A stretch of DNA of 64,000 bases from Methanoregula sp. (GTDB lineage Archaea > Halobacteriota > Methanomicrobia > Methanomicrobiales > Methanospirillaceae), in the NCBI GenBank assembly GCA_026625165.1, contig CP112999.1, forward strand, positions 1,703,288 through 1,767,287, read 5' to 3'. The stretch's first letter is position 1. Every line of letters begins with the position of its first letter. Below, piece by piece: positions 1-64,000 of this stretch. Position numbers and translations under genes: made by a program. Under the pieces are notes generated by a model. That model saw only the letters and a program-made list of their open reading frames with translations. It made no database searches and was not told the DNA's origin.

Positions 1-38
1 AATTGTTCATGCCAAAGATTTTTTTATATTTTTATAGG

Positions 39-1892
39 TTACTGGGCTGCCGGGGCAGCAGCCGGTGTAGCTTCTACTTTTTCTGCAGCTTCAAGATCTG
101 CCTTTACTTTCTCAAGCAGCTGCTCAGGGCGCCGCGAATAGGAGATCAGCACGTTGCTGACCTCTTTGTAATTGTGCAGTTTCTTGAGGTGCATCCACTG
201 GAGAACGAGCTGCCGGTTCCTCAGTTCCACCATCATCCTTGCCTCGTCCCACCCTTTCTTCTCCATAATCGATTCAAGGACAAAGGACTTCCCGGTGTAC
301 TTGATCTCGTCGGTTGCCTCATGCCACTGGAACACGACGTTTGTTATCAGCTCGTTGGTCCTCGGGTCAATATCGAGGATCTCGATGATCTGCTTGTTGC
401 GCCGCGTGCGCCTGCCGCCGATCTGCACCTGCACCTGGATGCACATGATATGGAGCGCGGTGAGCATGTTTCGCGGGACATCGATGGGGGCGTTCTCAAG
501 ACGGTGGACGGCGCTGGATACGGAGTCGGCGTGCATTGTCGAGTAGGTTATATGCCCCGTGCTCATTGCCTGGAACAGCGTGAGGGCTTCCTTGCCCCGC
601 ACCTCACCGACGATGAGGTACTCGGGGCGCTGGCGGAGCGCTGCCTTGAGCAGCTCGTACATATCCACGGAACCCTTCCCGTCCGAGCTGAACGCGTCCC
701 GCGTAATGCTGGGGATCCAGTTGGGGTGCGGGAGCTTGAGTTCCCGCGTGTCCTCAAGCGTGATGATCTTTGCCATCCTCGGGATGAAGAGTGCAATCGC
801 ATTCAGAGACGTGGTCTTGCCCGATGCGGTCCCACCGGAGAAGATGCAGGACTTCCCGTTCTCGACAGCAAGCCAGAGGTATGCAATCGAAAGCGGGGAG
901 AAGGTCGACCACTGGATAAGGTCGGTTGGCGTGACCGGTTCGTCCTTGAACTTACGGATTGTAAACGTCGAACCATGTGCGGTCACCTCTTCTCCCAGCG
1001 TCATCTGGATCCTTGACCCGTCCGTCATCGTCGCGTCGAGCATCGGCTCGGCAATCGAGATGAATTTTCCCGCACGCTGGGCGAGTTTTGTCACAAACGA
1101 GTTGAGTTCAACAGCGTTCGTGTACATCAGGCTGGTCTGGACGGACTCGTATTTACGGTGGAAGAGGAAGATCGGGGAGTTCACCCCGTCACAGGAGATA
1201 TCCTCGACATTGGGGTCATGCATGACTGCATCGATCACGCCATCACCGAGATATTCCTTTTCGATGTGGTACATCATTTTGGCATGCTGGCAGGCGGAAA
1301 GGGAGATATGGTAATCGGAAAGCACTTCGTCAATATATTTTACCAGCGCCTTCTGCGCTTTCTCCTTCGTGACGTTCCCCATGTTGATATCGAGCCGGTC
1401 AAGCACCCCCTGTTTTACCTCTTCCATCAGATCTTTTTCTTCAGCGGTAAGCACGGGTTCGAGAATATCGTAGGAATATTCCATCGTGTTGTTGTTGTAC
1501 GTTATCCGCACGTACGCGTAGGGTTCATTTACCGGGTATACCTCAACCACCTCAACGTCAGGGACCGGATCCCATGTCAGGTCAACAAGGGGCCCGTGAA
1601 TCCCCGCGCTGTAACACTCCGCACCTGCGACAGCAGCGCACTTGTCGTCATGCAGGGCCCTGAAACGATCGAACAGCCTCTTTTTCTGTCCCGTGGGTTT
1701 CGCTTCGGTTTTTATGCCGGGCTTTGTGACCGGTTCCAGTAATGATTCCAGTGAATCATCCGATGAAGGTTCCAGGGAGGGGCCGGGAGCGGGGGCAGAT
1801 TTTTCTTCAGCCGCTTGTTTTTTCCCTTCTTTTTTTGGGGAGTCGAGAAATTTTGATAAAAACATGCTGCTGATATCGACATCGATCGACAT
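39..1892 (-). CDS. Type II/IV secretion system ATPase (GspE/TadA/ArlI family)
   Basis: Hexameric secretion ATPase of the kind that powers assembly of archaeal type IV pili or archaella at the cytoplasmic face of the membrane. In the 617-residue form the N-terminal 90 residues are low-complexity and charged. The conserved EDISCDG segment lies near residues 230-236, Walker A (GGTASGKTT) near 353-361, and the Walker B region (YLIVGEVRG) near 425-433, followed by the STMHAD motif typical of the family. I chose the ATG at 1892, preceded by a weak GGTAG; an in-frame TTG at 1925 would add 11 residues with two cysteines. The partner membrane protein usually found downstream would lie beyond the left edge. 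Which pilus or archaellum it serves cannot be told, although two pilin-like genes lie at 51-55 kb. Confidence 0.9.
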   Translation of the reverse strand: MSIDVDISSMFLSKFLDSPKKEGKKQAAEEKSAPAPGPSLEPSSDDSLESLLEPVTKPGIKTEAKPTGQKKRLFDRFRALHDDKCAAVAGAECYSAGIHGPLVDLTWDPVPDVEVVEVYPVNEPYAYVRITYNNNTMEYSYDILEPVLTAEEKDLMEEVKQGVLDRLDINMGNVTKEKAQKALVKYIDEVLSDYHISLSACQHAKMMYHIEKEYLGDGVIDAVMHDPNVEDISCDGVNSPIFLFHRKYESVQTSLMYTNAVELNSFVTKLAQRAGKFISIAEPMLDATMTDGSRIQMTLGEEVTAHGSTFTIRKFKDEPVTPTDLIQWSTFSPLSIAYLWLAVENGKSCIFSGGTASGKTTSLNAIALFIPRMAKIITLEDTRELKLPHPNWIPSITRDAFSSDGKGSVDMYELLKAALRQRPEYLIVGEVRGKEALTLFQAMSTGHITYSTMHADSVSSAVHRLENAPIDVPRNMLTALHIMCIQVQVQIGGRRTRRNKQIIEILDIDPRTNELITNVVFQWHEATDEIKYTGKSFVLESIMEKKGWDEARMMVELRNRQLVLQWMHLKKLHNYKEVSNVLISYSRRPEQLLEKVKADLEAAEKVEATPAAAPAAQ

Positions 1893-2070
1893 GGGGCATC
1901 TACCGCAATTTGATCCCTTTGTCAACTATAGTATTAATTTTATTGTTGGCTCTTTTCAGGATGAGCTCAATATTGTCTGCCATATGGTCCCGGTAAATTG
2001 TATTTAAAGGAAATAACTGGCCGGAGGGCAGAAGCGGGCTGCACCGGAGATTATCTGACCGGTCATGCTT

Positions 2071-2706
2071 TTAAAAGAGAGTCTTCTGTTCCGCATCAGC
2101 GATCAGGTTATCGATTGTTTTCCAGCTCTTTCTGGCACAGTCCGGCGGGCGGCGGTGCTCTTTCATGTAGGAAGACAGAAACGCAATCGTCACCGGGTCC
2201 GACGGGTAACCGCTCCCGATCTCCCCAAAAGTTCCGGCAAGCGATGCAATCTCCCTGTCCCGGATGACTTTTGCCACGATGCTTGCCGCGGACACAATTT
2301 TATAGGTCTGGTCGGCATGGTGCTCTGAAACTATACAGCAGGAGGGATCGCCGAGATGTTCCCGCACCATCTGTGCATACCGTACCGGGTTTACGTCGCA
2401 GGCATCTACGTAGGCGGTTGATGGGCTGATTTTACGGATGACGGCAGCATGCGCCCTGGCAACGCACGCGTTCATCGTGATCACTTTTCTCTGTGCATCG
2501 ATCTCTTCTGCGGGAATGATGATCGTTGCAGTCCTGCACCTTTTTTCTATTGCATAATAAAGGTCTTCGCGTTTTTCCCTTGAGAGCAGTTTGGAGTCTT
2601 TTACGTCCAGGCCGGAAAGGACAGCTTCCGAGTCGGCTGCGACGGCTGCGACAACCATCGGCCCGAGCACCGAACCCTTACCCGCCTCGTCCACCCCGCA
2701 GATCAC
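2071..2706 (-). CDS. rnhB: Ribonuclease HII
   Basis: Endonuclease that cuts the RNA strand of RNA-DNA hybrids, removing misincorporated ribonucleotides and replication primers. The 211-residue length is normal for archaeal RNase HII. The N-terminus carries GVDEAGKGS with catalytic D6 and E7; a third acidic residue lies in YVDACD (D101), and the ADQTYKIVSAASIVAKV block is the family's conserved region. The start is GTG at 2706; an ATG two bases further upstream is out of frame. It is divergent from trkA with about 55 bp between the starts. Confidence 0.95.
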   Translation of the reverse strand: MICGVDEAGKGSVLGPMVVAAVAADSEAVLSGLDVKDSKLLSREKREDLYYAIEKRCRTATIIIPAEEIDAQRKVITMNACVARAHAAVIRKISPSTAYVDACDVNPVRYAQMVREHLGDPSCCIVSEHHADQTYKIVSAASIVAKVIRDREIASLAGTFGEIGSGYPSDPVTIAFLSSYMKEHRRPPDCARKSWKTIDNLIADAEQKTLF

Positions 2707-2761
2707 ATATCAGGATTGATTGCGCAAATTATTTCAAGGGAGATGATGGTAACCGGTAGGC

Positions 2762-3427
2762 ATGTACATTATCATCGTGGGTCTGGGCGGGATCGGGAGA
2801 TGTCTTGTCGGGCAGTCAGTCGAACACGGCAATAATGTCGTTGCCATCGACCAGGACGAGTCGCGCTGCAGCGATATTCTCGAGCACCACGATGTGCTGG
2901 CGATCACCGGTAATGCCACCGACAAATCTGTCCTAGAGGAAGCGGGGATCGACCGGGCAGACGCGTTCGTTGCCACGACAAGCGATGATGCCGTGAACCT
3001 GATGGCGTGCTGGCTTGCAAAACGGTTCCGCGTGCCACAGGTCGTGGCGATCGTCAACCAGATCTCCCATTCGGAATTTTTCAAGGAGGTCGGGGTGAGG
3101 ATCAGCGAAAACCCTGATGAACTGGTCGCTTCACGGCTCTATTACTGGGCGGAGAACCCGCAGCTCCAGCAGCTCGCCCAGATCCCCGGCGGGTCGATCT
3201 TTGAGATCGTTGCCGAGAACGGCGCGCCCATCGTCGGCCACGAGATCCGTGACCTGAAGGTAAAGGACTTTGTCTTTATCGCGATCCGCCGCCAGTCAGG
3301 AGAACTGATCATCCCCAGCGGCAATGTGATGATCCACGCGGGCGACACGTTCACGGTATTTACAAAAAAAGAGGCGGAGGACGACTGCCTGCGCCTGCTC
3401 AACAAACAACTCAAGAAATCAGCGTAG
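2762..3427 (+). CDS. trkA: TrkA family potassium uptake regulatory protein
   Basis: Cytoplasmic NAD(H)-binding regulator of a Trk/Ktr potassium channel. Residues 1-125 form the RCK N domain with the dinucleotide-binding motif VGLGGIG (residues 6-12) and an acidic residue at the end of the second strand (AIDQDE). Residues about 140-218 form the TrkA-C (RCK C) domain, ending [12 protein letters not shown]. The 221-residue length fits a one-copy TrkA rather than the tandem bacterial form. No TrkH-type channel gene is visible next to it, so its membrane partner must be elsewhere. The 3' end overlaps the convergent reductase gene by 9 bp. Confidence 0.9.
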
Positions 3428-4615
3428 CGATGCGGCGAGCGCACCGAGTTCGACCATAAGTTTCGGGTTCACCTTCATGATTTCCTTGATAAGGGTGATC
3501 GTCGAGAACTCGGTGAGATTCAGTTTTGAGACCGATTTTATAATAGCGTTGAGTTTCTCGTCCGGCTGTTTGATTAAATATTCCTTGATATGGTAGTTGC
3601 GCGCAATCGCCCTGCCCATCTTTGAACTGCGCCACCCTGCATCATAAGCCATCAGTGCTTTTTTGCCGGTGTCGCCCTTTGAAATGCAGTCTGCTGCGAC
3701 ACTGGCGGCAAGGTTCCCGGTAAACATGCCGTTATAGATCCCGCCGCCGGTGAGGGGGTCGACTACCCGCGCCGCGTCCCCGGCGATAATGAGCCCGTCA
3801 GCCACGGTGCAGCCAAGCGGGGGGCATACCGAAACGCCGCCGACAATAAACTCGATCATCTTTCCTTCCGGGAATGTCTTTTGCACGAATTTATCGAGAT
3901 AGTCCTTTGCCCGGTGCCCGGTGCCGCTCTTTTTCCCGGAGATCCCGATGCCGACATTTGCCGACCGGGCCCCCTTGGGGAAGATCCAGAGATATCCTTC
4001 GGGAGCGACTTCGTTGCCAAGGTAGAACACGGTCGAGTACGGGTCGATGTCAATGTCGGTGAGCACATACTGCGCCCCGCTCATGATCTCGCGGACTGGC
4101 ACTGTGGTGTCAATCCCGCACCAGCGGGCAAACTTGGCTTCGACGCCGTCCGCTGCGATCACCACATCCGACTTCACATCCGTGACGGTTCCGCAGGACT
4201 CAAGTTTTGCCCCTTTAACAACCCCGTCCTCCATTATGGGGGCGGTTGCCCGGGTCTTGACAAAGACGTCCGATCCTGCATCAGCAGCCTGCCAGACGAG
4301 CTCCCGGTCAAAGACCTTGCGGTCAAGGATGTATCCAACCTTGTTGCCTGCAAGGTTTGACTCAAGCTTCATCATGGTTCCGTCAGGTGCAACAATCGCT
4401 GCCCCGGTCATCTCTGCCGATATCCACCGCTTGTCCGGCGCGACGAACTCCGCAAGCGCCTCGCGCCCGATCCCTTCCGCACACCGGACCGGCGCCCCGA
4501 TCGCAGGTCGTTTCTCAACAAGGCATACAGACAGACCTTTTTTTGCCGCTGTCCGTGCCGCAACCGCTCCTGCAGGGCCTCCACCTACAACGAGGACGTC
4601 ATATCGGCTTTTCAT
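3419..4615 (-). CDS. Geranylgeranyl reductase (digeranylgeranylglycerophospholipid reductase family)
   Basis: Flavoprotein that hydrogenates the geranylgeranyl chains of archaeal membrane lipids. The N-terminus has the FAD-binding signature [12 protein letters not shown] (from residue 9), and the second conserved flavin motif [19 protein letters not shown] lies in the C-terminal half. The open frame extends further upstream, but those codons lie inside the ferredoxin gene; the ATG at 4615 gives a normal 398-residue start. It overlaps the upstream ferredoxin by 17 bp, which fits a role for that ferredoxin as electron donor. Exact lipid substrate is inferred from the family. Confidence 0.9.
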
Positions 4616-4781
4616 TGGCAACCTCCAGCGCCCCCAGAGGGCAGACCTTGGCGCAGATGCCGCAACTCGTGCAGTTTTGTTCAACGCTGAGGTATGCATC
4701 GATCAGTTCGAGGGCTCCTTCCGGACAGACCGAGACGCAACACCCGCAATATCCACAGATATCCCGATGTACATTGAGCAT
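4599..4781 (-). CDS. 2[4Fe-4S] ferredoxin
   Basis: A 60-residue bacterial-type ferredoxin with two complete cluster-binding motifs: C9, C12, C15, C19 followed by Pro, and C37, C40, C43, C47 followed by Pro. It is the first gene of a two-gene unit with the geranylgeranyl reductase, whose start codon lies within its last codons. The coupling suggests that it supplies electrons for lipid saturation, although this is inferred from context only. An AT-rich stretch with T and A runs precedes it at about 4812-4842. Confidence 0.9.
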
Positions 4782-4854
4782 TGCGGTAAATGTTGGAGCG
4801 CAATTTCATTAATCTTTACGTATTTTTTAAAAAAAAGACAGGGGGACTCAGCGG

Positions 4855-5970
4855 TCAGTAAGAAAATGTGCCGTACTTCCCGCCGCCGCCCGGGTGCAGC
4901 GTTACCCTGCCGTTACGCAATGCATCGATGGCATCGGCCACCTTCGGGTTCAAGGCCCGGATTTCTGAGACGGGAGTGTTGGTGAGCACCTCGATCTCGT
5001 TCCCTAATGCAGCGATGAGTATATCGTAGACTGCCCGGCACTTTCTGGTGTGCGGCGACGATACCCCTTCAACGGTCCTTATGATCTGGCCGAGCGGGAC
5101 CATGTGGAGGTAAGGGGGGCGTGGACGGGAAGCGGCGGTCGAGAGCTCGCGTGCACGGTCGTACACGCCTTTCTTGATGATGCCGCCGTCATCCGGGCAC
5201 CGCCAAGCATGCCGGACCGCCTCTTTGAGCGAATACTGGGTAAAGCAGCGGACGCAGGCGGTGCGGTTGTACTTCCCCTCTTCCGGGAAGAACCCGGCAT
5301 TTAACACGATCCTGCCGTTCTTCACCGCATCAAGGACTGAAGGTACATTCAGGGAAGTAAGTTCGAGCCGGTTAAACTCGCGGGCAAATTTCTCAGGCGC
5401 CGGGCTGTGGGCATCGGAATTGGAGAGGAACGGGATGCCATAAAGATCCGTAATACCGGCACCGTAACTGCTGTCGGCCGAGAGGCCGAGTTCAAGGAAG
5501 TCGATCGGTTCGGATCCATAGCAGCCGGAGACGGAGTCAAAATATGCATACATCGCTGTCCACGGGGTAAACGCGTGCGCAGGGCCGACCATCCCACCGG
5601 TCTCATGAACAATTTCTGCGATTGCCCCGCCAGAGAGGTAGACATGAGGCCGGCCTACCGATACGAGGCTCCTGCTGTGTGCAGAAAGCCGGTCCCGTAG
5701 TTCATCGAACTGCGAAAAATCCTCTGCAAGGATCAGGTGGTGCACACGGGACTGGTCTTCGACCTCTGCGGTCGGGACAACCACAACACCGGCGTTGTTT
5801 TCAAGAAAAGGGCGCCATGCCTGCTGCCACGCGGGGTGCAACGCGTCACCTGTCCCGAGAACGGAGATTCCCTTAATCTCGCATGCCGTGATTAGATGTT
5901 CGGGCACCATCGAACGGGAAACGGCGATCGAGTACGGGGAATGGATGTGCAGGTCGGCATTGGCGAGCAT
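4855..5970 (-). CDS. Endonuclease Q-like protein (PHP domain, TIGR00375 family)
   Basis: 371-residue protein resembling archaeal EndoQ, which nicks DNA 5' of deaminated bases (uracil, hypoxanthine, xanthine). The N-terminal PHP phosphoesterase domain starts with NADLHIHSPYS and has the metal ligands D7, H9 and H11 as well as the GTGDALHP block. The middle region has LSNSDAHSP, another metal-binding block. A cysteine pair (CVRC) followed by the WRCPDDGG segment, in the C-terminal third, looks like a zinc finger. The length is slightly shorter than the Thermococcus-type enzyme. The assignment rests on motif order and has not been tested against PHP-type phosphatases. Confidence 0.8.
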   Translation of the reverse strand: MLANADLHIHSPYSIAVSRSMVPEHLITACEIKGISVLGTGDALHPAWQQAWRPFLENNAGVVVVPTAEVEDQSRVHHLILAEDFSQFDELRDRLSAHSRSLVSVGRPHVYLSGGAIAEIVHETGGMVGPAHAFTPWTAMYAYFDSVSGCYGSEPIDFLELGLSADSSYGAGITDLYGIPFLSNSDAHSPAPEKFAREFNRLELTSLNVPSVLDAVKNGRIVLNAGFFPEEGKYNRTACVRCFTQYSLKEAVRHAWRCPDDGGIIKKGVYDRARELSTAASRPRPPYLHMVPLGQIIRTVEGVSSPHTRKCRAVYDILIAALGNEIEVLTNTPVSEIRALNPKVADAIDALRNGRVTLHPGGGGKYGTFSY

Positions 5971-6072
5971 GGTATGGCCTGAATATTAGAGGGTTTTTGG
6001 ATGTAATTAATGAGCATCATGGCGGGGGTTAGCCGCATTTTTTTACATGACGGATCCCCCGGGAGAAGATTT

Positions 6073-9000
6073 TTATTTCTCGTTGACAACGATAGTGAAC
6101 ACCGTTCCCGCCGTCCGGTCCAGTTCAATCGTCCCGAATAGCTGTTCGACAAGCGAGATGACGAGCCGGAGCCCGAGTGACTTGGCTTTGCGCCAGTCGA
6201 ACTCCTGCGGGATGCCGACTCCGGTATCCTTATAGACAATAGTAAGCTGGCGTTCTTTTTGGTGGATCGCAATAGAGATCTCCCCGATTTTTCCGTCGGG
6301 AAACGCATGCTTTAAGGAGTTTGAGACCAGTTCATTGATCATCAGCCCGACCGGAATGGCAGTGTTGATATCGAGGGAAATATTCCGGATATCCGTACTG
6401 AACGTGACACCCTTCTCACTCCTGCCAAAAAACTGGAAAAGACTGTTGCCGAGGAACCGGACATAATTTCCAAGGTCAATCTTTGAGATGTCTTCGGACT
6501 GGTACAGTTTTTCGTGGACAAGTGACATTGCCATGACCCGGTTCTGGCACTCCCGGAATGCGGCAACTGTGTTCTCATCCGTCATATACCGGGACTGTAG
6601 TTTCAGTAACGAGATAATAATCTGGAGGTTGTTCTTCACCCGGTGGTGGATCTCGCGGAGCAGGACTACTTTTTCCTCTAAGGAGGCGTTAATCTGCTCT
6701 GTACGTTCTTTGACCCGTTGTTCAAGTTCTTCATTCAATTTTATGAGCGCCTCCTCTGCCCGTTTGCGATCACTGACGTCCCTGATCGATTCGATTGCTC
6801 CAGTGACATTACCATTCGTGTCATAGAGCGGGGATGCGATGAACCAGAGGTGGGCGCCCTTTCCGCCATAAAGACGCTGGATAAAAATTTCAGAGATAAA
6901 TTTATCCCCTTTTTTCTGGATTGCAGGATACTTTTTCGTGATCTCCTCATTATCCCCAAATATCAGATCAATGAGGATCGGACGTCTCTCCCCGTAAAAC
7001 GGGATGCCGTACTCATGATCCCCCTTTCCAATCATATCGCCCGCAGCAACACCGGTCATCTTTTCAATCGCCCGGTTCCATGCGATTATTTTTCCTTGCC
7101 GATCGATGGCAAATGTCGCATCCGGTATGAAACTGATGATATCAGAAAAACGGCGTTCTGAATCCTGTAATGCTTTTTCTGCCTGTTTTTGTTCAGTGAT
7201 GTCTCTCCCAACAGTCTGGTATTCAACCACACGACCATCTTTATCAAAGATTGCACGATCACTCCAGCGTTGCCATCGGATCTCCCCGGAGGGCATTATG
7301 ATCCGGTGATCGATTAAAGCAACCGGATTCTTTCGGGTCAGTGCTTTGATATGTTGCTTCATCCTTCTGGCATCATCCGGGGGAATATTCACATTGTGGT
7401 GCTTCCCGATGCATTCATCATTCTTCAACCCGAAATACCGGCAGTAGGCATCGTTGACAAACGTGAGCGTTCCATCCGATGTGAACCGGCAGATAAACTC
7501 CGTCTGGTCTTCTACGACGCTCCGGTACCGTTCCTCGCTCTCCCGCAGGGCCTCTTCCGCCCTGATGCTCTTGGTGATGTCCACTCCGATTGCAACGAAT
7601 CTGGCGCCCTGCCCTTTTTCCCCCTCCAGTCCCCGGGTATTCCAGAGAATAACCTTCTGCCCACCGGATCTACAGTTGATAGTCGTCTCAAAATTCTGCA
7701 GGTACTTCTTTTCTTTGATAATCCCGGTGAGCGTATCGGTAATCTTTTTGCGGTAATCACGATCAGGATAGAGGGATCTCCATATCCGGTTGGTGCCGAT
7801 CACCTCGTGTGCAGGGTATCCGCTGATCTCAGCAGCCGCATTATTCCAGAGCAGAATTTTGCCTTTTTCATCAAGCACCATCAGCCAGACATTGGCATTG
7901 GAAATAACGCTTTCCTGGAACAGACTCATCTCGCGGAGCTCTTCTTCTGCCCGCTTTCGCTCGGTCATATCACGTATAATGACAAGATCCGCAGGTTTCT
8001 TTTTGTACAGAATAACCCCTGCATTCAGCTCAGCATTGAACCTGCTCCCGTCCTTGTGCTTCAGTATCGTCTCGTAAACCGGTGGCGGTGTTTCCCCCGC
8101 CATTCTCTGTTTATAACGCTCGATAATCTCCTGCATGGCATCCGGATGGACAAAATCAGTCAGGGGTCTGCCTGTAATCTCTTCAATCGAACCTCCCCAG
8201 AGTTCACCAAGACGCTGGTTGGCAAATCTGACAATTCCGTCCTGTATAATTACGATACCATCATTTGCCCGCTCAATCAGGGTCCGGTATTTTTCTTCGC
8301 TGTCACGGAGAGCATCTTCTGTCGCGATAACATCAGTGATATCCCGTCCGACGGACTGGTATTCAACCACATGACCCTTCTTATCAAAGATTGCACGATC
8401 ACTCCAGCGCTGCCACCGGATCTGGCCATCCGGCATGACGATGCGGTGCCTGAGTTCAGTGACCGGGTTTTCCGGAGTCAGTGCTTTGATATGTTCCCTC
8501 ATCTTTCCGGCATCGTCCGGGGGAATATTCACTGTGTGGTGATTTCCGATGCATTCATTCCGATTTAACCCGAAATACCGGCAGTAGGCATCGTTGACAA
8601 ACGTGAGGTTGCCCTCAGGAGTAAACCGGCAGACGAATTCTGTCTGGTCCTCGATAATGTTCCGGTACCGGTTCTCGCTCTGCTGCAGCGCCTCTTCCAC
8701 CTGGATCCGCGCAATGCTGTTACCGATAAGTGAGGTAAAAGACTCCAGGATCGACCGGCTCTGCTCCGGTATTGAATCCAGTACGTGTGATGCGATATTA
8801 AAACAGGCAATGACACGCTCTTTATAAAGTATAGGTAATATTGCGATAGCATGAATTCCTTCCTTTGCCCGTTCCCCCCTGATAGGGACTTTCAGTGCCG
8901 GATATGTGGAATAAATATTTTTTTTGGCCAAAACCAGGCGGGCAGATGGTGAGTCAGTCGGAATATGAGTGGTTTCCCGGATAAATCCATCAGATAAACC

Positions 9001-9213
9001 GGAAGAACAGAAAAGGTCAAGGTCACCGGATTTCTGGTTGACTAGGTAAATACCGCCACTATCCATTCCGGAAAGCCGGATGGCTGCATCAAGGCACTGG
9101 GGTAATACCTCATCAAGTGTAGCAGCCGCTGCCAAAGCAAGGGATAAATTACGTTCCGTAAGGAGGATTTCATGAGCAGTAATGCCGGTTGATTCCTTAA
9201 CGGTTTTTTTCAT
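6073..9213 (-). CDS. GAF-multi-PAS sensor histidine kinase (HisKA_2 type)
   Basis: Soluble sensor kinase of 1046 residues with no predicted membrane segment. In order: GAF at about 25-175; five PAS domains at about 183-297, 305-420, 428-555, 560-677 and 685-815; a coiled coil; a HisKA_2 dimerisation domain with [10 protein letters not shown] (H856 or H857 phosphorylated); and an HATPase domain with the N-box near 960 and DTGVG near 996. PAS1 and PAS4 are near duplicates of each other. No response regulator lies nearby, so its output partner is unknown; methanogen kinases of this architecture are commonly orphans. Ligand and redox state sensed cannot be told from the sequence. Confidence 0.92.
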
Positions 9214-9557
9214 GGATTATATCGTGAGCAAATGGCTGTTTTTCATTGACTTATCAAACAAAGATTAAAAGATGCAATGCCGGGAGATTGGTCTTTTTCA
9301 TACGCTTACATTACACGCTTCATCGATTAAGGTTTTGATCGGTTCTGTCTTATTTAAGAGAGCCTGAGGGAGAATAGGTGTGCAGTTTCGGCATTGGCGA
9401 GCATTCTGTTGAATGATTTTTGTGTCGTGCCTTTATTTGTCTCTCAAACATCCGAAAACATGGTCATCCGGAGCAGGTTAAAATTGAATTTCCCATAGCA
9501 TATCACCGGACTACAGGGTTTCCCAATAAGGCAGTTAAAAAAAATTCTAAAAAGGAT
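9214..9557. other. Intergenic region with an endoQ-start remnant
   Basis: 344 bp without a convincing gene between the kinase and a lipoprotein. It contains AT-rich segments that could hold the kinase promoter. At 9379-9404 there is a 24-base match, with one extra base, to the first codons of the EndoQ gene at 5946-5970. The short open frame crossing 9420-9641 on the plus strand lacks a ribosome binding site and overlaps the lipoprotein gene, so I do not call it. Confidence 0.6.
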
Positions 9558-10076
9558 TCACCTGATACGGTTTGGATCAATCACCCAGGAGGTATGGAAA
9601 TTTACTGGCGATCCGCCTTCAGCCGGCTGCACGATGAATGATACATCAAGGGTTCCCCCTTTTGAGAGTGAAGTAAAGTCCGCGTCAGATTCAACGACAA
9701 CATAGTCCCGTGCGATTGCCGATGATCCAGGGTCAAGCGGAGGGGCATGGGCGCCCGAACCGCCATGCGAGACGCCGATGCCGCCGTGCGAGACTCCGGC
9801 CTGATCGGTAATTTTACTGTACCAGACCAGCTGGACCGGTTGGGTCCCGGAATTTGTTGCCCGGATATAAACATCAACAATCTTTTTTCCGGGTTTTGAC
9901 GAGTCTGCTTCAATGTGATCAATCATGGCTGTGATTTTGTACGTCCCGTCCTGCAAAACCGCAGGTTCATTCATACTCAGGCTTTGAGCAGGCACTCCGG
10001 AAACCGGCTGGCCGGTTGTACAACCGGCAACAAGAACCATGCAGAGGATAATTGCACCGAGCACAATCGTTTTCAT
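9558..10076 (-). CDS. Secreted lipoprotein, hypothetical (DUF4352-like)
   Basis: 172 residues with a lipoprotein signal: a short basic start (MK), a hydrophobic core and the lipobox LVAGC with the lipidated cysteine at residue 19. The mature part looks like a single immunoglobulin-fold beta-sandwich domain: it has the pattern of DUF4352-type extracellular domains (KITAMIDHIEAD... VDVYIRATNSGTQPVQL...). A short direct repeat GIGVSHGG/SGAHAP lies in the middle. Function unknown; expected at the outer face of the cytoplasmic membrane. Confidence 0.75.
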   Translation of the reverse strand: MKTIVLGAIILCMVLVAGCTTGQPVSGVPAQSLSMNEPAVLQDGTYKITAMIDHIEADSSKPGKKIVDVYIRATNSGTQPVQLVWYSKITDQAGVSHGGIGVSHGGSGAHAPPLDPGSSAIARDYVVVESDADFTSLSKGGTLDVSFIVQPAEGGSPVNFHTSWVIDPNRIR

Positions 10077-10220
10077 GATAAAAAAATTTTATCTCATATG
10101 ATAAAATTCTGACTTTTTCCCTGCTGCGGACACCGGATACCCCATGAATTTGCTGACCGTGCGCATGGACTAATCGGGGTCCGGTTAAATCCGGAGGCGA
10201 TGTAAATGAAATTTAAAAAT

Positions 10221-10799
10221 TCAGAATTTCTCGTATTCCCGGTTGCCTGTGTCAGATTCTGTGTTAATGACTTCGTCGACAAATGTGACGATCTGGGTCA
10301 TCAACAACGGGTCGAGGCTTTTTTCAGTAGCAAGGAAGATACCCGGGGAGTTCAAAATCTTCAGCTTGTTGGTGATGAAATGGATGAATTTTGAGATATT
10401 AATCGATGAAATATAGATTAACATTGTGCTGATTGAATCAAAAAGGATACAGGGTTTTTCGTCCGGGAAGGTATTGAGCACATCTGTAATGACAATGCCG
10501 AGATCGGTGATATTGGAGGGACTTTTAACAAACCTGCAGTTACCGGCTTCCGGGGGTATCCTTCCCAGCGCACACTTCGTGATTGCGTCGACAAACCAGA
10601 TCTTTGAAAGGTCGAGCCCGTAGTTTTCGTAATTCTTTGCAAGCGTGGTATATGGCTGGTTGGTTGTGACGACGAGGACGGAATGCTTATCGAGAAGGAG
10701 CTGCCGGATGATCTCGCTGTTGTAGAGCTTCAGTTTTTCTGCAGGTGATATCACCAGGTAAATCTTTTTCTCGCTCGAGAGGCTGAATGAAAAGACCAT
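10221..10799 (-). CDS. Degenerate KaiC/RAD55-like protein without P-loop
   Basis: 192 residues with the alternating strand/helix pattern of RecA-superfamily KaiC-like ATPases: a first strand IYLVISPAEK, a second strand SVLVVTTNQP, a WFVDAIT segment at the usual position, and the Walker B-like strand CILFDSISTMLIY. The residues that should form Walker A are replaced (SPAEKLKLYN), so ATP binding in the standard way is unlikely. It resembles the protein at 61457-62164. It lies 12 bp downstream of a membrane protein gene and is probably co-transcribed with it. A signalling role is inference. Confidence 0.7.
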   Translation of the reverse strand: MVFSFSLSSEKKIYLVISPAEKLKLYNSEIIRQLLLDKHSVLVVTTNQPYTTLAKNYENYGLDLSKIWFVDAITKCALGRIPPEAGNCRFVKSPSNITDLGIVITDVLNTFPDEKPCILFDSISTMLIYISSINISKFIHFITNKLKILNSPGIFLATEKSLDPLLMTQIVTFVDEVINTESDTGNREYEKF

Positions 10800-10811
10800 G
10801 CCCTGCCCACA

Positions 10812-11441
10812 TCACTGGTTTAAGAATTTTCTGAACGCGTCGGGAATATCACTGTTCTCATCAGTGACTTCCCGGTTTATCGTCTCAAGGTTCGTAAGTA
10901 TCTGTTTGGTATTTTTTATCTGGATCATAAGCGAATCCTTCGTTTCCTGTGATGCCGGCCCGGGGTTTTCAGAGAGCGACTGGTAGATCGCCTGCAGGTT
11001 GTCAAGCATTAACCTGACGGGAAGTTTCAGCCGGAGGGTGTATTCGGTCATAAAACCGATAAGGGCGGCATGTTTTCTCTCGATCTCGTTCTTTGATGCG
11101 AGGATCTCTTTGTGGAACCTCTCTTTTTCTTCAGAAAGCAGCCCTACAAGTATGGCAGCACAGATGAACATGGATGCGTTCACAAGAGACGTCCATGTCA
11201 GCGTCTGCAGGAGAGTATAGGTTATGATAAGGTGCAGGGCCGCGAGGATGATGGCAATCCAGATCGCCTTTCTCTGGTACCAGACTCCCGCAATGATGAT
11301 AAGGATATAATAGAACTGGGTATACCATGAGTCGATGTTGGTCCGGTAATGGATGACAATCTCACAAAAAATGCTGACTGACAGGAGCATCCCGATAATT
11401 ACGACTTTCAGCCAGTTCTCTGGAATGGGACGCGTATCCAC
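10812..11441 (-). CDS. Membrane protein with four TM helices and a HisKA-like cytoplasmic tail
   Basis: 209 residues. The N-terminal 105 residues form about four hydrophobic helices (roughly 10-28, 38-55, 57-76, 82-102), like the MASE-type sensing modules of histidine kinases. A coiled coil follows (EEKERFHKEILASKNEIERKH), then a two-helix segment that resembles a kinase dimerisation domain, but there is no HATPase domain and no evident phospho-acceptor motif. It looks like a sensor kinase reduced to its input and dimerisation parts. The next gene, a degenerate KaiC-like protein, could be its output partner. Confidence 0.65.
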   Translation of the reverse strand: MDTRPIPENWLKVVIIGMLLSVSIFCEIVIHYRTNIDSWYTQFYYILIIIAGVWYQRKAIWIAIILAALHLIITYTLLQTLTWTSLVNASMFICAAILVGLLSEEKERFHKEILASKNEIERKHAALIGFMTEYTLRLKLPVRLMLDNLQAIYQSLSENPGPASQETKDSLMIQIKNTKQILTNLETINREVTDENSDIPDAFRKFLNQ

Positions 11442-11593
11442 GGACAGAATTCTCCTATGTTATAACTCCGCATGAGTAAAAATAATATTTCCTGAAATTA
11501 CTTTGGATGTATCCGCGGGATAAAAAAATTAGAATTTTAAAAATTTCCGTGAATTCCGGCAAAAAATGTGAGATAAAAAAAATTGGCCTGCCC

Positions 11594-12355
11594 TTACCCG
11601 ATGTAACTCAGCTCGTCATCGCTCTGGAGCTTCTCGCCTTCGATTAAGCCCTCGATCATGCGCTCCATCTCAGCGGCACGGTCGTTGAGCTGGGTGGGGT
11701 CGACCGGGATATCCAGGAGCCTGGAGAGAAGGGCAAGCACGCTCGCGGCGCTCCGGGGGTCGACAATATAGCCGCTCGTCTCGCCCATGAGGCAGACGGC
11801 ATCGATGTTCCTCAGGGCGCCAAGCCCTAAGAGGAGGCCCGCCGTACCGACAATGCCGCCCCCGCCGGGCTCGTCCCGCTGGAAGACAACGCCCGCCGCC
11901 TCGATCTCGGGGCGCAGACCGGCGTGGCTCACGGCACCGAGCACCCTTGGCTCCTCAACAAAGTGCCCGACGCCAAAGCCGCCGAGCGTGTAGATGCGCT
12001 GCACGCCGAGCTCTGCTGCGATGTCAAGGTACTGGTCGGTGAGGATGTAATGCCCCTCATTCGAGGTGCTCTGGTAGTCGCCGACAAGGAATACAAGGTC
12101 GCGGCCTTCAGTGTGGTGCAGGTAAAGCTCGTTCCTTACGAGCCGGGCGACACCGTTCTCCTCGATGATGACATGGGGGGGAAAATAGAGGGAATGGATC
12201 TCGGCGATCTTTTTGGCTCCGAGCATGTGGATCATGTATTCCGCGACGAGCTTGCCCACCTGCCCGATACCCGGAAGCCCCTCGATCAGGACGGGGGATT
12301 CGAGTTTCCGGTCCTTGAAATTGTCCAGGAACCTGACGCTGATATCTTCGATCAC
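11594..12355 (-). CDS. PAC2 family proteasome assembly chaperone homologue
   Basis: 253 residues of the PAC2 superfamily, related to eukaryotic proteasome assembly chaperones; archaeal members are thought to help proteasome assembly or activity. The N-terminus (PVLIEGLPGIGQVGKLVAEYM) and the YTLGGFGVGHFVEEP block are family hallmarks. The start is GTG at 12355, which overlaps the Nop10 stop codon as GTGA. It is the last gene of a cluster that runs from Elp3 through replication and translation genes. The nearby archaeal gene order Nop10-PAC2 is common and supports both calls. Confidence 0.88.
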   Translation of the reverse strand: MIEDISVRFLDNFKDRKLESPVLIEGLPGIGQVGKLVAEYMIHMLGAKKIAEIHSLYFPPHVIIEENGVARLVRNELYLHHTEGRDLVFLVGDYQSTSNEGHYILTDQYLDIAAELGVQRIYTLGGFGVGHFVEEPRVLGAVSHAGLRPEIEAAGVVFQRDEPGGGGIVGTAGLLLGLGALRNIDAVCLMGETSGYIVDPRSAASVLALLSRLLDIPVDPTQLNDRAAEMERMIEGLIEGEKLQSDDELSYIG

Positions 12356-12501
12356 CGCACCATCCTCCGGTACTTCCCGTACTTGTCTTCAGGTGAAAAA
12401 CGTGCCGGGTGCGCCGTCTCTGTCGGTGTACCGCAGGTGGGGCAGGTGAGTGAAAGAGTATAGGTCCGGTCAACGGGACAACGGCGGATCCGGCCGGTCA
12501 T
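12352..12501 (-). CDS. nop10: RNA-protein complex protein Nop10
   Basis: 49-residue subunit of the H/ACA ribonucleoprotein that guides pseudouridylation of RNA with Cbf5, Gar1 and L7Ae. The protein starts MTGRIRRCPVDRTYTL and has the signature HPARFSPEDKYGKYRR near the C-terminus. The ATG overlaps the aIF2-alpha stop (ATGA), and its stop overlaps the PAC2 start (GTGA), so three genes are translationally linked. The zinc ribbon has C8, C20 and C23, but the usual fourth ligand is Asp at position 11. Confidence 0.9.
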   Translation of the reverse strand: MTGRIRRCPVDRTYTLSLTCPTCGTPTETAHPARFSPEDKYGKYRRMVR

Positions 12502-13286
12502 TGACTCTTCCCTGACTTGGGTTTCTTGACAAGCCTGCCCTCGCCGCCTGCCTTTTCCACGACCGCGATCGCGAGAGTGGCTGCCTTTTCTAACGCCTTT
12601 TCCGCTTTCTTGTAATCCGGCGCGGTTACCTTGATCCGGTACGTGGGTGCACCGAGGTAGAGGAGTTCGATATCCACACCGGCTATCTTTGGTTCTGCAC
12701 TTTTGAGCGCTTTTTTTATGACGGAGATCCCGTCGGGCTGGGTGCAGGTGAGGATGAGGTTGCCCACAACCTCGACTCTTGGGACTTTGACGTTCTCGTG
12801 CGCTACATGCATCAGCGCTTCGGATGCTTTTTTGGAGAGCCCCAGTTTTTTTATCACCGGCTCGCCCTCAATAACAAGGTCTTCAAACACAGGGTAGAGG
12901 GCACCGTAACTCCCGATGATTATGTCCTCGATTGCCTTTGCGGGCTCATCGGCTGCCTTTGCGGCAAACCCGATCCACTTCTTTGCCTTGGACTCGTTCT
13001 TCCACTCGCGGATCTTCTCGCGCCGCTGGTGTTCGTTGACGTCCTTTAATGACAGGTCGATGTGGCCGCGGGACCTGTCCACGTTGAGCACTTTGCAGAC
13101 AATCTTCTGCCCTTCCCGGATGTGGTCGCGGATGTACTTGATCCAGCCGGTTGCAATCTCAGAGATGGGAATGAGCCCCTGCCGCCCGTTATATTCATCC
13201 AGCGAGACAAACGCAACAAAGTCCTTTACGTTCTCGACTGTGCAGACGACAAGTTCCGATTCCTGGGGCCATTCCCTGTCTTGCAT
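12498..13286 (-). CDS. Translation initiation factor aIF2 subunit alpha
   Basis: 262-residue alpha subunit of the heterotrimeric factor that brings initiator Met-tRNA to the small ribosomal subunit. The N-terminal S1/OB domain reads PQESELVVCTVENVKDFVAFVSLDEY, followed by GLIPISEIATGWIKYIRDHI and the DLSLKDVNEHQRREKI segment. A helical middle domain and a C-terminal alpha/beta domain (YRIKVTAPDYKKAE) complete the usual architecture. The start is the ATG at 13286, 10 bp after the S27e stop; the open frame upstream of it lies inside S27e. A lysine-rich tail ends the protein. Confidence 0.95.
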   Translation of the reverse strand: MQDREWPQESELVVCTVENVKDFVAFVSLDEYNGRQGLIPISEIATGWIKYIRDHIREGQKIVCKVLNVDRSRGHIDLSLKDVNEHQRREKIREWKNESKAKKWIGFAAKAADEPAKAIEDIIIGSYGALYPVFEDLVIEGEPVIKKLGLSKKASEALMHVAHENVKVPRVEVVGNLILTCTQPDGISVIKKALKSAEPKIAGVDIELLYLGAPTYRIKVTAPDYKKAEKALEKAATLAIAVVEKAGGEGRLVKKPKSGKSQ

Positions 13287-13296
13287 ATCGTCACAA

Positions 13297-13485
13297 TCAC
13301 TTGAGATCTGCGAGGATCTCAGCCTTGAAGTTCGCTTTGCCGCCGGTGGGGGTGGCAAGTTCCTTTCCACAGACGACACAGTTCACAATTGTGCTCGCCT
13401 TTTCAAAGACGGTCTGCTCGTTCTCGCAGTCCGGACACTTCACTTTAAAAAACCTGCTCCGGTTCTCCCGGATTTCACGTACCAT
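13297..13485 (-). CDS. rps27e: 30S ribosomal protein S27e
   Basis: 62-residue small-subunit protein with a C4 zinc finger: C17, C20, C36, C39. The start is MVREIRENRSRFFKVKCPDC, matching the normal N-terminus of the family; codons upstream of 13485 belong to an accidental extension into L44e. It lies between L44e (5 bp gap) and aIF2-alpha, the standard archaeal order L44e-S27e-aIF2-alpha-Nop10. Confidence 0.95.
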   Translation of the reverse strand: MVREIRENRSRFFKVKCPDCENEQTVFEKASTIVNCVVCGKELATPTGGKANFKAEILADLK

Positions 13486-13490
13486 ATTGC

Positions 13491-13769
13491 TCACTCCGTC
13501 AGTTCGAATTTCGCGACCCTGTACCCTTTGCGCAGGTGCGCTTTCCCGCAGGTGACGCACCGGTACCGCACGTTGATCTTCTTTGTGGGCTTGTCGCCAC
13601 CGGGCACCTTGGAAAACTTGCCCATGTTGCCGATCGTTCCCCTGCGCGCTTTCTGCCGGTCGATCCAGTGCAGCCCTGTCGTCTTACCTTTCTTGACTTT
13701 CTCGACCTCGTGCACCTGATGGGTCCTGCAAAAAGGGCAGTAGGTCTTGAATTTTGCTGGCATTTTCAT
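13491..13769 (-). CDS. rpl44e: 50S ribosomal protein L44e
   Basis: 92-residue large-subunit protein with zinc-binding pairs CPFC (C11, C14) and CVTC near residues 71-74. The basic region [19 protein letters not shown] is the family signature. The start [11 protein letters not shown] is normal; an upstream GGGGTAA is placed six bases before the first ATG. It heads the S27e-aIF2-alpha-Nop10-PAC2 run. Confidence 0.96.
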
Positions 13770-13805
13770 GAAAAATTACCCCGTTTATGATATCGAATAC
13801 CAATA

Positions 13806-14453
13806 CTATTTACTAAGATTCATATTTAATGCTATGTTGCGCTCGACAAGAACCTCTGCGTTCCGTTCCGGCAGCGTCACGATATCCCCTTTTCCCAGTG
13901 CATAAATCCTCCCGTCAACGCCCATGAACGCGTCCATATCGTCAAGCACCCGTACCAGCGCGTAGGGTGGGGAGATCGACGGGGATGCCGGTGCCGGGCC
14001 GGGGTGCGGGCCCTGTGACGGGACGGGTTCCTGTGCGATGTAAGGTTCCGGCTCATCGCCAAGAGGGAGCGATTGCCGGACAGTGGAGAGGAGCGCGCCC
14101 TGGCTGGCGCCGATTGCACTGACGATCCGGTCAAACATCTCGCGTTCGGCAGGGACCATCTTCTTTGTCTCTTCCCGGTCAAGGTAATCTCCCTGCGCCT
14201 GGCTCCCTGCAAGCGTGAGGATCTTCTTTGCGCGGATCACAAAGAGTTCGTGGGCGGTCTCCCGGATGCTCATCGTCTCCTCGATGAGCGCACGGGCTTC
14301 GTCGGAAAGCGGGTCTTCGATCGCGTACACCTTTTCAAGCAGCGAGGAGATTGCGGTATTCGCCCGGTCGAACAGGTCATGCGGTATCTGGTTCAACCGT
14401 CCCGTCTCCCGCTCGGAGAGGAGGACCTTACGCAGATCTTCAAGCTCCACCAT
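13806..14453 (-). CDS. GINS replication complex subunit (Gins51-like)
   Basis: 215-residue protein with an N-terminal helical A domain (LRKVLLSERETGRLNQIPHDLF) and, after a Pro/Ser-rich linker at about 140-165, a small beta-rich B domain (DAFMGVDGRIYALGKGDIVTL, then PERNAEVLVERNIA). A C-terminal B domain fits the archaeal Gins51 type rather than Gins23. GINS is an accessory factor of the MCM helicase at the replication fork. Its position 9 bp downstream of the primase small subunit, a common archaeal arrangement, supports the call. Confidence 0.85.
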   Translation of the reverse strand: MVELEDLRKVLLSERETGRLNQIPHDLFDRANTAISSLLEKVYAIEDPLSDEARALIEETMSIRETAHELFVIRAKKILTLAGSQAQGDYLDREETKKMVPAEREMFDRIVSAIGASQGALLSTVRQSLPLGDEPEPYIAQEPVPSQGPHPGPAPASPSISPPYALVRVLDDMDAFMGVDGRIYALGKGDIVTLPERNAEVLVERNIALNMNLSK

Positions 14454-14462
14454 GGGTAAACC

Positions 14463-15596
14463 TCACGCGATCTCAGCCATTCCGCGGCAGCATAAAAATA
14501 CCGCCACCGCTTCGGGTACTGTAGTGATCCCTTTTTGGAGCTGATAAGTGCTTCCGAGCATCGGCGTGGGCCGGGGTACGGTCACGTCAACCCTGACATC
14601 CCGCGTCCCGAAGACCACGGCATCGGTCAGCGGGTCGAATGCGTCAAGGTTCCGGATCTCGATCTGCTGCACCCGCATCCCGCTCCCGCCATGCAGGGAG
14701 GTGGGCATCCGGATCAGGCGCTTTGTGTCCGTGGTTACCGGCTCGTCGGCAAGAGCTGCTGTCTCTAAAAGGCGCTTTTTAAACTCGCACTCGTCTGCCG
14801 TAACGATCTGGGAGAGCCCGCGGAATTTTCTTAACAGTTCTGCAGCCGGGGTATGGGTGAGCTCGGCGATGATCACCTCGCGTTTCTCAAGCAGTTCTTC
14901 TGCGGTCACCCGGCCGATCTGGGGGATTGCCGACAGGTGGGCAAGGGCTTCCTTGTGAGGGAGCGTCCCGAGCCACGTGAGATAACCAATAAGCGTTGTC
15001 CGGTAACGCGTCTGCCAGCCCCGGTGTGCGGGAGCAGTCTTTACGAGCATTGCCGCGGGGTCGATCCCGATCCCGCAGACATAATCGATCATCTCGCGGC
15101 GCTCCGCACTCCCCCATGACCTCACCGCGATATCCTTCACGTGGATATGGTACCCGCGCCCACCGGAGAAGACAACGTCGATTGTCTTTGGGTCGATGCC
15201 GAACTCTTCGGTGAGCATCCCAAGAAGTTTTTGTGCCTCCTCCTTGACCCTTGCCAACATCACGTCGTAGGGCCCCCGCATGATGTGATCGGCATCAAGG
15301 TCGAAGATGAGGTCTGCCCCCAGCCACCCTTTCTCCTTCATGGTCGGGGCGTCCGGCCGTTCGTAGTAGGCGACCGAGTAATACGCATGGGCGGGGACGA
15401 GGTTTTTTACGTATTCAAATAGTTCGTCCCGGCTGGAAAACCCGATATGCCTGCGCATGTGGATCTCGGGATAACCCGGGGAGAACAGGACAAAACCCCA
15501 CTCCCTCTGTCCAATTGAGGGGGGAGCGACTAGCACGGTCTTTTTGTAGTATTCAGCAAACCGCTGCTTTACAAATTCAAGCGTGGCAGGCTTCAT
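14463..15596 (-). CDS. priS: DNA primase small (catalytic) subunit PriS
   Basis: 377-residue archaeo-eukaryotic primase that makes RNA/DNA primers together with PriL, which is not in this window. The catalytic metal-binding acids lie in ADLIFDLDADH (D99, D101), and the SGGRGYHIH block carries the conserved His of the nucleotide-binding site. The start ATG overlaps the Elp3 stop codon (ATGA), indicating coupled translation. It is followed by the GINS gene, so two replication-fork components are made together. Confidence 0.95.
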   Translation of the reverse strand: MKPATLEFVKQRFAEYYKKTVLVAPPSIGQREWGFVLFSPGYPEIHMRRHIGFSSRDELFEYVKNLVPAHAYYSVAYYERPDAPTMKEKGWLGADLIFDLDADHIMRGPYDVMLARVKEEAQKLLGMLTEEFGIDPKTIDVVFSGGRGYHIHVKDIAVRSWGSAERREMIDYVCGIGIDPAAMLVKTAPAHRGWQTRYRTTLIGYLTWLGTLPHKEALAHLSAIPQIGRVTAEELLEKREVIIAELTHTPAAELLRKFRGLSQIVTADECEFKKRLLETAALADEPVTTDTKRLIRMPTSLHGGSGMRVQQIEIRNLDAFDPLTDAVVFGTRDVRVDVTVPRPTPMLGSTYQLQKGITTVPEAVAVFLCCRGMAEIA

Positions 15597-17224
15597 CCGG
15601 CGAACTCCCCTTTGGTGTGAGCTCCTGCAGGACGCGAACTCCTGCGGGCCAGCTCCTTTTCCATATATGGCCCTCTCCTCTCATATCCCTGCCTGCGGTA
15701 ATACGGGCGGACACCGATCCCGCTCATGATGGCAAGTTTAGAGAACCCGGCACCGCGTGCAGTCTCTTCCGCATGGGCAAGGAGCATCTTCCCGTGGCTC
15801 CGGTGCTGGTACTCCTCGTCCTCGGCAGGCTTTCCCAGCGGGACGATGCTGCCGTACACGTGCAGCTCCCGCACCAGTGCGGCACCGTCCAGTTCCGGCA
15901 TAAAAGCAGATGACGGGAACCGCAGGCGTGCAAACCCGATCAGCGAGTCGCCGGATACAGCGGAGATGAAATGCTCTTTCCCGCCGCAGCAATCGTAGGG
16001 GAAGTCCTGGATCTCAGCTTTGGCATCGGATGGCTGGCGCCCGATCTCCCGGCACCGGATGCAGCGGCACACCCTGCCCTGTTCCCTGAGCCTGTTCCGG
16101 GCGAGTTGCCGGAAATTGGAATGCTTTGACCCTGCCACGATCAGTTTTGCGGGGATATCCCGCTGTATCCGCTGGAGCCGGGTATATTCAGGGATCAGCG
16201 ACTTTGCATACGCGATGAGGTCGACCATCTCGTCTTCTGAATACGGCGCGTAATCCCCTTTTTGCCAGAGCGACTCGATCTCGGAGCCGGGGGTGACGAG
16301 TGTGGGATAAATCTTTAAGAAATCCGGCCTGAACCGGGGGTCGGCAAATATGGTCTCAAACATCCTGCGGTCGGATGCGAGGTCGGCGCCCGGCAGGTTC
16401 GGCATCATGTGAAACCCTACTTTTAATCCTGCATCCCGGAGCAGCCCGTTTGCCTCAACGGTGTCGGCGACGGTGCACCCCCGGCGGTTGAGTGCAAGGA
16501 TCCGGTCATCGGTGTGCTGGACGCCAATCTCGACCTTGGTTACTCCAAGAGAGAGCATCCGTCCGATATGCCCGCGTTTGCACCAGTCCGGGCGGGTCTC
16601 GAACGTGATCGCAACGCACCGGACACCTGCCTGTTCATTGGCAGCACTCACGGCCTCAAAATCGGGCGATGTCGTTGCCGGGCCTGATTCGACCGGGTAA
16701 TCGTTCATCGCCTGAACACAGCGCAGAACAAACTCCTGCTGGTAGTCCGGGGGACGCGCCGTCATCGTACCGCCCATCACGATCAGTTCCGCCTTGTCCA
16801 CGAGATGCCCGAGCAGCTCGAACTGCGCGAGGCGCGCCTGCACCTGCCGGTACGGGTCGTAGTTGTGCTCGCGGGCACGCAGCGCCGCAGGCTCCTCGCC
16901 CGTATAGCTCTGGGGGGATGCAAACGGGTGATCGGGGCCGCCGGGGCAGGGCAGGCATTTCCCGTGGGGGCATGGAGCAGGCGAGGTCATCACCGCGATC
17001 GGTGCAACACCGGAGAGCGTCCGGGACGGCTTGACCAGCAGCAGCCGGCGCAGTTTTTCCCGCTCTGGTGGAAGTGCGGCAGCAAGGAGTGCGGAATTTT
17101 TTGGAACCGCAGAAAGCCCGTACTTCTTGCAGACCGCAATCTTCTCTGCAATGATGCGCTCGTCACCGGCTTTGAGGGAGATGATGCGGGAGATGATCTC
17201 CCGGTACGCCTCCGCCTCGTTCAT
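15593..17224 (-). CDS. elp3: tRNA uridine(34) acetyltransferase Elp3
   Basis: 543-residue radical SAM/GNAT enzyme for cm5U34-type tRNA wobble modification; in archaea Elp3 works without the other Elongator subunits. The radical SAM cysteines are in CPHGKCLPC (C85, C90, C93 in the 543-residue numbering), preceded by an N-terminal helical tRNA-binding region. The GGTMTARPPDYQ segment is a family hallmark. The C-terminal GNAT domain includes HRSHGKMLLAHAEE and YYRRQGYE. I chose the ATG at 17224; a TTG at 17248 would overlap the UPF0058 gene. Confidence 0.95.
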   Translation of the reverse strand: MNEAEAYREIISRIISLKAGDERIIAEKIAVCKKYGLSAVPKNSALLAAALPPEREKLRRLLLVKPSRTLSGVAPIAVMTSPAPCPHGKCLPCPGGPDHPFASPQSYTGEEPAALRAREHNYDPYRQVQARLAQFELLGHLVDKAELIVMGGTMTARPPDYQQEFVLRCVQAMNDYPVESGPATTSPDFEAVSAANEQAGVRCVAITFETRPDWCKRGHIGRMLSLGVTKVEIGVQHTDDRILALNRRGCTVADTVEANGLLRDAGLKVGFHMMPNLPGADLASDRRMFETIFADPRFRPDFLKIYPTLVTPGSEIESLWQKGDYAPYSEDEMVDLIAYAKSLIPEYTRLQRIQRDIPAKLIVAGSKHSNFRQLARNRLREQGRVCRCIRCREIGRQPSDAKAEIQDFPYDCCGGKEHFISAVSGDSLIGFARLRFPSSAFMPELDGAALVRELHVYGSIVPLGKPAEDEEYQHRSHGKMLLAHAEETARGAGFSKLAIMSGIGVRPYYRRQGYERRGPYMEKELARRSSRPAGAHTKGEFAG

Positions 17225-17231
17225 AAAAGGT

Positions 17232-17498
17232 TTAATGTTCGGCTGCAACCCGCGTCGATGCAGCGTCAGAAGAATAGGACATCACAGGCATGCGGTGCCC
17301 GTGGATATGGGAAACAATTTCATCGCCAAGGACAAGGAGGGCTTCCTTGTGGGCTTTCTTGTCTTTATGAATGTGAACAGGAGAGATTGCAAGGGAACTA
17401 TAACGGTTTGTGGGGATTTCCTGACTGGTGATGCCTTCATAGTACTTTTTGATGTGAATCATCAGCATGTGTAAATGGAGCAGTTCTTCTTTTTGCAC
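17232..17498 (-). CDS. UPF0058 family protein
   Basis: 88-residue archaeal protein of unknown function. The N-terminus MQKEELLHLHMLMIHIKKYYEG and the SPVHIHKDKKAHKEAL block match the UPF0058 pattern. It is probably helical. It lies 7 bp upstream of elp3 and would be the first gene of the elp3-priS-GINS run, although a separate promoter for elp3 cannot be excluded. Confidence 0.85.
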   Translation of the reverse strand: MQKEELLHLHMLMIHIKKYYEGITSQEIPTNRYSSLAISPVHIHKDKKAHKEALLVLGDEIVSHIHGHRMPVMSYSSDAASTRVAAEH

Positions 17499-17552
17499 AA
17501 TATCACCTTCCGCAAAAAATTACATGTCCTTTGCGGCTGATATACCTTTTTG

Positions 17553-18437
17553 GTGAGCTTTATATCAGATCACAAACGCAGTTGTGCCACACTAATCGGG
17601 CTCGCTATCGGGGACGCTTTTGGCGCGCCCCTTGAAGGGTTCCCGGCACCCCGGAAGATGGTAACTGATATGCTTCCGGGCGGCAGGCACCCAAGGACGA
17701 AGGGGGAAGTCACCGACGATACACTGCAGGCGCTTGCAGTTGCCGCATCGCTTGTGACATGCCGCGGGTTCGACCCTGATGACCTGATCGTGCGGCTTGT
17801 TGCCGCGTACCAGAACAACCCGCAGTGGTTCGGCCCCACCTCATCCGCTGTTTTCGAGCTCGTCAGGAGCGGTGTCCCGCCACACGAAGCCGCCGCTGTT
17901 GCACACGGGCAGCTTGGTTCAAGCCGGAGCAATGGGAGTGTCATGCGTGGGTTTCCTCTCGGGGTGTTCTATGCCCCGAGGTCAGTCGGGACCTTCAGCA
18001 TCGCCTGCTCGCGCCTGACGCACTATGACATGGTTGCCGCCCATTCTTCCGTATGGCTCAACACGATGACGAGCGCGATGTGCCGGGGGAGCACGCGGGA
18101 GGAGGCACACCGTATGGCGTCTGCACGCTGCAGGAACGATGAGGTTTTTACTATGCTTGCGGACTATAAGAATCACTCCCCGCAACCCTCGCTCGATGCC
18201 CTGCTCTGTGCCCATGCCGCTCTCTCCTGTTTCATGACCTCAGATTCTTTTGAAGAGGCACTGGTAACGGCAGTCAATCTCGGCGGGGACGCGGACACGG
18301 TCGGCGCATGCTGCGGGGCGCTTGCCGGAGCATGCTGGGGAATGGACGCGATCCCCGGCCGGTGGGTTCGTGATCTGGTGGATTATCCCCGCATCAGCTC
18401 GGTTGCGCACGAACTGGCGGTGGCGGCTGAGGATTAA
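17553..18437 (+). CDS. ADP-ribosylglycohydrolase family protein
   Basis: 294-residue DraG-type hydrolase that removes ADP-ribose from proteins or small molecules using two magnesium ions. Metal-binding motifs are seen at EVTDDTLQ (near residues 52-59), NGSVMRGFPLG (near 129-139) and GGDADTVGA (near 243-251). The N-terminal GLAIGDAFGAPLEG is typical. Start choice lies between TTG at 17550 and GTG at 17553; the GTG has a more usual length. The gene is divergent from the UPF0058 gene. The physiological substrate is unknown, and no ADP-ribosyltransferase is nearby. Confidence 0.88.
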   Translation: MSFISDHKRSCATLIGLAIGDAFGAPLEGFPAPRKMVTDMLPGGRHPRTKGEVTDDTLQALAVAASLVTCRGFDPDDLIVRLVAAYQNNPQWFGPTSSAVFELVRSGVPPHEAAAVAHGQLGSSRSNGSVMRGFPLGVFYAPRSVGTFSIACSRLTHYDMVAAHSSVWLNTMTSAMCRGSTREEAHRMASARCRNDEVFTMLADYKNHSPQPSLDALLCAHAALSCFMTSDSFEEALVTAVNLGGDADTVGACCGALAGACWGMDAIPGRWVRDLVDYPRISSVAHELAVAAED

Positions 18438-18502
18438 AAACCGGTCGCCTGCTGCCGTTCAGGTCCATATACGTTCGTGGAGCTGCCGGTTCCCGGGTGC
18501 TG

Positions 18503-19078
18503 TTACGCGTTTAACTTTTTGAGCACCCACGCCATGTTTGCACCCAGAGTTTTCATCGTGGCGATCCCTTCGTCATCCCCTTTCACATCGCCCGGCGCCA
18601 AGCCGATCCCGACATTCCAGTAGGATGACCCGGGCACGACCATCTGGGCGATGAAGAAGAAGTGGTTCATGGTGTCAAATGCATGGATCGCACCGCCCCG
18701 GCGGACGGCGACTACCGATGCGCCGACCTTGCGCCGGAGCATATCGCCGTTTGCCCGTGAGACAAAACCCGCACGCTCGATCAGCGCCTTCATCCCTGCA
18801 GAGACATCGGCAAAGTACGTGGGCGATGCAAGGATGATCCCGTCTGCGTCCAGCATCTTTTCGATGCACTCGTTGACGATATCGCCTTTCACGGCGCACC
18901 GCTTGTCCTTGTTCTCAAAACATTTCCCGCACGCGATGCAGCCCGGGATCTTTTTTCCGGCCAGCTGGACGAGTTCTGTCTTTATGCCCTCTTTCTTGAG
19001 TTCCTTGAACACTGCATTGACAAGGATGGCAGTGTTGCCATCCTTGCGTGCACTCCCGACGAATGCGACAACTTTCAT
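18503..19078 (-). CDS. Iron-sulfur flavoprotein (NADPH-dependent FMN reductase family)
   Basis: 191-residue flavodoxin-fold protein. The FMN phosphate loop is GSARKDGNTA near residues 8-17. The compact cysteine cluster CIACGKC with a further Cys eight residues on (KDKRC) is the [4Fe-4S] motif of the archaeal Isf family, which passes electrons from ferredoxin to small oxidants. SPTYFADVSAGMKALIER is the conserved flavin-binding strand. The ATG at 19078 gives the standard MKVVAFVGSARK start; an upstream in-frame ATG would add 14 basic residues. Physiological acceptor unknown. Confidence 0.88.
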   Translation of the reverse strand: MKVVAFVGSARKDGNTAILVNAVFKELKKEGIKTELVQLAGKKIPGCIACGKCFENKDKRCAVKGDIVNECIEKMLDADGIILASPTYFADVSAGMKALIERAGFVSRANGDMLRRKVGASVVAVRRGGAIHAFDTMNHFFFIAQMVVPGSSYWNVGIGLAPGDVKGDDEGIATMKTLGANMAWVLKKLNA

Positions 19079-19232
19079 TTCATGCCTCGCTTTTGGTTTT
19101 TGCACTTCTGCCCTATACATCTTCCCGTTCCTGTGAACTTGAGGGCAGGACCGGTGTGATCGGGTTTTTAATGCCCGTTTTTATACTAAAATCCGGTGAC
19201 AAAAAAGAGAGAGATAATCAGGATAAAAAAAA

Positions 19233-19541
19233 TTATACGCTCTTCAGCTCGACCAGCTTGAGCGCCCGCCCTTTTTCGCAGATGTCGGGGGCGTTCCCGA
19301 GCACGTCCACGATGATGTACTTCTCTCCTTCCACGATCCCGTCGGGGTGGCAGAGCTCGAAGCTCCGGCAGTCGGCCTTGTTGCAGGAGGATTCGAATTT
19401 GATCTTCGAGTTGACCATCGCCATCTCGGCACTTATCAGCGCCGTAGACGGAGCCTCCATCACCTCGACTGCAGTTGCGCCGTTCAGGTGCACGCCGCAC
19501 TCGTGGTGTGTCGTGTGGACGGTTACGAAGGTCTTTCTGGC
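19233..19541 (-). pseudogene. Truncated UPF0179 copy
   Basis: The segment encodes the C-terminal 100 or so residues of a UPF0179 protein (from TFVTVHTTHHECGVHLNGA to ALKLVELKSV), close to the intact copy at 21265-21711 at both DNA and protein level. The N-terminal part with the cysteines C31, C34 and C40 is missing. Immediately upstream (about 19541-19640) the reading frame that would join is unrelated: it reads as a lysine/alanine-rich helical fragment (FARTKAKEAFAKANESF) and is out of register with the UPF0179 frame. The open frame can be extended to 19694, but that start would be inside the ATPase gene. I read it as a decayed duplicate. Confidence 0.75.
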
Positions 19542-19650
19542 AAAGGGCTGCCTTGAGGGCGAGCACGTCATTGAAGGACTCGTTGGCCTTTGCAAACGCC
19601 TCCTTTGCCTTCGTGCGGGCAAAGGCGTAGTATTCAGGACAAATATTATT

Positions 19651-21009
19651 TTAGGACTGTTCGAGATCAGCCCCGTCATACACAAGATATCCATCGTCCC
19701 TGAGCAGGACCTTCCCCTCTACAGTCCCGGCACAGAACAGCGCGTACTTCCGGTGCCGGTAATTCCCTGCGCGCACCATTTTTGCCTTCGACTTCAACCG
19801 GACGAGGATCTTTTTTGCTTCCGCTCGGCTGACATCCCCCCATTTGCACTCGCCAAAGACGACTGATGACTCGTCATCATTCACCGCGACAAGATCGATC
19901 TCATCCTCCTTGTACCACCAGTGACCGGTCCGGTATCCGGCAAGAACAGTGGCCGCATACTCGTCCTGGACAAACGCTTCGAACTGCCGGCCAAAGAACT
20001 GGTTAAAGTCAGGGAGCCGCATGTCCGCATGACCCGTCTCGATCTCCTGCCGGCGCGGGAACACGAACCTGTACCAGAAATCAAAGACCCTGTCCCTGAT
20101 CCGGTAGATTCCCTGCCGCGAACTCCCAAGAATAGGTACTTCTTTTTCCACCAGCATGAGCCGGATCATCGATTCGAGATACGGATAGATGTGCCGGCTG
20201 TCCATCCCGCAGAACTGGGCAATGGATCCCGGCGCTGTGTTGCCAAGGGCAATTGCGTGTAGGACGGACTGGTACACCTTAAGCTCGCGGAACTCCTGCG
20301 AGAGGATGAAGTAGGGTTCATGGTAAAAGTATCCATACCGGTTGAAAAATTCGTTCCGGAAAAAGGAACTGCAGTCATCGTAATCACCGGCCTTGAGCAG
20401 GTACTCCGGTATTCCACCGATCGACAGGTACACTCTCAGGGCATCAGGAAACGACAGGCGGAGAAACCGTCCTGCATCACGGAAATGCAGTGGCGCAAGC
20501 AGAATGTCCCGCGTCCGCCTGCCATAGAGGGGAGATGTCGACGAAAGAGCCAGATCGCTCATGAGGGAGAGGATCGATCCAGAGAAGAGGAGGCACCATT
20601 CCGAATTGGTGATACTCCTGTCCCACACCTTCTGGAGCGTAGAAAGCAGGGAGGGATCGTTCTTGATCAGGTACGTGAACTCGTCGATCACGAGATATGT
20701 CCTTTCAGCGACATGCTTCTGCGCGAGATACGTGAAAATCTGCTCCCATGTCCGGATATCAAGTTCCGCAAGGAGCGGATCTTTGAAATATTCCGCGCAT
20801 CGATCCCTGAGCTGGGCGATCTGGATATGGGGGGCGGCGTCCTCTGCAATATAGAGGATGCCAGGTTTTCCCCGGATGAATTCATCGATGAGCCGGGTTT
20901 TTCCGATCCTCCTACGGCCATAAAGGATGATGAGTCGCCCTCCAGATCCCCTCCACTCCCGCTCCAGAAGCGAGATCTCCTCATCCCTGTCAACAAATTC
21001 CCTAATCAC
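19651..21009 (-). CDS. Archaeal AAA ATPase with DUF234 nuclease-like domain
   Basis: 452-residue protein of the archaeal ATPase/DUF234 family. Walker A is YGRRRIGKTRL (near residues 30-40) and Walker B is TYLVIDEFTYL (near 103-113); a winged-helix segment follows in the middle. The C-terminal domain has EIDLVAVNDDESSVVFGECKWG, matching a PD-(D/E)XK nuclease fold (D, E-x-K). Such ATPases are common, patchily distributed and of unknown role. The start is GTG at 21009, consistent with a family N-terminus FVDRDEEISLLE. A tandem palindromic element overlaps the start codon. Confidence 0.88.
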   Translation of the reverse strand: MIREFVDRDEEISLLEREWRGSGGRLIILYGRRRIGKTRLIDEFIRGKPGILYIAEDAAPHIQIAQLRDRCAEYFKDPLLAELDIRTWEQIFTYLAQKHVAERTYLVIDEFTYLIKNDPSLLSTLQKVWDRSITNSEWCLLFSGSILSLMSDLALSSTSPLYGRRTRDILLAPLHFRDAGRFLRLSFPDALRVYLSIGGIPEYLLKAGDYDDCSSFFRNEFFNRYGYFYHEPYFILSQEFRELKVYQSVLHAIALGNTAPGSIAQFCGMDSRHIYPYLESMIRLMLVEKEVPILGSSRQGIYRIRDRVFDFWYRFVFPRRQEIETGHADMRLPDFNQFFGRQFEAFVQDEYAATVLAGYRTGHWWYKEDEIDLVAVNDDESSVVFGECKWGDVSRAEAKKILVRLKSKAKMVRAGNYRHRKYALFCAGTVEGKVLLRDDGYLVYDGADLEQS

Positions 21010-21040
21010 GATTAGTACTAATCACGATTAGGAATATATA
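21002..21040 (-). promoter_or_regulatory. Tandem palindromic operator and TATA box of the DUF234 ATPase
   Basis: Two perfect copies of the 14-mer CTAATCACGATTAG lie at 21002-21015 and 21018-21031, separated by TA. Each copy is itself an inverted repeat (CTAAT-CACG-ATTAG). On the minus strand a TATA-like tract follows at 21034-21040. It centres about 28 bases before the GTG, so transcription would start within or just before the repeats and the mRNA would be nearly leaderless. A repressor bound here would block both transcription start and elongation. Confidence 0.7.
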
Positions 21041-21264
21041 CTTGCCGCCATTTCAAGATGGAAATACAAAAGAAGGAGGTAGTTCTTATCGCTTTGTCTT
21101 TGTCGGCTTTTTCACCGCCCAGCAATCTCGCACAAATTCCCATAACCTCTCTGTCATCCAAATGTCAATTCACTTAGTTAGATCTGAATTATTCCGCATC
21201 AAATGTAAATGGGGAATCATGAAATTTTCCAATTGCAAAAATAGCAGATTACCTATTAAAAATC

Positions 21265-21711
21265 TCACGATCCTTTCAGTTCAACGAGCTTGAGCGCCCG
21301 CCCTTTTTCGCAGATGTCGGGGGCGTTCCCGAGCACATCCGCAACGATGTACTTCTCCCCTTCCACGATCCCGTCGGGGTGGCAGAGCTCATAGCTCCGG
21401 CAGTCCCCCTTGTTGCAGGATGATTCGAATTTGATCTTTGAATTGACCATCGCCATCTCTGCACTGATCAGCGCCGTCGACGGCGCCTCCATGACCTCGA
21501 CCGCAGTTGCCCCGTTGATGTGCATGCTGCATTCGTGGTGCGTTGTCCGGACGGTGACGACCCTGTACTTCCTGCCCTTCTGGAGGTTGTGGCACGCTTT
21601 TTTCACCTTGCAGGTCTCGCAGCCGGCAGCCTCACCTTCGTAAATGAACTCGACGCCCTGCCGGGCATGCACCGTCCCTATCAGGGTCACCTTGGTCTTT
21701 GCTTCTGCCAT
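21265..21711 (-). CDS. UPF0179 family protein (intact copy)
   Basis: 148-residue archaeal protein of unknown function. It is cysteine-rich: C31, C34 and C40 in AAGCETCKVKKAC, C61 in HHECSMH, a pair in SSCNKGDC, C in YELCHPDG, and C in APDICEKGRAL. The spacing suggests a metal or Fe-S site. The N-terminal domain (VTLIGTVHARQGVEFIYEG) looks like a beta-barrel. It lies 6 bp downstream of egsA and is probably co-transcribed with it. Confidence 0.85.
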   Translation of the reverse strand: MAEAKTKVTLIGTVHARQGVEFIYEGEAAGCETCKVKKACHNLQKGRKYRVVTVRTTHHECSMHINGATAVEVMEAPSTALISAEMAMVNSKIKFESSCNKGDCRSYELCHPDGIVEGEKYIVADVLGNAPDICEKGRALKLVELKGS

Positions 21712-21717
21712 AATACC

Positions 21718-22797
21718 TCACTCCTCATAGAGCATCCGGACCAGCTTTTCCGCGGACTCCTGTGTCAGTCCCATATCAAATATGGTAAAGCGCTCCGGAC
21801 GGATGGTCTTTGCCATGAGGAGCGCTTCGACTGCCGTGCTGTCATCGATCCCCACATCTTCCGGGGTTGTCGGGGCGCCGATCATCTTTAACGATGCCCG
21901 GATCCCCTTCCAGTCCCCGCCGTGCAGGTACATCGAGATGATCGTGCCGATCCCGCAGCTCTCGCCATGCAGGGCTTTTCCGGGGGCAAGCCGGTCAAGG
22001 GCATGCGAGAACTTGTGCTCGCCGCCGCTCCCCGGGCGGGAGGAGCCGGCGATGCTCATCGAGACACCGCTTGAGACCAGCGCCTTTATCACAAACCTCG
22101 CGGACTCCTCGTTGTGCGGCCGGATGACGTGGGCGTTTTTTACGAGGATCTCTGCTGTCATCTTCGAGAGCGCCATCGCGTACTCGCTCACCGGCTCGCC
22201 TTTCACCCGGTATGCAAGATCCCAGTCGAGGATTGCCGTGTAATTCGAGATGATGTCGGCACACCCTGCTGCGAGGAGCCGGTGCGGGGCGGCGGCGATG
22301 ATGCCGGTATCGGCCACGATCGCAATCGGGGGGTGCGCCTCAAGGGACGCGTGCCCCTCCATGGTGGGAAGCGATGCACGGGCGGATGCAATCCCGTCAT
22401 GCGAAGCCGCGGTGGGGACCGATATGAACTGTTTGTCCGTGTTATACGAGACGATCTTTGCGGTATCGATCACCCTGCCGCCGCCGACCCCCACAACAAA
22501 ATCCACGCCTTTTGCTGCAGCCTCTCCTTTTTTGATCACCGACGGGCTGATCGTTTCTGCAAAAAACGTCGTGATATCATAGTCGTCGTCCATGAGCCCC
22601 CGCACCCGGTCCCCGGCGAGGTCCATGGTACTTTTCCCGGATATGAGGAGAGCAGAGCCGCCGAGCGTTAAGTCCTCGCAGACATCGGGTATCTGGGCGA
22701 GCACGTCATGACCGATCACCACATCACGGGGGAGCTGCATCCACCGGGACTTGTCAAACGGCTTAGATTTGAGTAATTTTATAGGCTCTGAGCTCAT
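21718..22797 (-). CDS. egsA: sn-glycerol-1-phosphate dehydrogenase
   Basis: 359-residue NAD(P)-dependent enzyme that reduces dihydroxyacetone phosphate to sn-glycerol-1-phosphate, setting the stereochemistry of archaeal lipids. The nucleotide-binding region has VVGVGGGRVIDTAKIV and the conserved SVPTAASHDGIAS block. Zinc ligands are expected at the Asp in AAGCADIISNY and the two His residues in GGEHKFSHAL and LHGESCGIG. The start ATG at 22797 is only 11 bp from the start of the divergent DUF63 gene. Confidence 0.95.
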   Translation of the reverse strand: MSSEPIKLLKSKPFDKSRWMQLPRDVVIGHDVLAQIPDVCEDLTLGGSALLISGKSTMDLAGDRVRGLMDDDYDITTFFAETISPSVIKKGEAAAKGVDFVVGVGGGRVIDTAKIVSYNTDKQFISVPTAASHDGIASARASLPTMEGHASLEAHPPIAIVADTGIIAAAPHRLLAAGCADIISNYTAILDWDLAYRVKGEPVSEYAMALSKMTAEILVKNAHVIRPHNEESARFVIKALVSSGVSMSIAGSSRPGSGGEHKFSHALDRLAPGKALHGESCGIGTIISMYLHGGDWKGIRASLKMIGAPTTPEDVGIDDSTAVEALLMAKTIRPERFTIFDMGLTQESAEKLVRMLYEE

Positions 22798-22808
22798 TGA
22801 GATCAGAA

Positions 22809-23675
22809 ATGATTAGTGAGTTCATCTACAAATACTACATCGATCCCATAAGGTACGGCCAGCCCTATAACGTTGTTGACACGCTCACCTACGCATTCAT
22901 CCTCGTTCTCGGCATTTACATCTTTTACCGGTGGCTGATGAGTTCCCGGTACTTAAACCGGATCCGGCTCACGGTGGATACGGAGTTCATCCTCGCCACG
23001 CTCCCCTATGTAGTGCTGGGCGGGGTGTTGCGGGTCGTCCAGGATACGGGGATGATCAAGGGTGACTTCCAGTTCCTGCTGGTCACGCCGCTCATCTATT
23101 TTGTCCTCTTTTTCTTCACGCTTGGCATGATCTTTTTGTCGCGGTACCTCCAGGCACAGGGTTTTGTCAAGAACTTCCTCTCGTTTTACGCGTCTGCCGG
23201 CAGCATGGCTGCATTTATCGTGGTGCTCACCCTCACGGCTTACGGGATGAACGTGACACAGATCGACCTCTTTGTCCTGTTTGTCATCCCCCTCATGGCA
23301 GTGACGGCGACCGCTGTCCTCTGGGCATTCATGAGGTACGCGCTTGCATGGAAATACGTCAGCCACCCGCTCTACATCACCCTCATCTTCGGGCATATGC
23401 TGGACGCGAGCGCGACCAGCTACGGTATCGACCTTCACCCCGCACTCCAATACATTGAACAGCATGTGGTGGGTTCGAACCTCATCGAGTGGACGGGCAC
23501 GGCGTTTGTCATGTTCCCGTTAAAACTGATCGTGCTCTTCCCCGCGATTTACGTCCTCGAGCTGTACCGCAAAGAGGCGGATGAGGACTTCTGGCACCTT
23601 GTCGTGCTCGCCATGATCATCGTCGGGCTTGCACCCGGCATCCGGGACATGACGCGGATGGTGCTCTATGTCTGA
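22809..23675 (+). CDS. DUF63 family membrane protein
   Basis: 288-residue integral membrane protein with about eight hydrophobic segments; archaeal DUF63 has no known function. Typical blocks are DPIRYGQPYNVVDTLTYAFI at the N-terminus and GHMLDASATSYGIDLHP in the second half. I chose the ATG at 22809 over a TTG at 22797. It overlaps the next gene, a SpoIIM homologue, by 8 bp, suggesting a shared membrane function. A TATA-like AATTTTATAG at 22775-22785 would give a leaderless mRNA. Confidence 0.85.
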   Translation: MISEFIYKYYIDPIRYGQPYNVVDTLTYAFILVLGIYIFYRWLMSSRYLNRIRLTVDTEFILATLPYVVLGGVLRVVQDTGMIKGDFQFLLVTPLIYFVLFFFTLGMIFLSRYLQAQGFVKNFLSFYASAGSMAAFIVVLTLTAYGMNVTQIDLFVLFVIPLMAVTATAVLWAFMRYALAWKYVSHPLYITLIFGHMLDASATSYGIDLHPALQYIEQHVVGSNLIEWTGTAFVMFPLKLIVLFPAIYVLELYRKEADEDFWHLVVLAMIIVGLAPGIRDMTRMVLYV

Positions 23676-24234
23676 ACCGGGCCTTGGCAGGGCGGTCGTC
23701 ATCATATTTTTGCTCTTTTTTACTACCATCCTCATAGGCTGGGTGGGAACTGCCCAGAACCCTGAGATTGGCGAGGAGTTCATGCACATGTTCCAGAAAG
23801 ATGTCGCAAAGCAGGTGATGGGGGGCAGTGACGCTGAGATCGGGGGCAAGATCTTCCTCAATAACATCGAAGCCTGCATCCTGCTCTTTTTGGGAGGTGC
23901 GTCCTTTGGGATATTTACCATCCTCATCATGAGCTTAAACGGCATCGTTATCGGCGCCATCATGGAGATCGTCCACGAACAGCACAGTTCTGCCTTTGTC
24001 GCGGCAGCAATCCTCCCGCACGGAATCTTCGAGATCCCCGGTTTTATCCTTGCCGGCGCTCTGGGGATTTTGCTCTCCCAGTCTCTTGTCAATGAGTATT
24101 ACGGATCGGGCGATGCAGCGGCCGAAACAGAGCGGCTCACACGGAATTTTATGCTCATGGTCCTCCCGCTGATCGCGGTTGCGGCGGTTGTCGAGGCTTT
24201 TATTACGCCGCAGGTCATACAATTGGTGGTTTAA
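23668..24234 (+). CDS. Stage II sporulation protein M (SpoIIM) homologue
   Basis: 188-residue membrane protein with four to five TM helices. The pattern IFLNNIEACILLFLGG...GIFTILIMSLNGIVIGAI and the ILPHGIFEIPGFILAGALG block are signatures of the SpoIIM family. In archaea the role is unknown; SpoIIM in Bacillus acts in membrane engulfment. It is coupled to DUF63 upstream and 9 bp ahead of proS. Confidence 0.88.
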   Translation: MSEPGLGRAVVIIFLLFFTTILIGWVGTAQNPEIGEEFMHMFQKDVAKQVMGGSDAEIGGKIFLNNIEACILLFLGGASFGIFTILIMSLNGIVIGAIMEIVHEQHSSAFVAAAILPHGIFEIPGFILAGALGILLSQSLVNEYYGSGDAAAETERLTRNFMLMVLPLIAVAAVVEAFITPQVIQLVV

Positions 24235-24243
24235 GGTTTTTTC

Positions 24244-25680
24244 ATGGACGAGGATAAGGGCGCACTGCCGCCAAAACACCAGTTTTCCGAATGGTATAAC
24301 GATATTTTATGGCGTGCGGAGATCATGGACGTCCGCTACCCGGTCAAGGGGCTCTACGTCTGGTACCCGTACGGGTTTGCACTCCGGAAGCACGTGTACC
24401 AGCGCCTGCGTGACCTCCTCGACCGCGAACATTCGGAGGCACTCTTTCCCCTGCTCATCCCCGAGCAGGAGTTCATGAAGGAAGCCGAGCACATCAAGGG
24501 CTTTGAGGACGAGGTGTACTGGGTCACGCACGGGGGGACGAGCCCGCTTGAAGTGAAACTCGCACTGCGCCCGACGAGCGAGACGGCGATTTACCCGATG
24601 TACGCACTCTGGGTGCGTTCGCATGCGGATTTACCGCTGCGGATCTACCAGGTCGTCAACACGTTCCGGTACGAGACCAAGCAGACCCGGCCGCTTATCC
24701 GCCTGCGCGAGATCACCTCGTTCATGGAGTCGCACACGGTGCACGCGACATGGGACGAGGCAGAGGCACAGGTGGAGAGCGAGATTGTACTGACCCGGGA
24801 GTTCTACGAGTCCATGTGCATCCCCGTCATCATCTCGAAGCGTCCCGACTGGGACAAGTTCCCCGGCGCGGATTACACGATTGCCGTGGACACGGTCATG
24901 CCCAACGGCAGGACCCTCCAGATTGGCACCGTCCACCACCTCGGCACCCATTTCTCAAAGACGTTTGCCATCAACTACGAGGACAAAAACGGGGAGCAGC
25001 AGCTGGCAAACCAGACCTGCTACGGCATCTCGGAGCGGTGCATTGCTGCATTAATCGGCGTCCACGGCGACGACAAGGGGCTTATCCTCCCCCCTGCGGT
25101 TGCAGCGGTCCAGGTCGTGATCGTGCCGATCTTGATCGGGAAACGGCATGACGACGTGCTCGCGTCGGCACAGAAACTCGAGGAGGAACTCAAAAGCGCC
25201 GGGTTCCGGACAAAGATAGATATCCGGGACATGCGGCCCGGCGCGAAATACTACTGGTGGGAGCTCCGGGGCGTGCCGCTCCGGCTCGAACTGGGGCCAA
25301 GAGATATCGACGCCGGCAAGGTGATGGCGGTGACCCGGCTTGGCGGGAAGACGTCGCTCGACCGCGCCGGCATCGCCGGTGGCACAAGGAAAGTCCTTGC
25401 CGAAATCTCGCAGGCGATGAAAGCAAAAGCCGAAGAGCATGTGAAGAACAGCCTCTGCACGGCTGGCACGGTCGATGCCCTGACCGCAGCGCTCAACGAC
25501 AGCAGGGTCGCGGTCGTCCCGTGGTGCGGCGACCATGGGTGCGGGGACGCGATCGAGGAGAAGTCGAGCTCAAGCATCCTCGGAACGGAAGCCCGGTCGC
25601 CCTATGTTCCGGATGCCGGCGGGGCGTGCGTCATCTGCGGGAAACCGGGGAAGGCCACGCTCGTGGGAAGGACGTATTGA
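24244..25680 (+). CDS. proS: Prolyl-tRNA synthetase (archaeal/eukaryotic type)
   Basis: 478-residue class II aminoacyl-tRNA synthetase charging tRNA-Pro. Motif 1 and the proline-pocket region are seen in [15 protein letters not shown], motif 2 in [17 protein letters not shown], and motif 3 in the C-terminal half. The anticodon-binding domain follows from about residue 285 ([13 protein letters not shown]). The C-terminal zinc-binding domain has cysteines in [11 protein letters not shown] and [10 protein letters not shown]. It ends before a T-rich stretch. Confidence 0.96.
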
Positions 25681-25686
25681 ACAGAA

Positions 25687-25762
25687 TTTTTTTTAATTTT
25701 TCGACAACACTCAAGAACAACTGTCAGACCTTTTCTGATTTACGGTTGAATTTTTTTTTTTT
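25687..25762 (+). terminator. U-rich terminators after proS
   Basis: Two T-runs follow the proS stop: an eight-T run at 25687-25694 extended by four more Ts after AA, and a twelve-T run at 25751-25762. Archaeal transcription typically ends in such oligo-T tracts without a stem-loop. Confidence 0.55.
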
Positions 25763-25764
25763 GG

Positions 25765-26045
25765 TTCTCATCAGGGACCCGATCCGGGGGATCCCAATTA
25801 CCACTGTTTTTTCTGATTCAGGTATTACAGTCCGACCCGGCAACCCGTCTGCCGCATAATTAGGGCTATTTGCGGACTTATCCGGCCACGCTGCGGGCTC
25901 CGATACCCTGAAATAAGCAATTTACGGGCGATTCGTAAAACAATCAGGACATATTTTGCCAAATTCGTGCCTGAAAACACTCCTGATACCATCCGGAGAG
26001 GGTAATCTGGGCTTAAAATGAGGAGATCTGGTATGAGCTCTTCAG
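25765..26045 (+). repeat. Non-coding tandem repeat, copy 1
   Basis: First of two imperfect direct copies of a segment of about 280 bp. Shared blocks include GATCCGGGGGATCC-like sequence at the left, GGGCTATTTGCGGACTT, AAATAAGCAATTTACGGG, TCGTGCCTGAAAACACTCC and AAAATGAGGAGAT at the right. A 6-bp hairpin TTTACG/CGTAAA with a 7-base loop lies at 25921-25939. No open frame is conserved between copies. Confidence 0.75.
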
Positions 26046-26066
26046 CGAGATCCTGCCAGGAGGATG

Positions 26067-26355
26067 ATCAGGTATCCGGTGGAGGGATCCGGATCCGATC
26101 CAACTCCCCCTGTTTTTCAGGCATCCACAGACTGTAGGTCAAACCGGGAACCGATTCTGCCTCCAATTGATGCTATTTGTGGACTTTTTCAGGCACGATA
26201 CAGCCCCCGATAACCAAAAATAAGCAATTTGCGGGTGATTCGCAAAACAATTGGGACACTTTTTGCCGATTTCGTGCCTGAAAACACTCCGGATACCCCC
26301 CGGGAAGGGCAATCGGAGCCCAAAATGAGGAGATTTGGTACTATGAATCCTCAGG
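26067..26355 (+). repeat. Non-coding tandem repeat, copy 2
   Basis: Second copy, about 20 bp after copy 1 ends. It aligns over nearly its whole length with scattered substitutions and small indels. The internal hairpin is TTTGCG/CGCAAA at 26228-26246. A 13-bp perfect inverted repeat (26186-26198 with 26272-26284) encloses it. Its right end runs up to the small gene on the opposite strand. Confidence 0.75.
26186..26284 (+). other. Nested hairpin, possible structured RNA
   Basis: TTTTCAGGCACGA at 26186-26198 is the exact reverse complement of TCGTGCCTGAAAA at 26272-26284, and the loop contains the 6-bp hairpin at 26228-26246. The corresponding inner stem in copy 1 keeps pairing through a compensatory A-T to G-C change; the outer stem of copy 1 is degraded. 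Strand and transcription are unknown. It could also be a palindromic DNA element. Confidence 0.45.
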
Positions 26356-26405
26356 GATACCCCATCCCTGTAAAAAAGGGGTATATGGATATCGGAGAGT
26401 CCCTG

Positions 26406-26852
26406 TCATCCCTGTACCGGGGTCGTAGCCGGTATCGTATCACTCGTAGCCGGTACCGGATCACTCACAGCCGCTGCCACCACGACCGGTTCCTTTCCCG
26501 GTTCCGGAGCCGGTCTGCCGTCCTTGCCGATCCGTTCGATAACGGTATCCCCAATCCTGAAGTACCTCCAGCCATGCCGGGAATAGATCCAGAGCTCGCG
26601 GCTGACCGGGCCCGAACCGGGGAGGGAACGGATGAGGTCGATCGTCTCGCTGCATTCTGCTTCGACATTTTTGGGTGAGCAGTGAAGGCGGGACACTCTC
26701 TGGAGGCGGACAAAGACAACATGCCCCGGACTCCGGATCACAAAGTCACTGACCCGGTCCGGTTCCGGACAGAACTTCATGACCTCGCCTCTCGCCCGGG
26801 CCGTCACGATCGCATCGTCCAGTCCCGTTGTCGGCCGCCGCCCTCTCGTCAT
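26406..26852 (-). CDS. Hypothetical protein, second gene of a coupled pair
   Basis: 148 residues from the ATG at 26852, which overlaps the upstream stop as ATGA. The centre reads DFVIRSPGHVVFVRLQRVSRL, the strand pattern of a nuclease-like fold but without a clear catalytic triad, followed by ETIDLIRSLPGSG and an RELWIYSRHGWRYFRIGD strand pair. The last 20 residues are a Pro/Ala/Thr repeat encoded by a 21-bp direct repeat near 26424-26466. I do not recognise the family. The coding start of the family is supported only by the overlap. Confidence 0.55.
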   Translation of the reverse strand: MTRGRRPTTGLDDAIVTARARGEVMKFCPEPDRVSDFVIRSPGHVVFVRLQRVSRLHCSPKNVEAECSETIDLIRSLPGSGPVSRELWIYSRHGWRYFRIGDTVIERIGKDGRPAPEPGKEPVVVAAAVSDPVPATSDTIPATTPVQG

Positions 26853-27169
26853 GATACCCCACACTCCTTTCCTTTACCGATCCGTACCGCTTTCCCGCGA
26901 CCAACAGCCCTCGCCCTCAGCTCGCGTTTCACCGGCCGGGTGCGGGTGCTGATATTGTAGTAATGGCTGCGGGTCTTTCGTACGATCATCCGCTCCTCTT
27001 TTTTGCTTTCCTGCCTTGCATCGGAACCCGTCTTCGTCCGGCCAGCGCACCCTGCACCGGCCGGGACTCCATCCTGTTCAATCGCCTCCCGCAACGATGC
27101 TGCAGCGGGCACCGGGCTGATCGTGTTCTCCTGCGATTCCTGCTTATTATTTTCAGTATTGACTGTCAT
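26849..27169 (-). CDS. Hypothetical basic protein, first gene of a coupled pair
   Basis: 106 residues. The N-terminal 60 are low-complexity and polar; the C-terminal 46 are strongly basic (MIVRKTRSHYYNIST, then RTRPVKRELRARAVGRGK), suggesting nucleic-acid binding. A second start at that internal Met is possible. An A/T-rich block at 27226-27245 could hold its promoter. The stop codon overlaps the next start (ATGA). No family recognised. Confidence 0.5.
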   Translation of the reverse strand: MTVNTENNKQESQENTISPVPAAASLREAIEQDGVPAGAGCAGRTKTGSDARQESKKEERMIVRKTRSHYYNISTRTRPVKRELRARAVGRGKAVRIGKGKECGVS

Positions 27170-27364
27170 GTTTGGTTCACTTCTTCCTGCTTTTGTTCAA
27201 CAACGATTCTTTTTAGAGCCGGTCCCCTTTCTTAAAAATTTTTAAAACGCCGGACCGGGTGGAGCCTTGGCTATCGTCCTGTACACGGTTACACATCGCA
27301 GTCGGCAGGTAACCTGCAGGATAACAGCCTTGAATAAAACCCCGACACCGGAACCCGGCGTTAT

Positions 27365-27601
27365 CTAACGATCACCAAAAAACGTAAAGAGCGAAAAGAC
27401 CGGGGCGTGGCCGCTCGTCAACCTGTACCGCTTCCCCGCATTCAGGACATTTCCATCAGATGATACAACGAGCGCTCTTGCACAGGCAACGGCTGACGGC
27501 ATGGGCTTGATTGTGTGGAAAGCAGCAGCGAGCCTCTCTTTCAAGGCCGCCGCAGTCTGTTTCGCCCATGTCTTCAGTTGTTCTATGAGCTCGCGGATCA
27601 T
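27365..27601 (-). CDS. Hypothetical small protein
   Basis: 78 residues: an N-terminal amphipathic helix (MIRELIEQLKTWAKQTAAALKE) and a C-terminal part without recognisable motif. A good TATA box (GAGTATATAATC on the minus strand) lies about 33 bases upstream, with an AGGT about 9 bases before the ATG, which is why I keep it. Function unknown. Confidence 0.5.
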   Translation of the reverse strand: MIRELIEQLKTWAKQTAAALKERLAAAFHTIKPMPSAVACARALVVSSDGNVLNAGKRYRLTSGHAPVFSLFTFFGDR

Positions 27602-27899
27602 TGTATTGACCTTCGGTTGTCCCGGTTTGATTATATACTCTGTGGTTGATGCGAAAATTTGGGAGTTATTGTGTTCCTGATGGGGGAACCGGGGGCCGTA
27701 CTGTGCCCGGATTGGTATTAACTGATTTTGTTCGGATTAAGCGCGGCAATTTTTTCCAGAATCTCGGTTTTACGGCGAGATTTTTTAGAAAGTAGGGGGT
27801 GCGGCAGGAATACAAGTATTGCTGAAATAATACCGACCTCTTACTTTCACACTGCACAGGACGACATTCTTACTGGCGAACAATACTCATATTTATATA
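27602..27899. other. Intergenic region with two outward promoters
   Basis: 298 bp without a supported gene. It contains the minus-strand TATA at about 27630-27642 for the gene on the left, and a strong TATA-like TTTATATAA at 27891-27899 facing right. Short open frames on both strands lack supporting signals. Confidence 0.5.
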
Positions 27900-28211
27900 A
27901 TGTCACCACATGTGAGACAACGACCGCCCCCACCGGATCCCGGAAAGGAAGTTGCCTCATTTCTCGCGTGGTTGAAGAAACTAAATTCGGCTGTTGAGTT
28001 AAGTCGCTGCGACGCTGAATGTACCCGTAGAGGTCTCGATATTCACAAGATTTTAAAAGACTGCGGTAATGAACGGATTGCCAAAGGGTTGCTTCCAAAA
28101 CGGGGAAAGACGATAAAGGTCGTTGTTTTGTATGATCTGAAATGGGCGGATGCCTGGTCGATCTTTTATGATGTAGAGATACCACACCACCGGCATGGCA
28201 AAAAACTATAA
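27900..28211 (+). CDS. Hypothetical protein, start uncertain
   Basis: Up to 103 residues, with a plausible folded C-terminal half (DIHKILKDCGNERIAKGL, then TIKVVVLYDLKWADAW). A TATA-like sequence lies directly against the ATG at 27900, so the real start may be downstream, for example a TTG near 27972. The codon pattern is acceptable, but no family is recognised. Confidence 0.4.
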   Translation: MSPHVRQRPPPPDPGKEVASFLAWLKKLNSAVELSRCDAECTRRGLDIHKILKDCGNERIAKGLLPKRGKTIKVVVLYDLKWADAWSIFYDVEIPHHRHGKKL

Positions 28212-28216
28212 AAAAA

Positions 28217-28251
28217 TTGATAGTTAGTATCAGAAATTTGATAATGTCAAT
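28217..28251 (+). promoter_or_regulatory. Candidate operator pair before the winged-helix operon
   Basis: Two inverted repeats lie upstream of the regulator gene: TGATA-GTTAG-TATCA at 28218-28232 and TTGA-TAATG-TCAA at 28238-28250. They share the TGATA/TTGATA half-site. They could be bound by the downstream winged-helix protein, but this rests on position and symmetry only. Confidence 0.4.
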
Positions 28252-28307
28252 GAGCATAGTGATAGTAAGGATCATCATTGTATCAACTGGACGATGAGGT
28301 GAAACCC

Positions 28308-28826
28308 ATGGCTGATGAGGACTTACCTGTAATATCTGCCGAGTTTGCAAAATTCATCAACAAACCCTACGGAGGACTGTTTGGAGATGCAGTTGTTGTT
28401 CATGTAATTCAGGCTGTAGTTGCGGATCCAACGCGGGAGTACCGTCCGAAGGATCTGGAGGAGTTTACCGGGGCATCAAATAACAGTGTGAAAAATGCAC
28501 TATCCACCCTTGTCGGTCTTCAGCTGCTGATCAAAGATTCGAGGGATTCCCGGCGCCCGGTATACCGGGTCAATCTGAAGTCCAGGAAGCTGATCGCACT
28601 GACCTTCCTTGCATTTGCCGTGCTCGACGATCGTGAAGATACGGATTGCATGGATGATGCCATCATTGAATACTGTACCTCTGATCTCAAACACCGGATG
28701 GAACCGTATCTTGCTGAGAGTGAAGCACGGATCACAGTTATGCCGGAGATGATTGCACAGGTTGCTTATGGTTACTATAATAACCCGGTGCCGTATCCAC
28801 GAGCAGTAACAATAACGGAGGCCTGA
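28308..28826 (+). CDS. Winged-helix transcriptional regulator
   Basis: 172 residues. A winged-helix domain covers about 20-100, with KDLEEFTGASNNSVKNALSTL as helix-turn-helix and a wing around DSRDSRRPVYRVN. The C-terminal half is helical with acidic residues. The ATG at 28308 is chosen because GGTGA lies six bases upstream; the frame is open further upstream to a TTG. The DUF3467 gene follows after one base, so the two are co-transcribed. Confidence 0.75.
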   Translation: MADEDLPVISAEFAKFINKPYGGLFGDAVVVHVIQAVVADPTREYRPKDLEEFTGASNNSVKNALSTLVGLQLLIKDSRDSRRPVYRVNLKSRKLIALTFLAFAVLDDREDTDCMDDAIIEYCTSDLKHRMEPYLAESEARITVMPEMIAQVAYGYYNNPVPYPRAVTITEA

Positions 28827-28827
28827 A

Positions 28828-29244
28828 ATGATAAAGAATTCTGCTGTCCCAAATCCGACAAAAACTCAGAAACAACCAGCGAAAGCAGATTCCAAAGTTA
28901 CTATTGATATTCAGTCCCTGTACAGGTTCAGACCGGAGAATCTCCAGGTAGATATCACAACAGTACGATATGCAAATCATTCATTCATTCAGGTCACCGA
29001 GCGGGACTTGTACATAGATTTCCTTGAAATGCCCGGTGTAAAAAAAGAGAATGGAAAAGTTGCGGTTAATGGCACGCGAATCTACATGACCCACGTTGCA
29101 GCACAGAAGATGGCTGAGGCATTATCCGGGGTTCTCGAACGTGTGCACCGTGACGGGCGGATGGAGTCCTATGCCCCAAAGAAGGACGCTGCCGCAAAGA
29201 TTACCACAAAGATCGCCAAATCTTCAAAGAGCTCGGAAGCGTAA
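28828..29244 (+). CDS. DUF3467 family protein
   Basis: 138 residues. The conserved DUF3467 core is VRYANHSFIQVTERDLYIDF, followed by LEMPGV and a THVAAQKMAEAL segment. Both ends are polar and lysine-rich. A GGAG lies ten bases before the ATG, inside the end of the regulator gene. A second, shorter DUF3467 protein lies at 47568-47867. Function unknown. Confidence 0.8.
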   Translation: MIKNSAVPNPTKTQKQPAKADSKVTIDIQSLYRFRPENLQVDITTVRYANHSFIQVTERDLYIDFLEMPGVKKENGKVAVNGTRIYMTHVAAQKMAEALSGVLERVHRDGRMESYAPKKDAAAKITTKIAKSSKSSEA

Positions 29245-29283
29245 CAGCCTCAGTCTCTCTTTTTTGTTTCGTTCTTACAAATG

Positions 29284-29397
29284 CACTCGAAGATTTCTCA
29301 ATGGAAATCCTCTCGTGTCTCATCCCTTCGGGATTCGACAACTTAAAGACACCTTCAGTTTCTTCTCAAGCCCCTCACTTTCCTTCGTAAAGTGAGT
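29284..29397. repeat. Intergenic hairpin cluster
   Basis: Three hairpins in a row in the gap between convergent genes: GATTTC/GAAATC (29292-29309), ATCCC/GGGAT (29322-29334) and CTCACTTT/AAAGTGAG (29374-29396). The first two, with their flanks CACTCGAAG and TTCG, match the order and sequence of a two-hairpin element at 49361-49407. The last one could also act as a bidirectional terminator. Confidence 0.5.
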
Positions 29398-29493
29398 GCC
29401 ACATCGCACAATGCCAATATGCGAGTAACAAGGGTGACGAAAAAATGCGGCTCGAACGGCGGGGGCACAGGACCGCATTAAACGTAACAAAAA

Positions 29494-30162
29494 TCACGAA
29501 AACAATTGAACCGCATAATATCTTCTGCCTTTCTGATAAACACCGATTGCAATAGAATGATAGCTTCCTCGTAAAATATTTTCACGGTGTCCGGGACTCC
29601 GCATCCAGGTATTAACAAATTTTTGGGAAATATTCTGTTTTTGAACAAATCCCAGCCCGCGAACATTCCCAAGAGGGATTTGTGCGATATTTTCTCCGCA
29701 TGATGATGGGACACCATCATGAGAAAAATTCCATGATATTTCTTTTGCCCTGCGCTGAGCCGTAGAGTATGAATTATCATCCCACGACAGTGCTGGTAGT
29801 CGATGTCGTTGCCGGATTTTATTTACGGAATTGAAAACGCTCGTTTCGATTTTGATATTTTTACCATATCGAACACGACGGGATGGATAATATTTTTGAG
29901 ATCTTGAACTCCGTTTAAAAGGCTGGTTGATCTTCCAGTAGATTTCCCAATAGAAATTTTTCAGTTTCTTCCTCAATCCCAATAACCACTTTGGTGATCT
30001 TCTCCGTGGAGTGTACCGAATGAAAGCGTATGCAATTCCAATTAAAATCAACAAAATGATGAATTCGGAGAAAAACAGATACAAGAACGTAGCAAGAAAG
30101 GAGAGGCCAAGGAATATTCCGATGGTTATCAGGATATATTTTACATGACGGAGTTCCATCAT
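29494..30162 (-). CDS. CAP/SCP domain membrane protein
   Basis: 222 residues. Two hydrophobic segments at about 9-30 and 32-48, a strongly basic stretch, then a CAP domain from about residue 105: NSVNKIRQRHRLPALSWDD, FSHDG, CGENIA, and WMRSPGHRENIL, with the usual His/Glu residues of the CAP cavity. The domain is expected outside the cell. The gene is clearly more AT-rich than the core genes and lies downstream of the RHH-M48 pair. Confidence 0.82.
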   Translation of the reverse strand: MMELRHVKYILITIGIFLGLSFLATFLYLFFSEFIILLILIGIAYAFIRYTPRRRSPKWLLGLRKKLKNFYWEIYWKINQPFKRSSRSQKYYPSRRVRYGKNIKIETSVFNSVNKIRQRHRLPALSWDDNSYSTAQRRAKEISWNFSHDGVPSSCGENIAQIPLGNVRGLGFVQKQNISQKFVNTWMRSPGHRENILRGSYHSIAIGVYQKGRRYYAVQLFS

Positions 30163-30294
30163 TTCGTTATCACTTGTTCTCCCTTCGCATCATCCCGCCA
30201 CCTGCCTCACTACCGCCCCCGTGTACCGCCCCTGCACTCCTGCCCGCTCCTTCAACAGTTGACCCCATAATGATGAGAGACAAAAAAGATTTGA

Positions 30295-31026
30295 TTATTG
30301 AGACACTTTTAAAGCCCGAATTCGTGCATTAATCGGGGGATGTGATTCTGATCCCTCGTTCTGATCACGATCAATTGAGGTTTTTTCAAGTGCAGAGATC
30401 ATATGCTCAGCACCGACAAACTTTTTCCCCATACCATCTGCATCCAGTTCAAGATACCAACTGACAGGAATCATCGTAATTGAAGTAAATGCAAATAATG
30501 CATACCACATCATGAATTCTGGTAAACCATTGAAAACCGTGTAGCCTGCCAATAAAAGAAGTGCAAATGCCGAGATTTTAATCCAATAATGTCTCTTTTT
30601 ATTATGAGCAAATTCATGAGCGAATACCGCAAGTAGTTCCTCTTTATTCAAGGTAAAAAATGTTTTATCCCCAATGAATACACTACCGGTTGGTAAAACG
30701 CAAGCATTGAAATTGTCCATCACTATTTTAAAAGAGTTACAGGTCACTCCCATGCTTTTCGCAAGATTGGAGACTTCAACCGGTACAGGAATCTCTACTT
30801 TTTTCTTAAATATCATCAAAACTATATCCTTGAGATTACCTACGGTATCGATTACAAGGAATATCGCCATGAGTAGCATGAATAGAAGGCAGACTAATAA
30901 TGAGGGTAATTGAATGATGGGGCTCTGGAAGAAATGAAATGATAATGCACTGAAAAAGACTATCAAAAAAACATATAGTTTTGCTTTGAATTTTATTTTG
31001 ATAAAATTCCATATTTGTCCAATCAT
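30295..31026 (-). CDS. M48 family membrane metallopeptidase (HtpX-like)
   Basis: 243 residues. Two N-terminal TM helices (about 17-60), then the peptidase domain with the zinc motif HEFAH (H137, E138, H141), two more hydrophobic segments, and ELDAD with E193 as third ligand. The protease active site faces the cytoplasm in this family and acts in membrane protein quality control. It overlaps the upstream RHH gene by ATGA. The gene is AT-rich, unlike its neighbours outside 29.5-31.3 kb, which suggests acquisition. Confidence 0.88.
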   Translation of the reverse strand: MIGQIWNFIKIKFKAKLYVFLIVFFSALSFHFFQSPIIQLPSLLVCLLFMLLMAIFLVIDTVGNLKDIVLMIFKKKVEIPVPVEVSNLAKSMGVTCNSFKIVMDNFNACVLPTGSVFIGDKTFFTLNKEELLAVFAHEFAHNKKRHYWIKISAFALLLLAGYTVFNGLPEFMMWYALFAFTSITMIPVSWYLELDADGMGKKFVGAEHMISALEKTSIDRDQNEGSESHPPINARIRALKVSQ

Positions 31027-31241
31027 GTTTTCTCTCCATCGATGACAAGGTTGTCCTTAATTTGTTCTTGTAATCGTGAAATCTTCGTAACAGTTTTTTG
31101 GACATCTTCGGAAAAATGAAATCCTTTCTTGATCATCGTTTCGATATATTCGCTCCGACTCATGCCAAGAGCCTTCGTTGTCTGATCGAGTGATTCAACT
31201 ACGTCGTTAGATAATGCTATACTGACAATCCGTTTTGCCAT
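31023..31241 (-). CDS. Ribbon-helix-helix (CopG/Arc-type) regulator
   Basis: 72 residues. The DNA-binding ribbon is KRIVSIALSNDVVESLDQ, followed by the two helices DQTTKALGMSRSEYIETMIKKGF; a coiled tail completes it. It is the first gene of a two-gene unit with the M48 peptidase (ATGA overlap). A 19-bp palindrome directly abuts the start codon, indicating autoregulation. Confidence 0.85.
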   Translation of the reverse strand: MAKRIVSIALSNDVVESLDQTTKALGMSRSEYIETMIKKGFHFSEDVQKTVTKISRLQEQIKDNLVIDGEKT

Positions 31242-31278
31242 CGTTAATAAATTATTAACGCTCGTAGGTTAATAAAGA
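31242..31278 (-). promoter_or_regulatory. Palindromic operator of the RHH-M48 unit
   Basis: CGTTAATAA-A-TTATTAACG (31242-31260) is a perfect palindrome with 9-bp arms that touches the ATG of the RHH gene. A further half-site GTTAATAAAG lies at 31269-31278 and doubles as a TATA-like tract (CTTTATTAA on the minus strand). Position over the predicted transcription start fits repression by the RHH protein itself. Confidence 0.65.
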
Positions 31279-31482
31279 TTTTGATCGTTGTATTAAAGTA
31301 GTGGATAAAATGTGGTTACCGGAAAAATGTTATAAATAAGGATTGTGTTATCCCACCACACTCTTCACCACATCACTCACTAGCCGCCCCTGCACACCCG
31401 CCCTCTCATTCGGGAAGAACGCGGTTCCGTCGATCCAACCACAAACCGTATCCCCTCCCCAACCTACCGCGTACTGGTAAGA

Positions 31483-31929
31483 ATGATCCGGACTATACGA
31501 TGCCAGAGAGCCGCACTTGCCGCCACCATTATTCTCATCGCGCTCTCCCTGATCGCCCCCGCTATCGCGGCCACCAACACCGGGACCCCGGCCCCCGTCA
31601 CTACGATGCCCATGAACGACACCTCCCTTGCCGAACTCGCAGCCCGAGGTACCATCGTCCCGCAATCATCCCTGGAGAAGCTGGGCAACACGGAGATCAC
31701 CCTCTTCCGGTTCGAGGTGAACAATTCGACATTCCCCGGCCCCCGCGATATGGCATTCGGCCCGCGCTATATCCAGATGACTACGAACGTAGGCTCTCTC
31801 TTCATCTTTTTTGCCGCTGCCTGTGTTGTGGTGCTGGCCTTTGTCATCTGCCGGAGAAGGAAAGCCAGAGTGACGCAAGTCGACACAACAGAAAATACGC
31901 CGGAAAACGGCGATGAAAAACAGGATTAA
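31483..31929 (+). CDS. Secreted, membrane-anchored hypothetical protein
   Basis: 148 residues. N-terminal signal peptide (about 1-29, ending APAIAA), an extracellular Thr/Pro-rich and polar region with NNSTFPGPRDMAFGP, one TM helix at about 105-124 (SLFIFFAAACVVVLAFVI) and a short basic-to-acidic cytoplasmic tail. Type I membrane topology is predicted. No domain recognised. Confidence 0.65.
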   Translation: MIRTIRCQRAALAATIILIALSLIAPAIAATNTGTPAPVTTMPMNDTSLAELAARGTIVPQSSLEKLGNTEITLFRFEVNNSTFPGPRDMAFGPRYIQMTTNVGSLFIFFAAACVVVLAFVICRRRKARVTQVDTTENTPENGDEKQD

Positions 31930-31949
31930 AGTGCGTCCGGGCCGGTCTT

Positions 31950-32405
31950 TTAGCACCGGTCACAGGTATATGTTATTTTGAGCGTCGGCTTGCGCATGTC
32001 GCCCTCGATCCTCTTCTTCCCGCCGAGGATGAACCATTTCCCGCAGGCCGGGCACTTCTTGGGCCGGATGCGGTCTAGAGGCTTCATCGGGATCTCGAGC
32101 ACAAAGGATGTCTTTGTCCACTCCTCCACGGGCTTGTCCGCGTTATCTTCATACGAATTGACAAATCCCATGATCTGTGTTGCGGGGACCCCGAGGTCGA
32201 CGAACTGCTTGAAGACAAAGTAGTTGAAGATGAGCCACGAGAGGTCGGAGCGCTCGATGATCCCCTCAAATTCGCCGAACGCATCCTCGAACTCCTCCAG
32301 TGAACAGCCGCACAGCGGGCATTTGCCGCCCACGAGCTCGTCTAAAAAGACCTCTTCGTGGCAGCCCGGGCATGTGGTGTGGGGTGCGTGCATGCGTGAT
32401 GTCAT
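31950..32405 (-). CDS. Zinc-ribbon protein, hypothetical
   Basis: 151 residues from the ATG at 32405. An N-terminal zinc ribbon CPGC...CPLC, a helical middle part (SDLSWLIFNYFVFKQFVD), and a C-terminal ribbon CPAC...CDRC that ends the protein. The extended frame upstream lacks family-like sequence. Conserved-looking, but function unknown. Confidence 0.75.
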   Translation of the reverse strand: MTSRMHAPHTTCPGCHEEVFLDELVGGKCPLCGCSLEEFEDAFGEFEGIIERSDLSWLIFNYFVFKQFVDLGVPATQIMGFVNSYEDNADKPVEEWTKTSFVLEIPMKPLDRIRPKKCPACGKWFILGGKKRIEGDMRKPTLKITYTCDRC

Positions 32406-32596
32406 AAGTGCTCCATTGATTGGGTCATGGTAAGTATTAAAGGTCTGGTATCCCCGGCAGGCAATAATGCCAGGCAACTGCCGGAACCGGATTTACTCTT
32501 GCAGGATATGATGGGTGTGTATAATTCTTATACATATCACCCGTGCATGTGATCATTAAAAATTCTTACGGTTTGAACGTGAGACCACAACTGATA

Positions 32597-32905
32597 TCAT
32601 TCAGCGGCGAGGTCCTCGCGTTCCATGACAAGGGTTCCGAACACCAGTTTTTCCAGCACCTGTGAGACGTACTTGAGCTCCATTGCCTTTTCAAGGTCTT
32701 CGTTCCGGTGGATGTCGGCATAGAGCTGGAGGCGCAGTAGCGCGAACCGGAACCGGTCGAGCGTTTCGTCGTCAAGGTTCATCGCCTCGCGGTAGATTGG
32801 CTCGACAAGGTCCGGAAAAGCCTGCGGGTTCTCAAGGCACGCGATCACGCCCTTGTAGATGGCAAGCGGTTTCTCCTTGCCGCAGAGGACCCGCATGTAG
32901 TCCAT
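32597..32905 (-). CDS. Conserved hypothetical protein next to Mrp
   Basis: 102 residues, helical and acidic, without recognised motif (MDYMRVLCGKEKPLAIYKG at the start). It lies 3 bp downstream of the Mrp/NBP35 gene, with a GAGGGGTAA directly upstream, so it is probably translated from the same mRNA and may work with that scaffold. Confidence 0.7.
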   Translation of the reverse strand: MDYMRVLCGKEKPLAIYKGVIACLENPQAFPDLVEPIYREAMNLDDETLDRFRFALLRLQLYADIHRNEDLEKAMELKYVSQVLEKLVFGTLVMEREDLAAE

Positions 32906-32908
32906 TTT

Positions 32909-33805
32909 TTACCCCTCGACTTCCCTGATTAACGCTTCCATGACCTTGTCAACGGCCGCCCAGCTGGCACTCTCTTTTCCGCGACGGATGATGAACGGAC
33001 GCCCTTCATCGCCGGCCTTGCGCATCTCGATGTCGACGGGGATGCCGCCTAAGTACGGGACGTTCAACTCTTCCGCGATCTTCTTACCCCCGCCTTTGCC
33101 AAACAGGTCGATCTCCCCCTTGCAGTGGGGGCAGAGCATCCCGCTCATGTTCTCGATGACCCCGATCACCGGGAGCCCGAGCTTCTCGACAAACTTTATG
33201 GACTTGCGGGCGTCAAGCGTGGCAACGTCCTGCGGAGTCGTCACGATGACGGCTCCCCGGACATTGGGGGCGAGCTGGGCGATCGTCAGCGCCTCGTCAC
33301 CGGTGCCCGGCGGGAGGTCGACAACGATGAAGTCGAGCGACCCCCAGTTGACTTCGTCAAGGAGCTGCTGGATCGCCACCATCTTCATCGGCCCGCGCCA
33401 GATGAGCGGGGTGCTCGTGTCGGGCAGCACGAACGCGATGGAGACCACAGAGAGGTTGCCGGTGACATGCACCGGCTCGATCCTGTTTTCCATCATCGCA
33501 AACTTCTGGTCCTCGATACCCAGCATCTTGGGGATGTTGGGGCCGTGCATGTCAAGGTCAAGCAGCCCGACACGGTAACCGTGGTTTGCGAGGGCATACG
33601 CAAGGTTCACGGACACGGTGGACTTGCCGACTCCGCCCTTGCCGGACAGGACAAGCACTACGTGTTTGACATCGATATTTGCCTTTGGGGGAAGGCCTCC
33701 TGTCGCTTTTGCATCGGAACAGGTGCCCGCGCTTGCGCACCCGTTGCATTCATGGGCGCACTCCTCTTTTGTCGGGGGTGTATTGTCAGTCTTCTTTGCC
33801 ATCAT
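32909..33805 (-). CDS. Mrp/NBP35 family iron-sulfur cluster carrier ATPase
   Basis: 298 residues. N-terminal cysteines CAHECNGCASAGTC resemble the NBP35 Fe-S motif. The deviant Walker A is SGKGGVGKST (near residues 54-63); Walker B-like DLPPGTGDEAL follows, and CPHC near residue 230 supplies the bridging-cluster cysteines. The protein binds and transfers [4Fe-4S] clusters as a dimer. Two ATGs lie at 33805 and 33802; either may serve as start. Confidence 0.92.
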   Translation of the reverse strand: MMAKKTDNTPPTKEECAHECNGCASAGTCSDAKATGGLPPKANIDVKHVVLVLSGKGGVGKSTVSVNLAYALANHGYRVGLLDLDMHGPNIPKMLGIEDQKFAMMENRIEPVHVTGNLSVVSIAFVLPDTSTPLIWRGPMKMVAIQQLLDEVNWGSLDFIVVDLPPGTGDEALTIAQLAPNVRGAVIVTTPQDVATLDARKSIKFVEKLGLPVIGVIENMSGMLCPHCKGEIDLFGKGGGKKIAEELNVPYLGGIPVDIEMRKAGDEGRPFIIRRGKESASWAAVDKVMEALIREVEG

Positions 33806-33959
33806 GTGCCTCTAATTTAAAAATCACTGCATTACTCTCATCAGTTCTGTTTCAAGAACCATAAAGATATATCAGTATATGCAAAGGACGGGACTTAACC
33901 GGTTCATTTCCTGAAACTTTGCCTCTCTTCGGTGTGCAGGACTTTGTGCTCCCTCATAA

Positions 33960-34385
33960 TCAGATGGAAGGGGCAGGGGGAGGGGGGATGCAGTCCGTCC
34001 TCCGGTTGTATGGCTTGATGTCGATGACGGGCGTGCCATCGATTGCGTCCAGCCCGCGTACCTTCAGCACATTCCCATTCCGTTCCAGTAAGTCAACAAC
34101 ACAGAACCCGACAGGGTTGGGCCGGTTGGGCGAGCGGGTCGCAAACACCCCGTGCTCCGTCCTGAGATGAGGCGGTGTTGCCGCAAGCACTGTACGGTCG
34201 GCACGGTCAAACCAGCACAGAACGATCAGGTTCGGGTGATGTCCGATATCTTTAAGTCCGGGAGCAAACGCCTCATCGATAAGGATTTCTGATACAGTTG
34301 AAGAGAGCCGTCCCTGGTGAGGGGCATCGGACATTGTTTTGTAGGGCGACCGGACAACCCCGATCGGCCGGAGATCCATCTGCAT
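33960..34385 (-). CDS. TrmO family tRNA (t6A37) methyltransferase
   Basis: 141 residues of the TsaA/TrmO (YaeB) beta-barrel family that N6-methylates t6A at position 37 of tRNA-Thr(GGU) in bacteria. The signature GVFATRSPNRPNPVG is complete, and IGVVRSPYK near the start is typical. I chose the ATG at 34385, next to AGGACAGGTT; the frame extends upstream without similarity. Substrate in archaea is inferred. Confidence 0.85.
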   Translation of the reverse strand: MQMDLRPIGVVRSPYKTMSDAPHQGRLSSTVSEILIDEAFAPGLKDIGHHPNLIVLCWFDRADRTVLAATPPHLRTEHGVFATRSPNRPNPVGFCVVDLLERNGNVLKVRGLDAIDGTPVIDIKPYNRRTDCIPPPPAPSI

Positions 34386-34500
34386 TGGAACCTGTCCTTT
34401 TTTAAAAATCTGTATTTGAGGGGATATGAGCATGCCGGATCGGGCAAACCTCCACGGATGAGTCAACATTAATAAGCCGGAAGGCAGAATCACCGTAACG

Positions 34501-35691
34501 ATGCCCCGCACCCGCACACCCGTGCGACAGCCCGTCCTCTCGCCCGGCTCCTCCATTCATGCCTACATTGACAAGCACGAGTCCCTTTACTCGCCGCTTG
34601 CCACCACCAGCGCAGACGCAGTGCGCCGGCACAACCGGAAAGCACCAGATATCCGGACGCCTTACTCCCGTGATGCGGACCGGATCATCCACACCCGGGC
34701 ATATACCCGGTACATCGATAAGACACAGGTGTTCTACTTAGTGGAAAACGACCACATCACCCACCGGGTCATCCATGTCCAGCTCGTGTCAAGGATCGCC
34801 CGCACGATCGGGCGCTCCCTGCGCTTAAACGAAGACTTAATCGAAGCGATCGCGCTCGGCCACGATATCGGGCACATACCCTACGGCCACTTCGGCGAGA
34901 GCTGCCTTTCTGACCTTTGCGAACAGAACGGGATCGGCAGGTTCTACCATAATGTACAGAGCGTTCAGTCCCTTGACCGTATCGAGGACTGCGACCTTAC
35001 CATGCAGGTGCTTGACGGCATCCTCTGTCACAACGGCGAGGCCGATGACGTCCGGATCACTGCCGAACCCTGCGCGACATGGGCAGCATTTGACAAAAAG
35101 GTACAGGACAATGCCGAAGGCAGGCGCAACCGCCCTCCGATGACGCTCGAAGGCTGCGTCGTCAAGTTCGCCGATACCATTGCGTACATCGGCAGGGACA
35201 TACAGGACGCCCGCGAGATCGGACTCCTCCCTGCCACAAAGTCCATTCCCGATGAGTGCCGGGAGCTGCTCGGGGATACCAACCGGGAGATCATCGACAC
35301 CCTGATCCACGACCTGCTCAAAAACAGCGACTGCGAGGAGAAAGGATATATTGCATACAGCAGGGAAGTTGAAAAAGCGCTCATAAAGCTTCGGGATTTC
35401 TCAAGGAAGAACATTTACGATAACCCGCGGCTCATATCCGAAAGAGAGAAGATCCGGAACATGTACGGGACACTCTTTGCCACATATCTCGAAGACATCA
35501 GGCACTGCCGCAGGTCCTCACGCATCTTTTCAGACTTTATCGATACGGCATGGATCAATTTCGGCTACCGTGATTCTGCGACCGGGGCGGAACTGGTCCG
35601 GGACTTTATCGCCGGCATGACCGACCGGTACTTTGCAAAACGGTTCGAAGAGATCGTCATCCCCAGAAAGGTCGAGGGGCGTTTTGCCTGA
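34501..35691 (+). CDS. HD-domain phosphohydrolase (dGTPase-like)
   Basis: 396 residues. Metal-binding HD motif LGHDIGHIPYGH (H121, D122), with an upstream His in the HVQLVSRIAR helix region and a later Asp in KFADTIAYIGRD. The architecture resembles deoxyguanosinetriphosphate triphosphohydrolase-like proteins. Start ATG at 34501, divergent from trmO with 115 bp between. Substrate (dNTP or other) cannot be told. Confidence 0.85.
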   Translation: MPRTRTPVRQPVLSPGSSIHAYIDKHESLYSPLATTSADAVRRHNRKAPDIRTPYSRDADRIIHTRAYTRYIDKTQVFYLVENDHITHRVIHVQLVSRIARTIGRSLRLNEDLIEAIALGHDIGHIPYGHFGESCLSDLCEQNGIGRFYHNVQSVQSLDRIEDCDLTMQVLDGILCHNGEADDVRITAEPCATWAAFDKKVQDNAEGRRNRPPMTLEGCVVKFADTIAYIGRDIQDAREIGLLPATKSIPDECRELLGDTNREIIDTLIHDLLKNSDCEEKGYIAYSREVEKALIKLRDFSRKNIYDNPRLISEREKIRNMYGTLFATYLEDIRHCRRSSRIFSDFIDTAWINFGYRDSATGAELVRDFIAGMTDRYFAKRFEEIVIPRKVEGRFA

Positions 35692-35706
35692 AACGACCGG
35701 GACGGG

Positions 35707-35898
35707 TCAGTCGTATTTTCCCTTTACCCCGGCCCAGCCGGTAAACCCGCAGTAGATGCAGCCGATGCCCTCGCAGTGGTGGCACTGCTTTTTGGGAGAT
35801 GCCACAAGAACCGTACCGGTCTTTGTGCAGTAGATGCATCCCAGCCCGCTGCAATGCCCGCAGGTTGTGGGTTCATAGGTCTTTTTATCTTTTTGCAC
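35707..35898 (-). CDS. Small zinc-finger protein (DnaJ-type repeats)
   Basis: 63 residues with two similar halves: CGHCSGLGCIYC and CHHCEGIGCIYC. These resemble the CxxCxGxG zinc modules of DnaJ, with each half followed by a KTG or FTG turn. Eight or so cysteines would bind two zincs. It precedes the Ser/Thr kinase gene by reading order on the same strand but is separated by a promoter-length gap. Function unknown. Confidence 0.7.
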   Translation of the reverse strand: MQKDKKTYEPTTCGHCSGLGCIYCTKTGTVLVASPKKQCHHCEGIGCIYCGFTGWAGVKGKYD

Positions 35899-35959
35899 GC
35901 TACTTCCCCCATTGTATTTAATTCGTTAAAGGTTATTGGGTATATTTCTTAAACCGGTA

Positions 35960-38065
35960 TCATTCTTCATCAAGGTACCCGGACAGGGCGTCGAGGAGCT
36001 CCTGTGCCGACTGGTACCTTTGCCCGGGATCTTTCTGGAGGCATTTTAAGATGATCTTGTCCACGGCGGCTGCTCCGGGATTGAATTCAGAGGGCAAAAC
36101 GGGCGGGTCGCGGAGGATCGCGGTTCCGACTTCCACCATGCTCTCTCCCCCAAACGGGATCGAACCCGTGACCAGCTCGTAGAATACAACGCCGAGCTGG
36201 TAGATATCGGTCCTTTCGTCCGTCCTCCCGAACTCAGCCGGTGAGACCTGCTCCGGGGCGGCATACGCAAGGGAGAAGCCTGCGATGCTGGACTTCCGCA
36301 TATCGGTTGCAAGCACCTTGCTCATCCCCCAGTCGGTGATCTTGGGGGTCAGGTCAGCAGTGACAAGGATGTTATGCGGTTTGATGTCCCGGTGGATAAT
36401 CCCCAGCCCGTGGGCATAGCGCAACGCATCGGCGATCTTCCGGACAATATACACCGCTTTCCAGACCGGGACCGGTTTTGCAATCATCTCAAGCGACCCC
36501 TCGACGTACTCCATCTCAACGTAGGGGAGGGGCAGGATGTTGACTGCAGACACTTCCACGATATTTGGGTGGCGCAGCATCTCCCAGACCTTGATCTCGT
36601 TTAAGAATGATTTCCCGGTCACCTCGTCAAAGCTGATCGGGATCTTGACTGCGACCCTGTGCCCGTCTGAAGTGCGGGTCGCTGCAAAGACCCTTGCGAT
36701 CCCGCCCCTGCCGATTGAGCGGATATCAGAATACTTTCCTTCCAGCTCGCGGGGGAAGTAGTACTTCTGGTCGGCCGCAGGCCGGACAGCGGGCTCCTGC
36801 ACATCGGTCTGGTCCGTCACTACCGTCACACTGGCAGCCCGGGCTTTTTCAGATTGCGTAGCCACCGGATGTACCCCAGGCACAGACGCTCTTTCCGGCA
36901 GCGGTTCGGGCAGCGTCGCCCGGTCCCGCCGGTAAAGGAGGAAAATCACACCTCCGCCGATGCAGAGGACAGCAACAAAGACAAGAAGGGCGGCAGTCCA
37001 GGGAGCTGACCCCAAAATCGACCTGAGCAAACCGGCCCGTTGGGCAGAAGCCGGTTCAATAGAGGCTCCTGTTGCAGCCTGGGAAGGCAGAGCTGTGGCT
37101 GCAGGCCGGACGGTGACCGGAAGAGTGCCAAAAACGACCCGGGCCGGGGTGATGGCAGCTGCCTCACGGGCTCCGGGGTAAAACTCTACCGGATCCATCA
37201 GCGGGTACCGGTCGACAACGTTCTGGTTTGACGCAGCCACCAATTTTTTGTTTGCCCCGACAAGGATGTTATACGGAGTGTCCCCGATACCGTCCCCGTT
37301 GGCATCCTTCCCGGAATAATCTCCCCAGTAATTGCCCATCGGGCTCTTTACATCCCTGCCGAGGTAGCGGTACGTGAATGCCGTATCTGTGTCCCAGACC
37401 GATGTAATGCTCTTTGATATGACATTTGCCGTATTGTCAAACGTATTTAAGAAGATCCGGTTGGAGGATGAGGATTCATCCAGAACGATGCCCACGGTAT
37501 TTTTAGTGATGCTGTTGGCTTCGATCCTGTTTCCCGTCGATCCTTCGAGCGCAATTCCGGTCCGCACATTCCGGGTGATGTTATTGCCCGTAATAACCGA
37601 TTTATCAGCAGAGTCAAGGAAGATTCCCTGCCCACAGCTTTTCACCGTGTTCCCGGTAAGAGTGGTGCGGTCCGAAGAGATCCGGATCCCGCTTAACAGT
37701 TCGGCGTTCTGGACAACAAAACCTGAGAATGTGCAGCCGTTTGCAGTAATCTCGACCGCATTTCCTCTTTTTTCCGGGTCGATCACCGGTGCCCCGCCGC
37801 CGGTATCGATCCCCCGGACGGTGAGGGTTTTGTCGACCCGGATCTTTTCATTGTAAGTCCCGCTCCCGACAAGGATCGTATCGCCTGCGGATGCATGGCT
37901 GACAGCTGCCTGGATCCCGGTAAAATCCCCCCCCGAGGGCAATACGGTAAATTCCGCTGCAGCGGTGGTATGCACGAGCAGCATGATAAGGACGATGGCA
38001 AGTGCGCAGGCTGCTGACACGGGGAGGGGGTTTTTAATACCGATCACCTGTTCAGAATGGGACAT
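35960..38065 (-). CDS. Transmembrane Ser/Thr protein kinase with extracellular beta-helix
   Basis: 701 residues. Signal peptide 1-37; NosD/CASH-type right-handed beta-helix repeats at about 39-290 (the NYWGDYSG block is common in methanogen surface proteins); a Pro/Ala linker; one TM helix at about 355-378; and a Hanks-type kinase domain at about 445-698. Kinase residues are intact: Gly loop IGRGGIARVF, K474 in VAVK, E490, HRDIKPHN with D560, DWG (D578) replacing DFG, and APE at 603-605. The predicted topology is sensor outside, kinase inside. It lies directly downstream of an FHA-winged-helix gene on the same strand. Confidence 0.92.
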   Translation of the reverse strand: MSHSEQVIGIKNPLPVSAACALAIVLIMLLVHTTAAAEFTVLPSGGDFTGIQAAVSHASAGDTILVGSGTYNEKIRVDKTLTVRGIDTGGGAPVIDPEKRGNAVEITANGCTFSGFVVQNAELLSGIRISSDRTTLTGNTVKSCGQGIFLDSADKSVITGNNITRNVRTGIALEGSTGNRIEANSITKNTVGIVLDESSSSNRIFLNTFDNTANVISKSITSVWDTDTAFTYRYLGRDVKSPMGNYWGDYSGKDANGDGIGDTPYNILVGANKKLVAASNQNVVDRYPLMDPVEFYPGAREAAAITPARVVFGTLPVTVRPAATALPSQAATGASIEPASAQRAGLLRSILGSAPWTAALLVFVAVLCIGGGVIFLLYRRDRATLPEPLPERASVPGVHPVATQSEKARAASVTVVTDQTDVQEPAVRPAADQKYYFPRELEGKYSDIRSIGRGGIARVFAATRTSDGHRVAVKIPISFDEVTGKSFLNEIKVWEMLRHPNIVEVSAVNILPLPYVEMEYVEGSLEMIAKPVPVWKAVYIVRKIADALRYAHGLGIIHRDIKPHNILVTADLTPKITDWGMSKVLATDMRKSSIAGFSLAYAAPEQVSPAEFGRTDERTDIYQLGVVFYELVTGSIPFGGESMVEVGTAILRDPPVLPSEFNPGAAAVDKIILKCLQKDPGQRYQSAQELLDALSGYLDEE

Positions 38066-38140
38066 AGAAGCACATGAGAGACAAAGTACCCGTTCTTTTT
38101 GTTAAGTGAAATTGGACTCCCCGGTTACAAATTGGTTTCT

Positions 38141-38926
38141 CTAGGGGGCCCCGGGGATGATCATCAGCAGTTTTACACCTTTGACCCCGCGGGAGAGCTC
38201 CAGCAGGTCCCCGTCCTGCACCGGTACCCGCAGGTGCGTCCCGACCTGTTTGTTATTGAGCAGCGTCCCTCCGGTACTGCCGCAGTCCTCCACAAACCAT
38301 GTACCATTCTCAAGCATGAGCCTGCCATGAGGCCGTGATATCCGGGTCACTGCGGTATATTCATCGGAAAGGACAATATCATCCGGGGAGTTCTCCCGGA
38401 CCGGTGCGTCGGCATCGGTCCTGCCGATGTTGATTTTTTCCTTTTTTAACAAAAAGACCTGCCCGTCCATCGCCCCCCCGAGCACGATGGCGGCAGGCAT
38501 GTTCCCCATGAACTCCTTTGAGAGCGCTCCCTTGACCGAAGCGAGCCGGGTGTTGATCCCGGTTTCAAGGATCTGCACCTTTTTGTTGGAGAACAGGCCG
38601 AGGTTCCGGATAATTGCCTCAAGCCCGCCGGGGACAAGGGAATATTCCCACACCGGGTGGATCCCTTTTGAGGTGGAGGAGCCAAGGCCAGCCCCCTTTC
38701 TGATGACCCCGATGGAGCGCAGTTTGTCAAGGTGCTTTTTCGTGTTCTCGTAGCTGGTCTCGATCTCTTTTGAGATCGAACGGACATCCCCCGGCTTCTT
38801 TTCAAGATACTTTAAAATCCGGAGGCGGGCACTGCTCGAGAGCACTTCGAGGTATTCGGACAGTTCGTCCAGCGAGTCGGAGGAGTCGCTGACGATTAGA
38901 GTCGGGGACTTGTCTTTTGGAATCAT
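38141..38926 (-). CDS. FHA-domain winged-helix transcription factor
   Basis: 261 residues from the ATG at 38926, which has AGGTCC five bases upstream. An ArsR-like winged helix covers about 20-95 (LSSSARLRILKYLEKKPGDVRSISKE split over helix 1-2; YENTKKHLDKLRSIG as recognition helix). A FHA domain covers about 163-258 with INIGRT, S197/R198/H200 and GSTGGTLLNN. FHA domains bind phosphothreonine, so this protein could dock to a phosphorylated kinase or be controlled by it. It lies 75 bp upstream of the kinase gene. Regulated genes are unknown. Confidence 0.88.
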   Translation of the reverse strand: MIPKDKSPTLIVSDSSDSLDELSEYLEVLSSSARLRILKYLEKKPGDVRSISKEIETSYENTKKHLDKLRSIGVIRKGAGLGSSTSKGIHPVWEYSLVPGGLEAIIRNLGLFSNKKVQILETGINTRLASVKGALSKEFMGNMPAAIVLGGAMDGQVFLLKKEKINIGRTDADAPVRENSPDDIVLSDEYTAVTRISRPHGRLMLENGTWFVEDCGSTGGTLLNNKQVGTHLRVPVQDGDLLELSRGVKGVKLLMIIPGAP

Positions 38927-39023
38927 AGGACCTGTTACAACAACGTATCCCTGCAGACTTTTAACCCTATGCACTTTGTAAAAGCAAAAACGCGGTAGTT
39001 TTGGTACGCGAAAATGAGGTATC

Positions 39024-39104
39024 AACCCCGCGGTTACATGACCGAACCTGCGGGTTCAGACATTGAACCTGCATGATTCTGGCAATTTATTACCCATTAT
39101 AAAT
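39024..39104. promoter_or_regulatory. Phased AACC-N4-GGTT sites and TATA box
   Basis: AACC-CCGC-GGTT (39024-39035), AACC-TGCG-GGTT (39045-39056) and a third, degenerate AACC-TGCA-TGAT (39066-39077) start exactly 21 bp apart. A TATA-like CATTATAAATC follows at about 39094-39104, directed to the small secreted-protein gene on the plus strand. The sites are also upstream of the FHA regulator gene on the other strand. Two helical turns of spacing would put all sites on one face of the DNA. Confidence 0.5.
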
Positions 39105-39182
39105 CAGTGTGTAGTAAGGTGATGCACCACAGTTCTGGTGTGTCATCTCCAAACACCACGCACCACACAAGAAGAGGAAACG

Positions 39183-39398
39183 ATGAACACCGGAATGATC
39201 CTGATCGGGGCGGCGCTGCTTGTATTCTCCGTAGCTCTTATCGTCACGCCATCAGGAGCAGTGCCGGCAACCGGTGCCCCCCTGCCGGTTGGGGCAGGGG
39301 ATGCATCGGTATGCGAAATGATTATCGGGGATATTCCTTCAGGCGGCCTTTTGGGCTCGTATGCCAGCAGAGAAGAAGTGAGAAACGATGTACCTTAA
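39183..39398 (+). CDS. Small secreted or membrane-anchored protein
   Basis: 71 residues from the ATG at 39183, preceded by AGAGGAAAC. N-terminal hydrophobic segment (about 5-23, ILIGAALLVFSVALIV), then a Gly/Pro-rich part and DIPSGGLLGSY. No family recognised. Its promoter region holds the three phased AACC sites beside the FHA regulator gene. Confidence 0.55.
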   Translation: MNTGMILIGAALLVFSVALIVTPSGAVPATGAPLPVGAGDASVCEMIIGDIPSGGLLGSYASREEVRNDVP

Positions 39399-39487
39399 CA
39401 TCAAACGCCTCCAGAGCACATACATGACAACCGCGTAAGCCTTCACTCCTTACATCACTTTTTTTAAAAAAGGATTAAACGCCTGCC

Positions 39488-40444
39488 CTACTGCTTCCGG
39501 CGGGAAATTGAATGCGAGAGGACACATGCCGCGATACAGGGTGCCGCAAACAGAATAAGCGGGGAAACGGGCGATTCCGGGGTCGTGGTCTGTGCCGGGA
39601 CGGCGGTTGTTGGTTTTGTGGTCGGGCGGGTAGTAATGGTTACGCGTGGCGTGATTGGAGGAGAGGTTGCAACCGTGGGCGTAGTGACAACGGTTGTCTC
39701 TGTGGAGAGCTTCACATTATCGATATAGCCGGTGGCATACCTGCCCATCATGCTGCCGTAATCCCCCACCGAGCCTAAAAAGATCCGGTTCATGCCACGG
39801 AGAGAGTCCACGGTACTCAGGTAATAACTCCAGATCTGCCTGCCTGTCGTCTTTTCGCTCACCGACATGGTGACCTGTTGATCCAGATCATTGTAATTCA
39901 GGACGACATGGTAGGTCTTGTTATCCTCAAACCTCACCATAGGCCCGCAGTTCGATTGTCCCAGCTTCATCCCCCCGTAACAGGGGGTATCTTCATCTCC
40001 CTGCCCTGAAGCAACCGTGAGAAGTTTGCTGCTCTGGGTAATGACCCGGAGGTACATCAGCCTGCCATTCTTCCCGTTTTTGAATTCGGATAGGACAAGT
40101 GGTCCCTTGTTCCGGTTCATCTCCTTGCCGGCAAACCCGAGCCGGAACGTGGCGGTCTCATCGGTCGAAATAGGCATCCAGTCATATTCAAGGGTGAACG
40201 GGCCGTCACTAAAATCCACATCGGTATATGCATAATTGCCAGTGCTTGCCTCGATGCTGTAGTGATATAATCCTTTGTCAGGGACCCAGTAATCGCTGGA
40301 GGGGTTGTTTGTCTGCCAGCCGGGGCTTGTGGCAAATGAGTTCTGGTAAATGACTGTCTGTTCTGTCTGTGCCTGCAGGGGCTGCACCAGCAGGCAAATG
40401 CAGGCAATAAAGAGTATTCCAAAAAGGCAATTTCGTGTTCTCAT
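39488..40444 (-). CDS. Secreted LamG-like surface protein
   Basis: 318 residues. Signal peptide about 1-25 (ending PLQAQ). A beta-sandwich domain at about 30-240 resembling concanavalin/LamG-type folds (NSFATSPGW, FTLEYDWMP, KTYHVVLNYNDL, GYIDNVKLS). A Thr/Pro-rich stalk (about 250-290) and a C-terminal hydrophobic anchor (SPLILFAAPCIAACVL) with basic tail. Expected on the cell surface; ligand unknown. Confidence 0.75.
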   Translation of the reverse strand: MRTRNCLFGILFIACICLLVQPLQAQTEQTVIYQNSFATSPGWQTNNPSSDYWVPDKGLYHYSIEASTGNYAYTDVDFSDGPFTLEYDWMPISTDETATFRLGFAGKEMNRNKGPLVLSEFKNGKNGRLMYLRVITQSSKLLTVASGQGDEDTPCYGGMKLGQSNCGPMVRFEDNKTYHVVLNYNDLDQQVTMSVSEKTTGRQIWSYYLSTVDSLRGMNRIFLGSVGDYGSMMGRYATGYIDNVKLSTETTVVTTPTVATSPPITPRVTITTRPTTKPTTAVPAQTTTPESPVSPLILFAAPCIAACVLSHSISRRKQ

Positions 40445-40724
40445 GGGTTTTGGCTCCGTTTATCTAATAATAGCCGTTCCGTCATGGTGCTGGTCTTGTC
40501 ATGTTTGACAGGGCCCCGATTTTAAAGGGCTGCGATCGTGATCAGGGACGCAAAGCCGGTATTTTTCCCGACCGCATGATTTCATAACCAGCTGACTGCA
40601 GAACAGCGGTGTTTGTTTTTATATGTAATCCATGTCCGCTCATAAAAATATCGAACCCGTCACCAAAAAAATGTGTGATACTTTTATCTTTAAACTCACG
40701 TAATATGATAGACAGGATTCTGAC

Positions 40725-40795
40725 GCGATAGTAGTCTAGCGGCAGGACAGGAGCTTCCCAAGCTTCTAACCCGGGTTCGATCCCCGGCTATCGCA
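40725..40795 (+). tRNA. tRNA-Gly (anticodon CCC)
   Basis: 71-nt cloverleaf. Acceptor stem GCGATAG pairs with CTATCGC; the anticodon arm GGAGC-TTCCCAA-GCTTC gives anticodon CCC; the T arm is CCGGG-TTCGATC-CCCGG; discriminator A. No intron and no encoded CCA. A TATA-like TAATATGATA lies about 20 bases upstream. The next protein gene starts 6 bases after the tRNA ends. Confidence 0.93.
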
Positions 40796-40801
40796 TTTCA
40801 C

Positions 40802-41485
40802 ATGGAGACTGAACCCGAGCGCTGTGCGGTGCGGATCATTGCCGAGAACCGGCGGGGAGTCCTGCGGGACATAGCGACAGTCGTTGCCGCCCATGAAGCA
40901 AACATCGTGATGATCAGCCAGGAGTTGTTTGACTCGGGGCCGTATGCCGGGATGGCGGAACTCTATTTTGAATATGAAGCCGGTCCAAACGATACCTGCA
41001 GCCAGCTGATCGCCGACTTAAAAGAGATCCCGCAGGTCCATGAGGTGAAGTCCTACCAGCCATTCGGGGATATCTTCGGCTCGCGTGTGATCATCATCGG
41101 AGGGGGGGCGCAGGTCGCACAGGTCGCTCTCGGTGCGGTGAACGAGGCGGACCGGCACAATATCCGGGGAGAAAGGATCTCGGTGGACACGATCCCGCTT
41201 GTCGGTGAACGGACCCTTGCCCTTGCAGTCGATGCGGTCTCCCGCCTGCCGCGGGCAACGATCCTCGTGCTCGCCGGCTCGATCATGGGTGGGGAGATCT
41301 CCCGTGCGGTCGACCGGGTGCGGGAGGCAGGCATTCCCGTCATTGCCCTGAAGATGGCAGGCTCCGTCCCCGACCATGCCGACCTTGTGGTGACCGACCC
41401 GATACAGGCAGGGGTCTTTGCGGTCATGCACGTCAGCAGCAAGGCGGTTTTTGACATCCACCGTGTCCGCGGGCGAGAGTTCTGA
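40802..41485 (+). CDS. ACT domain / DUF5612 protein
   Basis: 227 residues. An N-terminal ACT domain (CAVRIIAENRRGVLRDIATV, residues about 8-85) is typical of amino-acid-binding regulators. The C-terminal half (about 95-227) matches the DUF5612 pattern with SRVIIIGGGAQVAQVALGA and VLAGSIMGGEIS. The ATG is 6 bases downstream of tRNA-Gly, so a mature mRNA end may be made by tRNA 3' processing. The YrdC gene follows after one base. Confidence 0.8.
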   Translation: METEPERCAVRIIAENRRGVLRDIATVVAAHEANIVMISQELFDSGPYAGMAELYFEYEAGPNDTCSQLIADLKEIPQVHEVKSYQPFGDIFGSRVIIIGGGAQVAQVALGAVNEADRHNIRGERISVDTIPLVGERTLALAVDAVSRLPRATILVLAGSIMGGEISRAVDRVREAGIPVIALKMAGSVPDHADLVVTDPIQAGVFAVMHVSSKAVFDIHRVRGREF

Positions 41486-41486
41486 A

Positions 41487-42059
41487 ATGGACCTTATTGA
41501 ACGGGCGGTCTCAGTGCTGATGCACGATGGCACTGTTGTTTATCCCACCGAGACTGTATACGGGCTGGGCGCCGACGCACTGTCCGAAAACGCGATCATG
41601 AGGGTGTACGAGGCAAAGAAGCGCCCGCTCGGGCAGCCGGTATCGATCGCAGTCAGCGATTTTGACATGCTGTGTGCCGTCGCCCGTGTGGACGCCTCAA
41701 TGCAGGAATTTATACAGGCGTTTCTCCCGGGCCCGGTCACCGTCGTACTGGAGGCAAAACATATCCTGCCGGAGATCCTCACCGGGGGAACAGGGTTGAT
41801 AGGGGTGCGTATCCCCTCCCATGACCTTGCCCTGCGACTCATTGAACGGTTTGACTCCCCCATCACTGCCACAAGCGCAAACCTGCACGGGGCAAAGGAC
41901 CCCGCAACTCCCGATGAATGCACCGTACCCCGCGACATTTTAATCGATGGCGGTAGGTTGCCGGGCACGCCCAGCACGGTAGTCGATCTTGTGAACCGGA
42001 TGATCCTCCGTAAAGGGGTACAGGCTGAACAGATCGAACAATTCCTTACAAAAATTTAA
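41487..42059 (+). CDS. YrdC/Sua5 family threonylcarbamoyl-AMP synthase
   Basis: 190 residues, YrdC domain only (no C-terminal Sua5 domain). It forms threonylcarbamoyl-AMP, the intermediate for t6A37 in tRNA. Motifs: GTVVYPTETVYGLGADA near the N-terminus, KKRPLGQPVSIAV, FLPGPVTVVL, TGLIGVRIPSH and ATSANLHG. Start ATG at 41487, one base after the preceding stop. Its link with trmO (33960-34385), which acts on t6A, is functional but not positional. Confidence 0.9.
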   Translation: MDLIERAVSVLMHDGTVVYPTETVYGLGADALSENAIMRVYEAKKRPLGQPVSIAVSDFDMLCAVARVDASMQEFIQAFLPGPVTVVLEAKHILPEILTGGTGLIGVRIPSHDLALRLIERFDSPITATSANLHGAKDPATPDECTVPRDILIDGGRLPGTPSTVVDLVNRMILRKGVQAEQIEQFLTKI

Positions 42060-42071
42060 GGCACTTGTACC

Positions 42072-42998
42072 ATGGAACCTATCCGCCTGCGGGACTTTAT
42101 CGTTGATGCAGACGGGTGGATCTATGCCGTCTCCACCTATGACAATGCAGAAAAGGCCGGGTGCGTGCTCCGGTACGTGCCTGACGCTTCAGGAGAGCGG
42201 GTGCACGCGGACAATACGAGGTACCGGAAGTTTGATTTTGAGGACTCGTTTGAGTTCATCGCTGACCACAAGCCCCAATACCTCGGTTCCGTTCTCCGGA
42301 TACCCCTGGAAGATATCCAACAGGTGCAAAAGCCGGAACGCGAAATGGCCCGCATCACCGCCCGCCACCCGCGGGTGAAACACCTTGCATTTATCCTCAA
42401 TGTCCCTTCCGGCTTTATCGGCTGCACCGGCTCCCTCCTCTGCGGGCTTGAGAACGAGAACTCCGACATCGACCTTGTGGTCTACGGGGACCACTGGTTT
42501 GGCGCCCAGCAGACGCTGAGGTCAGCCATCATTTCAAAAAAGCTCGATGGGCTCTCCCCGGATATGTGGCGCAAGGTGTACGAGAAGCGCAAACCTGAAA
42601 TCACGTACGAGATGTTTGTCCTTCATGAAGAACGGAAATGGAACCGGGGGCAGATCGACGGGACGTATTTTGACCTGCTCTTCACCCGCCCGTACGAGGG
42701 ACTGGACGTTTTTTTGTTCGGGAAGGGGGAGGTGCTGGGAAAGAGGACATTTGAGGCGCGGGTGACGGACGCTTCGCTTGCGTTTGACAGCCCCGCCATC
42801 TACGAGGTAGAGCACGAAGAATTTTCCAGGGTCATTTCATTCACTCACACCTACAGCGGGCAGGCTCTTGCCGGTGAGACGATTGAAGCGCGCGGGGTTG
42901 CCGAGCGGCACGGGAACGAACGGTGGCTTGTTGTCGGGACAACACGGGAAGCACAAGGGGAGTATATAATTTCAAAAACACTTGTTGAGGGAGAGTAA
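42072..42998 (+). CDS. Nucleotidyltransferase-domain protein
   Basis: 308 residues. The N-terminal 100 residues have no recognised fold. A Pol-beta-type nucleotidyltransferase motif sits at about residues 116-135 (GCTGSLLCGLENENSDIDL), with the two catalytic acids in DID. The C-terminal part (from 250) resembles an OB-like or beta domain. Conserved in methanogens by appearance; substrate unknown. It lies 12 bp after the YrdC gene. Confidence 0.78.
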   Translation: MEPIRLRDFIVDADGWIYAVSTYDNAEKAGCVLRYVPDASGERVHADNTRYRKFDFEDSFEFIADHKPQYLGSVLRIPLEDIQQVQKPEREMARITARHPRVKHLAFILNVPSGFIGCTGSLLCGLENENSDIDLVVYGDHWFGAQQTLRSAIISKKLDGLSPDMWRKVYEKRKPEITYEMFVLHEERKWNRGQIDGTYFDLLFTRPYEGLDVFLFGKGEVLGKRTFEARVTDASLAFDSPAIYEVEHEEFSRVISFTHTYSGQALAGETIEARGVAERHGNERWLVVGTTREAQGEYIISKTLVEGE

Positions 42999-43039
42999 TA
43001 AAGGATGCAGGATCCTCTATAAACCTGACTAGTTTCTTC

Positions 43040-46000
43040 TTAATATTTTATGCGCCGGTTCCACCAGCCAAAGTAAGCGATAACGCTGATTAATGCAATT
43101 ATGATGACAATAATGATTGGGTTTTGTTCCGCGATCCCGAGCATCCATGCAAACATCCCGACATCGGTCATAATGGCAGGTTTCTGCATCGGCTGGATCG
43201 TCATGTTCGGCTCCTCTTTCTGTTTTTCTGCAGTTGCCTTTGCGGTGAGCATGCCAAAGACCGACGAACCTTTCGGGGAATCGCCGCGGAAGACCATGTT
43301 GCCCTGTTTATCAGTCCCTGTATAGACCGTGCTGACCAGTTCGGTGATACCTGTCTCATCACTGATCCGTGCGATATGGACGGTATCTTTCCCGCCGTGC
43401 AGGTTCACCCATGACGGGGGAATAGTCATCGTCACGTTTGCGGCGCCTGTGGAGAGGTTGACTTTCCGGATATCCATTGTGTAGGCTACGGCGTCCATAC
43501 TGAGGTTGTTCTGTTCAGCTATTGTCCGGAACTGATTCATCACGGCAGGACTTACAATCCCATTTATCGTGTTATCGATCGCCACCCGCTGTGTAAGGGC
43601 GGGCAGGTCAGCCCGGATCGAGCCGGAAACGTTCCCGATCGAGAGGTTTGCGAGGAGCGGGTCTGTGGCAAACTCCGCCCTCGTTACTTTTCCCTTGATC
43701 TTCCGGTCTTTAATGGTAAATTTTTCACCCCAGAACGTGATCAGGACCCCGGGGGAGGAATGCTGGTAGACCGTGACGCTTTCACCGGAAACCGTGACAA
43801 CCGCGCCGGCAGCATCGGCCGCTCCCATATCAAGGCTCAGGGAATTATCCCCTTCTGCATTGAAACTCATCCCATCAAACCCCATCGGGAAGGTTCCGGC
43901 TGCCGCTTCGGTTGCAGCCGCTGGCGCTGATGGTGCGGCGGGGGCGGCAGGTGGAGCTGCCTGAGCCGCTGCGGGGGCGGCCGGGGCTGCAGCTGCTGCA
44001 GCCGCAGGGGGGGCATCGGAATCACCGGAGCCGCCCCCACCTCCATCACCTCCGCCGGAAGGGGGCGGGGGTGGCGGTGACGGCGGCACACCAACCTGGA
44101 AGCTCAGCTCTGTATACTCATCGTCGTTCTGACCATCATAGATTGCAGCCTTTAGCGCGGTGACGGCTTTATTGCTTTTCAGGCTCCCGGCTCCCAACAG
44201 GGTAAAAATATTTGTTCCTCCGCCCAACTGGAGGTTTTTGACATTATTCCCTGCATTGACGATATCAAACACGTTATTGTAACCGGGACTCTGGACGATT
44301 ACCTTGTACTGGCCATCGGAGAGATCTGTATAGAGATAATCGACGAAATTTCCATCGATACCAGTCGAACGGGTCGTTTTCATGATAAAATTTGGTCCCA
44401 TTACCCAAATCTGAACACCCAGCGGGTAGCTCCCGGGGGCTGTGCCCTGAATGGAGACATTTGTATTCCGCGGGAAGGACGATGAGGAGAGTGCAGCGCT
44501 GACCCCGGGTTTTACCAGTGTTACCGGCACAGAGTTAAAGTTCACTGTGCCTATATTGGCAAGGTCATTGGGGGAGCTCTCGGCAAAAACATTGTATGTC
44601 CCGTGATCGAGATTGACCGAGTGCGTATCCCATGACCATGACCATGTCCCACCGGCAACACCAGCTGACTGAAATGTTCCGGCGTTTCCATTAACCACTG
44701 AATTACTTGGAGGGTCTGTGCTCTGGATCTGTGCCCCGTTGGGTGGCAGGTTCGATCCATTGATGAAGAGATACGTGGTACCACTGACAGTATTATAACC
44801 GGTAAACTGGATTGTATCACCAAGATAATGGGTGCACCCGCCAGTGATGGAGATATTCACCTTTGTAGGATCCAACGGTGCCGGGGGGGTTGGGGGTGAG
44901 CCAAGGACGAGGAACTGCATCTTCGTGTAGGAATCGTCTTTGTTATAGTTATTGAGTGCAGTGAGGAGGGGGTAGGGTATACCGGGATTCTCAAGGCTGC
45001 CGGCCCCGAAGAGTGTGAATACATCCAGACCGGCGGCGCCCAGCTGCAGGTTAATGACATTGTTGCCGGAAGTTACGACATCAAACTGGTTATTTCCCAT
45101 CGGGTGGTGGACTGCAATCATATATTCGCCCGGTGCAAGACCAGCCGTTGCAACAGGATAACTGTAGGAAGTATCCGGGTTCACCGGGTTCGTCGCCCTC
45201 AAAGCATAATTTTCCCCGGTGATCCAGAACGCGAGACCCGGCCCGGGATCACCCTGTGCAGTACCGACAGCAGAGAGCGGATCTCCCGGGTTTACTGTAC
45301 TTCCCGGGCTGAGCGTTCCGCTTACCCACGGTTCATCGAATGTGATTGTCGTTGAATTGAAATTATTTGTCCCGATGTTGGGCAGATCATGGGGAGAACT
45401 CTCGGCATAGATCGTGTACGTGCCGGGGTCAAGGTTGTACGTATGTGTATCCCAGTTCCATGACCATGTCCCCCCGCTCGCAGCCTGCTGGAATGTTGCC
45501 GGGTCTAAATCAATGACAACAAAAAGCCGGGGGTCCGCATTCTGGATTTGGGAACCCTGCATGTGCAGGTTCGGGCCGGTGATGAACAGGTAGGTTGTCC
45601 CGCTCGCGGTATTTGCCCCGGTCAGGTGGATAGTTTCACCGATATAATACGGGGATGCCCCTGCGGCCGAGATTGTTACCGCAGCATTCGATGATATCGG
45701 AGGGGACGGGGGAGAACCGGCAACGGTAAAGGAGAGATGAGTATATATATCGTCGATATTCGGGTCATCGAATGCCACCTTGAAATAATCCCTGAAAGTC
45801 CCCCATGGGAGATACTTCAGGCTGCCGGGCCCTAAGATCGTCGCGACATTCGGCGTGGCCCCACCCATCTGCAGGTTCCTGAGATTGTTTCCGCTTTTCA
45901 CGAGATCGAACTGGTCGTTTTCCATCGGGTGCTGGACGATTACATCGTACGTCCCGGGCGAAAGATAGGATGTTGGGATCCCGCAGGAGAACGATTCGGA

Positions 46001-46597
46001 ACCGAATGTGCCGGCATTCATCAGCACCAGATAATTAGTTCCCCGCACCCAGCAATTAACCCCTGGAGTCGGGGAGCCGGTTGCCGTACCGTTTACAAAG
46101 AGATCATCCCCGGGATTTATTGTCGAATGGGTAAGGGATGCTGTTACGAATGGTTCGGCAAGAACGACTGATATCAAAGCATATGTCGTGGAAGACAGAT
46201 GATCCTGATCCCGGGGATCGCTTGCCGCATAGATAGTATATGTTCCAGGATCGAGGTTGATTGTATGGGTGTCCCAGTCCCATGAGTAGGGATCTCCGGC
46301 TGCAGACTGGAATGATGCCGCGTTCCCGTCCATGACTGGCCCATTCCGTGGATCCGTACTCTGGATCTGTGCTCCGTAGAGTGGCAGGTTCGGACCGGTT
46401 ATGAAAAGGTAGGTTGGCCCTCCGGTTACTGTATTATTTCCATAGAGTGCGATCGTTTCCCCGAGATAGTAACTCTGGGGACCGGCAGCGTGAAGGGTGA
46501 CAACTCCTGCCGTCACATGACCCGGGAAAAGTCCCATAAAAAAAAAGAGCGAGAAGCCGATGAAAAAAAGAAAACGGACTCGAGCTGCCACCTTCAT
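43040..46597 (-). CDS. DUF3821 surface protein with three repeats
   Basis: 1185 residues. Signal peptide about 1-31. Three tandem DUF3821-type units at about 32-310, 315-585 and 588-865; each begins with YYLGETI or YIGETIHL or HYLGDTIQF and has the TYLFI(T/N)G and LDPGTYTIYA blocks. A Pro/Gly/Ala linker (about 870-945) follows, then a beta-rich domain and a C-terminal TM helix at about 1152-1172 with a short basic tail (NRRIKY). Cell-surface location is predicted; function unknown. Confidence 0.88.
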   Translation of the reverse strand: MKVAARVRFLFFIGFSLFFFMGLFPGHVTAGVVTLHAAGPQSYYLGETIALYGNNTVTGGPTYLFITGPNLPLYGAQIQSTDPRNGPVMDGNAASFQSAAGDPYSWDWDTHTINLDPGTYTIYAASDPRDQDHLSSTTYALISVVLAEPFVTASLTHSTINPGDDLFVNGTATGSPTPGVNCWVRGTNYLVLMNAGTFGSESFSCGIPTSYLSPGTYDVIVQHPMENDQFDLVKSGNNLRNLQMGGATPNVATILGPGSLKYLPWGTFRDYFKVAFDDPNIDDIYTHLSFTVAGSPPSPPISSNAAVTISAAGASPYYIGETIHLTGANTASGTTYLFITGPNLHMQGSQIQNADPRLFVVIDLDPATFQQAASGGTWSWNWDTHTYNLDPGTYTIYAESSPHDLPNIGTNNFNSTTITFDEPWVSGTLSPGSTVNPGDPLSAVGTAQGDPGPGLAFWITGENYALRATNPVNPDTSYSYPVATAGLAPGEYMIAVHHPMGNNQFDVVTSGNNVINLQLGAAGLDVFTLFGAGSLENPGIPYPLLTALNNYNKDDSYTKMQFLVLGSPPTPPAPLDPTKVNISITGGCTHYLGDTIQFTGYNTVSGTTYLFINGSNLPPNGAQIQSTDPPSNSVVNGNAGTFQSAGVAGGTWSWSWDTHSVNLDHGTYNVFAESSPNDLANIGTVNFNSVPVTLVKPGVSAALSSSSFPRNTNVSIQGTAPGSYPLGVQIWVMGPNFIMKTTRSTGIDGNFVDYLYTDLSDGQYKVIVQSPGYNNVFDIVNAGNNVKNLQLGGGTNIFTLLGAGSLKSNKAVTALKAAIYDGQNDDEYTELSFQVGVPPSPPPPPPSGGGDGGGGGSGDSDAPPAAAAAAAPAAPAAAQAAPPAAPAAPSAPAAATEAAAGTFPMGFDGMSFNAEGDNSLSLDMGAADAAGAVVTVSGESVTVYQHSSPGVLITFWGEKFTIKDRKIKGKVTRAEFATDPLLANLSIGNVSGSIRADLPALTQRVAIDNTINGIVSPAVMNQFRTIAEQNNLSMDAVAYTMDIRKVNLSTGAANVTMTIPPSWVNLHGGKDTVHIARISDETGITELVSTVYTGTDKQGNMVFRGDSPKGSSVFGMLTAKATAEKQKEEPNMTIQPMQKPAIMTDVGMFAWMLGIAEQNPIIIVIIIALISVIAYFGWWNRRIKY

Positions 46598-46685
46598 AAT
46601 ATCCCGGATAATATTTCCAATATTACATGGTCATCCTTAAAAGAACATAAATATTCCGAAATGATTTATATAATAATTTAATCCT

Positions 46686-47321
46686 TCACATCAAATCCGA
46701 CAGCCGCCTTCCCCCGCTGCTCTCGCACCGCTCCTTATACCTGCACCGGTTGCAGGGGGCGTTGAGAGGTTGGTGCGGGACTTCCCCTTCCCGTATCGAC
46801 CGGACTTTGTGCAGGGTCGAGAGGAACTGCCGCCGGTCGCGGGGCTGGATGGCATGATACCGCGAAACGCCATCCGGGATGTATTCCACAAACCCGCCGG
46901 TCACCTCTTTTCCGGTCATTTCCTGGAGGCAGATCGCACAGCCTGTGATCCGGAGCCTGTCTGCTGCATATGTGCCAAACGGCATTGCACCTGCGGCACG
47001 GACGATGGAGAACACACCGTCAGCCCCGATCCGGTCCACCATCCCGACAACCCCGTACTTTTTTGATACAACCCGGACATCGGTCTGGTCCGCGGGTTTC
47101 CATTCATGGCGGTTGCACACCGTGATGCATGTGTCCAAGAACGTTCTCTGTGCGGGATCAATTCCGGGGCGGACAGCGAGGACTTCTGCCCAAATCGATA
47201 CGGGATCAAGGGGTTTACCGAGGTGATATGAGACCTGTTTGCAGATGGCGTAACGGTCGGATTCGGTGTGCGGTTCATTGCGCTCGTAATAGAACCGCAC
47301 CGGGCAGGCATGGCAACGCAC
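46686..47321 (-). CDS. Cas4-like PD-(D/E)XK protein, catalytically degenerate
   Basis: 211 residues. Fe-S-type cysteines are conserved: an N-terminal CHACP and a C-terminal CNRCRYKERC cluster, as in Cas4/AddB. The VVGMVDRI Asp is kept, but the expected E-x-K strand reads FSIVRAAGA, so nuclease activity looks lost. Conserved CAICLQ helix and GGFVEYIP follow. The frame reads ITISDLVRCHACP upstream of the GTG at 47321, which is the usual family start; a CTG at 47360 with GAGGGATC ahead of it may be the true start. No CRISPR array or other cas gene is in the window. Confidence 0.7.
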   Translation of the reverse strand: MRCHACPVRFYYERNEPHTESDRYAICKQVSYHLGKPLDPVSIWAEVLAVRPGIDPAQRTFLDTCITVCNRHEWKPADQTDVRVVSKKYGVVGMVDRIGADGVFSIVRAAGAMPFGTYAADRLRITGCAICLQEMTGKEVTGGFVEYIPDGVSRYHAIQPRDRRQFLSTLHKVRSIREGEVPHQPLNAPCNRCRYKERCESSGGRRLSDLM

Positions 47322-47567
47322 AAGGTCAGAGATCGTGATGGATTCAGGGTGATCGGGCAGGATGATCCCTCATACATCGTGGGGAAATGATCAGGTTATA
47401 CTTATTGTCCGGTGTGCAGGCTGCCACCGGTTCACAGGATTTCGTGCAGGGAAAAAAACCATCTTACCAGATACTGCATACCATGAATGACCTGTCCATC
47501 ATGCCCGGCCCCCTCAAGACCGGTCCCTGACCAATGTTTCATATCTTCCGGGACAAACGTATACTCC

Positions 47568-47867
47568 ATGGCAGGACAGGAAATTTCCGTCAATATCCCC
47601 CCGACACTTGACCCGGTGTACAGCAACATGATCCAGATCGCGTACAAGGACGATGAGTTCACGTTCATGTTTCTCCACCAGCTCCCGCAGGTCAACCAGG
47701 CGAGGGCAAAGGCGATCGTCTCCATTACACCGACGCACGCAAAGAACCTCCTCGCGGTACTCACAAAGACCGTCAGTGATTACGAGTCAAAGTTCGGGAC
47801 GATCTCCCCACCGCCCGCTGATTCAAAAGGTGCTGATAGTGTGACCACGCTGCGCGGGTACTCTTAA
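47568..47867 (+). CDS. DUF3467 family protein (short form)
   Basis: 99 residues. DUF3467 core with DPVYSNMIQIAYKDDEFTFMF, LHQLP and SITPTHAKNLLAVL. The ATG at 47568 is the natural start; the frame continues upstream without similarity. Compared with the DUF3467 protein at 28828-29244 it has a shorter N-terminus and a different tail. Function unknown. Confidence 0.8.
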   Translation: MAGQEISVNIPPTLDPVYSNMIQIAYKDDEFTFMFLHQLPQVNQARAKAIVSITPTHAKNLLAVLTKTVSDYESKFGTISPPPADSKGADSVTTLRGYS

Positions 47868-47913
47868 AGCCCCATATTTTATTACGGCAGGGGTCGATAT
47901 TGTGAGGTATTGC

Positions 47914-47985
47914 GCCGCCGTGGCTTAGCGGCATAGCGGCTGATTCGTAATCAGCAGGTCGAGGGTTCAATTCCCTCCGGCGGCT
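47914..47985 (+). tRNA. tRNA-Thr (anticodon CGT)
   Basis: 72-nt cloverleaf. Acceptor GCCGCCG pairs with CGGCGGC; the anticodon arm GCTGA-TTCGTAA-TCAGC gives anticodon CGT; the T arm is GAGGG-TTCAATT-CCCTC; discriminator T. No intron. An AT-rich CATATTTTATTA lies about 30-40 bases upstream, a plausible TATA region. Confidence 0.93.
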
Positions 47986-48075
47986 TTTCTCATTTTTTGG
48001 TTTTTTAATACAGAACCTTGGGAATATTACTGACCGAGCCGCTTATCTGGATTGTTCTCTAAAATAAAATAACAG

Positions 48076-48612
48076 ATGCCTGACATTCTTCCCCACTCCC
48101 GTCCGGGGTTTGTCTTCAGTGCTGCCTTTGCTATCTTCGGGGTAGTGGTTGCGCCACTCACCCTTGCAGGATTTGCAGGAGTGCCACTCCTTCACATGAT
48201 CTCGCTCATCGGTTCGATCCTCGTGTTCCAGCCATTTGCCGCATCTGTCGGGGTGGTCCTCGGCATTCCGCCCCTTATAATCCTTGGCACGATGGCATCG
48301 GTGGGCATCGGGGCTATCATCGGCATCCTTGCCCTCTGTGACCTGTTTACAAACCGCTGGCAGAAGTTTGACAAGGCGGTCCATAACGTAAACGAACAGG
48401 CGCACCGTTCGGCCGGGTTTCAGAAATACGGGATGCTGATGTTCATCCCGTTCATCTGGGTGCCGGGTCTCGGGCTTTATGGCTGCACGCTCATAGCATG
48501 GCTCCTCGGGTGGAGGCAGATCCGGCATATCATGATGCTTTTTTTAAGCTGGATGATTGCAGCTGCTCTTATCCTTGGTGCATCGCTGGGAATTTTAATC
48601 GCCCTTTCATAA
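48076..48612 (+). CDS. Small multi-drug export protein family (COG2426-like)
   Basis: 178-residue membrane protein with about five TM helices. Blocks typical of the family: ISLIGSILVFQPFA, GIPPLIILGTMASVGIGAI, the cytoplasmic HNVNEQAHRSAGFQKYGMLMF segment, and VPGLGLYGCTLIAWLLG. The name is historical; transport of drugs has not been shown for archaeal members. It lies downstream of tRNA-Thr. Confidence 0.78.
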   Translation: MPDILPHSRPGFVFSAAFAIFGVVVAPLTLAGFAGVPLLHMISLIGSILVFQPFAASVGVVLGIPPLIILGTMASVGIGAIIGILALCDLFTNRWQKFDKAVHNVNEQAHRSAGFQKYGMLMFIPFIWVPGLGLYGCTLIAWLLGWRQIRHIMMLFLSWMIAAALILGASLGILIALS

Positions 48613-48804
48613 TGAGCCTCCGGTTCCATCGGGACCATATGTACGTGCAATAAGAAGAAACGGGATTTTTTCCTTTTTTTAAAAAAACAGGACTTATTTG
48701 GTACACTTGATATGGGAGGATACACCAAAATTGTTGCATGAGGATGAGAGAGTTATTGAATAAACAAAATCCAGATTATTATACTATTTCCCGGAGCCTG
48801 AAAA

Positions 48805-48966
48805 ATGGGTAATGATATAAAAATTTTGGCAAAAAATACCCTTGGTGACAAATTTGAGTCGGGCGATCTGGGGGAGATGAGCAACAGAGAGTTGAAAAAT
48901 ATGGTGTCTGATATCCTCGCAGAAAAGCTCGGTAACCTTCTGGAAAACGATCCGGAACCCAAATAA
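48805..48966 (+). CDS. Small hypothetical protein (53 residues)
   Basis: MGNDIKILAKNTLGDKF followed by helical DLGEMSNRELKNMVSDI and a short acidic tail. GGAG lies eight bases upstream of the ATG, and a TATA-like TTATTATACTATT lies about 30 bases upstream. The reading frame is clean and the codon use normal for the region. Function unknown. Confidence 0.5.
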   Translation: MGNDIKILAKNTLGDKFESGDLGEMSNRELKNMVSDILAEKLGNLLENDPEPK

Positions 48967-49462
48967 TTTTTTAATTCCGGTTTTTATTTGTATCAGCAAA
49001 AAATTCAGGCATCTCCCATTTTCATTTTTTAATGTCGCAATACATAAGGAAAACTTTTTTTAATTATCAATGGCTCTGGAGATAGGTCAACAACCGGCAC
49101 TTTCCCTCAGCCTGGTGTGTTATCGGGTAAGTTTCGATAGGGTGGGACATATACAGCAGGCACTTTTCCCCGATACATTCCTTTTGGCCACTCGCATTTG
49201 CCATGGAAATCGGACAGACTTTCATTACCAGCTATTTTGGATGTCTTTGCACAATTGTATTTTGATCCTGGTTTAAAATTTCACCAGATATCGGGCTGAT
49301 ACGGAAACTCTCACGATTTGGGCAGAGCGAGGTGATGGTTCTTAGATATTTCGAATACTCGAAGATTTTCTGATGAAAATCTTCTCAAGCTCACCCCCTG
49401 ATGGGGGTTCGCATACACAAAACACGTATCATTTCATACCACAAACCTTTCCTGTAAATACA
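48967..49462. other. Intergenic region with paired hairpins
   Basis: 496 bp without a well-supported gene. An AT-rich left part contains T-runs that may terminate the small gene. A 68-codon frame at 49070-49276 lacks a ribosome binding site. At the right are two hairpins described separately. The Rsm22 gene starts at 49463. Confidence 0.55.
49361..49407. repeat. Two-hairpin element
   Basis: GAAGATTTTC-TGAT-GAAAATCTTC (49361-49384) and CCCCC-TGAT-GGGGG (49394-49407), both with a TGAT loop, 28 bp between centres. The same order of hairpins with flanks ACTCGAAG and TTCG occurs at 29289-29334. Confidence 0.6.
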
Positions 49463-50953
49463 ATGAACACCCGCGAGATCATCTCAGCTGCAAAATACCT
49501 TGCATCCACAAAACCCTCGTTCCTCCTCTCAGAGCTGTGCACGTATCTCACCGATGATCTCGCGGTCAGCGGATTATATCGAATACTTTCCCCCCACCTG
49601 CCCCGCCTCAACCTCGCAGCAACCAGGATCAATGACGATTATGAGATCTCCCGGATCATCCCCGCAAAACCCTATGTCCTGAACCAGAAAGAACGGGAGC
49701 GTCTGGATAATTTCTTTGCTGCACGCACACTGCCGGCTGCTCTTGAACAAACGATCGAACGCTACATCTCAAAAAAAGTGGGAAAGGAGTGGTCAGATCC
49801 GGTCATCCTTGAACGCCTGCGGCATGCGATCGTTGCGCAGAAAGATGATTACTGGAAACCCGCGGACCGACGCTCGTTGCGGTATATCAAAGGTTACAGC
49901 GTGCTCGGGTATCTCGCGTACCATTTCCCGGTCTATTTCATGCAGACCCAGTACCTGCTCTCGATGCTTGCCCGCGACGGGCTGCTGAAGAGCTCCATGA
50001 CCGTGATGGATGCCGGTACCGGCCCGGGTGTCGTGCCGCTTGCAATTGCAGAATTCTATTCGCAGCTTGAGCATGCAAAGGCCACAGTGTATTCAGCAGA
50101 ACGGTCGGAGGAGCACATCGAGGCCTTCATGTACCTCCGGGAGCATTGCACCCAGAAAGGGGAGAACGCCAGCATCAAGCCCCCGATAAAGGCGGATCTC
50201 ACCACCATTGACCCCGGAAAAATTCCTCAGAAAATCGACCTGCTGGTCTTTTCAAATGTCCTCAACGAACTGGGTGCCGCTTCACCGGAAGAGCTTGCTG
50301 ATCTCGTCATGAAATTTGCAGAACGGCTCTCCCCGGACGGATCGGTTCTCATTGTTGAACCTGCCGAAGAAACTACCTCGACGCAGCTGCGGGTATTGTC
50401 GCTCGTATTAAAAAAGCGGGGGCTTACCATCCACAGCCCCTGCTCGTTTATCCGGGGGACGGACTGCACACCGGACCGGTGCTGGAGTTTTGTTACCGCA
50501 CCGTCCATCCGGCCAACCCGGCTGATGGGGGCGCTTGCAGCATGCGATGAGCCGTTCCGGTACGTGAACACCGATATCAAATACAGTTATGTCGTGCTCA
50601 CAAAAGATGGGAGAACGAGGGAGCAGTACCGGGTGCCGGCCAGGTCCCGGGTTTTACGGTTGTCACAGGTACACCGCCACGTGGACAAACGGGTCAATAT
50701 AATCGCTTCAAAGATGTCAGAGGACCTTGGCGATGCAAAAAACCACATGTTCCGGCTCTGCGATGGTTCGGCAAAAAAGCCGGTGTATGCGGTGGTGCCG
50801 TCCTATCACATCACACCGGAGAACGAGGCGATTGTTGCTCGACCATACGGCACCATCCTTGAACTGGACAATGTGCTCGTGCGGTATAATCCAAAACATG
50901 ATGCATATAATGTGCTGGTGAGCCGGAATACACGGATAAAACAACCAGCCTGA
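49463..50953 (+). CDS. Rsm22-like small-subunit rRNA methyltransferase family protein
   Basis: 496 residues. A helical N-terminal domain, then the S-adenosylmethionine-binding motif MDAGTGPGV near residues 182-190, and a later VLIVEPAEE strand. Cysteines CTPDRCWSF in the second half match the Rsm22 metal site. The C-terminal 100 residues form an OB-like domain (PARSRVLRLSQVHRHVDKRV). The open frame extends 30 residues upstream across the hairpin element; the ATG at 49463 is the likely start. Mitochondrial Rsm22 relatives affect ribosome assembly. Confidence 0.8.
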   Translation: MNTREIISAAKYLASTKPSFLLSELCTYLTDDLAVSGLYRILSPHLPRLNLAATRINDDYEISRIIPAKPYVLNQKERERLDNFFAARTLPAALEQTIERYISKKVGKEWSDPVILERLRHAIVAQKDDYWKPADRRSLRYIKGYSVLGYLAYHFPVYFMQTQYLLSMLARDGLLKSSMTVMDAGTGPGVVPLAIAEFYSQLEHAKATVYSAERSEEHIEAFMYLREHCTQKGENASIKPPIKADLTTIDPGKIPQKIDLLVFSNVLNELGAASPEELADLVMKFAERLSPDGSVLIVEPAEETTSTQLRVLSLVLKKRGLTIHSPCSFIRGTDCTPDRCWSFVTAPSIRPTRLMGALAACDEPFRYVNTDIKYSYVVLTKDGRTREQYRVPARSRVLRLSQVHRHVDKRVNIIASKMSEDLGDAKNHMFRLCDGSAKKPVYAVVPSYHITPENEAIVARPYGTILELDNVLVRYNPKHDAYNVLVSRNTRIKQPA

Positions 50954-51020
50954 TAAACCTGAATATTGATGTGTGCGGTTCATCAGTCGTTATAATTATT
51001 ATCGGAATTTTAAAAAAGTG

Positions 51021-51113
51021 CTAAGCGTAGAAGAGCAGGACATATCGTTTATCGGGAATTGTTCCTTTATAATACTCTACGATCTCAACGAAATTGACAG
51101 AACTCCAATCCAT
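51021..51113 (-). other. Possible small ORF or coding remnant
   Basis: 30 codons from MDWSSVNFVEIVEYYKG to RYVLLFYA. The same frame stays open upstream (minus strand) to about 51200 without a start. The sequence looks protein-like, but no ribosome binding site is seen. It could be the 3' end of a lost gene. The rest of the 257-bp gap (50954-51210) holds no other signal. Confidence 0.25.
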
Positions 51114-51210
51114 GAAGTGTCGGTAATCCTTACAAAAAAGGAGTGATAGCAGTTTATTGTGGCAGAAGTCCCTCTCTGCTATCCGCTTCTCTCTCGGCCA
51201 CTATCAGGGG

Positions 51211-53460
51211 TTAATAATACTTGATAATGACGATACCGGAGCCGCCAGCGCCGCCGTTGCCCGTATTACCGCTGCCGCCACCGCCACCACCGGTATTCGC
51301 TTGTCCGTTTGTACCAGCAACACCATCACCACCTGCGCCGCCGCCACCGGCACCGCCACTACCAGCTACACGCAACGAGCTGCAACCGCCGCCGCCGCCA
51401 CCGGCATATGTTACCGATACATCGGTAATAGAAGATGCGGTTCCCGCACCTCCATTGCCGGCAACAGAGTTAGTTGCAGCGCCACCAGCAGCACCGGCTC
51501 CACCGCCGCCGCCACCAAGATAATTGGAGGTTCTGGCCCCAGCTCCACCAGCATTTCCCTGACCAGCTGTGCCCGATCCGCCAGCGCCATTTGATGTTGC
51601 GCCACCGCCACCGGACCCTCCGGTTGCTCCGTTACGAGTTGGGTTGGTAGTTCCACTACCGCCACCGCCTCCACCGGTTGCGGTAATCGATGCAAATACA
51701 GAGTTGCCTCCGTTTGTACCACGAGCCGTCAGACTTGTTGATCCTGCGCCGCCTCCTCCAACCGTTACCGTCTGGGAACCGGATAAACCGGTCAATGTGC
51801 CGGTGAGGAATCCCCCAGCTCCGCCGCCGCCACCGTAACGCCCTCCACCACCGCCTCCTGCCACGACAAGGTATTCAACGGTAGTTACACCTGAAGGCAC
51901 GCTCCAGGATGTTGTTCCGACCGTCGTGAAAGACTGGATGACATAATAGCGGAATATGTCGGCGGGTGAGGTCGCAGATGTCCCACCGGGCGTGGTTACG
52001 GTGATGTCAACGGGTCCGGCTGACCCAACCGGTGAGACCGCTGTGATTGAAGTCGCGCTGTTAACAATGTACGAAGCTGCCGGGGTGCTGCCAAAGTTAA
52101 CTGCCGTCGCTCCTGTGAAGTCTGTTCCGGTGATCGCTACCGAGGTTCCGCCCGTTGCCGGACCCAACATCGGTGAAACGCCGGTTACGGTCGGGAGAGT
52201 CACATAGGTATATGCACCCGTCCCGGTTGCAGTGCCGCCGGGTGCTGTAATAACAACGTCAACAGCCCCGGCTGCATGTGCAGGTGTGGTCGCCGTGATC
52301 GATATGTCGCTCACAACCGTGAACGAGGTTGCTGCTGTACCGCCAAACGTTACTGCAGTCGCCCCGGCAAACCCTGTCCCGCTGATTGTGGCTATGGTAC
52401 CACCAGCTGTCGTGCCGAATGCCGGTAAGATACTGCCAAACGTCGGGGGAGCGACATACGTATATGCGCCCGTACCGGTTGCAGTGCCGCCGGGTGCTGT
52501 AATAACAACGTCAACGGCTCCGGCTGCATGTGCAGGTGTGGTCGCCGTGATCGATGTGTCGCTCACAACCGTGAACGAGGTTGCTGCTGTACCGCCAAAC
52601 ATTACTGCGGTCGCCCCGGTAAACCCTGTCCCGGTAATCGTCACACCGGTACCGCCCGCTGTTGTTCCGGACGTCGGTAAGATGCTCCCAAACGTCGGGA
52701 CGGTTGGTGCTACATACGTATATGCGCCCGTACCGGTTGCAGTGCCGCCGGGTGCTGTAATAACAACGTCAACAGCCCCGGCTGCATGTGCAGGTGTGGT
52801 CGCAGTGATCGATGTGTCGCTCACAACCGTGAATGAGGTTGCTGCTGTACCGCCAAAGGTTACTGCAGTCGCCCCGGTAAATCCTGTCCCGGTGATCGTC
52901 ACACCGGTACCACCCGCTGTTGTTCCGGACGTAGGTAAGATACTGCCAAATGTCGGGACGGTTGGTGGTGCGGTTGTCGTGGTTCCTGTCGGCATTTGGA
53001 GTGTGCCGAAATATGCCGATGATAATACGAGCGTGCCCCCACCACCTGTATAGACAATATGGACGGTCTGGGGTATGGGGGGGCAGGGGCTTGAGGTGTA
53101 GGTAAGAGTGTCGCCGATACTCCACGAGGCCCATACCGGGTTCCCATTATTCGCAAAATTGGCAGTCTGGTCTGTGCCATCAACGAGGATTTGGAATGTA
53201 GTCTTGTCAAGCAAGTCACCACCCTCGTGGGAGAGTGTAAGCATGCAACTCTTGTTTGAAATGCTCGCACTCAGAACCGGGATCTTCTCAGGAGGCGGCT
53301 GAGACCAGAGCACAACCCCGACAATAGCAATACCGACGACGACAATACTGATGAGCATGACACTCCCGATTACTTCCGAGACCGCATTTTCATAAGGAGT
53401 GTCACCATTCTTCCGCCGGTCCTTCTTTCTGCCCATGTCCAAATCGAACTGCCCCATCAT
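51211..53460 (-). CDS. Pilin-like protein with IPT/TIG repeats and glycine-rich tail
   Basis: About 749 residues. An archaeal type IV pilin N-terminus: basic leader (GRKKDRRKNG), then ENAVSEVIGSVMLISIVVVG with one TM helix. An extracellular beta domain follows, then four IPT/TIG-type domains of about 85 residues at about 170-505; the first three are almost identical. From about 515 a glycine-rich domain (SWSVPSGVTTVEYLVVAGG) ends GSGIVIIKYY, as in phage tail-fibre glycine-rich domains. Start: ATG at 53460 or 53457 after GGGAGG; it is coupled to the upstream pilin gene. Confidence 0.85.
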   Translation of the reverse strand: MMGQFDLDMGRKKDRRKNGDTPYENAVSEVIGSVMLISIVVVGIAIVGVVLWSQPPPEKIPVLSASISNKSCMLTLSHEGGDLLDKTTFQILVDGTDQTANFANNGNPVWASWSIGDTLTYTSSPCPPIPQTVHIVYTGGGGTLVLSSAYFGTLQMPTGTTTTAPPTVPTFGSILPTSGTTAGGTGVTITGTGFTGATAVTFGGTAATSFTVVSDTSITATTPAHAAGAVDVVITAPGGTATGTGAYTYVAPTVPTFGSILPTSGTTAGGTGVTITGTGFTGATAVMFGGTAATSFTVVSDTSITATTPAHAAGAVDVVITAPGGTATGTGAYTYVAPPTFGSILPAFGTTAGGTIATISGTGFAGATAVTFGGTAATSFTVVSDISITATTPAHAAGAVDVVITAPGGTATGTGAYTYVTLPTVTGVSPMLGPATGGTSVAITGTDFTGATAVNFGSTPAASYIVNSATSITAVSPVGSAGPVDITVTTPGGTSATSPADIFRYYVIQSFTTVGTTSWSVPSGVTTVEYLVVAGGGGGGRYGGGGGAGGFLTGTLTGLSGSQTVTVGGGGAGSTSLTARGTNGGNSVFASITATGGGGGGSGTTNPTRNGATGGSGGGGATSNGAGGSGTAGQGNAGGAGARTSNYLGGGGGGAGAAGGAATNSVAGNGGAGTASSITDVSVTYAGGGGGGCSSLRVAGSGGAGGGGAGGDGVAGTNGQANTGGGGGGSGNTGNGGAGGSGIVIIKYY
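52203..52968 (-). repeat. Near-identical coding repeats (IPT/TIG)
   Basis: Three tandem direct repeats of about 252-258 bp with few substitutions, visible from the recurring GTATATGC(A/G)CCCG start at 52208, 52460 and 52718. They encode the first three IPT/TIG domains of the pilin-like protein. The fourth domain in the protein is more diverged and does not belong to the DNA repeat. Confidence 0.85.
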
Positions 53461-54893
53461 CAACCTCCCTGCACAGTTGCACTCAAATTCGCCCGCAACC
53501 CTTCGACATGCATATCATATTGTAAATTCGTGGAATCTGAACCAGTGAAGTATATGAATGCCCCAACACCCGACAATCCCGTCCGATAATAAGTATCCGG
53601 AATTCCCTGAGAGATATTTGCTGTAGAATTGAGACTCCGCAGCCAGGATGCTACAGCCCTGCTGTCATTTGAACTCATGCTGATATTGATCCATTTTGTA
53701 TTGTTGTAAGTGAGCGAATAGGGAAGATCCTGAATGTTTGTCACCTGGGTCTTCACCTGTGCAGGGCTGTTGCCTCCGATGTTTCCGGTATCCGCCTGCT
53801 GGAATGGCAATTCGATAATATTTACTCCGATGACCCGGGTCCAGCAGTTATAGGAGAACGTGATGGCTGACGGTAGTTTTACTGATGTGCCATCATCCTG
53901 CTGGAGAAACACACCCCCGTTCTGGTAATAATATGTCTGGGGGATCCAGTAGTTATTGTTCGCAGTGTATTCAAGAGAACCAAGAGCAAGTGAATGGGTT
54001 GCCACCTTTTCATATTCATCGGTGAGCGAAACAATGCCGTAACCTGAAACAAGTGTTCCGTATTTGGTGAACGTTACAGTCATCGGGTAAGGCTGATCTG
54101 CCAGATTATTTTTTAGCCCATATGCATCATCGAGAAGGTTGACTGAGTAATTGCGCACGCTGCTCCATGGCTGAATATTCTTGTATACCGTGTAATCCTG
54201 GAGGGTGACCACTCCGCCTTTGCTGATATCGATCGTAATATCCGTACCCGTGTACCGGATACCATCAGCATAATTACAGCCACCGGGGTTACAACTCGTG
54301 GAATAATTGTAATATGTGGTTCTCGGATTCACTGTCACATTCACAGACCAGTTCTGCGCCTGTTGCACCAGCACCGAGCGTTTTCCTGAAGAATAATCCG
54401 AAGGTGTTGTATCTGAAATATTGACAATGAATTGTTGAGGGGTAGCATTTAACACAAAGGATCCCGGCACAAGAGTTTGGTTTGATACAACCTTGCCGTC
54501 CCGTATCAGCCCCCTTGACTGAACAGTGAGTACCTCCTGCCTTTGGTTCAGCGCAAGCATCCCGCTGGAAGGAATCGGATTCATGACCGGAATGATGGAA
54601 AATCCACCCCCCTGAGTCGCGGTTCCTGCAGTCCCGAGATTGAATGTCGTGCTCATCGCTGTACCGACCTGACTGTTCGTCCAGAGTGCATCGACACCGA
54701 CCTTATACTTGACGAACTCGTCCCTGATCTCGTTCATGTGGAGGATCTCGTTTTCGCGCCCCTGTGCCGGCACTGCATACGTGAGATAGATTGAGAACGC
54801 GGTCATGATGACAACGAGGATAAGGATGAACCCTATAACCTCGGAAAGTGCGTTTTCACTGCGGGGAGGTTTCATAGCTGGTTCCGGAGTCAT
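53460..54893 (-). CDS. Archaeal type IV pilin-like surface protein
   Basis: 477 residues. N-terminal class III signal region with MKPPRSENALSEVIGFIL, then a hydrophobic helix and a long extracellular beta-rich domain with many Asn-x-Thr/Ser sites (for example NYSTSC, NVTVNP, NISQG). C-terminus ends with ANLSATVQGG without an anchor. The leader is expected to be cut by a prepilin peptidase. It is followed by the IPT/TIG pilin-like gene with a TGATG overlap, so the two are co-expressed. The secretion ATPase at the window start could assemble such pilins. Confidence 0.83.
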   Translation of the reverse strand: MTPEPAMKPPRSENALSEVIGFILILVVIMTAFSIYLTYAVPAQGRENEILHMNEIRDEFVKYKVGVDALWTNSQVGTAMSTTFNLGTAGTATQGGGFSIIPVMNPIPSSGMLALNQRQEVLTVQSRGLIRDGKVVSNQTLVPGSFVLNATPQQFIVNISDTTPSDYSSGKRSVLVQQAQNWSVNVTVNPRTTYYNYSTSCNPGGCNYADGIRYTGTDITIDISKGGVVTLQDYTVYKNIQPWSSVRNYSVNLLDDAYGLKNNLADQPYPMTVTFTKYGTLVSGYGIVSLTDEYEKVATHSLALGSLEYTANNNYWIPQTYYYQNGGVFLQQDDGTSVKLPSAITFSYNCWTRVIGVNIIELPFQQADTGNIGGNSPAQVKTQVTNIQDLPYSLTYNNTKWINISMSSNDSRAVASWLRSLNSTANISQGIPDTYYRTGLSGVGAFIYFTGSDSTNLQYDMHVEGLRANLSATVQGG

Positions 54894-55161
54894 TTTGTTG
54901 TTATCGATTCCTTTGTTTCGTCATATGATAATAATTGGTAAAATACTTCTCTGTTGAGAAAAGGATGAGGTAGAGAATAGTATGAAAATACTGCAAGTAT
55001 TAGTTGAATAAACTAATGAGAAACTACGTGAAGTTAAAAAAAATTCCAATTTTAAAATCAATATTCTGATTTTCCCGTTCCATCTCAACAAGCATTTTGA
55101 ATTCATAACACTAAAAATAGAGAATGCTTAAGCGAGGCGTTCCTGCCTTTATGCGGATTCT

Positions 55162-56154
55162 ATGACTCTTTCCAAAGGTTGTATCCTCTGTCACAAAGGT
55201 GCAAAGATGGTGCTCTTTGTTACGGGACGCTGCGACCGTTCGTGCTGGTACTGCCCGCTCTCATCTGAACGGAAAGGTAAAGATGCAGTCTATGCAAACG
55301 AGCGCCGGATTGAAAGTCCCGCCGAGATGATCACGGAGGCAGAGGCCATGAGCGCCCTTGGTACCGGGGTCACGGGGGGTGAGCCGCTCCTCTGCATCGA
55401 CCGGGTCGTTACCTACTGCGATGCGCTCAAAAAGCACTTCGGTAAGGACCACCATATCCACCTGTATACCGCAAAAGCCCCCTCTGAAGAAGACCTCCTC
55501 GCACTAAAAGGTCTTGTTGACGAGATAAGGCTCCACCCCCCCCGCGAGTGCTGGGAGGATATTCTCAATTCGGATTATATCCGTGCAGCAAAGCGGGCAA
55601 AAGAACTCGGGTTTGATATTGGCATGGAAGTGCCCGCGCTTCCCGGGCTTAACCACCTGATCCCTGCACTCCCGTACCTTGACTTCCTGAACATCAACGA
55701 ACTCGAATGGGGCGAGACCAATGCCGATGCTATGCGGCTGAGGGGATTTGAGCTTGCCGACGGGGTGCACAATGCGGTTCAGGGTGCGCAGGAATGGGCA
55801 GATGAACTCCTCAAAAACGATAAAGTCCACTGGTGTTCATCGACCTTCAAGGACTCGGTGCAGCTGCGCGAACGCTTAAAACGCATCGCCCGCAACACCG
55901 CGCGCCCGTTTGATGAGGTGACCGATGACGGCACCGTGGTATATGGCGTGCTGGAACCGGATCTTGGTACCATGGCTACCTGTGCCGATTATTGCCGGAG
56001 GGAACTGGGCGAGGAATGTTTTGCTCCCTGCGGGGACCACATCGAGACAGCGTGGTGGGCATTAGAAAAACTCGGCGATCGCCTTGCTGGTAAAAAGTAT
56101 GTGATTGAACGGTACCCGAACGGGGGCATTATCGTGGAGGTGACCCCGCTGTGA
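55162..56154 (+). CDS. Radical SAM protein (COG2108 type)
   Basis: 330 residues. Radical SAM cysteines C24, C28 and C31 in GRCDRSCWYC; GVTGGEPLL is the SAM-binding strand. A further cysteine pair C7 and C10 precedes it. A distal cysteine set (CADYCRRELGEECFAPC) suggests an auxiliary Fe-S cluster. The family is related to pyruvate formate-lyase activase, but the substrate is unknown. It overlaps uppS as GTGA, so the two are translated together. Confidence 0.85.
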   Translation: MTLSKGCILCHKGAKMVLFVTGRCDRSCWYCPLSSERKGKDAVYANERRIESPAEMITEAEAMSALGTGVTGGEPLLCIDRVVTYCDALKKHFGKDHHIHLYTAKAPSEEDLLALKGLVDEIRLHPPRECWEDILNSDYIRAAKRAKELGFDIGMEVPALPGLNHLIPALPYLDFLNINELEWGETNADAMRLRGFELADGVHNAVQGAQEWADELLKNDKVHWCSSTFKDSVQLRERLKRIARNTARPFDEVTDDGTVVYGVLEPDLGTMATCADYCRRELGEECFAPCGDHIETAWWALEKLGDRLAGKKYVIERYPNGGIIVEVTPL

Positions 56155-56915
56155 TCCGCGAAGCCCTGCTCGAACCGCTCTATGAACGAATCCTCCGCAT
56201 GCAATTTGGCCATATCCCGCGCCATATTGCAATCATCCAGGACGGGAACCGGCGTTATGCGCGGGCGATCGGGATCAACACCTCGGAGGGTCACCGGGCT
56301 GGTGCGGAGAAGACCGAGGAGATGCTTGACTGGGCCCACGAGCTGGGAATCCGGCATATCACTCTCTATACATTTTCTACGGAAAATTTCAGTCGCGATG
56401 ATGAAGAAGTCGGCCAGCTCTTTGCGCTGTTTAAAGAGAGGTTCATCCGCGTCCTCACAGACGAACGCGTCCACAAGTACAGGATCCGTGTCCAGATGGT
56501 CGGCGACAGGTCGCTTGTCCCCCCGGATCTCCTTGAGGCAATCAGTGAGGCAGAAGAAGCGACAAAAAATTATTCGGGATTCTGCCTCAATATCGCCCTT
56601 GCGTATGGCGGGAGAAACGAGATTGTGCTTGCAGCCCGCGACATCCTGTCATCAGTGGAGGGGGGTGCAATTATGCCGGACGCCATTGATGTGAAGATGG
56701 TCGAATCGCACCTGCATGGAGGGAAGGGGCTGCCGCCGGTTGACCTGATCATAAGGACCGGGAACGACTGGCGCACGTCAAATTTTTTGCCATGGCTTGC
56801 AAACGGCCACGAATCCGCGGTCTATTTCTGTGCGCCGTACTGGCCGCTTTTCAGGAAGATCGACCTCCTCCGGGCGATCCGCGTGTATGACCAGCGGATG
56901 ATCTCAAAACAGTGA
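56151..56915 (+). CDS. uppS: Polyprenyl diphosphate synthase (cis-prenyltransferase)
   Basis: 254 residues. It makes long-chain polyprenyl diphosphate (the glycan carrier) from geranylgeranyl diphosphate and isopentenyl diphosphate in archaea. Catalytic D31 lies in IAIIQDGNRR; YTFSTENFSR, and the C-terminal block DLIIRTGNDWRTSNFLPW are conserved. The start is GTG overlapping the upstream stop. The C-terminus ends QRMISKQ and lacks the RxG motif found in homodimeric bacterial enzymes. A second family member without catalytic Asp lies at 57727-58356. Confidence 0.93.
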   Translation: MIREALLEPLYERILRMQFGHIPRHIAIIQDGNRRYARAIGINTSEGHRAGAEKTEEMLDWAHELGIRHITLYTFSTENFSRDDEEVGQLFALFKERFIRVLTDERVHKYRIRVQMVGDRSLVPPDLLEAISEAEEATKNYSGFCLNIALAYGGRNEIVLAARDILSSVEGGAIMPDAIDVKMVESHLHGGKGLPPVDLIIRTGNDWRTSNFLPWLANGHESAVYFCAPYWPLFRKIDLLRAIRVYDQRMISKQ

Positions 56916-56998
56916 TGGTTTTTTTTCGTACATTACCTTCACCCTGCATACCGCTGGCTCTATATCCCTTCTGTTAAAGAATAGAAGATAGGGAAGAC

Positions 56999-57709
56999 AT
57001 GACTGCACGCAAAGGAGACGCGACCCAGTGGCGGCACACCTCGGTCCTCATCCGCGACGATATTTTTTCTCTGGCACAAAAACAGGGCCTTAACCTCAGT
57101 CATGAATGCAACCAGGCGCTCGCAGACCGCCTCGGAGTGGATTACCGCCAGCAGCAGCTCCCGTCAGAGACCCGTGCTGATCCGGTCATTATTGCAGCAG
57201 AGCAAAAACCCGGCCCCGCATCCCGTTTTTCGCCGCAAAAAGATCAGATCATTCCCCCGGTTCTGAACGCAGATGACCCCAAAACACCTGCCAGAGTCCT
57301 GCTTCAGAAAAAAGAGCCTGCAGCCCGTATCCCGCATCCAAAACGGGAAATTGCGCCTGTACAAAAACAGGATAAACCGCAGGACTCTCCTGTCCCGTCT
57401 ACCCATCCGGAAGCATCTGCGCGGCTTCCAAAAAAGAAGGGGGCAAAAAGCACTGAGATAAAAGGAAAGGAGAACGCAGTCCGGCGGTTCGTGAACGAAA
57501 AGGTCTTACGCACCGATGCAGAGGGCAATGAGGGCAGTGCTGTACCAAAAGATGAAATGTACCAGCGGTTCATGAGGTGGTGCCGGGCACACTCCGTCTC
57601 CCCGATTCCTGATAAGCGGTCATTTGGTATCGCAATGAAAAACCGGTTCGTAATACAGGACGGGACGGCCAATAATGAACCCTGCTGGATCAATGTGAAA
57701 CTGATTTAG
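56999..57709 (+). CDS. Ribbon-helix-helix (CcdA-like) protein with C-terminal winged-helix-like domain
   Basis: 236 residues. The N-terminal 40 residues (HTSVLIRDDIFSLAQKQGLN and HECNQALADRLG) match the CcdA-type antitoxin ribbon-helix-helix. A long basic, Pro-rich linker follows (about 50-150). The C-terminal 75 residues (VPKDEMYQRFMRWCRAHSVS, SFGIAMKNRF) resemble the small C-terminal domain of phage/plasmid primases. No toxin gene is next to it. The combination suggests a DNA-binding protein; function unknown. Confidence 0.65.
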   Translation: MTARKGDATQWRHTSVLIRDDIFSLAQKQGLNLSHECNQALADRLGVDYRQQQLPSETRADPVIIAAEQKPGPASRFSPQKDQIIPPVLNADDPKTPARVLLQKKEPAARIPHPKREIAPVQKQDKPQDSPVPSTHPEASARLPKKKGAKSTEIKGKENAVRRFVNEKVLRTDAEGNEGSAVPKDEMYQRFMRWCRAHSVSPIPDKRSFGIAMKNRFVIQDGTANNEPCWINVKLI

Positions 57710-57726
57710 TCGTTACTTTGCAATCG

Positions 57727-58356
57727 TTATTTTCCAAAACGGCGGGCCCGTGACTGGTAGTCCCGGAGGATCCGGAAGAAATCCACTTTCCTGAAGTACT
57801 TCCAGTTCACATCGGAGAAGAATAGTTCAGAATATACCGATTGCCAGATGAGAAAATCGGTGAGGTGGGCTCCCCCGCTCTTGATTACGATATCCGGGAC
57901 GTATTTGAAGGTCAGATATGACTCAAGCAGCCGTTCGTCAACCGTACCGGGGGGGATTTTGTCCTCTGCCATCTTCCTGATGCAGGACGTTATCTCTTCC
58001 CGGCCGCTTTTTCCAATCGCCACGACGACCTCAAGGCCCTCGCCTCTGACCTCCTCCTTGTCCTGGTAATGAAGGACAAGCCGGGCAATCCCCCCGATTT
58101 TATGAATTGCAGGCAGGCACCGTCCCATGACATCAGGTAACGGTGTGCTTACATGAAACGTGAGCCCAAGTATCGTGTTCTCTTTTGACCCTGCCTGTTT
58201 TTCCACGTGTGCTGAAATTTCATTGCACCAGCCTGTAACAAGCGCAAGGTTTTCAGGAGCTAAAGCCATGTCCTGGCCGCTGATCATGAAACAGATCTGC
58301 ACCGGAAGGACTGTGATCTTCCGTTTGAGCATCTGTTCATAAAGCCAGTAGATCAT
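57727..58356 (-). CDS. Cis-prenyltransferase-like subunit without catalytic Asp
   Basis: 209 residues. The C-terminal half is clearly cis-prenyltransferase-like (IVIKSGGAHLTDFLIWQSVY, SELFF, then KYFRKVDFFRILRDY). At the N-terminus the HxxxxxDGNRR motif is absent (VQICFMISGQD). The protein ends RRFGK, carrying an RxG motif. This mirrors NgBR/Nus1-type subunits, which lack the catalytic Asp but keep RxG and activate a catalytic partner. UppS, 0.8 kb away, is the obvious partner. Confidence 0.8.
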   Translation of the reverse strand: MIYWLYEQMLKRKITVLPVQICFMISGQDMALAPENLALVTGWCNEISAHVEKQAGSKENTILGLTFHVSTPLPDVMGRCLPAIHKIGGIARLVLHYQDKEEVRGEGLEVVVAIGKSGREEITSCIRKMAEDKIPPGTVDERLLESYLTFKYVPDIVIKSGGAHLTDFLIWQSVYSELFFSDVNWKYFRKVDFFRILRDYQSRARRFGK

Positions 58357-58546
58357 CTGTGCTTACTATTGCCTGCCTCCATACATAGCCTTGATGATCT
58401 ATCACAGAGATATGAAAAGACCGATGCCTTAAAAGCAGAGGGATACAGGACGGCGTTTTATGACCTGAACCGGTACGCCCGCTTCGTTATGATTAATTCA
58501 ATTAAACAAGGGGCATAAAGACGCAGCCCATTATTACGCAGGGAGA

Positions 58547-58588
58547 TTTAGGGGATCCGAAATATTCATGATTTAGGGCATCCTAAAT
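58547..58588 (+). promoter_or_regulatory. Two DtxR-type operators before the DtxR-FeoA gene
   Basis: TTTAGG-GGAT-CCGAAA (58547-58562, one mismatch) and ATTTAGG-GCAT-CCTAAAT (58571-58588, perfect arms). The TTAGG/CCTAA arms match the general DtxR/IdeR recognition pattern. The centres are 25 bp apart. The second site ends 8 bp before the ATG, which fits metal-dependent autorepression of the regulator and feoB. Confidence 0.75.
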
Positions 58589-58596
58589 ATCTGGCA

Positions 58597-59307
58597 ATGG
58601 CCTCGGAGCAGCTCGAAGAGTACTTAGAAGCAATCTACGATATCGGGGAGAAAGAAGGCACTGCAAAGACCACATCGATTGCAAAATGCCTGAAGGTGAC
58701 CCCCGCAAGTGTCACCGAAGCCCTGCAGAACCTGTCGGAAAAAGGGTACGTAAGTTATGAGCCGTACCGGGGAGCGACCCTCACCGGATCAGGACTGGAG
58801 CTGGCACGGAAGGTCAAGCGTCGCCACCGCCTTCTTGAGGTCTTCTTAACAGATATCCTCAAGATCAGGAACGAAAATGTCCATGACGAGGCATGCAGGA
58901 TGGAGCATACGCTCTCGGACGAAACCGAATGTGCGCTCTGCAAGATGCTGCACGCCCCCTCGCGCTGCCCCCATGGCAGCCTGATTCAGCCCTGCAACCG
59001 TGAGGTTGATGACTGCAGCGGCTGCCTGATGGGAGAACAGAAATCCTCCGAGATACGGGAGGAGCCGATCGTCTCCGTTTCCCACCTTGAGCCCGGGCAA
59101 GGCGGCACGATCATGTTTATCCGTGGCGACCGGAAGGTTGTCCAGCGCCTTTCAGATCTCGGCCTTACGGTTAAAACCGTCATCTCCCTTATCCGGAAAG
59201 CCCCGATGGAGGGGCCGGTTGAAATTGCCGTGCGCAGAACAAAGCTTGCGATTGACCGGGCAATCGCTGACGATATCTTTGTCTCCCCTGTTCCGGAGCA
59301 GGCCTGA
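58597..59307 (+). CDS. DtxR-family metalloregulator fused to FeoA domain
   Basis: 236 residues. Winged helix at about 5-65 (TTSIAKCLKVTPASVTEALQ), the metal-binding and dimerisation domain at about 70-140 (C100, E103, H104 in DEACRMEH; CPHG at 124), then an extra cysteine segment (C133, C140, C143), and a FeoA/SH3-like domain at about 155-232. It should repress iron uptake genes when ferrous iron is plentiful. The gene overlaps feoB by one base (TGATG), so regulator, FeoA-like domain and transporter are made together. Confidence 0.9.
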   Translation: MASEQLEEYLEAIYDIGEKEGTAKTTSIAKCLKVTPASVTEALQNLSEKGYVSYEPYRGATLTGSGLELARKVKRRHRLLEVFLTDILKIRNENVHDEACRMEHTLSDETECALCKMLHAPSRCPHGSLIQPCNREVDDCSGCLMGEQKSSEIREEPIVSVSHLEPGQGGTIMFIRGDRKVVQRLSDLGLTVKTVISLIRKAPMEGPVEIAVRRTKLAIDRAIADDIFVSPVPEQA

Positions 59308-61304
59308 TGCCGGAACGGGAACGGAGCAGGAGGAGGTTTGGACTGAAAAATAAGGTCGCAACTGACGCCAGCTGCCCCCCGGCTGATTTCACTGTAGTAC
59401 TTGCCGGCAATGCCAATGTCGGGAAAAGCGCAACGATCAACCAGCTGACCGGTTCAGAACAGGTGACCGGTAACTGGCCCGGAAAAACCGTTGAGTGTGC
59501 GGGCGGGATCCTCCAGCATGAAGGGTACAGGATCCATATCATCGACCTGCCGGGAATTTACTCGTTATCCACGTACTCCACCGAGGAGAAGGTCTCCCGG
59601 GAGTTCATCCTCAATAACCATCCTGACGTTGTCATCAATATCGTTGATGCATCTGCCCTTGAACGCAACCTCTTTTTTACGCTCCAGCTGATAGAACTGA
59701 ATGTCCCTCTCATCGTTGTCGTAAACCAGACAGACCTTGCGGCAGAAAAAGGCATCTTTGTCGATACTGAGGTGCTTGCGGAGGTGCTTGGCGTCGCTGT
59801 GGTACCTACTGTTGCGATCCATGGAAAAGGGATGGCCGCCTTGTCAGACGCCATCGTTGCCACCGCAAAGAACAAGACACTGCCCCGGCAGATCCCTTAC
59901 GGGAGGGAGGTCGAGGACCGCATCATGCAGGTCACCGCACTCCTTCCTTCGGATCCGGCGCTCGCCCCTTCCCGCTGGACAGCTATCAGGCTCCTTGAGA
60001 ATGACCCAGATATTCTCCGCATGGCAGGAGAGCATGCACCGGCAGCAGTCAAGGCAGCCCGCCAGTATGCCCGGGAGCTGGAGATGATGCATGGTGAACC
60101 ATCCGGCATCATCCTCACCGGGGAACGGTACCATACCGCCGAACGCATTACCCGCAGCGTGATGGAGATCCGGCAACCTTCCCCGGCCGATATCCCTTTT
60201 TCAGACAGGCTCGACAGGCTCGCGCTTCATCCTGTTGCCGGCTATGCACTTATCTTCCTTGTGATTGGGGGGCTGCTTGTCTGGACCTTCATCATCGGGG
60301 AGGGTATATCCGAATACCTCATTGCCATTTTATCCTCGATATCTCCCGTCCAGCCGTTTATTGCCGGGTCAGTCACCGATATTCTCTTGTTTGGGGCATG
60401 GACGGGACTTGTTGCGGCATTGACCCTGATTGTGCCATACGTCCTCCCCTTTTACCTCTTCCTCTCCATAATCGAAGATTCAGGATACCTCACCCGCATC
60501 TCGATGATGCTGGATCAGGGGATGCACCGGCTCGGGTTGCACGGAAAAGCGATCATCCCGCTAATCCTCGGATACGGGTGCACTGTGCCGGCCTGCCTTT
60601 CCTGCCGTATCCTCGAAACCGGCAAACAGAAGCTGCTTGCCGCATTCCTGGTGACTCTCATCCCATGTTCAGCCCGCACCATTGTTATCCTCAGCGTTGT
60701 GGCGACGTTCGTGAATATCTGGTGGGCGCTTGCTCTCTATCTCTTTAACATCCTGCTGGTGATTATCCTTGGCAGGATCGCATTCAGGGTTGTTGAAGGT
60801 GAATCTGTCGGCATGATCATGGAGATGCCTGAATATCACGTTCCGTCGGGATCGGTTGTGCTTGCGCAGACCTGGGCGCGGACAAAATCCCTCATCTGGA
60901 TCGTTCTGCCCGCGTATATTATCGGGGGTATAGCGATCAGCGGTGCTTACAGTGCCGGGCTGCTTGATCCGATAAATGCTGCCCTTTCACCAATTACGGT
61001 CACCCTGCTGGGCCTTCCGGTTTTGACCGGTGTCGTGTTTGTCTTTGGCATCGTAAGAAAGGAGATCACGATACTCACCCTTGCTGCTCTCTTTGGCACG
61101 ACGGTATTCTCCTCGGTCCTTTCCCCGGTACAGCTGATTGTTTTTGCCCTTGTCACGATGATCTACACCCCCTGCATCTCGACAATCTTTGTATTCCTGT
61201 CAGAATTCGGGTGGAAAAAGGCAGCAGCAGTCATTGCATCCGAGACTGCCCTTGCTGTCATCCTCGGGGCGGTTGCCTATCGCCTGCTTTCCCTTTTCAT
61301 GTGA
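59307..61304 (+). CDS. feoB: Ferrous iron transporter FeoB
   Basis: 665 residues. N-terminal G domain with G1 GNANVGKSA (34-42), G3 DLPG (80-83) and G4 NQTD (140-143), a helical spacer, and a C-terminal membrane part of about eight TM helices with the two Gate motifs (GYGCTVPACLSCRILET and IPCSARTIVI). GTP-dependent Fe(II) uptake across the cytoplasmic membrane. It has no separate FeoA gene; the FeoA-like domain is fused to the regulator upstream. Confidence 0.95.
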   Translation: MPERERSRRRFGLKNKVATDASCPPADFTVVLAGNANVGKSATINQLTGSEQVTGNWPGKTVECAGGILQHEGYRIHIIDLPGIYSLSTYSTEEKVSREFILNNHPDVVINIVDASALERNLFFTLQLIELNVPLIVVVNQTDLAAEKGIFVDTEVLAEVLGVAVVPTVAIHGKGMAALSDAIVATAKNKTLPRQIPYGREVEDRIMQVTALLPSDPALAPSRWTAIRLLENDPDILRMAGEHAPAAVKAARQYARELEMMHGEPSGIILTGERYHTAERITRSVMEIRQPSPADIPFSDRLDRLALHPVAGYALIFLVIGGLLVWTFIIGEGISEYLIAILSSISPVQPFIAGSVTDILLFGAWTGLVAALTLIVPYVLPFYLFLSIIEDSGYLTRISMMLDQGMHRLGLHGKAIIPLILGYGCTVPACLSCRILETGKQKLLAAFLVTLIPCSARTIVILSVVATFVNIWWALALYLFNILLVIILGRIAFRVVEGESVGMIMEMPEYHVPSGSVVLAQTWARTKSLIWIVLPAYIIGGIAISGAYSAGLLDPINAALSPITVTLLGLPVLTGVVFVFGIVRKEITILTLAALFGTTVFSSVLSPVQLIVFALVTMIYTPCISTIFVFLSEFGWKKAAAVIASETALAVILGAVAYRLLSLFM

Positions 61305-61456
61305 AAGGGACGGTAACACTGCTGTTCATGCTATGGATCCTTCCCTCAGATAGCCGGGAATTTTGCGGCAGGTTGTAACCCGGATTATCGGACAATGACC
61401 GCCCCTTTTTTTATCGGAGCACTTATAAATCTTCTGATGAAATGATTGTGCATTAG

Positions 61457-62164
61457 ATGTACAACTTCAAGTCAGGGATAACGCAGATCGACTCGGTTTC
61501 CGGCGGTTTTGAGGCGGGGGCGAACTTCCTCGTACTGGCACCCCCCATGAGCCTGGCCGAGGAACTTGCATTGTTCCTGACCAGGCCTCAGCTGGGGGAG
61601 TACGCTATCGTGCTCTCAACGAATGACCGGGCTGCGGAGGTTGTCGATGCGTTCAAGGTCATGGGTGTTGATAAACGGTATGTCGGGACCATCGACGCTA
61701 TCACCAAAAGCTCAACTCCAGGTATCGCTGATACGAACCGGCTGATGTTTGTCGCAAGCCCGACAGACCTTACCGGGATTGGCATCAAATTCTCAAAAAT
61801 GGTCGAAACGATCTTTGACGGGGAGTTTTCCGACGGGGAGTCCGGGCTTTTCCCCCCGCCGGTGAGGTTTTGTGTCAACTCTGTTTCCACCCTCCTAATG
61901 TACCGGAAGCTCGAAATCCTGTACCAGTTCCTCCATGTGCTGACCTCAAAACTCAAGAAGATCGATGGTGTTGGATTTTATCTCTTAAACAAGGAGTCGT
62001 TTGATGAGAAGACTATCTCGCTCATCAAACAACTGATGACGGGCGTTATTGAAGTCAAAGTCGAGCAGAATGTTCACTACATGCGCATCCAGGGGATCAA
62101 AGGCCTGACCTCAGACTGGCTGCAATTCTCAGTCCAGAAAGGACAGGTGACCGTCATCCCATGA
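61457..62164 (+). CDS. Degenerate KaiC-like protein without P-loop
   Basis: 235 residues with KaiC/RAD55 topology: GITQIDSVSGGFEAGANFLVL at the start, then the position of Walker A reads APPMSLAEE, so no nucleotide-binding loop. The RYVGTIDAITKSS, RFCVNSVSTLLMY (Walker B-like) and C-terminal MRIQGIKGL blocks follow the KaiC-like pattern. It resembles the protein at 10221-10799. The stop overlaps the start of the next gene (ATGA), a KaiC-like/GTPase fusion. Confidence 0.75.
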   Translation: MYNFKSGITQIDSVSGGFEAGANFLVLAPPMSLAEELALFLTRPQLGEYAIVLSTNDRAAEVVDAFKVMGVDKRYVGTIDAITKSSTPGIADTNRLMFVASPTDLTGIGIKFSKMVETIFDGEFSDGESGLFPPPVRFCVNSVSTLLMYRKLEILYQFLHVLTSKLKKIDGVGFYLLNKESFDEKTISLIKQLMTGVIEVKVEQNVHYMRIQGIKGLTSDWLQFSVQKGQVTVIP

Positions 62165-63324
62165 TTTCCACGGGGATCAACGGGATCGATGATATGCTGG
62201 GGGGAGGTATCCCCAAAGGCAGCTGGGTGCTGTACAGCATGGAGCCTGGCGTTGACGGGCAGCTCTTCACGATCTCGACCCTTTTCTCGGCATTGAAAAA
62301 AGGGCTCTCCTGCCTCGTCGTGCTCCCCCACACCACATTTGACATTTTCAAACACGATGCTGCACTAAAACTGGGGTGTCCGCTTGAAATTTTTAACAAA
62401 AAGATCGTGTTTATCGATGCAGTCGACCGCGAACGGATCGAAAAAAGCAGCCGGAAACGAAAAGAGGTGCAAAAGAAGTGGGAGGCGCGGATCGCAAAGC
62501 TCTGCACCGAGAACGAAGTCGAAGTTGTCTTCATCTATGTCGACCTGATCAATGAAGACCTGGGGCTTGAGGGCGCACTCTCTGTTGCAAATACCGCAAA
62601 GACCAGCAGCAAGACCACCGTGATCCTTGAGCACCTGAACCTCAATGGCAAGCTCTGTATCGAACGCTTCATCAAAAAATATACATTTGACCTGATCATC
62701 TCCATCTCCTCCGCGTTCCGCTCGCACCCCCATTTCGATTACTTTACCCTGCTGCATACTTCGTGGTCAACAGTACCAAAAAGGTCGGTGCCGTTTGTCA
62801 TCACGGAAGGTAACGTGGTGCTGTACATCCCCAAGATCGTTGTCACCGGTCCTGCCCGGTCGGGGAAGTCCACATTTATCACTAGCGCCTCTGATTTCGG
62901 TGTCTCTATTGACCGACGGAGCACTACGGGAGACCCGACTACGGTTGCCATGGACTTTGGCTGGCTGCACTGGAAGGACTTTGATATAACCCTCTATGGT
63001 ACTCCCGGGGAACCTCGGTTTGACCTGGTCGTCCCCAACCTGCTCAACCATGCAATGGGAGCCGTCCTCCTAATCGATGCGACAAAACCCACAACGCTTG
63101 AGCGGGCACAACACCATATCAGGCTTATTAAGGAAAAACATCTGCCGATGGTGGTTGCCGCCAATAAGGCAGACCTCCCGGAAACGATGAGCGACCAGGA
63201 AATCCGCGAAAAATTAAAGCTCGGTGAAGACACGCCAATCTTCTTCATCTCGGCACCGCGCAAATCGGATGTCCGCCTCGTTCTCGAATCGCTCGTTGAC
63301 TCCATAACAAAATTCACGTACTGA
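62161..63324 (+). CDS. KaiC-like domain fused to a Ras-like GTPase
   Basis: 387 residues. Residues 1-215 resemble a KaiC domain ([20 protein letters not shown]) with a Walker A position that reads EPGVDGQLF, lacking GK(T/S). Residues 222-387 are a small GTPase: G1 GPARSGKS (230-237), switch T around 260-261, G3 YGTPGEPRF (279-287), G4 NKAD (335-338) and G5 SAP (364-366), similar to COG2229-type prokaryotic GTPases. The pair may form a signalling complex; upstream regulators and effectors are unknown. Confidence 0.82.
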
Positions 63325-63382
63325 TCATTGGGGCAGAAATTCCCAACCCATTGAATTTGCTCAAAATGAGGGGAAATGCAGC

Positions 63383-64000
63383 ATGCTGACATTTGTCGGG
63401 CTTGGTCTCTTTGATAAACATGATGTCTCGGAAAAAGGGCGGGCATGCATTGCCAGAGCAGATAAAGTATTTCTTGAATGTTATACCTCGCGTCTGATGG
63501 GCTCATCCATCGGGGAACTCGAACAGTATTATAACAAAAAGATTCACCTGCTCTCGCGGGAGGATGTTGAACAGAACCCTGACAGGATATTACAGAGCGC
63601 GGAGTCAGCCCATGTCGCATTTCTCACAGCAGGCGATCCCATGGTTTCCACCACCCATATCGACCTGCGGATACGGGCGGCAGAGCGGGGGATCGGGACA
63701 TCAATCATCCATGGTCCTTCGATCTCCAGCGCCGTCTGCGGGTTGACCGGTCTCCAGAATTACCGGTTCGGCAAATCCTGCTCGCTGCCGTTCCCGCACA
63801 AGAACTGGGCTCCCACAACCCCGATCGATGTAGTTGCCGGGAACCTTGCCCAGAACCTCCATACCCTTGTATATCTCGATATTCAGGATGACCGTCACAT
63901 GACCATCCATGAAGCAGTGGACCTCCTCGAAGACATGGCAGCGACAAAAAGGCTGACCATTCCCCTCTATGTCGGGGTAGCCCGTGCAGGTTCCGATCAA
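63383..64000 (+). CDS. dphB: Diphthine synthase (partial)
   Basis: First 206 codons of the SAM-dependent enzyme that methylates the diphthamide precursor on elongation factor 2. [11 protein letters not shown] at the start, [16 protein letters not shown] and [15 protein letters not shown] are family motifs (tetrapyrrole-methylase fold). GAGGGGAAATG lies about 14 bases upstream. The gene continues beyond the window. About 58 bp separate it from the GTPase fusion. Confidence 0.93.

Follow-up and report, generated by a model that had tools for sequence, protein, structure and literature searches.

We report an archaeal gene pair in which the gene of an FHA-domain transcription factor is followed by the gene of a receptor-type Ser/Thr kinase, found in a 64,000-nucleotide stretch of a Methanoregula sp. 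genome (hereafter the window). It is likely that the two proteins form a one-step module leading from the cell surface to a promoter, in which a threonine in the tail of the regulator (Thr9) would serve as the phosphoswitch and an array of repeated sites upstream of the regulator gene would be the target; phosphorylation and the binding of phosphothreonine (pThr) and of DNA are inferred. The gene pair, its domains and intact residues, the near-fixed order and adjacency of the genes, the co-segregation of their paralogues and the conservation of the array are shown below.

The receptor kinase and the winged-helix/FHA regulator

The kinase gene and the segments of its product are located in the window as follows.
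35960-38065, minus strand: receptor-type Hanks Ser/Thr kinase, 701 aa (Pfam, hydropathy, AlphaFold2)
37973-38029, minus strand: signal sequence or N-terminal hydrophobic segment, residues 13-31 (hydropathy)
37166-37954, minus strand: predicted extracellular NosD-type right-handed beta-helix, approximately residues 38-300 (NosD 6e-29; AlphaFold2 strands 38-241)
36917-37000, minus strand: predicted transmembrane (TM) helix, residues 356-383 (AlphaFold2 and hydropathy, hydrophobic segment 359-377)
35984-36736, minus strand: catalytic domain, residues 444-694 (Pkinase 1.1e-40; residue conservation in paired kinases)

Searches against Pfam matched the kinase to Pkinase (1.1e-40, residues 445-691; 140.2 bits against a curated cut-off of 31.7), NosD (6e-29) and Beta_helix (2.4e-14). 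The AlphaFold2 model contained a confident beta-helix (strands 38-241, most strand blocks with pLDDT >90), a long TM helix at residues 356-383 and a kinase fold, with disordered linkers at 310-349 and 384-434. The catalytic motifs are complete (K474, E490, HRD 558-560, K562, N565, DWG 578-580 and APE 603-605), and VAVK, E, HRDxKxxN, DWG and APE are kept across the paired kinases, meeting the criterion for a Hanks-type enzyme. By sequence and predicted fold the protein is a one-TM Hanks-type Ser/Thr kinase, its membrane topology and catalytic activity being inferred. It was the sole Pkinase match above cut-off in the 2.17-Mb single-contig genome; from a reading of their frames, we take two weak Pkinase matches to be ABC1/UbiB-type and Kae1-Bud32-type proteins. 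The only clear Hanks kinase of this genome is thus encoded next to its only FHA gene, the regulator having given the one FHA match in the whole 2.17 Mb.

The regulator gene comes first and the kinase gene follows on the same strand after a 75-bp gap. Its features are listed below.
38141-38926, minus strand: transcription factor, 261 aa, with ArsR-like winged helix, helical linker and C-terminal FHA domain (Pfam, AlphaFold2, foldseek)
38900-38902, minus strand: Thr9 codon; the residue lies in the disordered N-terminal tail and is a candidate phosphoacceptor (alignment; tail pLDDT <50)
38636-38881, minus strand: winged-helix DNA-binding domain, residues 16-97 (HTH_5 1.7e-6; AlphaFold2)
38732-38755, minus strand: recognition helix, residues 58-65 (SYENTKKH; hardly varying among 96 relatives and paralogues)
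38153-38497, minus strand: FHA domain, residues 144-258 (PF00498 5e-11; AlphaFold2; sequence and fold searches)

The ATG start of the regulator is backed by relatives; the reading frame stays open up to a TTG at 39025. Pfam assigned an FHA domain (PF00498, 5e-11; 43.3 bits against a cut-off of 20.7) and HTH_5 (ArsR, 1.7e-6), and the AlphaFold2 model (mean pLDDT 83) placed a disordered tail at residues 1-14, the winged helix at 16-97, two helices at 101-140 and the FHA domain at 144-258. Sequence and fold searches returned the FHA domains of GarA, EmbR, Rad53, ArnA and DgcB, with foldseek matches starting at 1.1e-6 and GarA among the best PDB matches. The FHA domain retains G168-R169, R195, S197, H200, S217 and N224; G168, R169, R195, H200, S217 and N224 are present in 96/96 relatives and Ser or Thr at 197 in 94/96. 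The Asn usual in the NGT loop of FHA domains is replaced by Gly219 (Gly in 88/96 relatives). That the domain reads pThr is inferred, there being no pThr-binding data and the NGT-loop Asn being missing. The preliminary description of this locus, made from sequence alone, had claimed both genes, the beta-helix, one TM helix, intact catalytic motifs and a winged helix joined to an FHA domain, and all of these held. Its further claim of a one-step route from surface to promoter is supported by the genomic evidence, with phosphorylation and pThr binding remaining inferences.

Thr9 was found in all 94 regulators with a residue aligned at this position. At +1 to +3, Ile, Leu and Val predominate (+3 is I, L, V or M in 66/95), and acidic residues come next. 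In DgcB of Bdellovibrio the FHA domain binds a phosphorylated Thr of its own tail, for which a hydrophobic +3 residue is critical, and self-interaction is also known for the FHA proteins GarA and OdhI (PMC6733907). The regulator meets the tail criterion of such self-reading switches, namely a conserved Thr, a disordered N-terminus and a hydrophobic +3 residue. Because DgcB reads its own phosphorylated tail through this same pattern, we propose Thr9 as the switch, that is, as a phosphoacceptor which would be read by the regulator's own FHA domain in the manner of GarA, OdhI and DgcB; the proposal rests on analogy, and both phosphorylation of Thr9 and its binding are inferred. In 94/96 proteins Thr9 and Ser23 of helix 1 stand exactly 14 residues apart, so the conservation of Thr9 could have a structural reason.

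Conservation of the pair across Methanomicrobiales

Regulator homologues were present in 98 of 150 genomes of the order, covering 29 of 35 genera, and named relatives carrying one include Methanoregula, Methanoculleus, Methanolinea, Methanofollis and other Methanomicrobiales. The archaeal reach of the pair, which the preliminary description had left to a search of archaeal genomes, proved to be confined to this order among the genomes searched: a profile search covering 393 genomes of the phylum detected the regulator in 64, none of them outside the order, and the module was not found outside Methanomicrobiales in any genome searched. One metagenome-assembled genome labelled Thermoplasmata carries a regulator homologue at 66% identity and is likely a mislabelled bin.

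Conserved adjacency had been named beforehand as the test that could refute the pairing, and it held, with at least 133 of 146 regulator copies in tandem with a kinase in several families of the order. Position matching found a same-strand downstream kinase domain within 2.1 kb for at least 119 of the 146 copies. A rescan covered 20 of the other 27 regions and 80 paired ones, with 7 left out, and 14 of the 20 were also tandem pairs. The kinase adjoins the regulator in convergent orientation at one locus (L068), the regulator copies of four loci (L069, L070, L077 and L083) lie close to contig ends, and L071 holds two regulators, one PP2C gene and one kinase. At L083:4602-6005 (genome G108), regulator and kinase similarity occur in a single 467-aa frame near the contig end, which is either a fusion or a frameshift. 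The gap between the genes is short or overlapping in most pairs, often <100 bp, with eleven 4-bp overlaps.

Across 96 paired kinases, K474, E490, H558, D560, K562, N565, D578-W579-G580 and APE are each kept in at least 87 and mostly in 94-96, and R559 is kept in 83. The sensor part is swapped among these kinases, a beta-helix like that of the window's kinase occurring in 31/96 and the other types being PEGA domains, five or six TM segments without a recognised domain, and short two-TM forms; the beta-helix receptor form put forward in the preliminary description is thus one type among several. The distance matrices of regulators and kinases correlate at 0.783 (93 pairs, 64 genomes), exceeding all of 2000 partner swaps among same-genome paralogues (mean 0.483, maximum 0.687), and therefore the paralogues moved as pairs. 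In genome G103, which has no regulator, the kinase is interrupted and no longer has DWG, which fits decay of both partners. A Pfam-confirmed PP2C phosphatase gene lies on the same strand near 16/96 pairs; in one family it immediately precedes the regulator. A profile search found no PP2C_2 match in the window's genome; resetting of the proposed switch there must therefore use another enzyme or turnover.

An operator-like array upstream of the regulator gene

The region upstream of the regulator contains two features.
39024-39069, minus strand: array GGTT-N9-AACC-N4-GGTT-N9-AACC-N4-GGTT, half-site period 21 bp (genome motif search; relatives' upstream regions)
39183-39398, plus strand: small secreted or membrane protein (MNTGMILIGAALLVFS...), candidate co-regulated gene (similar small ORFs beyond the array in 8 relatives)

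The copy upstream of the regulator gene is the only place in the 2.17-Mb genome where the 38-bp form of the array matches perfectly. Among 61 genomes of the family, six perfect matches occur; five of them, and two more with one mismatch, lie directly upstream of the regulator gene. The 29 nearest upstream regions (28 named relatives and the window) contain GGTT-N9-AACC in 19 and the extended form in 15, compared with means of 0.22 and 0.005 after shuffling; these regions are related by descent and the counts are not independent. The DNA flanking the array has diverged among relatives. Only 13/96 upstream regions across the order carry the site, so the array is a feature of a clade, and elsewhere in the order the DNA site has shifted or become different although the recognition helix has stayed the same. 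A de novo motif search for an order-wide operator in the 96 upstream regions returned chiefly start-codon and composition signals, and no such operator is claimed. The array is flanked by what we take, from a reading of the alignment, to be TATA-like elements for both divergent transcripts, and this placement points to joint control of the regulator operon and the gene at 39183-39398. That the array is an operator bound by the regulator is an inference, without DNA-binding data.

The product of 39183-39398 (plus strand) belongs to a signal-peptide-like family of Methanoregula-type genomes in which mainly the N-terminus is conserved. The leader of this gene contains a hairpin at 39116-39150 (plus strand; GGTGATaCACGA...TCGGCGTGTCACC) of nine pairs, almost all of them present in 17-18 of 18 relatives, with few double changes. 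It may be an RNA element or a DNA palindrome; no Rfam match was found for it or upstream of the regulator. The second-best array-like site of the genome (L166:1501-1538; G000:C1:514533-514570), with 2 mismatches and a perfect core palindrome, sits between two divergent secreted-protein genes, upstream of a secreted protein, and is a candidate further target of the regulator. The sixth perfect array in the family (L172:1501-1538, genome G158) is distant from any regulator gene and lies between a divergent secreted-protein gene and the gene of a DUF4349 protein. The secreted-protein genes beside these two sites looked alike by eye; tblastn returned nothing and their kinship was dropped. Three of five GAACC-N4-GGTTC sites in the genome were not counted as targets, lying in coding sequence or far upstream of a gene.

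Proposed mechanism, alternatives and known systems

We propose that the membrane receptor kinase senses a surface cue through an exchangeable outer domain, here the beta-helix, and would phosphorylate its dedicated ArsR-like winged-helix/FHA partner, most likely on Thr9. The FHA domain would then bind pThr9 in the same or a neighbouring subunit, changing the DNA binding of the dimer, and the regulator would act through the GGTT/AACC array at least on its own promoter and on the divergent small secreted-protein gene. In some relatives the neighbouring PP2C phosphatase may reset the switch. Kinase activity toward Thr9, like the direction of regulation and the nature of the signal, is inferred.

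One alternative is docking, in which the FHA domain would bind an autophosphorylated Thr of the kinase and hold the regulator at the membrane, the signal altering its release or local concentration and Thr9 not being the switch. Docking on phosphorylated kinases is common among FHA proteins. The main pThr residues of the regulator's FHA domain are conserved, and EmbR needs its FHA domain to interact with PknH and to be phosphorylated by it (PMC9239209, PMC4601284). However, the activation loop in the window's clade reads KSS[IV]AGFS, carrying Ser and no conserved Thr, which disfavours simple docking at this loop, and a search of the juxtamembrane segment for a docking site found no clearly conserved Thr, whereas Thr9 of the regulator is invariant. 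We therefore regard docking as unlikely. Less likely still is that the two proteins are operon partners without phospho-coupling, the regulator being a phospho-independent autoregulator whose FHA domain only dimerises and the kinase having targets elsewhere. The array at the regulator's own promoter and the missing NGT Asn would fit this, but R169, S/T197 and H200 of the FHA domain are retained over a large divergence, the genome has no other FHA gene, and the co-segregation of paralogues points to a specific partnership. We consider this explanation very improbable and retain the Thr9 phosphoswitch as the preferred reading.

The closest known circuit is PknH-EmbR of Mycobacterium tuberculosis, in which embR lies upstream of pknH in one operon (PMC9239209) and EmbR combines an OmpR-like winged helix with a BTAD and, at its C-terminus, an FHA domain through which it interacts with PknH and is phosphorylated by it (PMC9239209, PMC4601284). 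The gene of a winged-helix/FHA regulator upstream of that of a membrane receptor Ser/Thr kinase is common to both, and the regulator matches EmbR (profile 4.6e-6, model 2.0e-6). In contrast to EmbR, its winged helix is ArsR-like, a BTAD is lacking and the N-terminus carries an invariant Thr. It does not have the SARP architecture, since Pfam gives HTH_5 and no BTAD and only two helices (101-140) separate the winged helix from the FHA domain; because its DNA-binding domain differs and the BTAD is absent, the regulator is not a member of the SARP/EmbR family. The archaeal module further differs from PknH-EmbR in being limited to one order, in its multiplied matched pairs and in its beta-helix, PEGA or multi-TM sensors. 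By analogy, it most likely works like PknH-EmbR but from different parts.

The Sulfolobus Arn system is the best-studied archaeal FHA system. In Sulfolobales, ArnA/ArnB, with an FHA protein under Hanks-kinase control, regulate transcription (PMC10470591, PMC12852372, PMC6509490), the kinases ArnC and ArnD acting with them. The regulator shares this archaeal theme of an FHA protein under a Hanks kinase, and its FHA fold matches that of ArnA (5a8i, foldseek). ArnA, however, pairs with the vWA protein ArnB, has no winged helix and is not encoded beside its own receptor kinase; an ArnA-type vWA pairing is not met here, the conserved neighbour of the regulator being the kinase. GarA, OdhI and DgcB act by enzyme inhibition or through a GGDEF enzyme, whereas the output of the regulator would be DNA binding and the role of its tail is predicted only. 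As in bacterial and archaeal two-component systems, an operon encodes a membrane sensor and a dedicated DNA-binding partner, with shuffled sensors and multiplied cognate pairs. Unlike these, the pair contains no histidine kinase or receiver domain, and the signal would pass by Ser/Thr phosphorylation read by an FHA domain (predicted), not by a His-Asp phosphorelay. A bolder reading, toward which we lean slightly negative, is that Methanomicrobiales evolved a Ser/Thr counterpart of two-component systems independently of bacteria, with multiplied cognate pairs, shuffled sensors, a self-read pThr in the tail and tandem operators at its own bidirectional promoter.

How archaea couple surface sensing to transcription by Ser/Thr phosphorylation is largely open. 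The preliminary description had called this arrangement undescribed in a methanogen; the archaeal version does seem undescribed, the kind of circuit being known from PknH-EmbR (PMC9239209). We found no description of the archaeal module in the open-access literature searched; subscription papers were outside the scope and its novelty is provisional. On genomic evidence, its domains are ordinary; their archaeal combination is locked and, within what we searched, undescribed, with the biochemical steps inferred. An order-wide methanogen pair, often with one copy per genome and with a predicted phosphosite (Thr9), reader (FHA domain) and DNA site (the 21-bp-period array), makes a whole archaeal route from kinase to promoter directly testable, and if confirmed it would be a second, differently built instance of the PknH-EmbR design.

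Elsewhere in the window, 43040-46597 (minus strand) encodes a repetitive surface protein of 1185 aa that shows similarity to DUF3821 and contains a linker rich in Ala and Pro.
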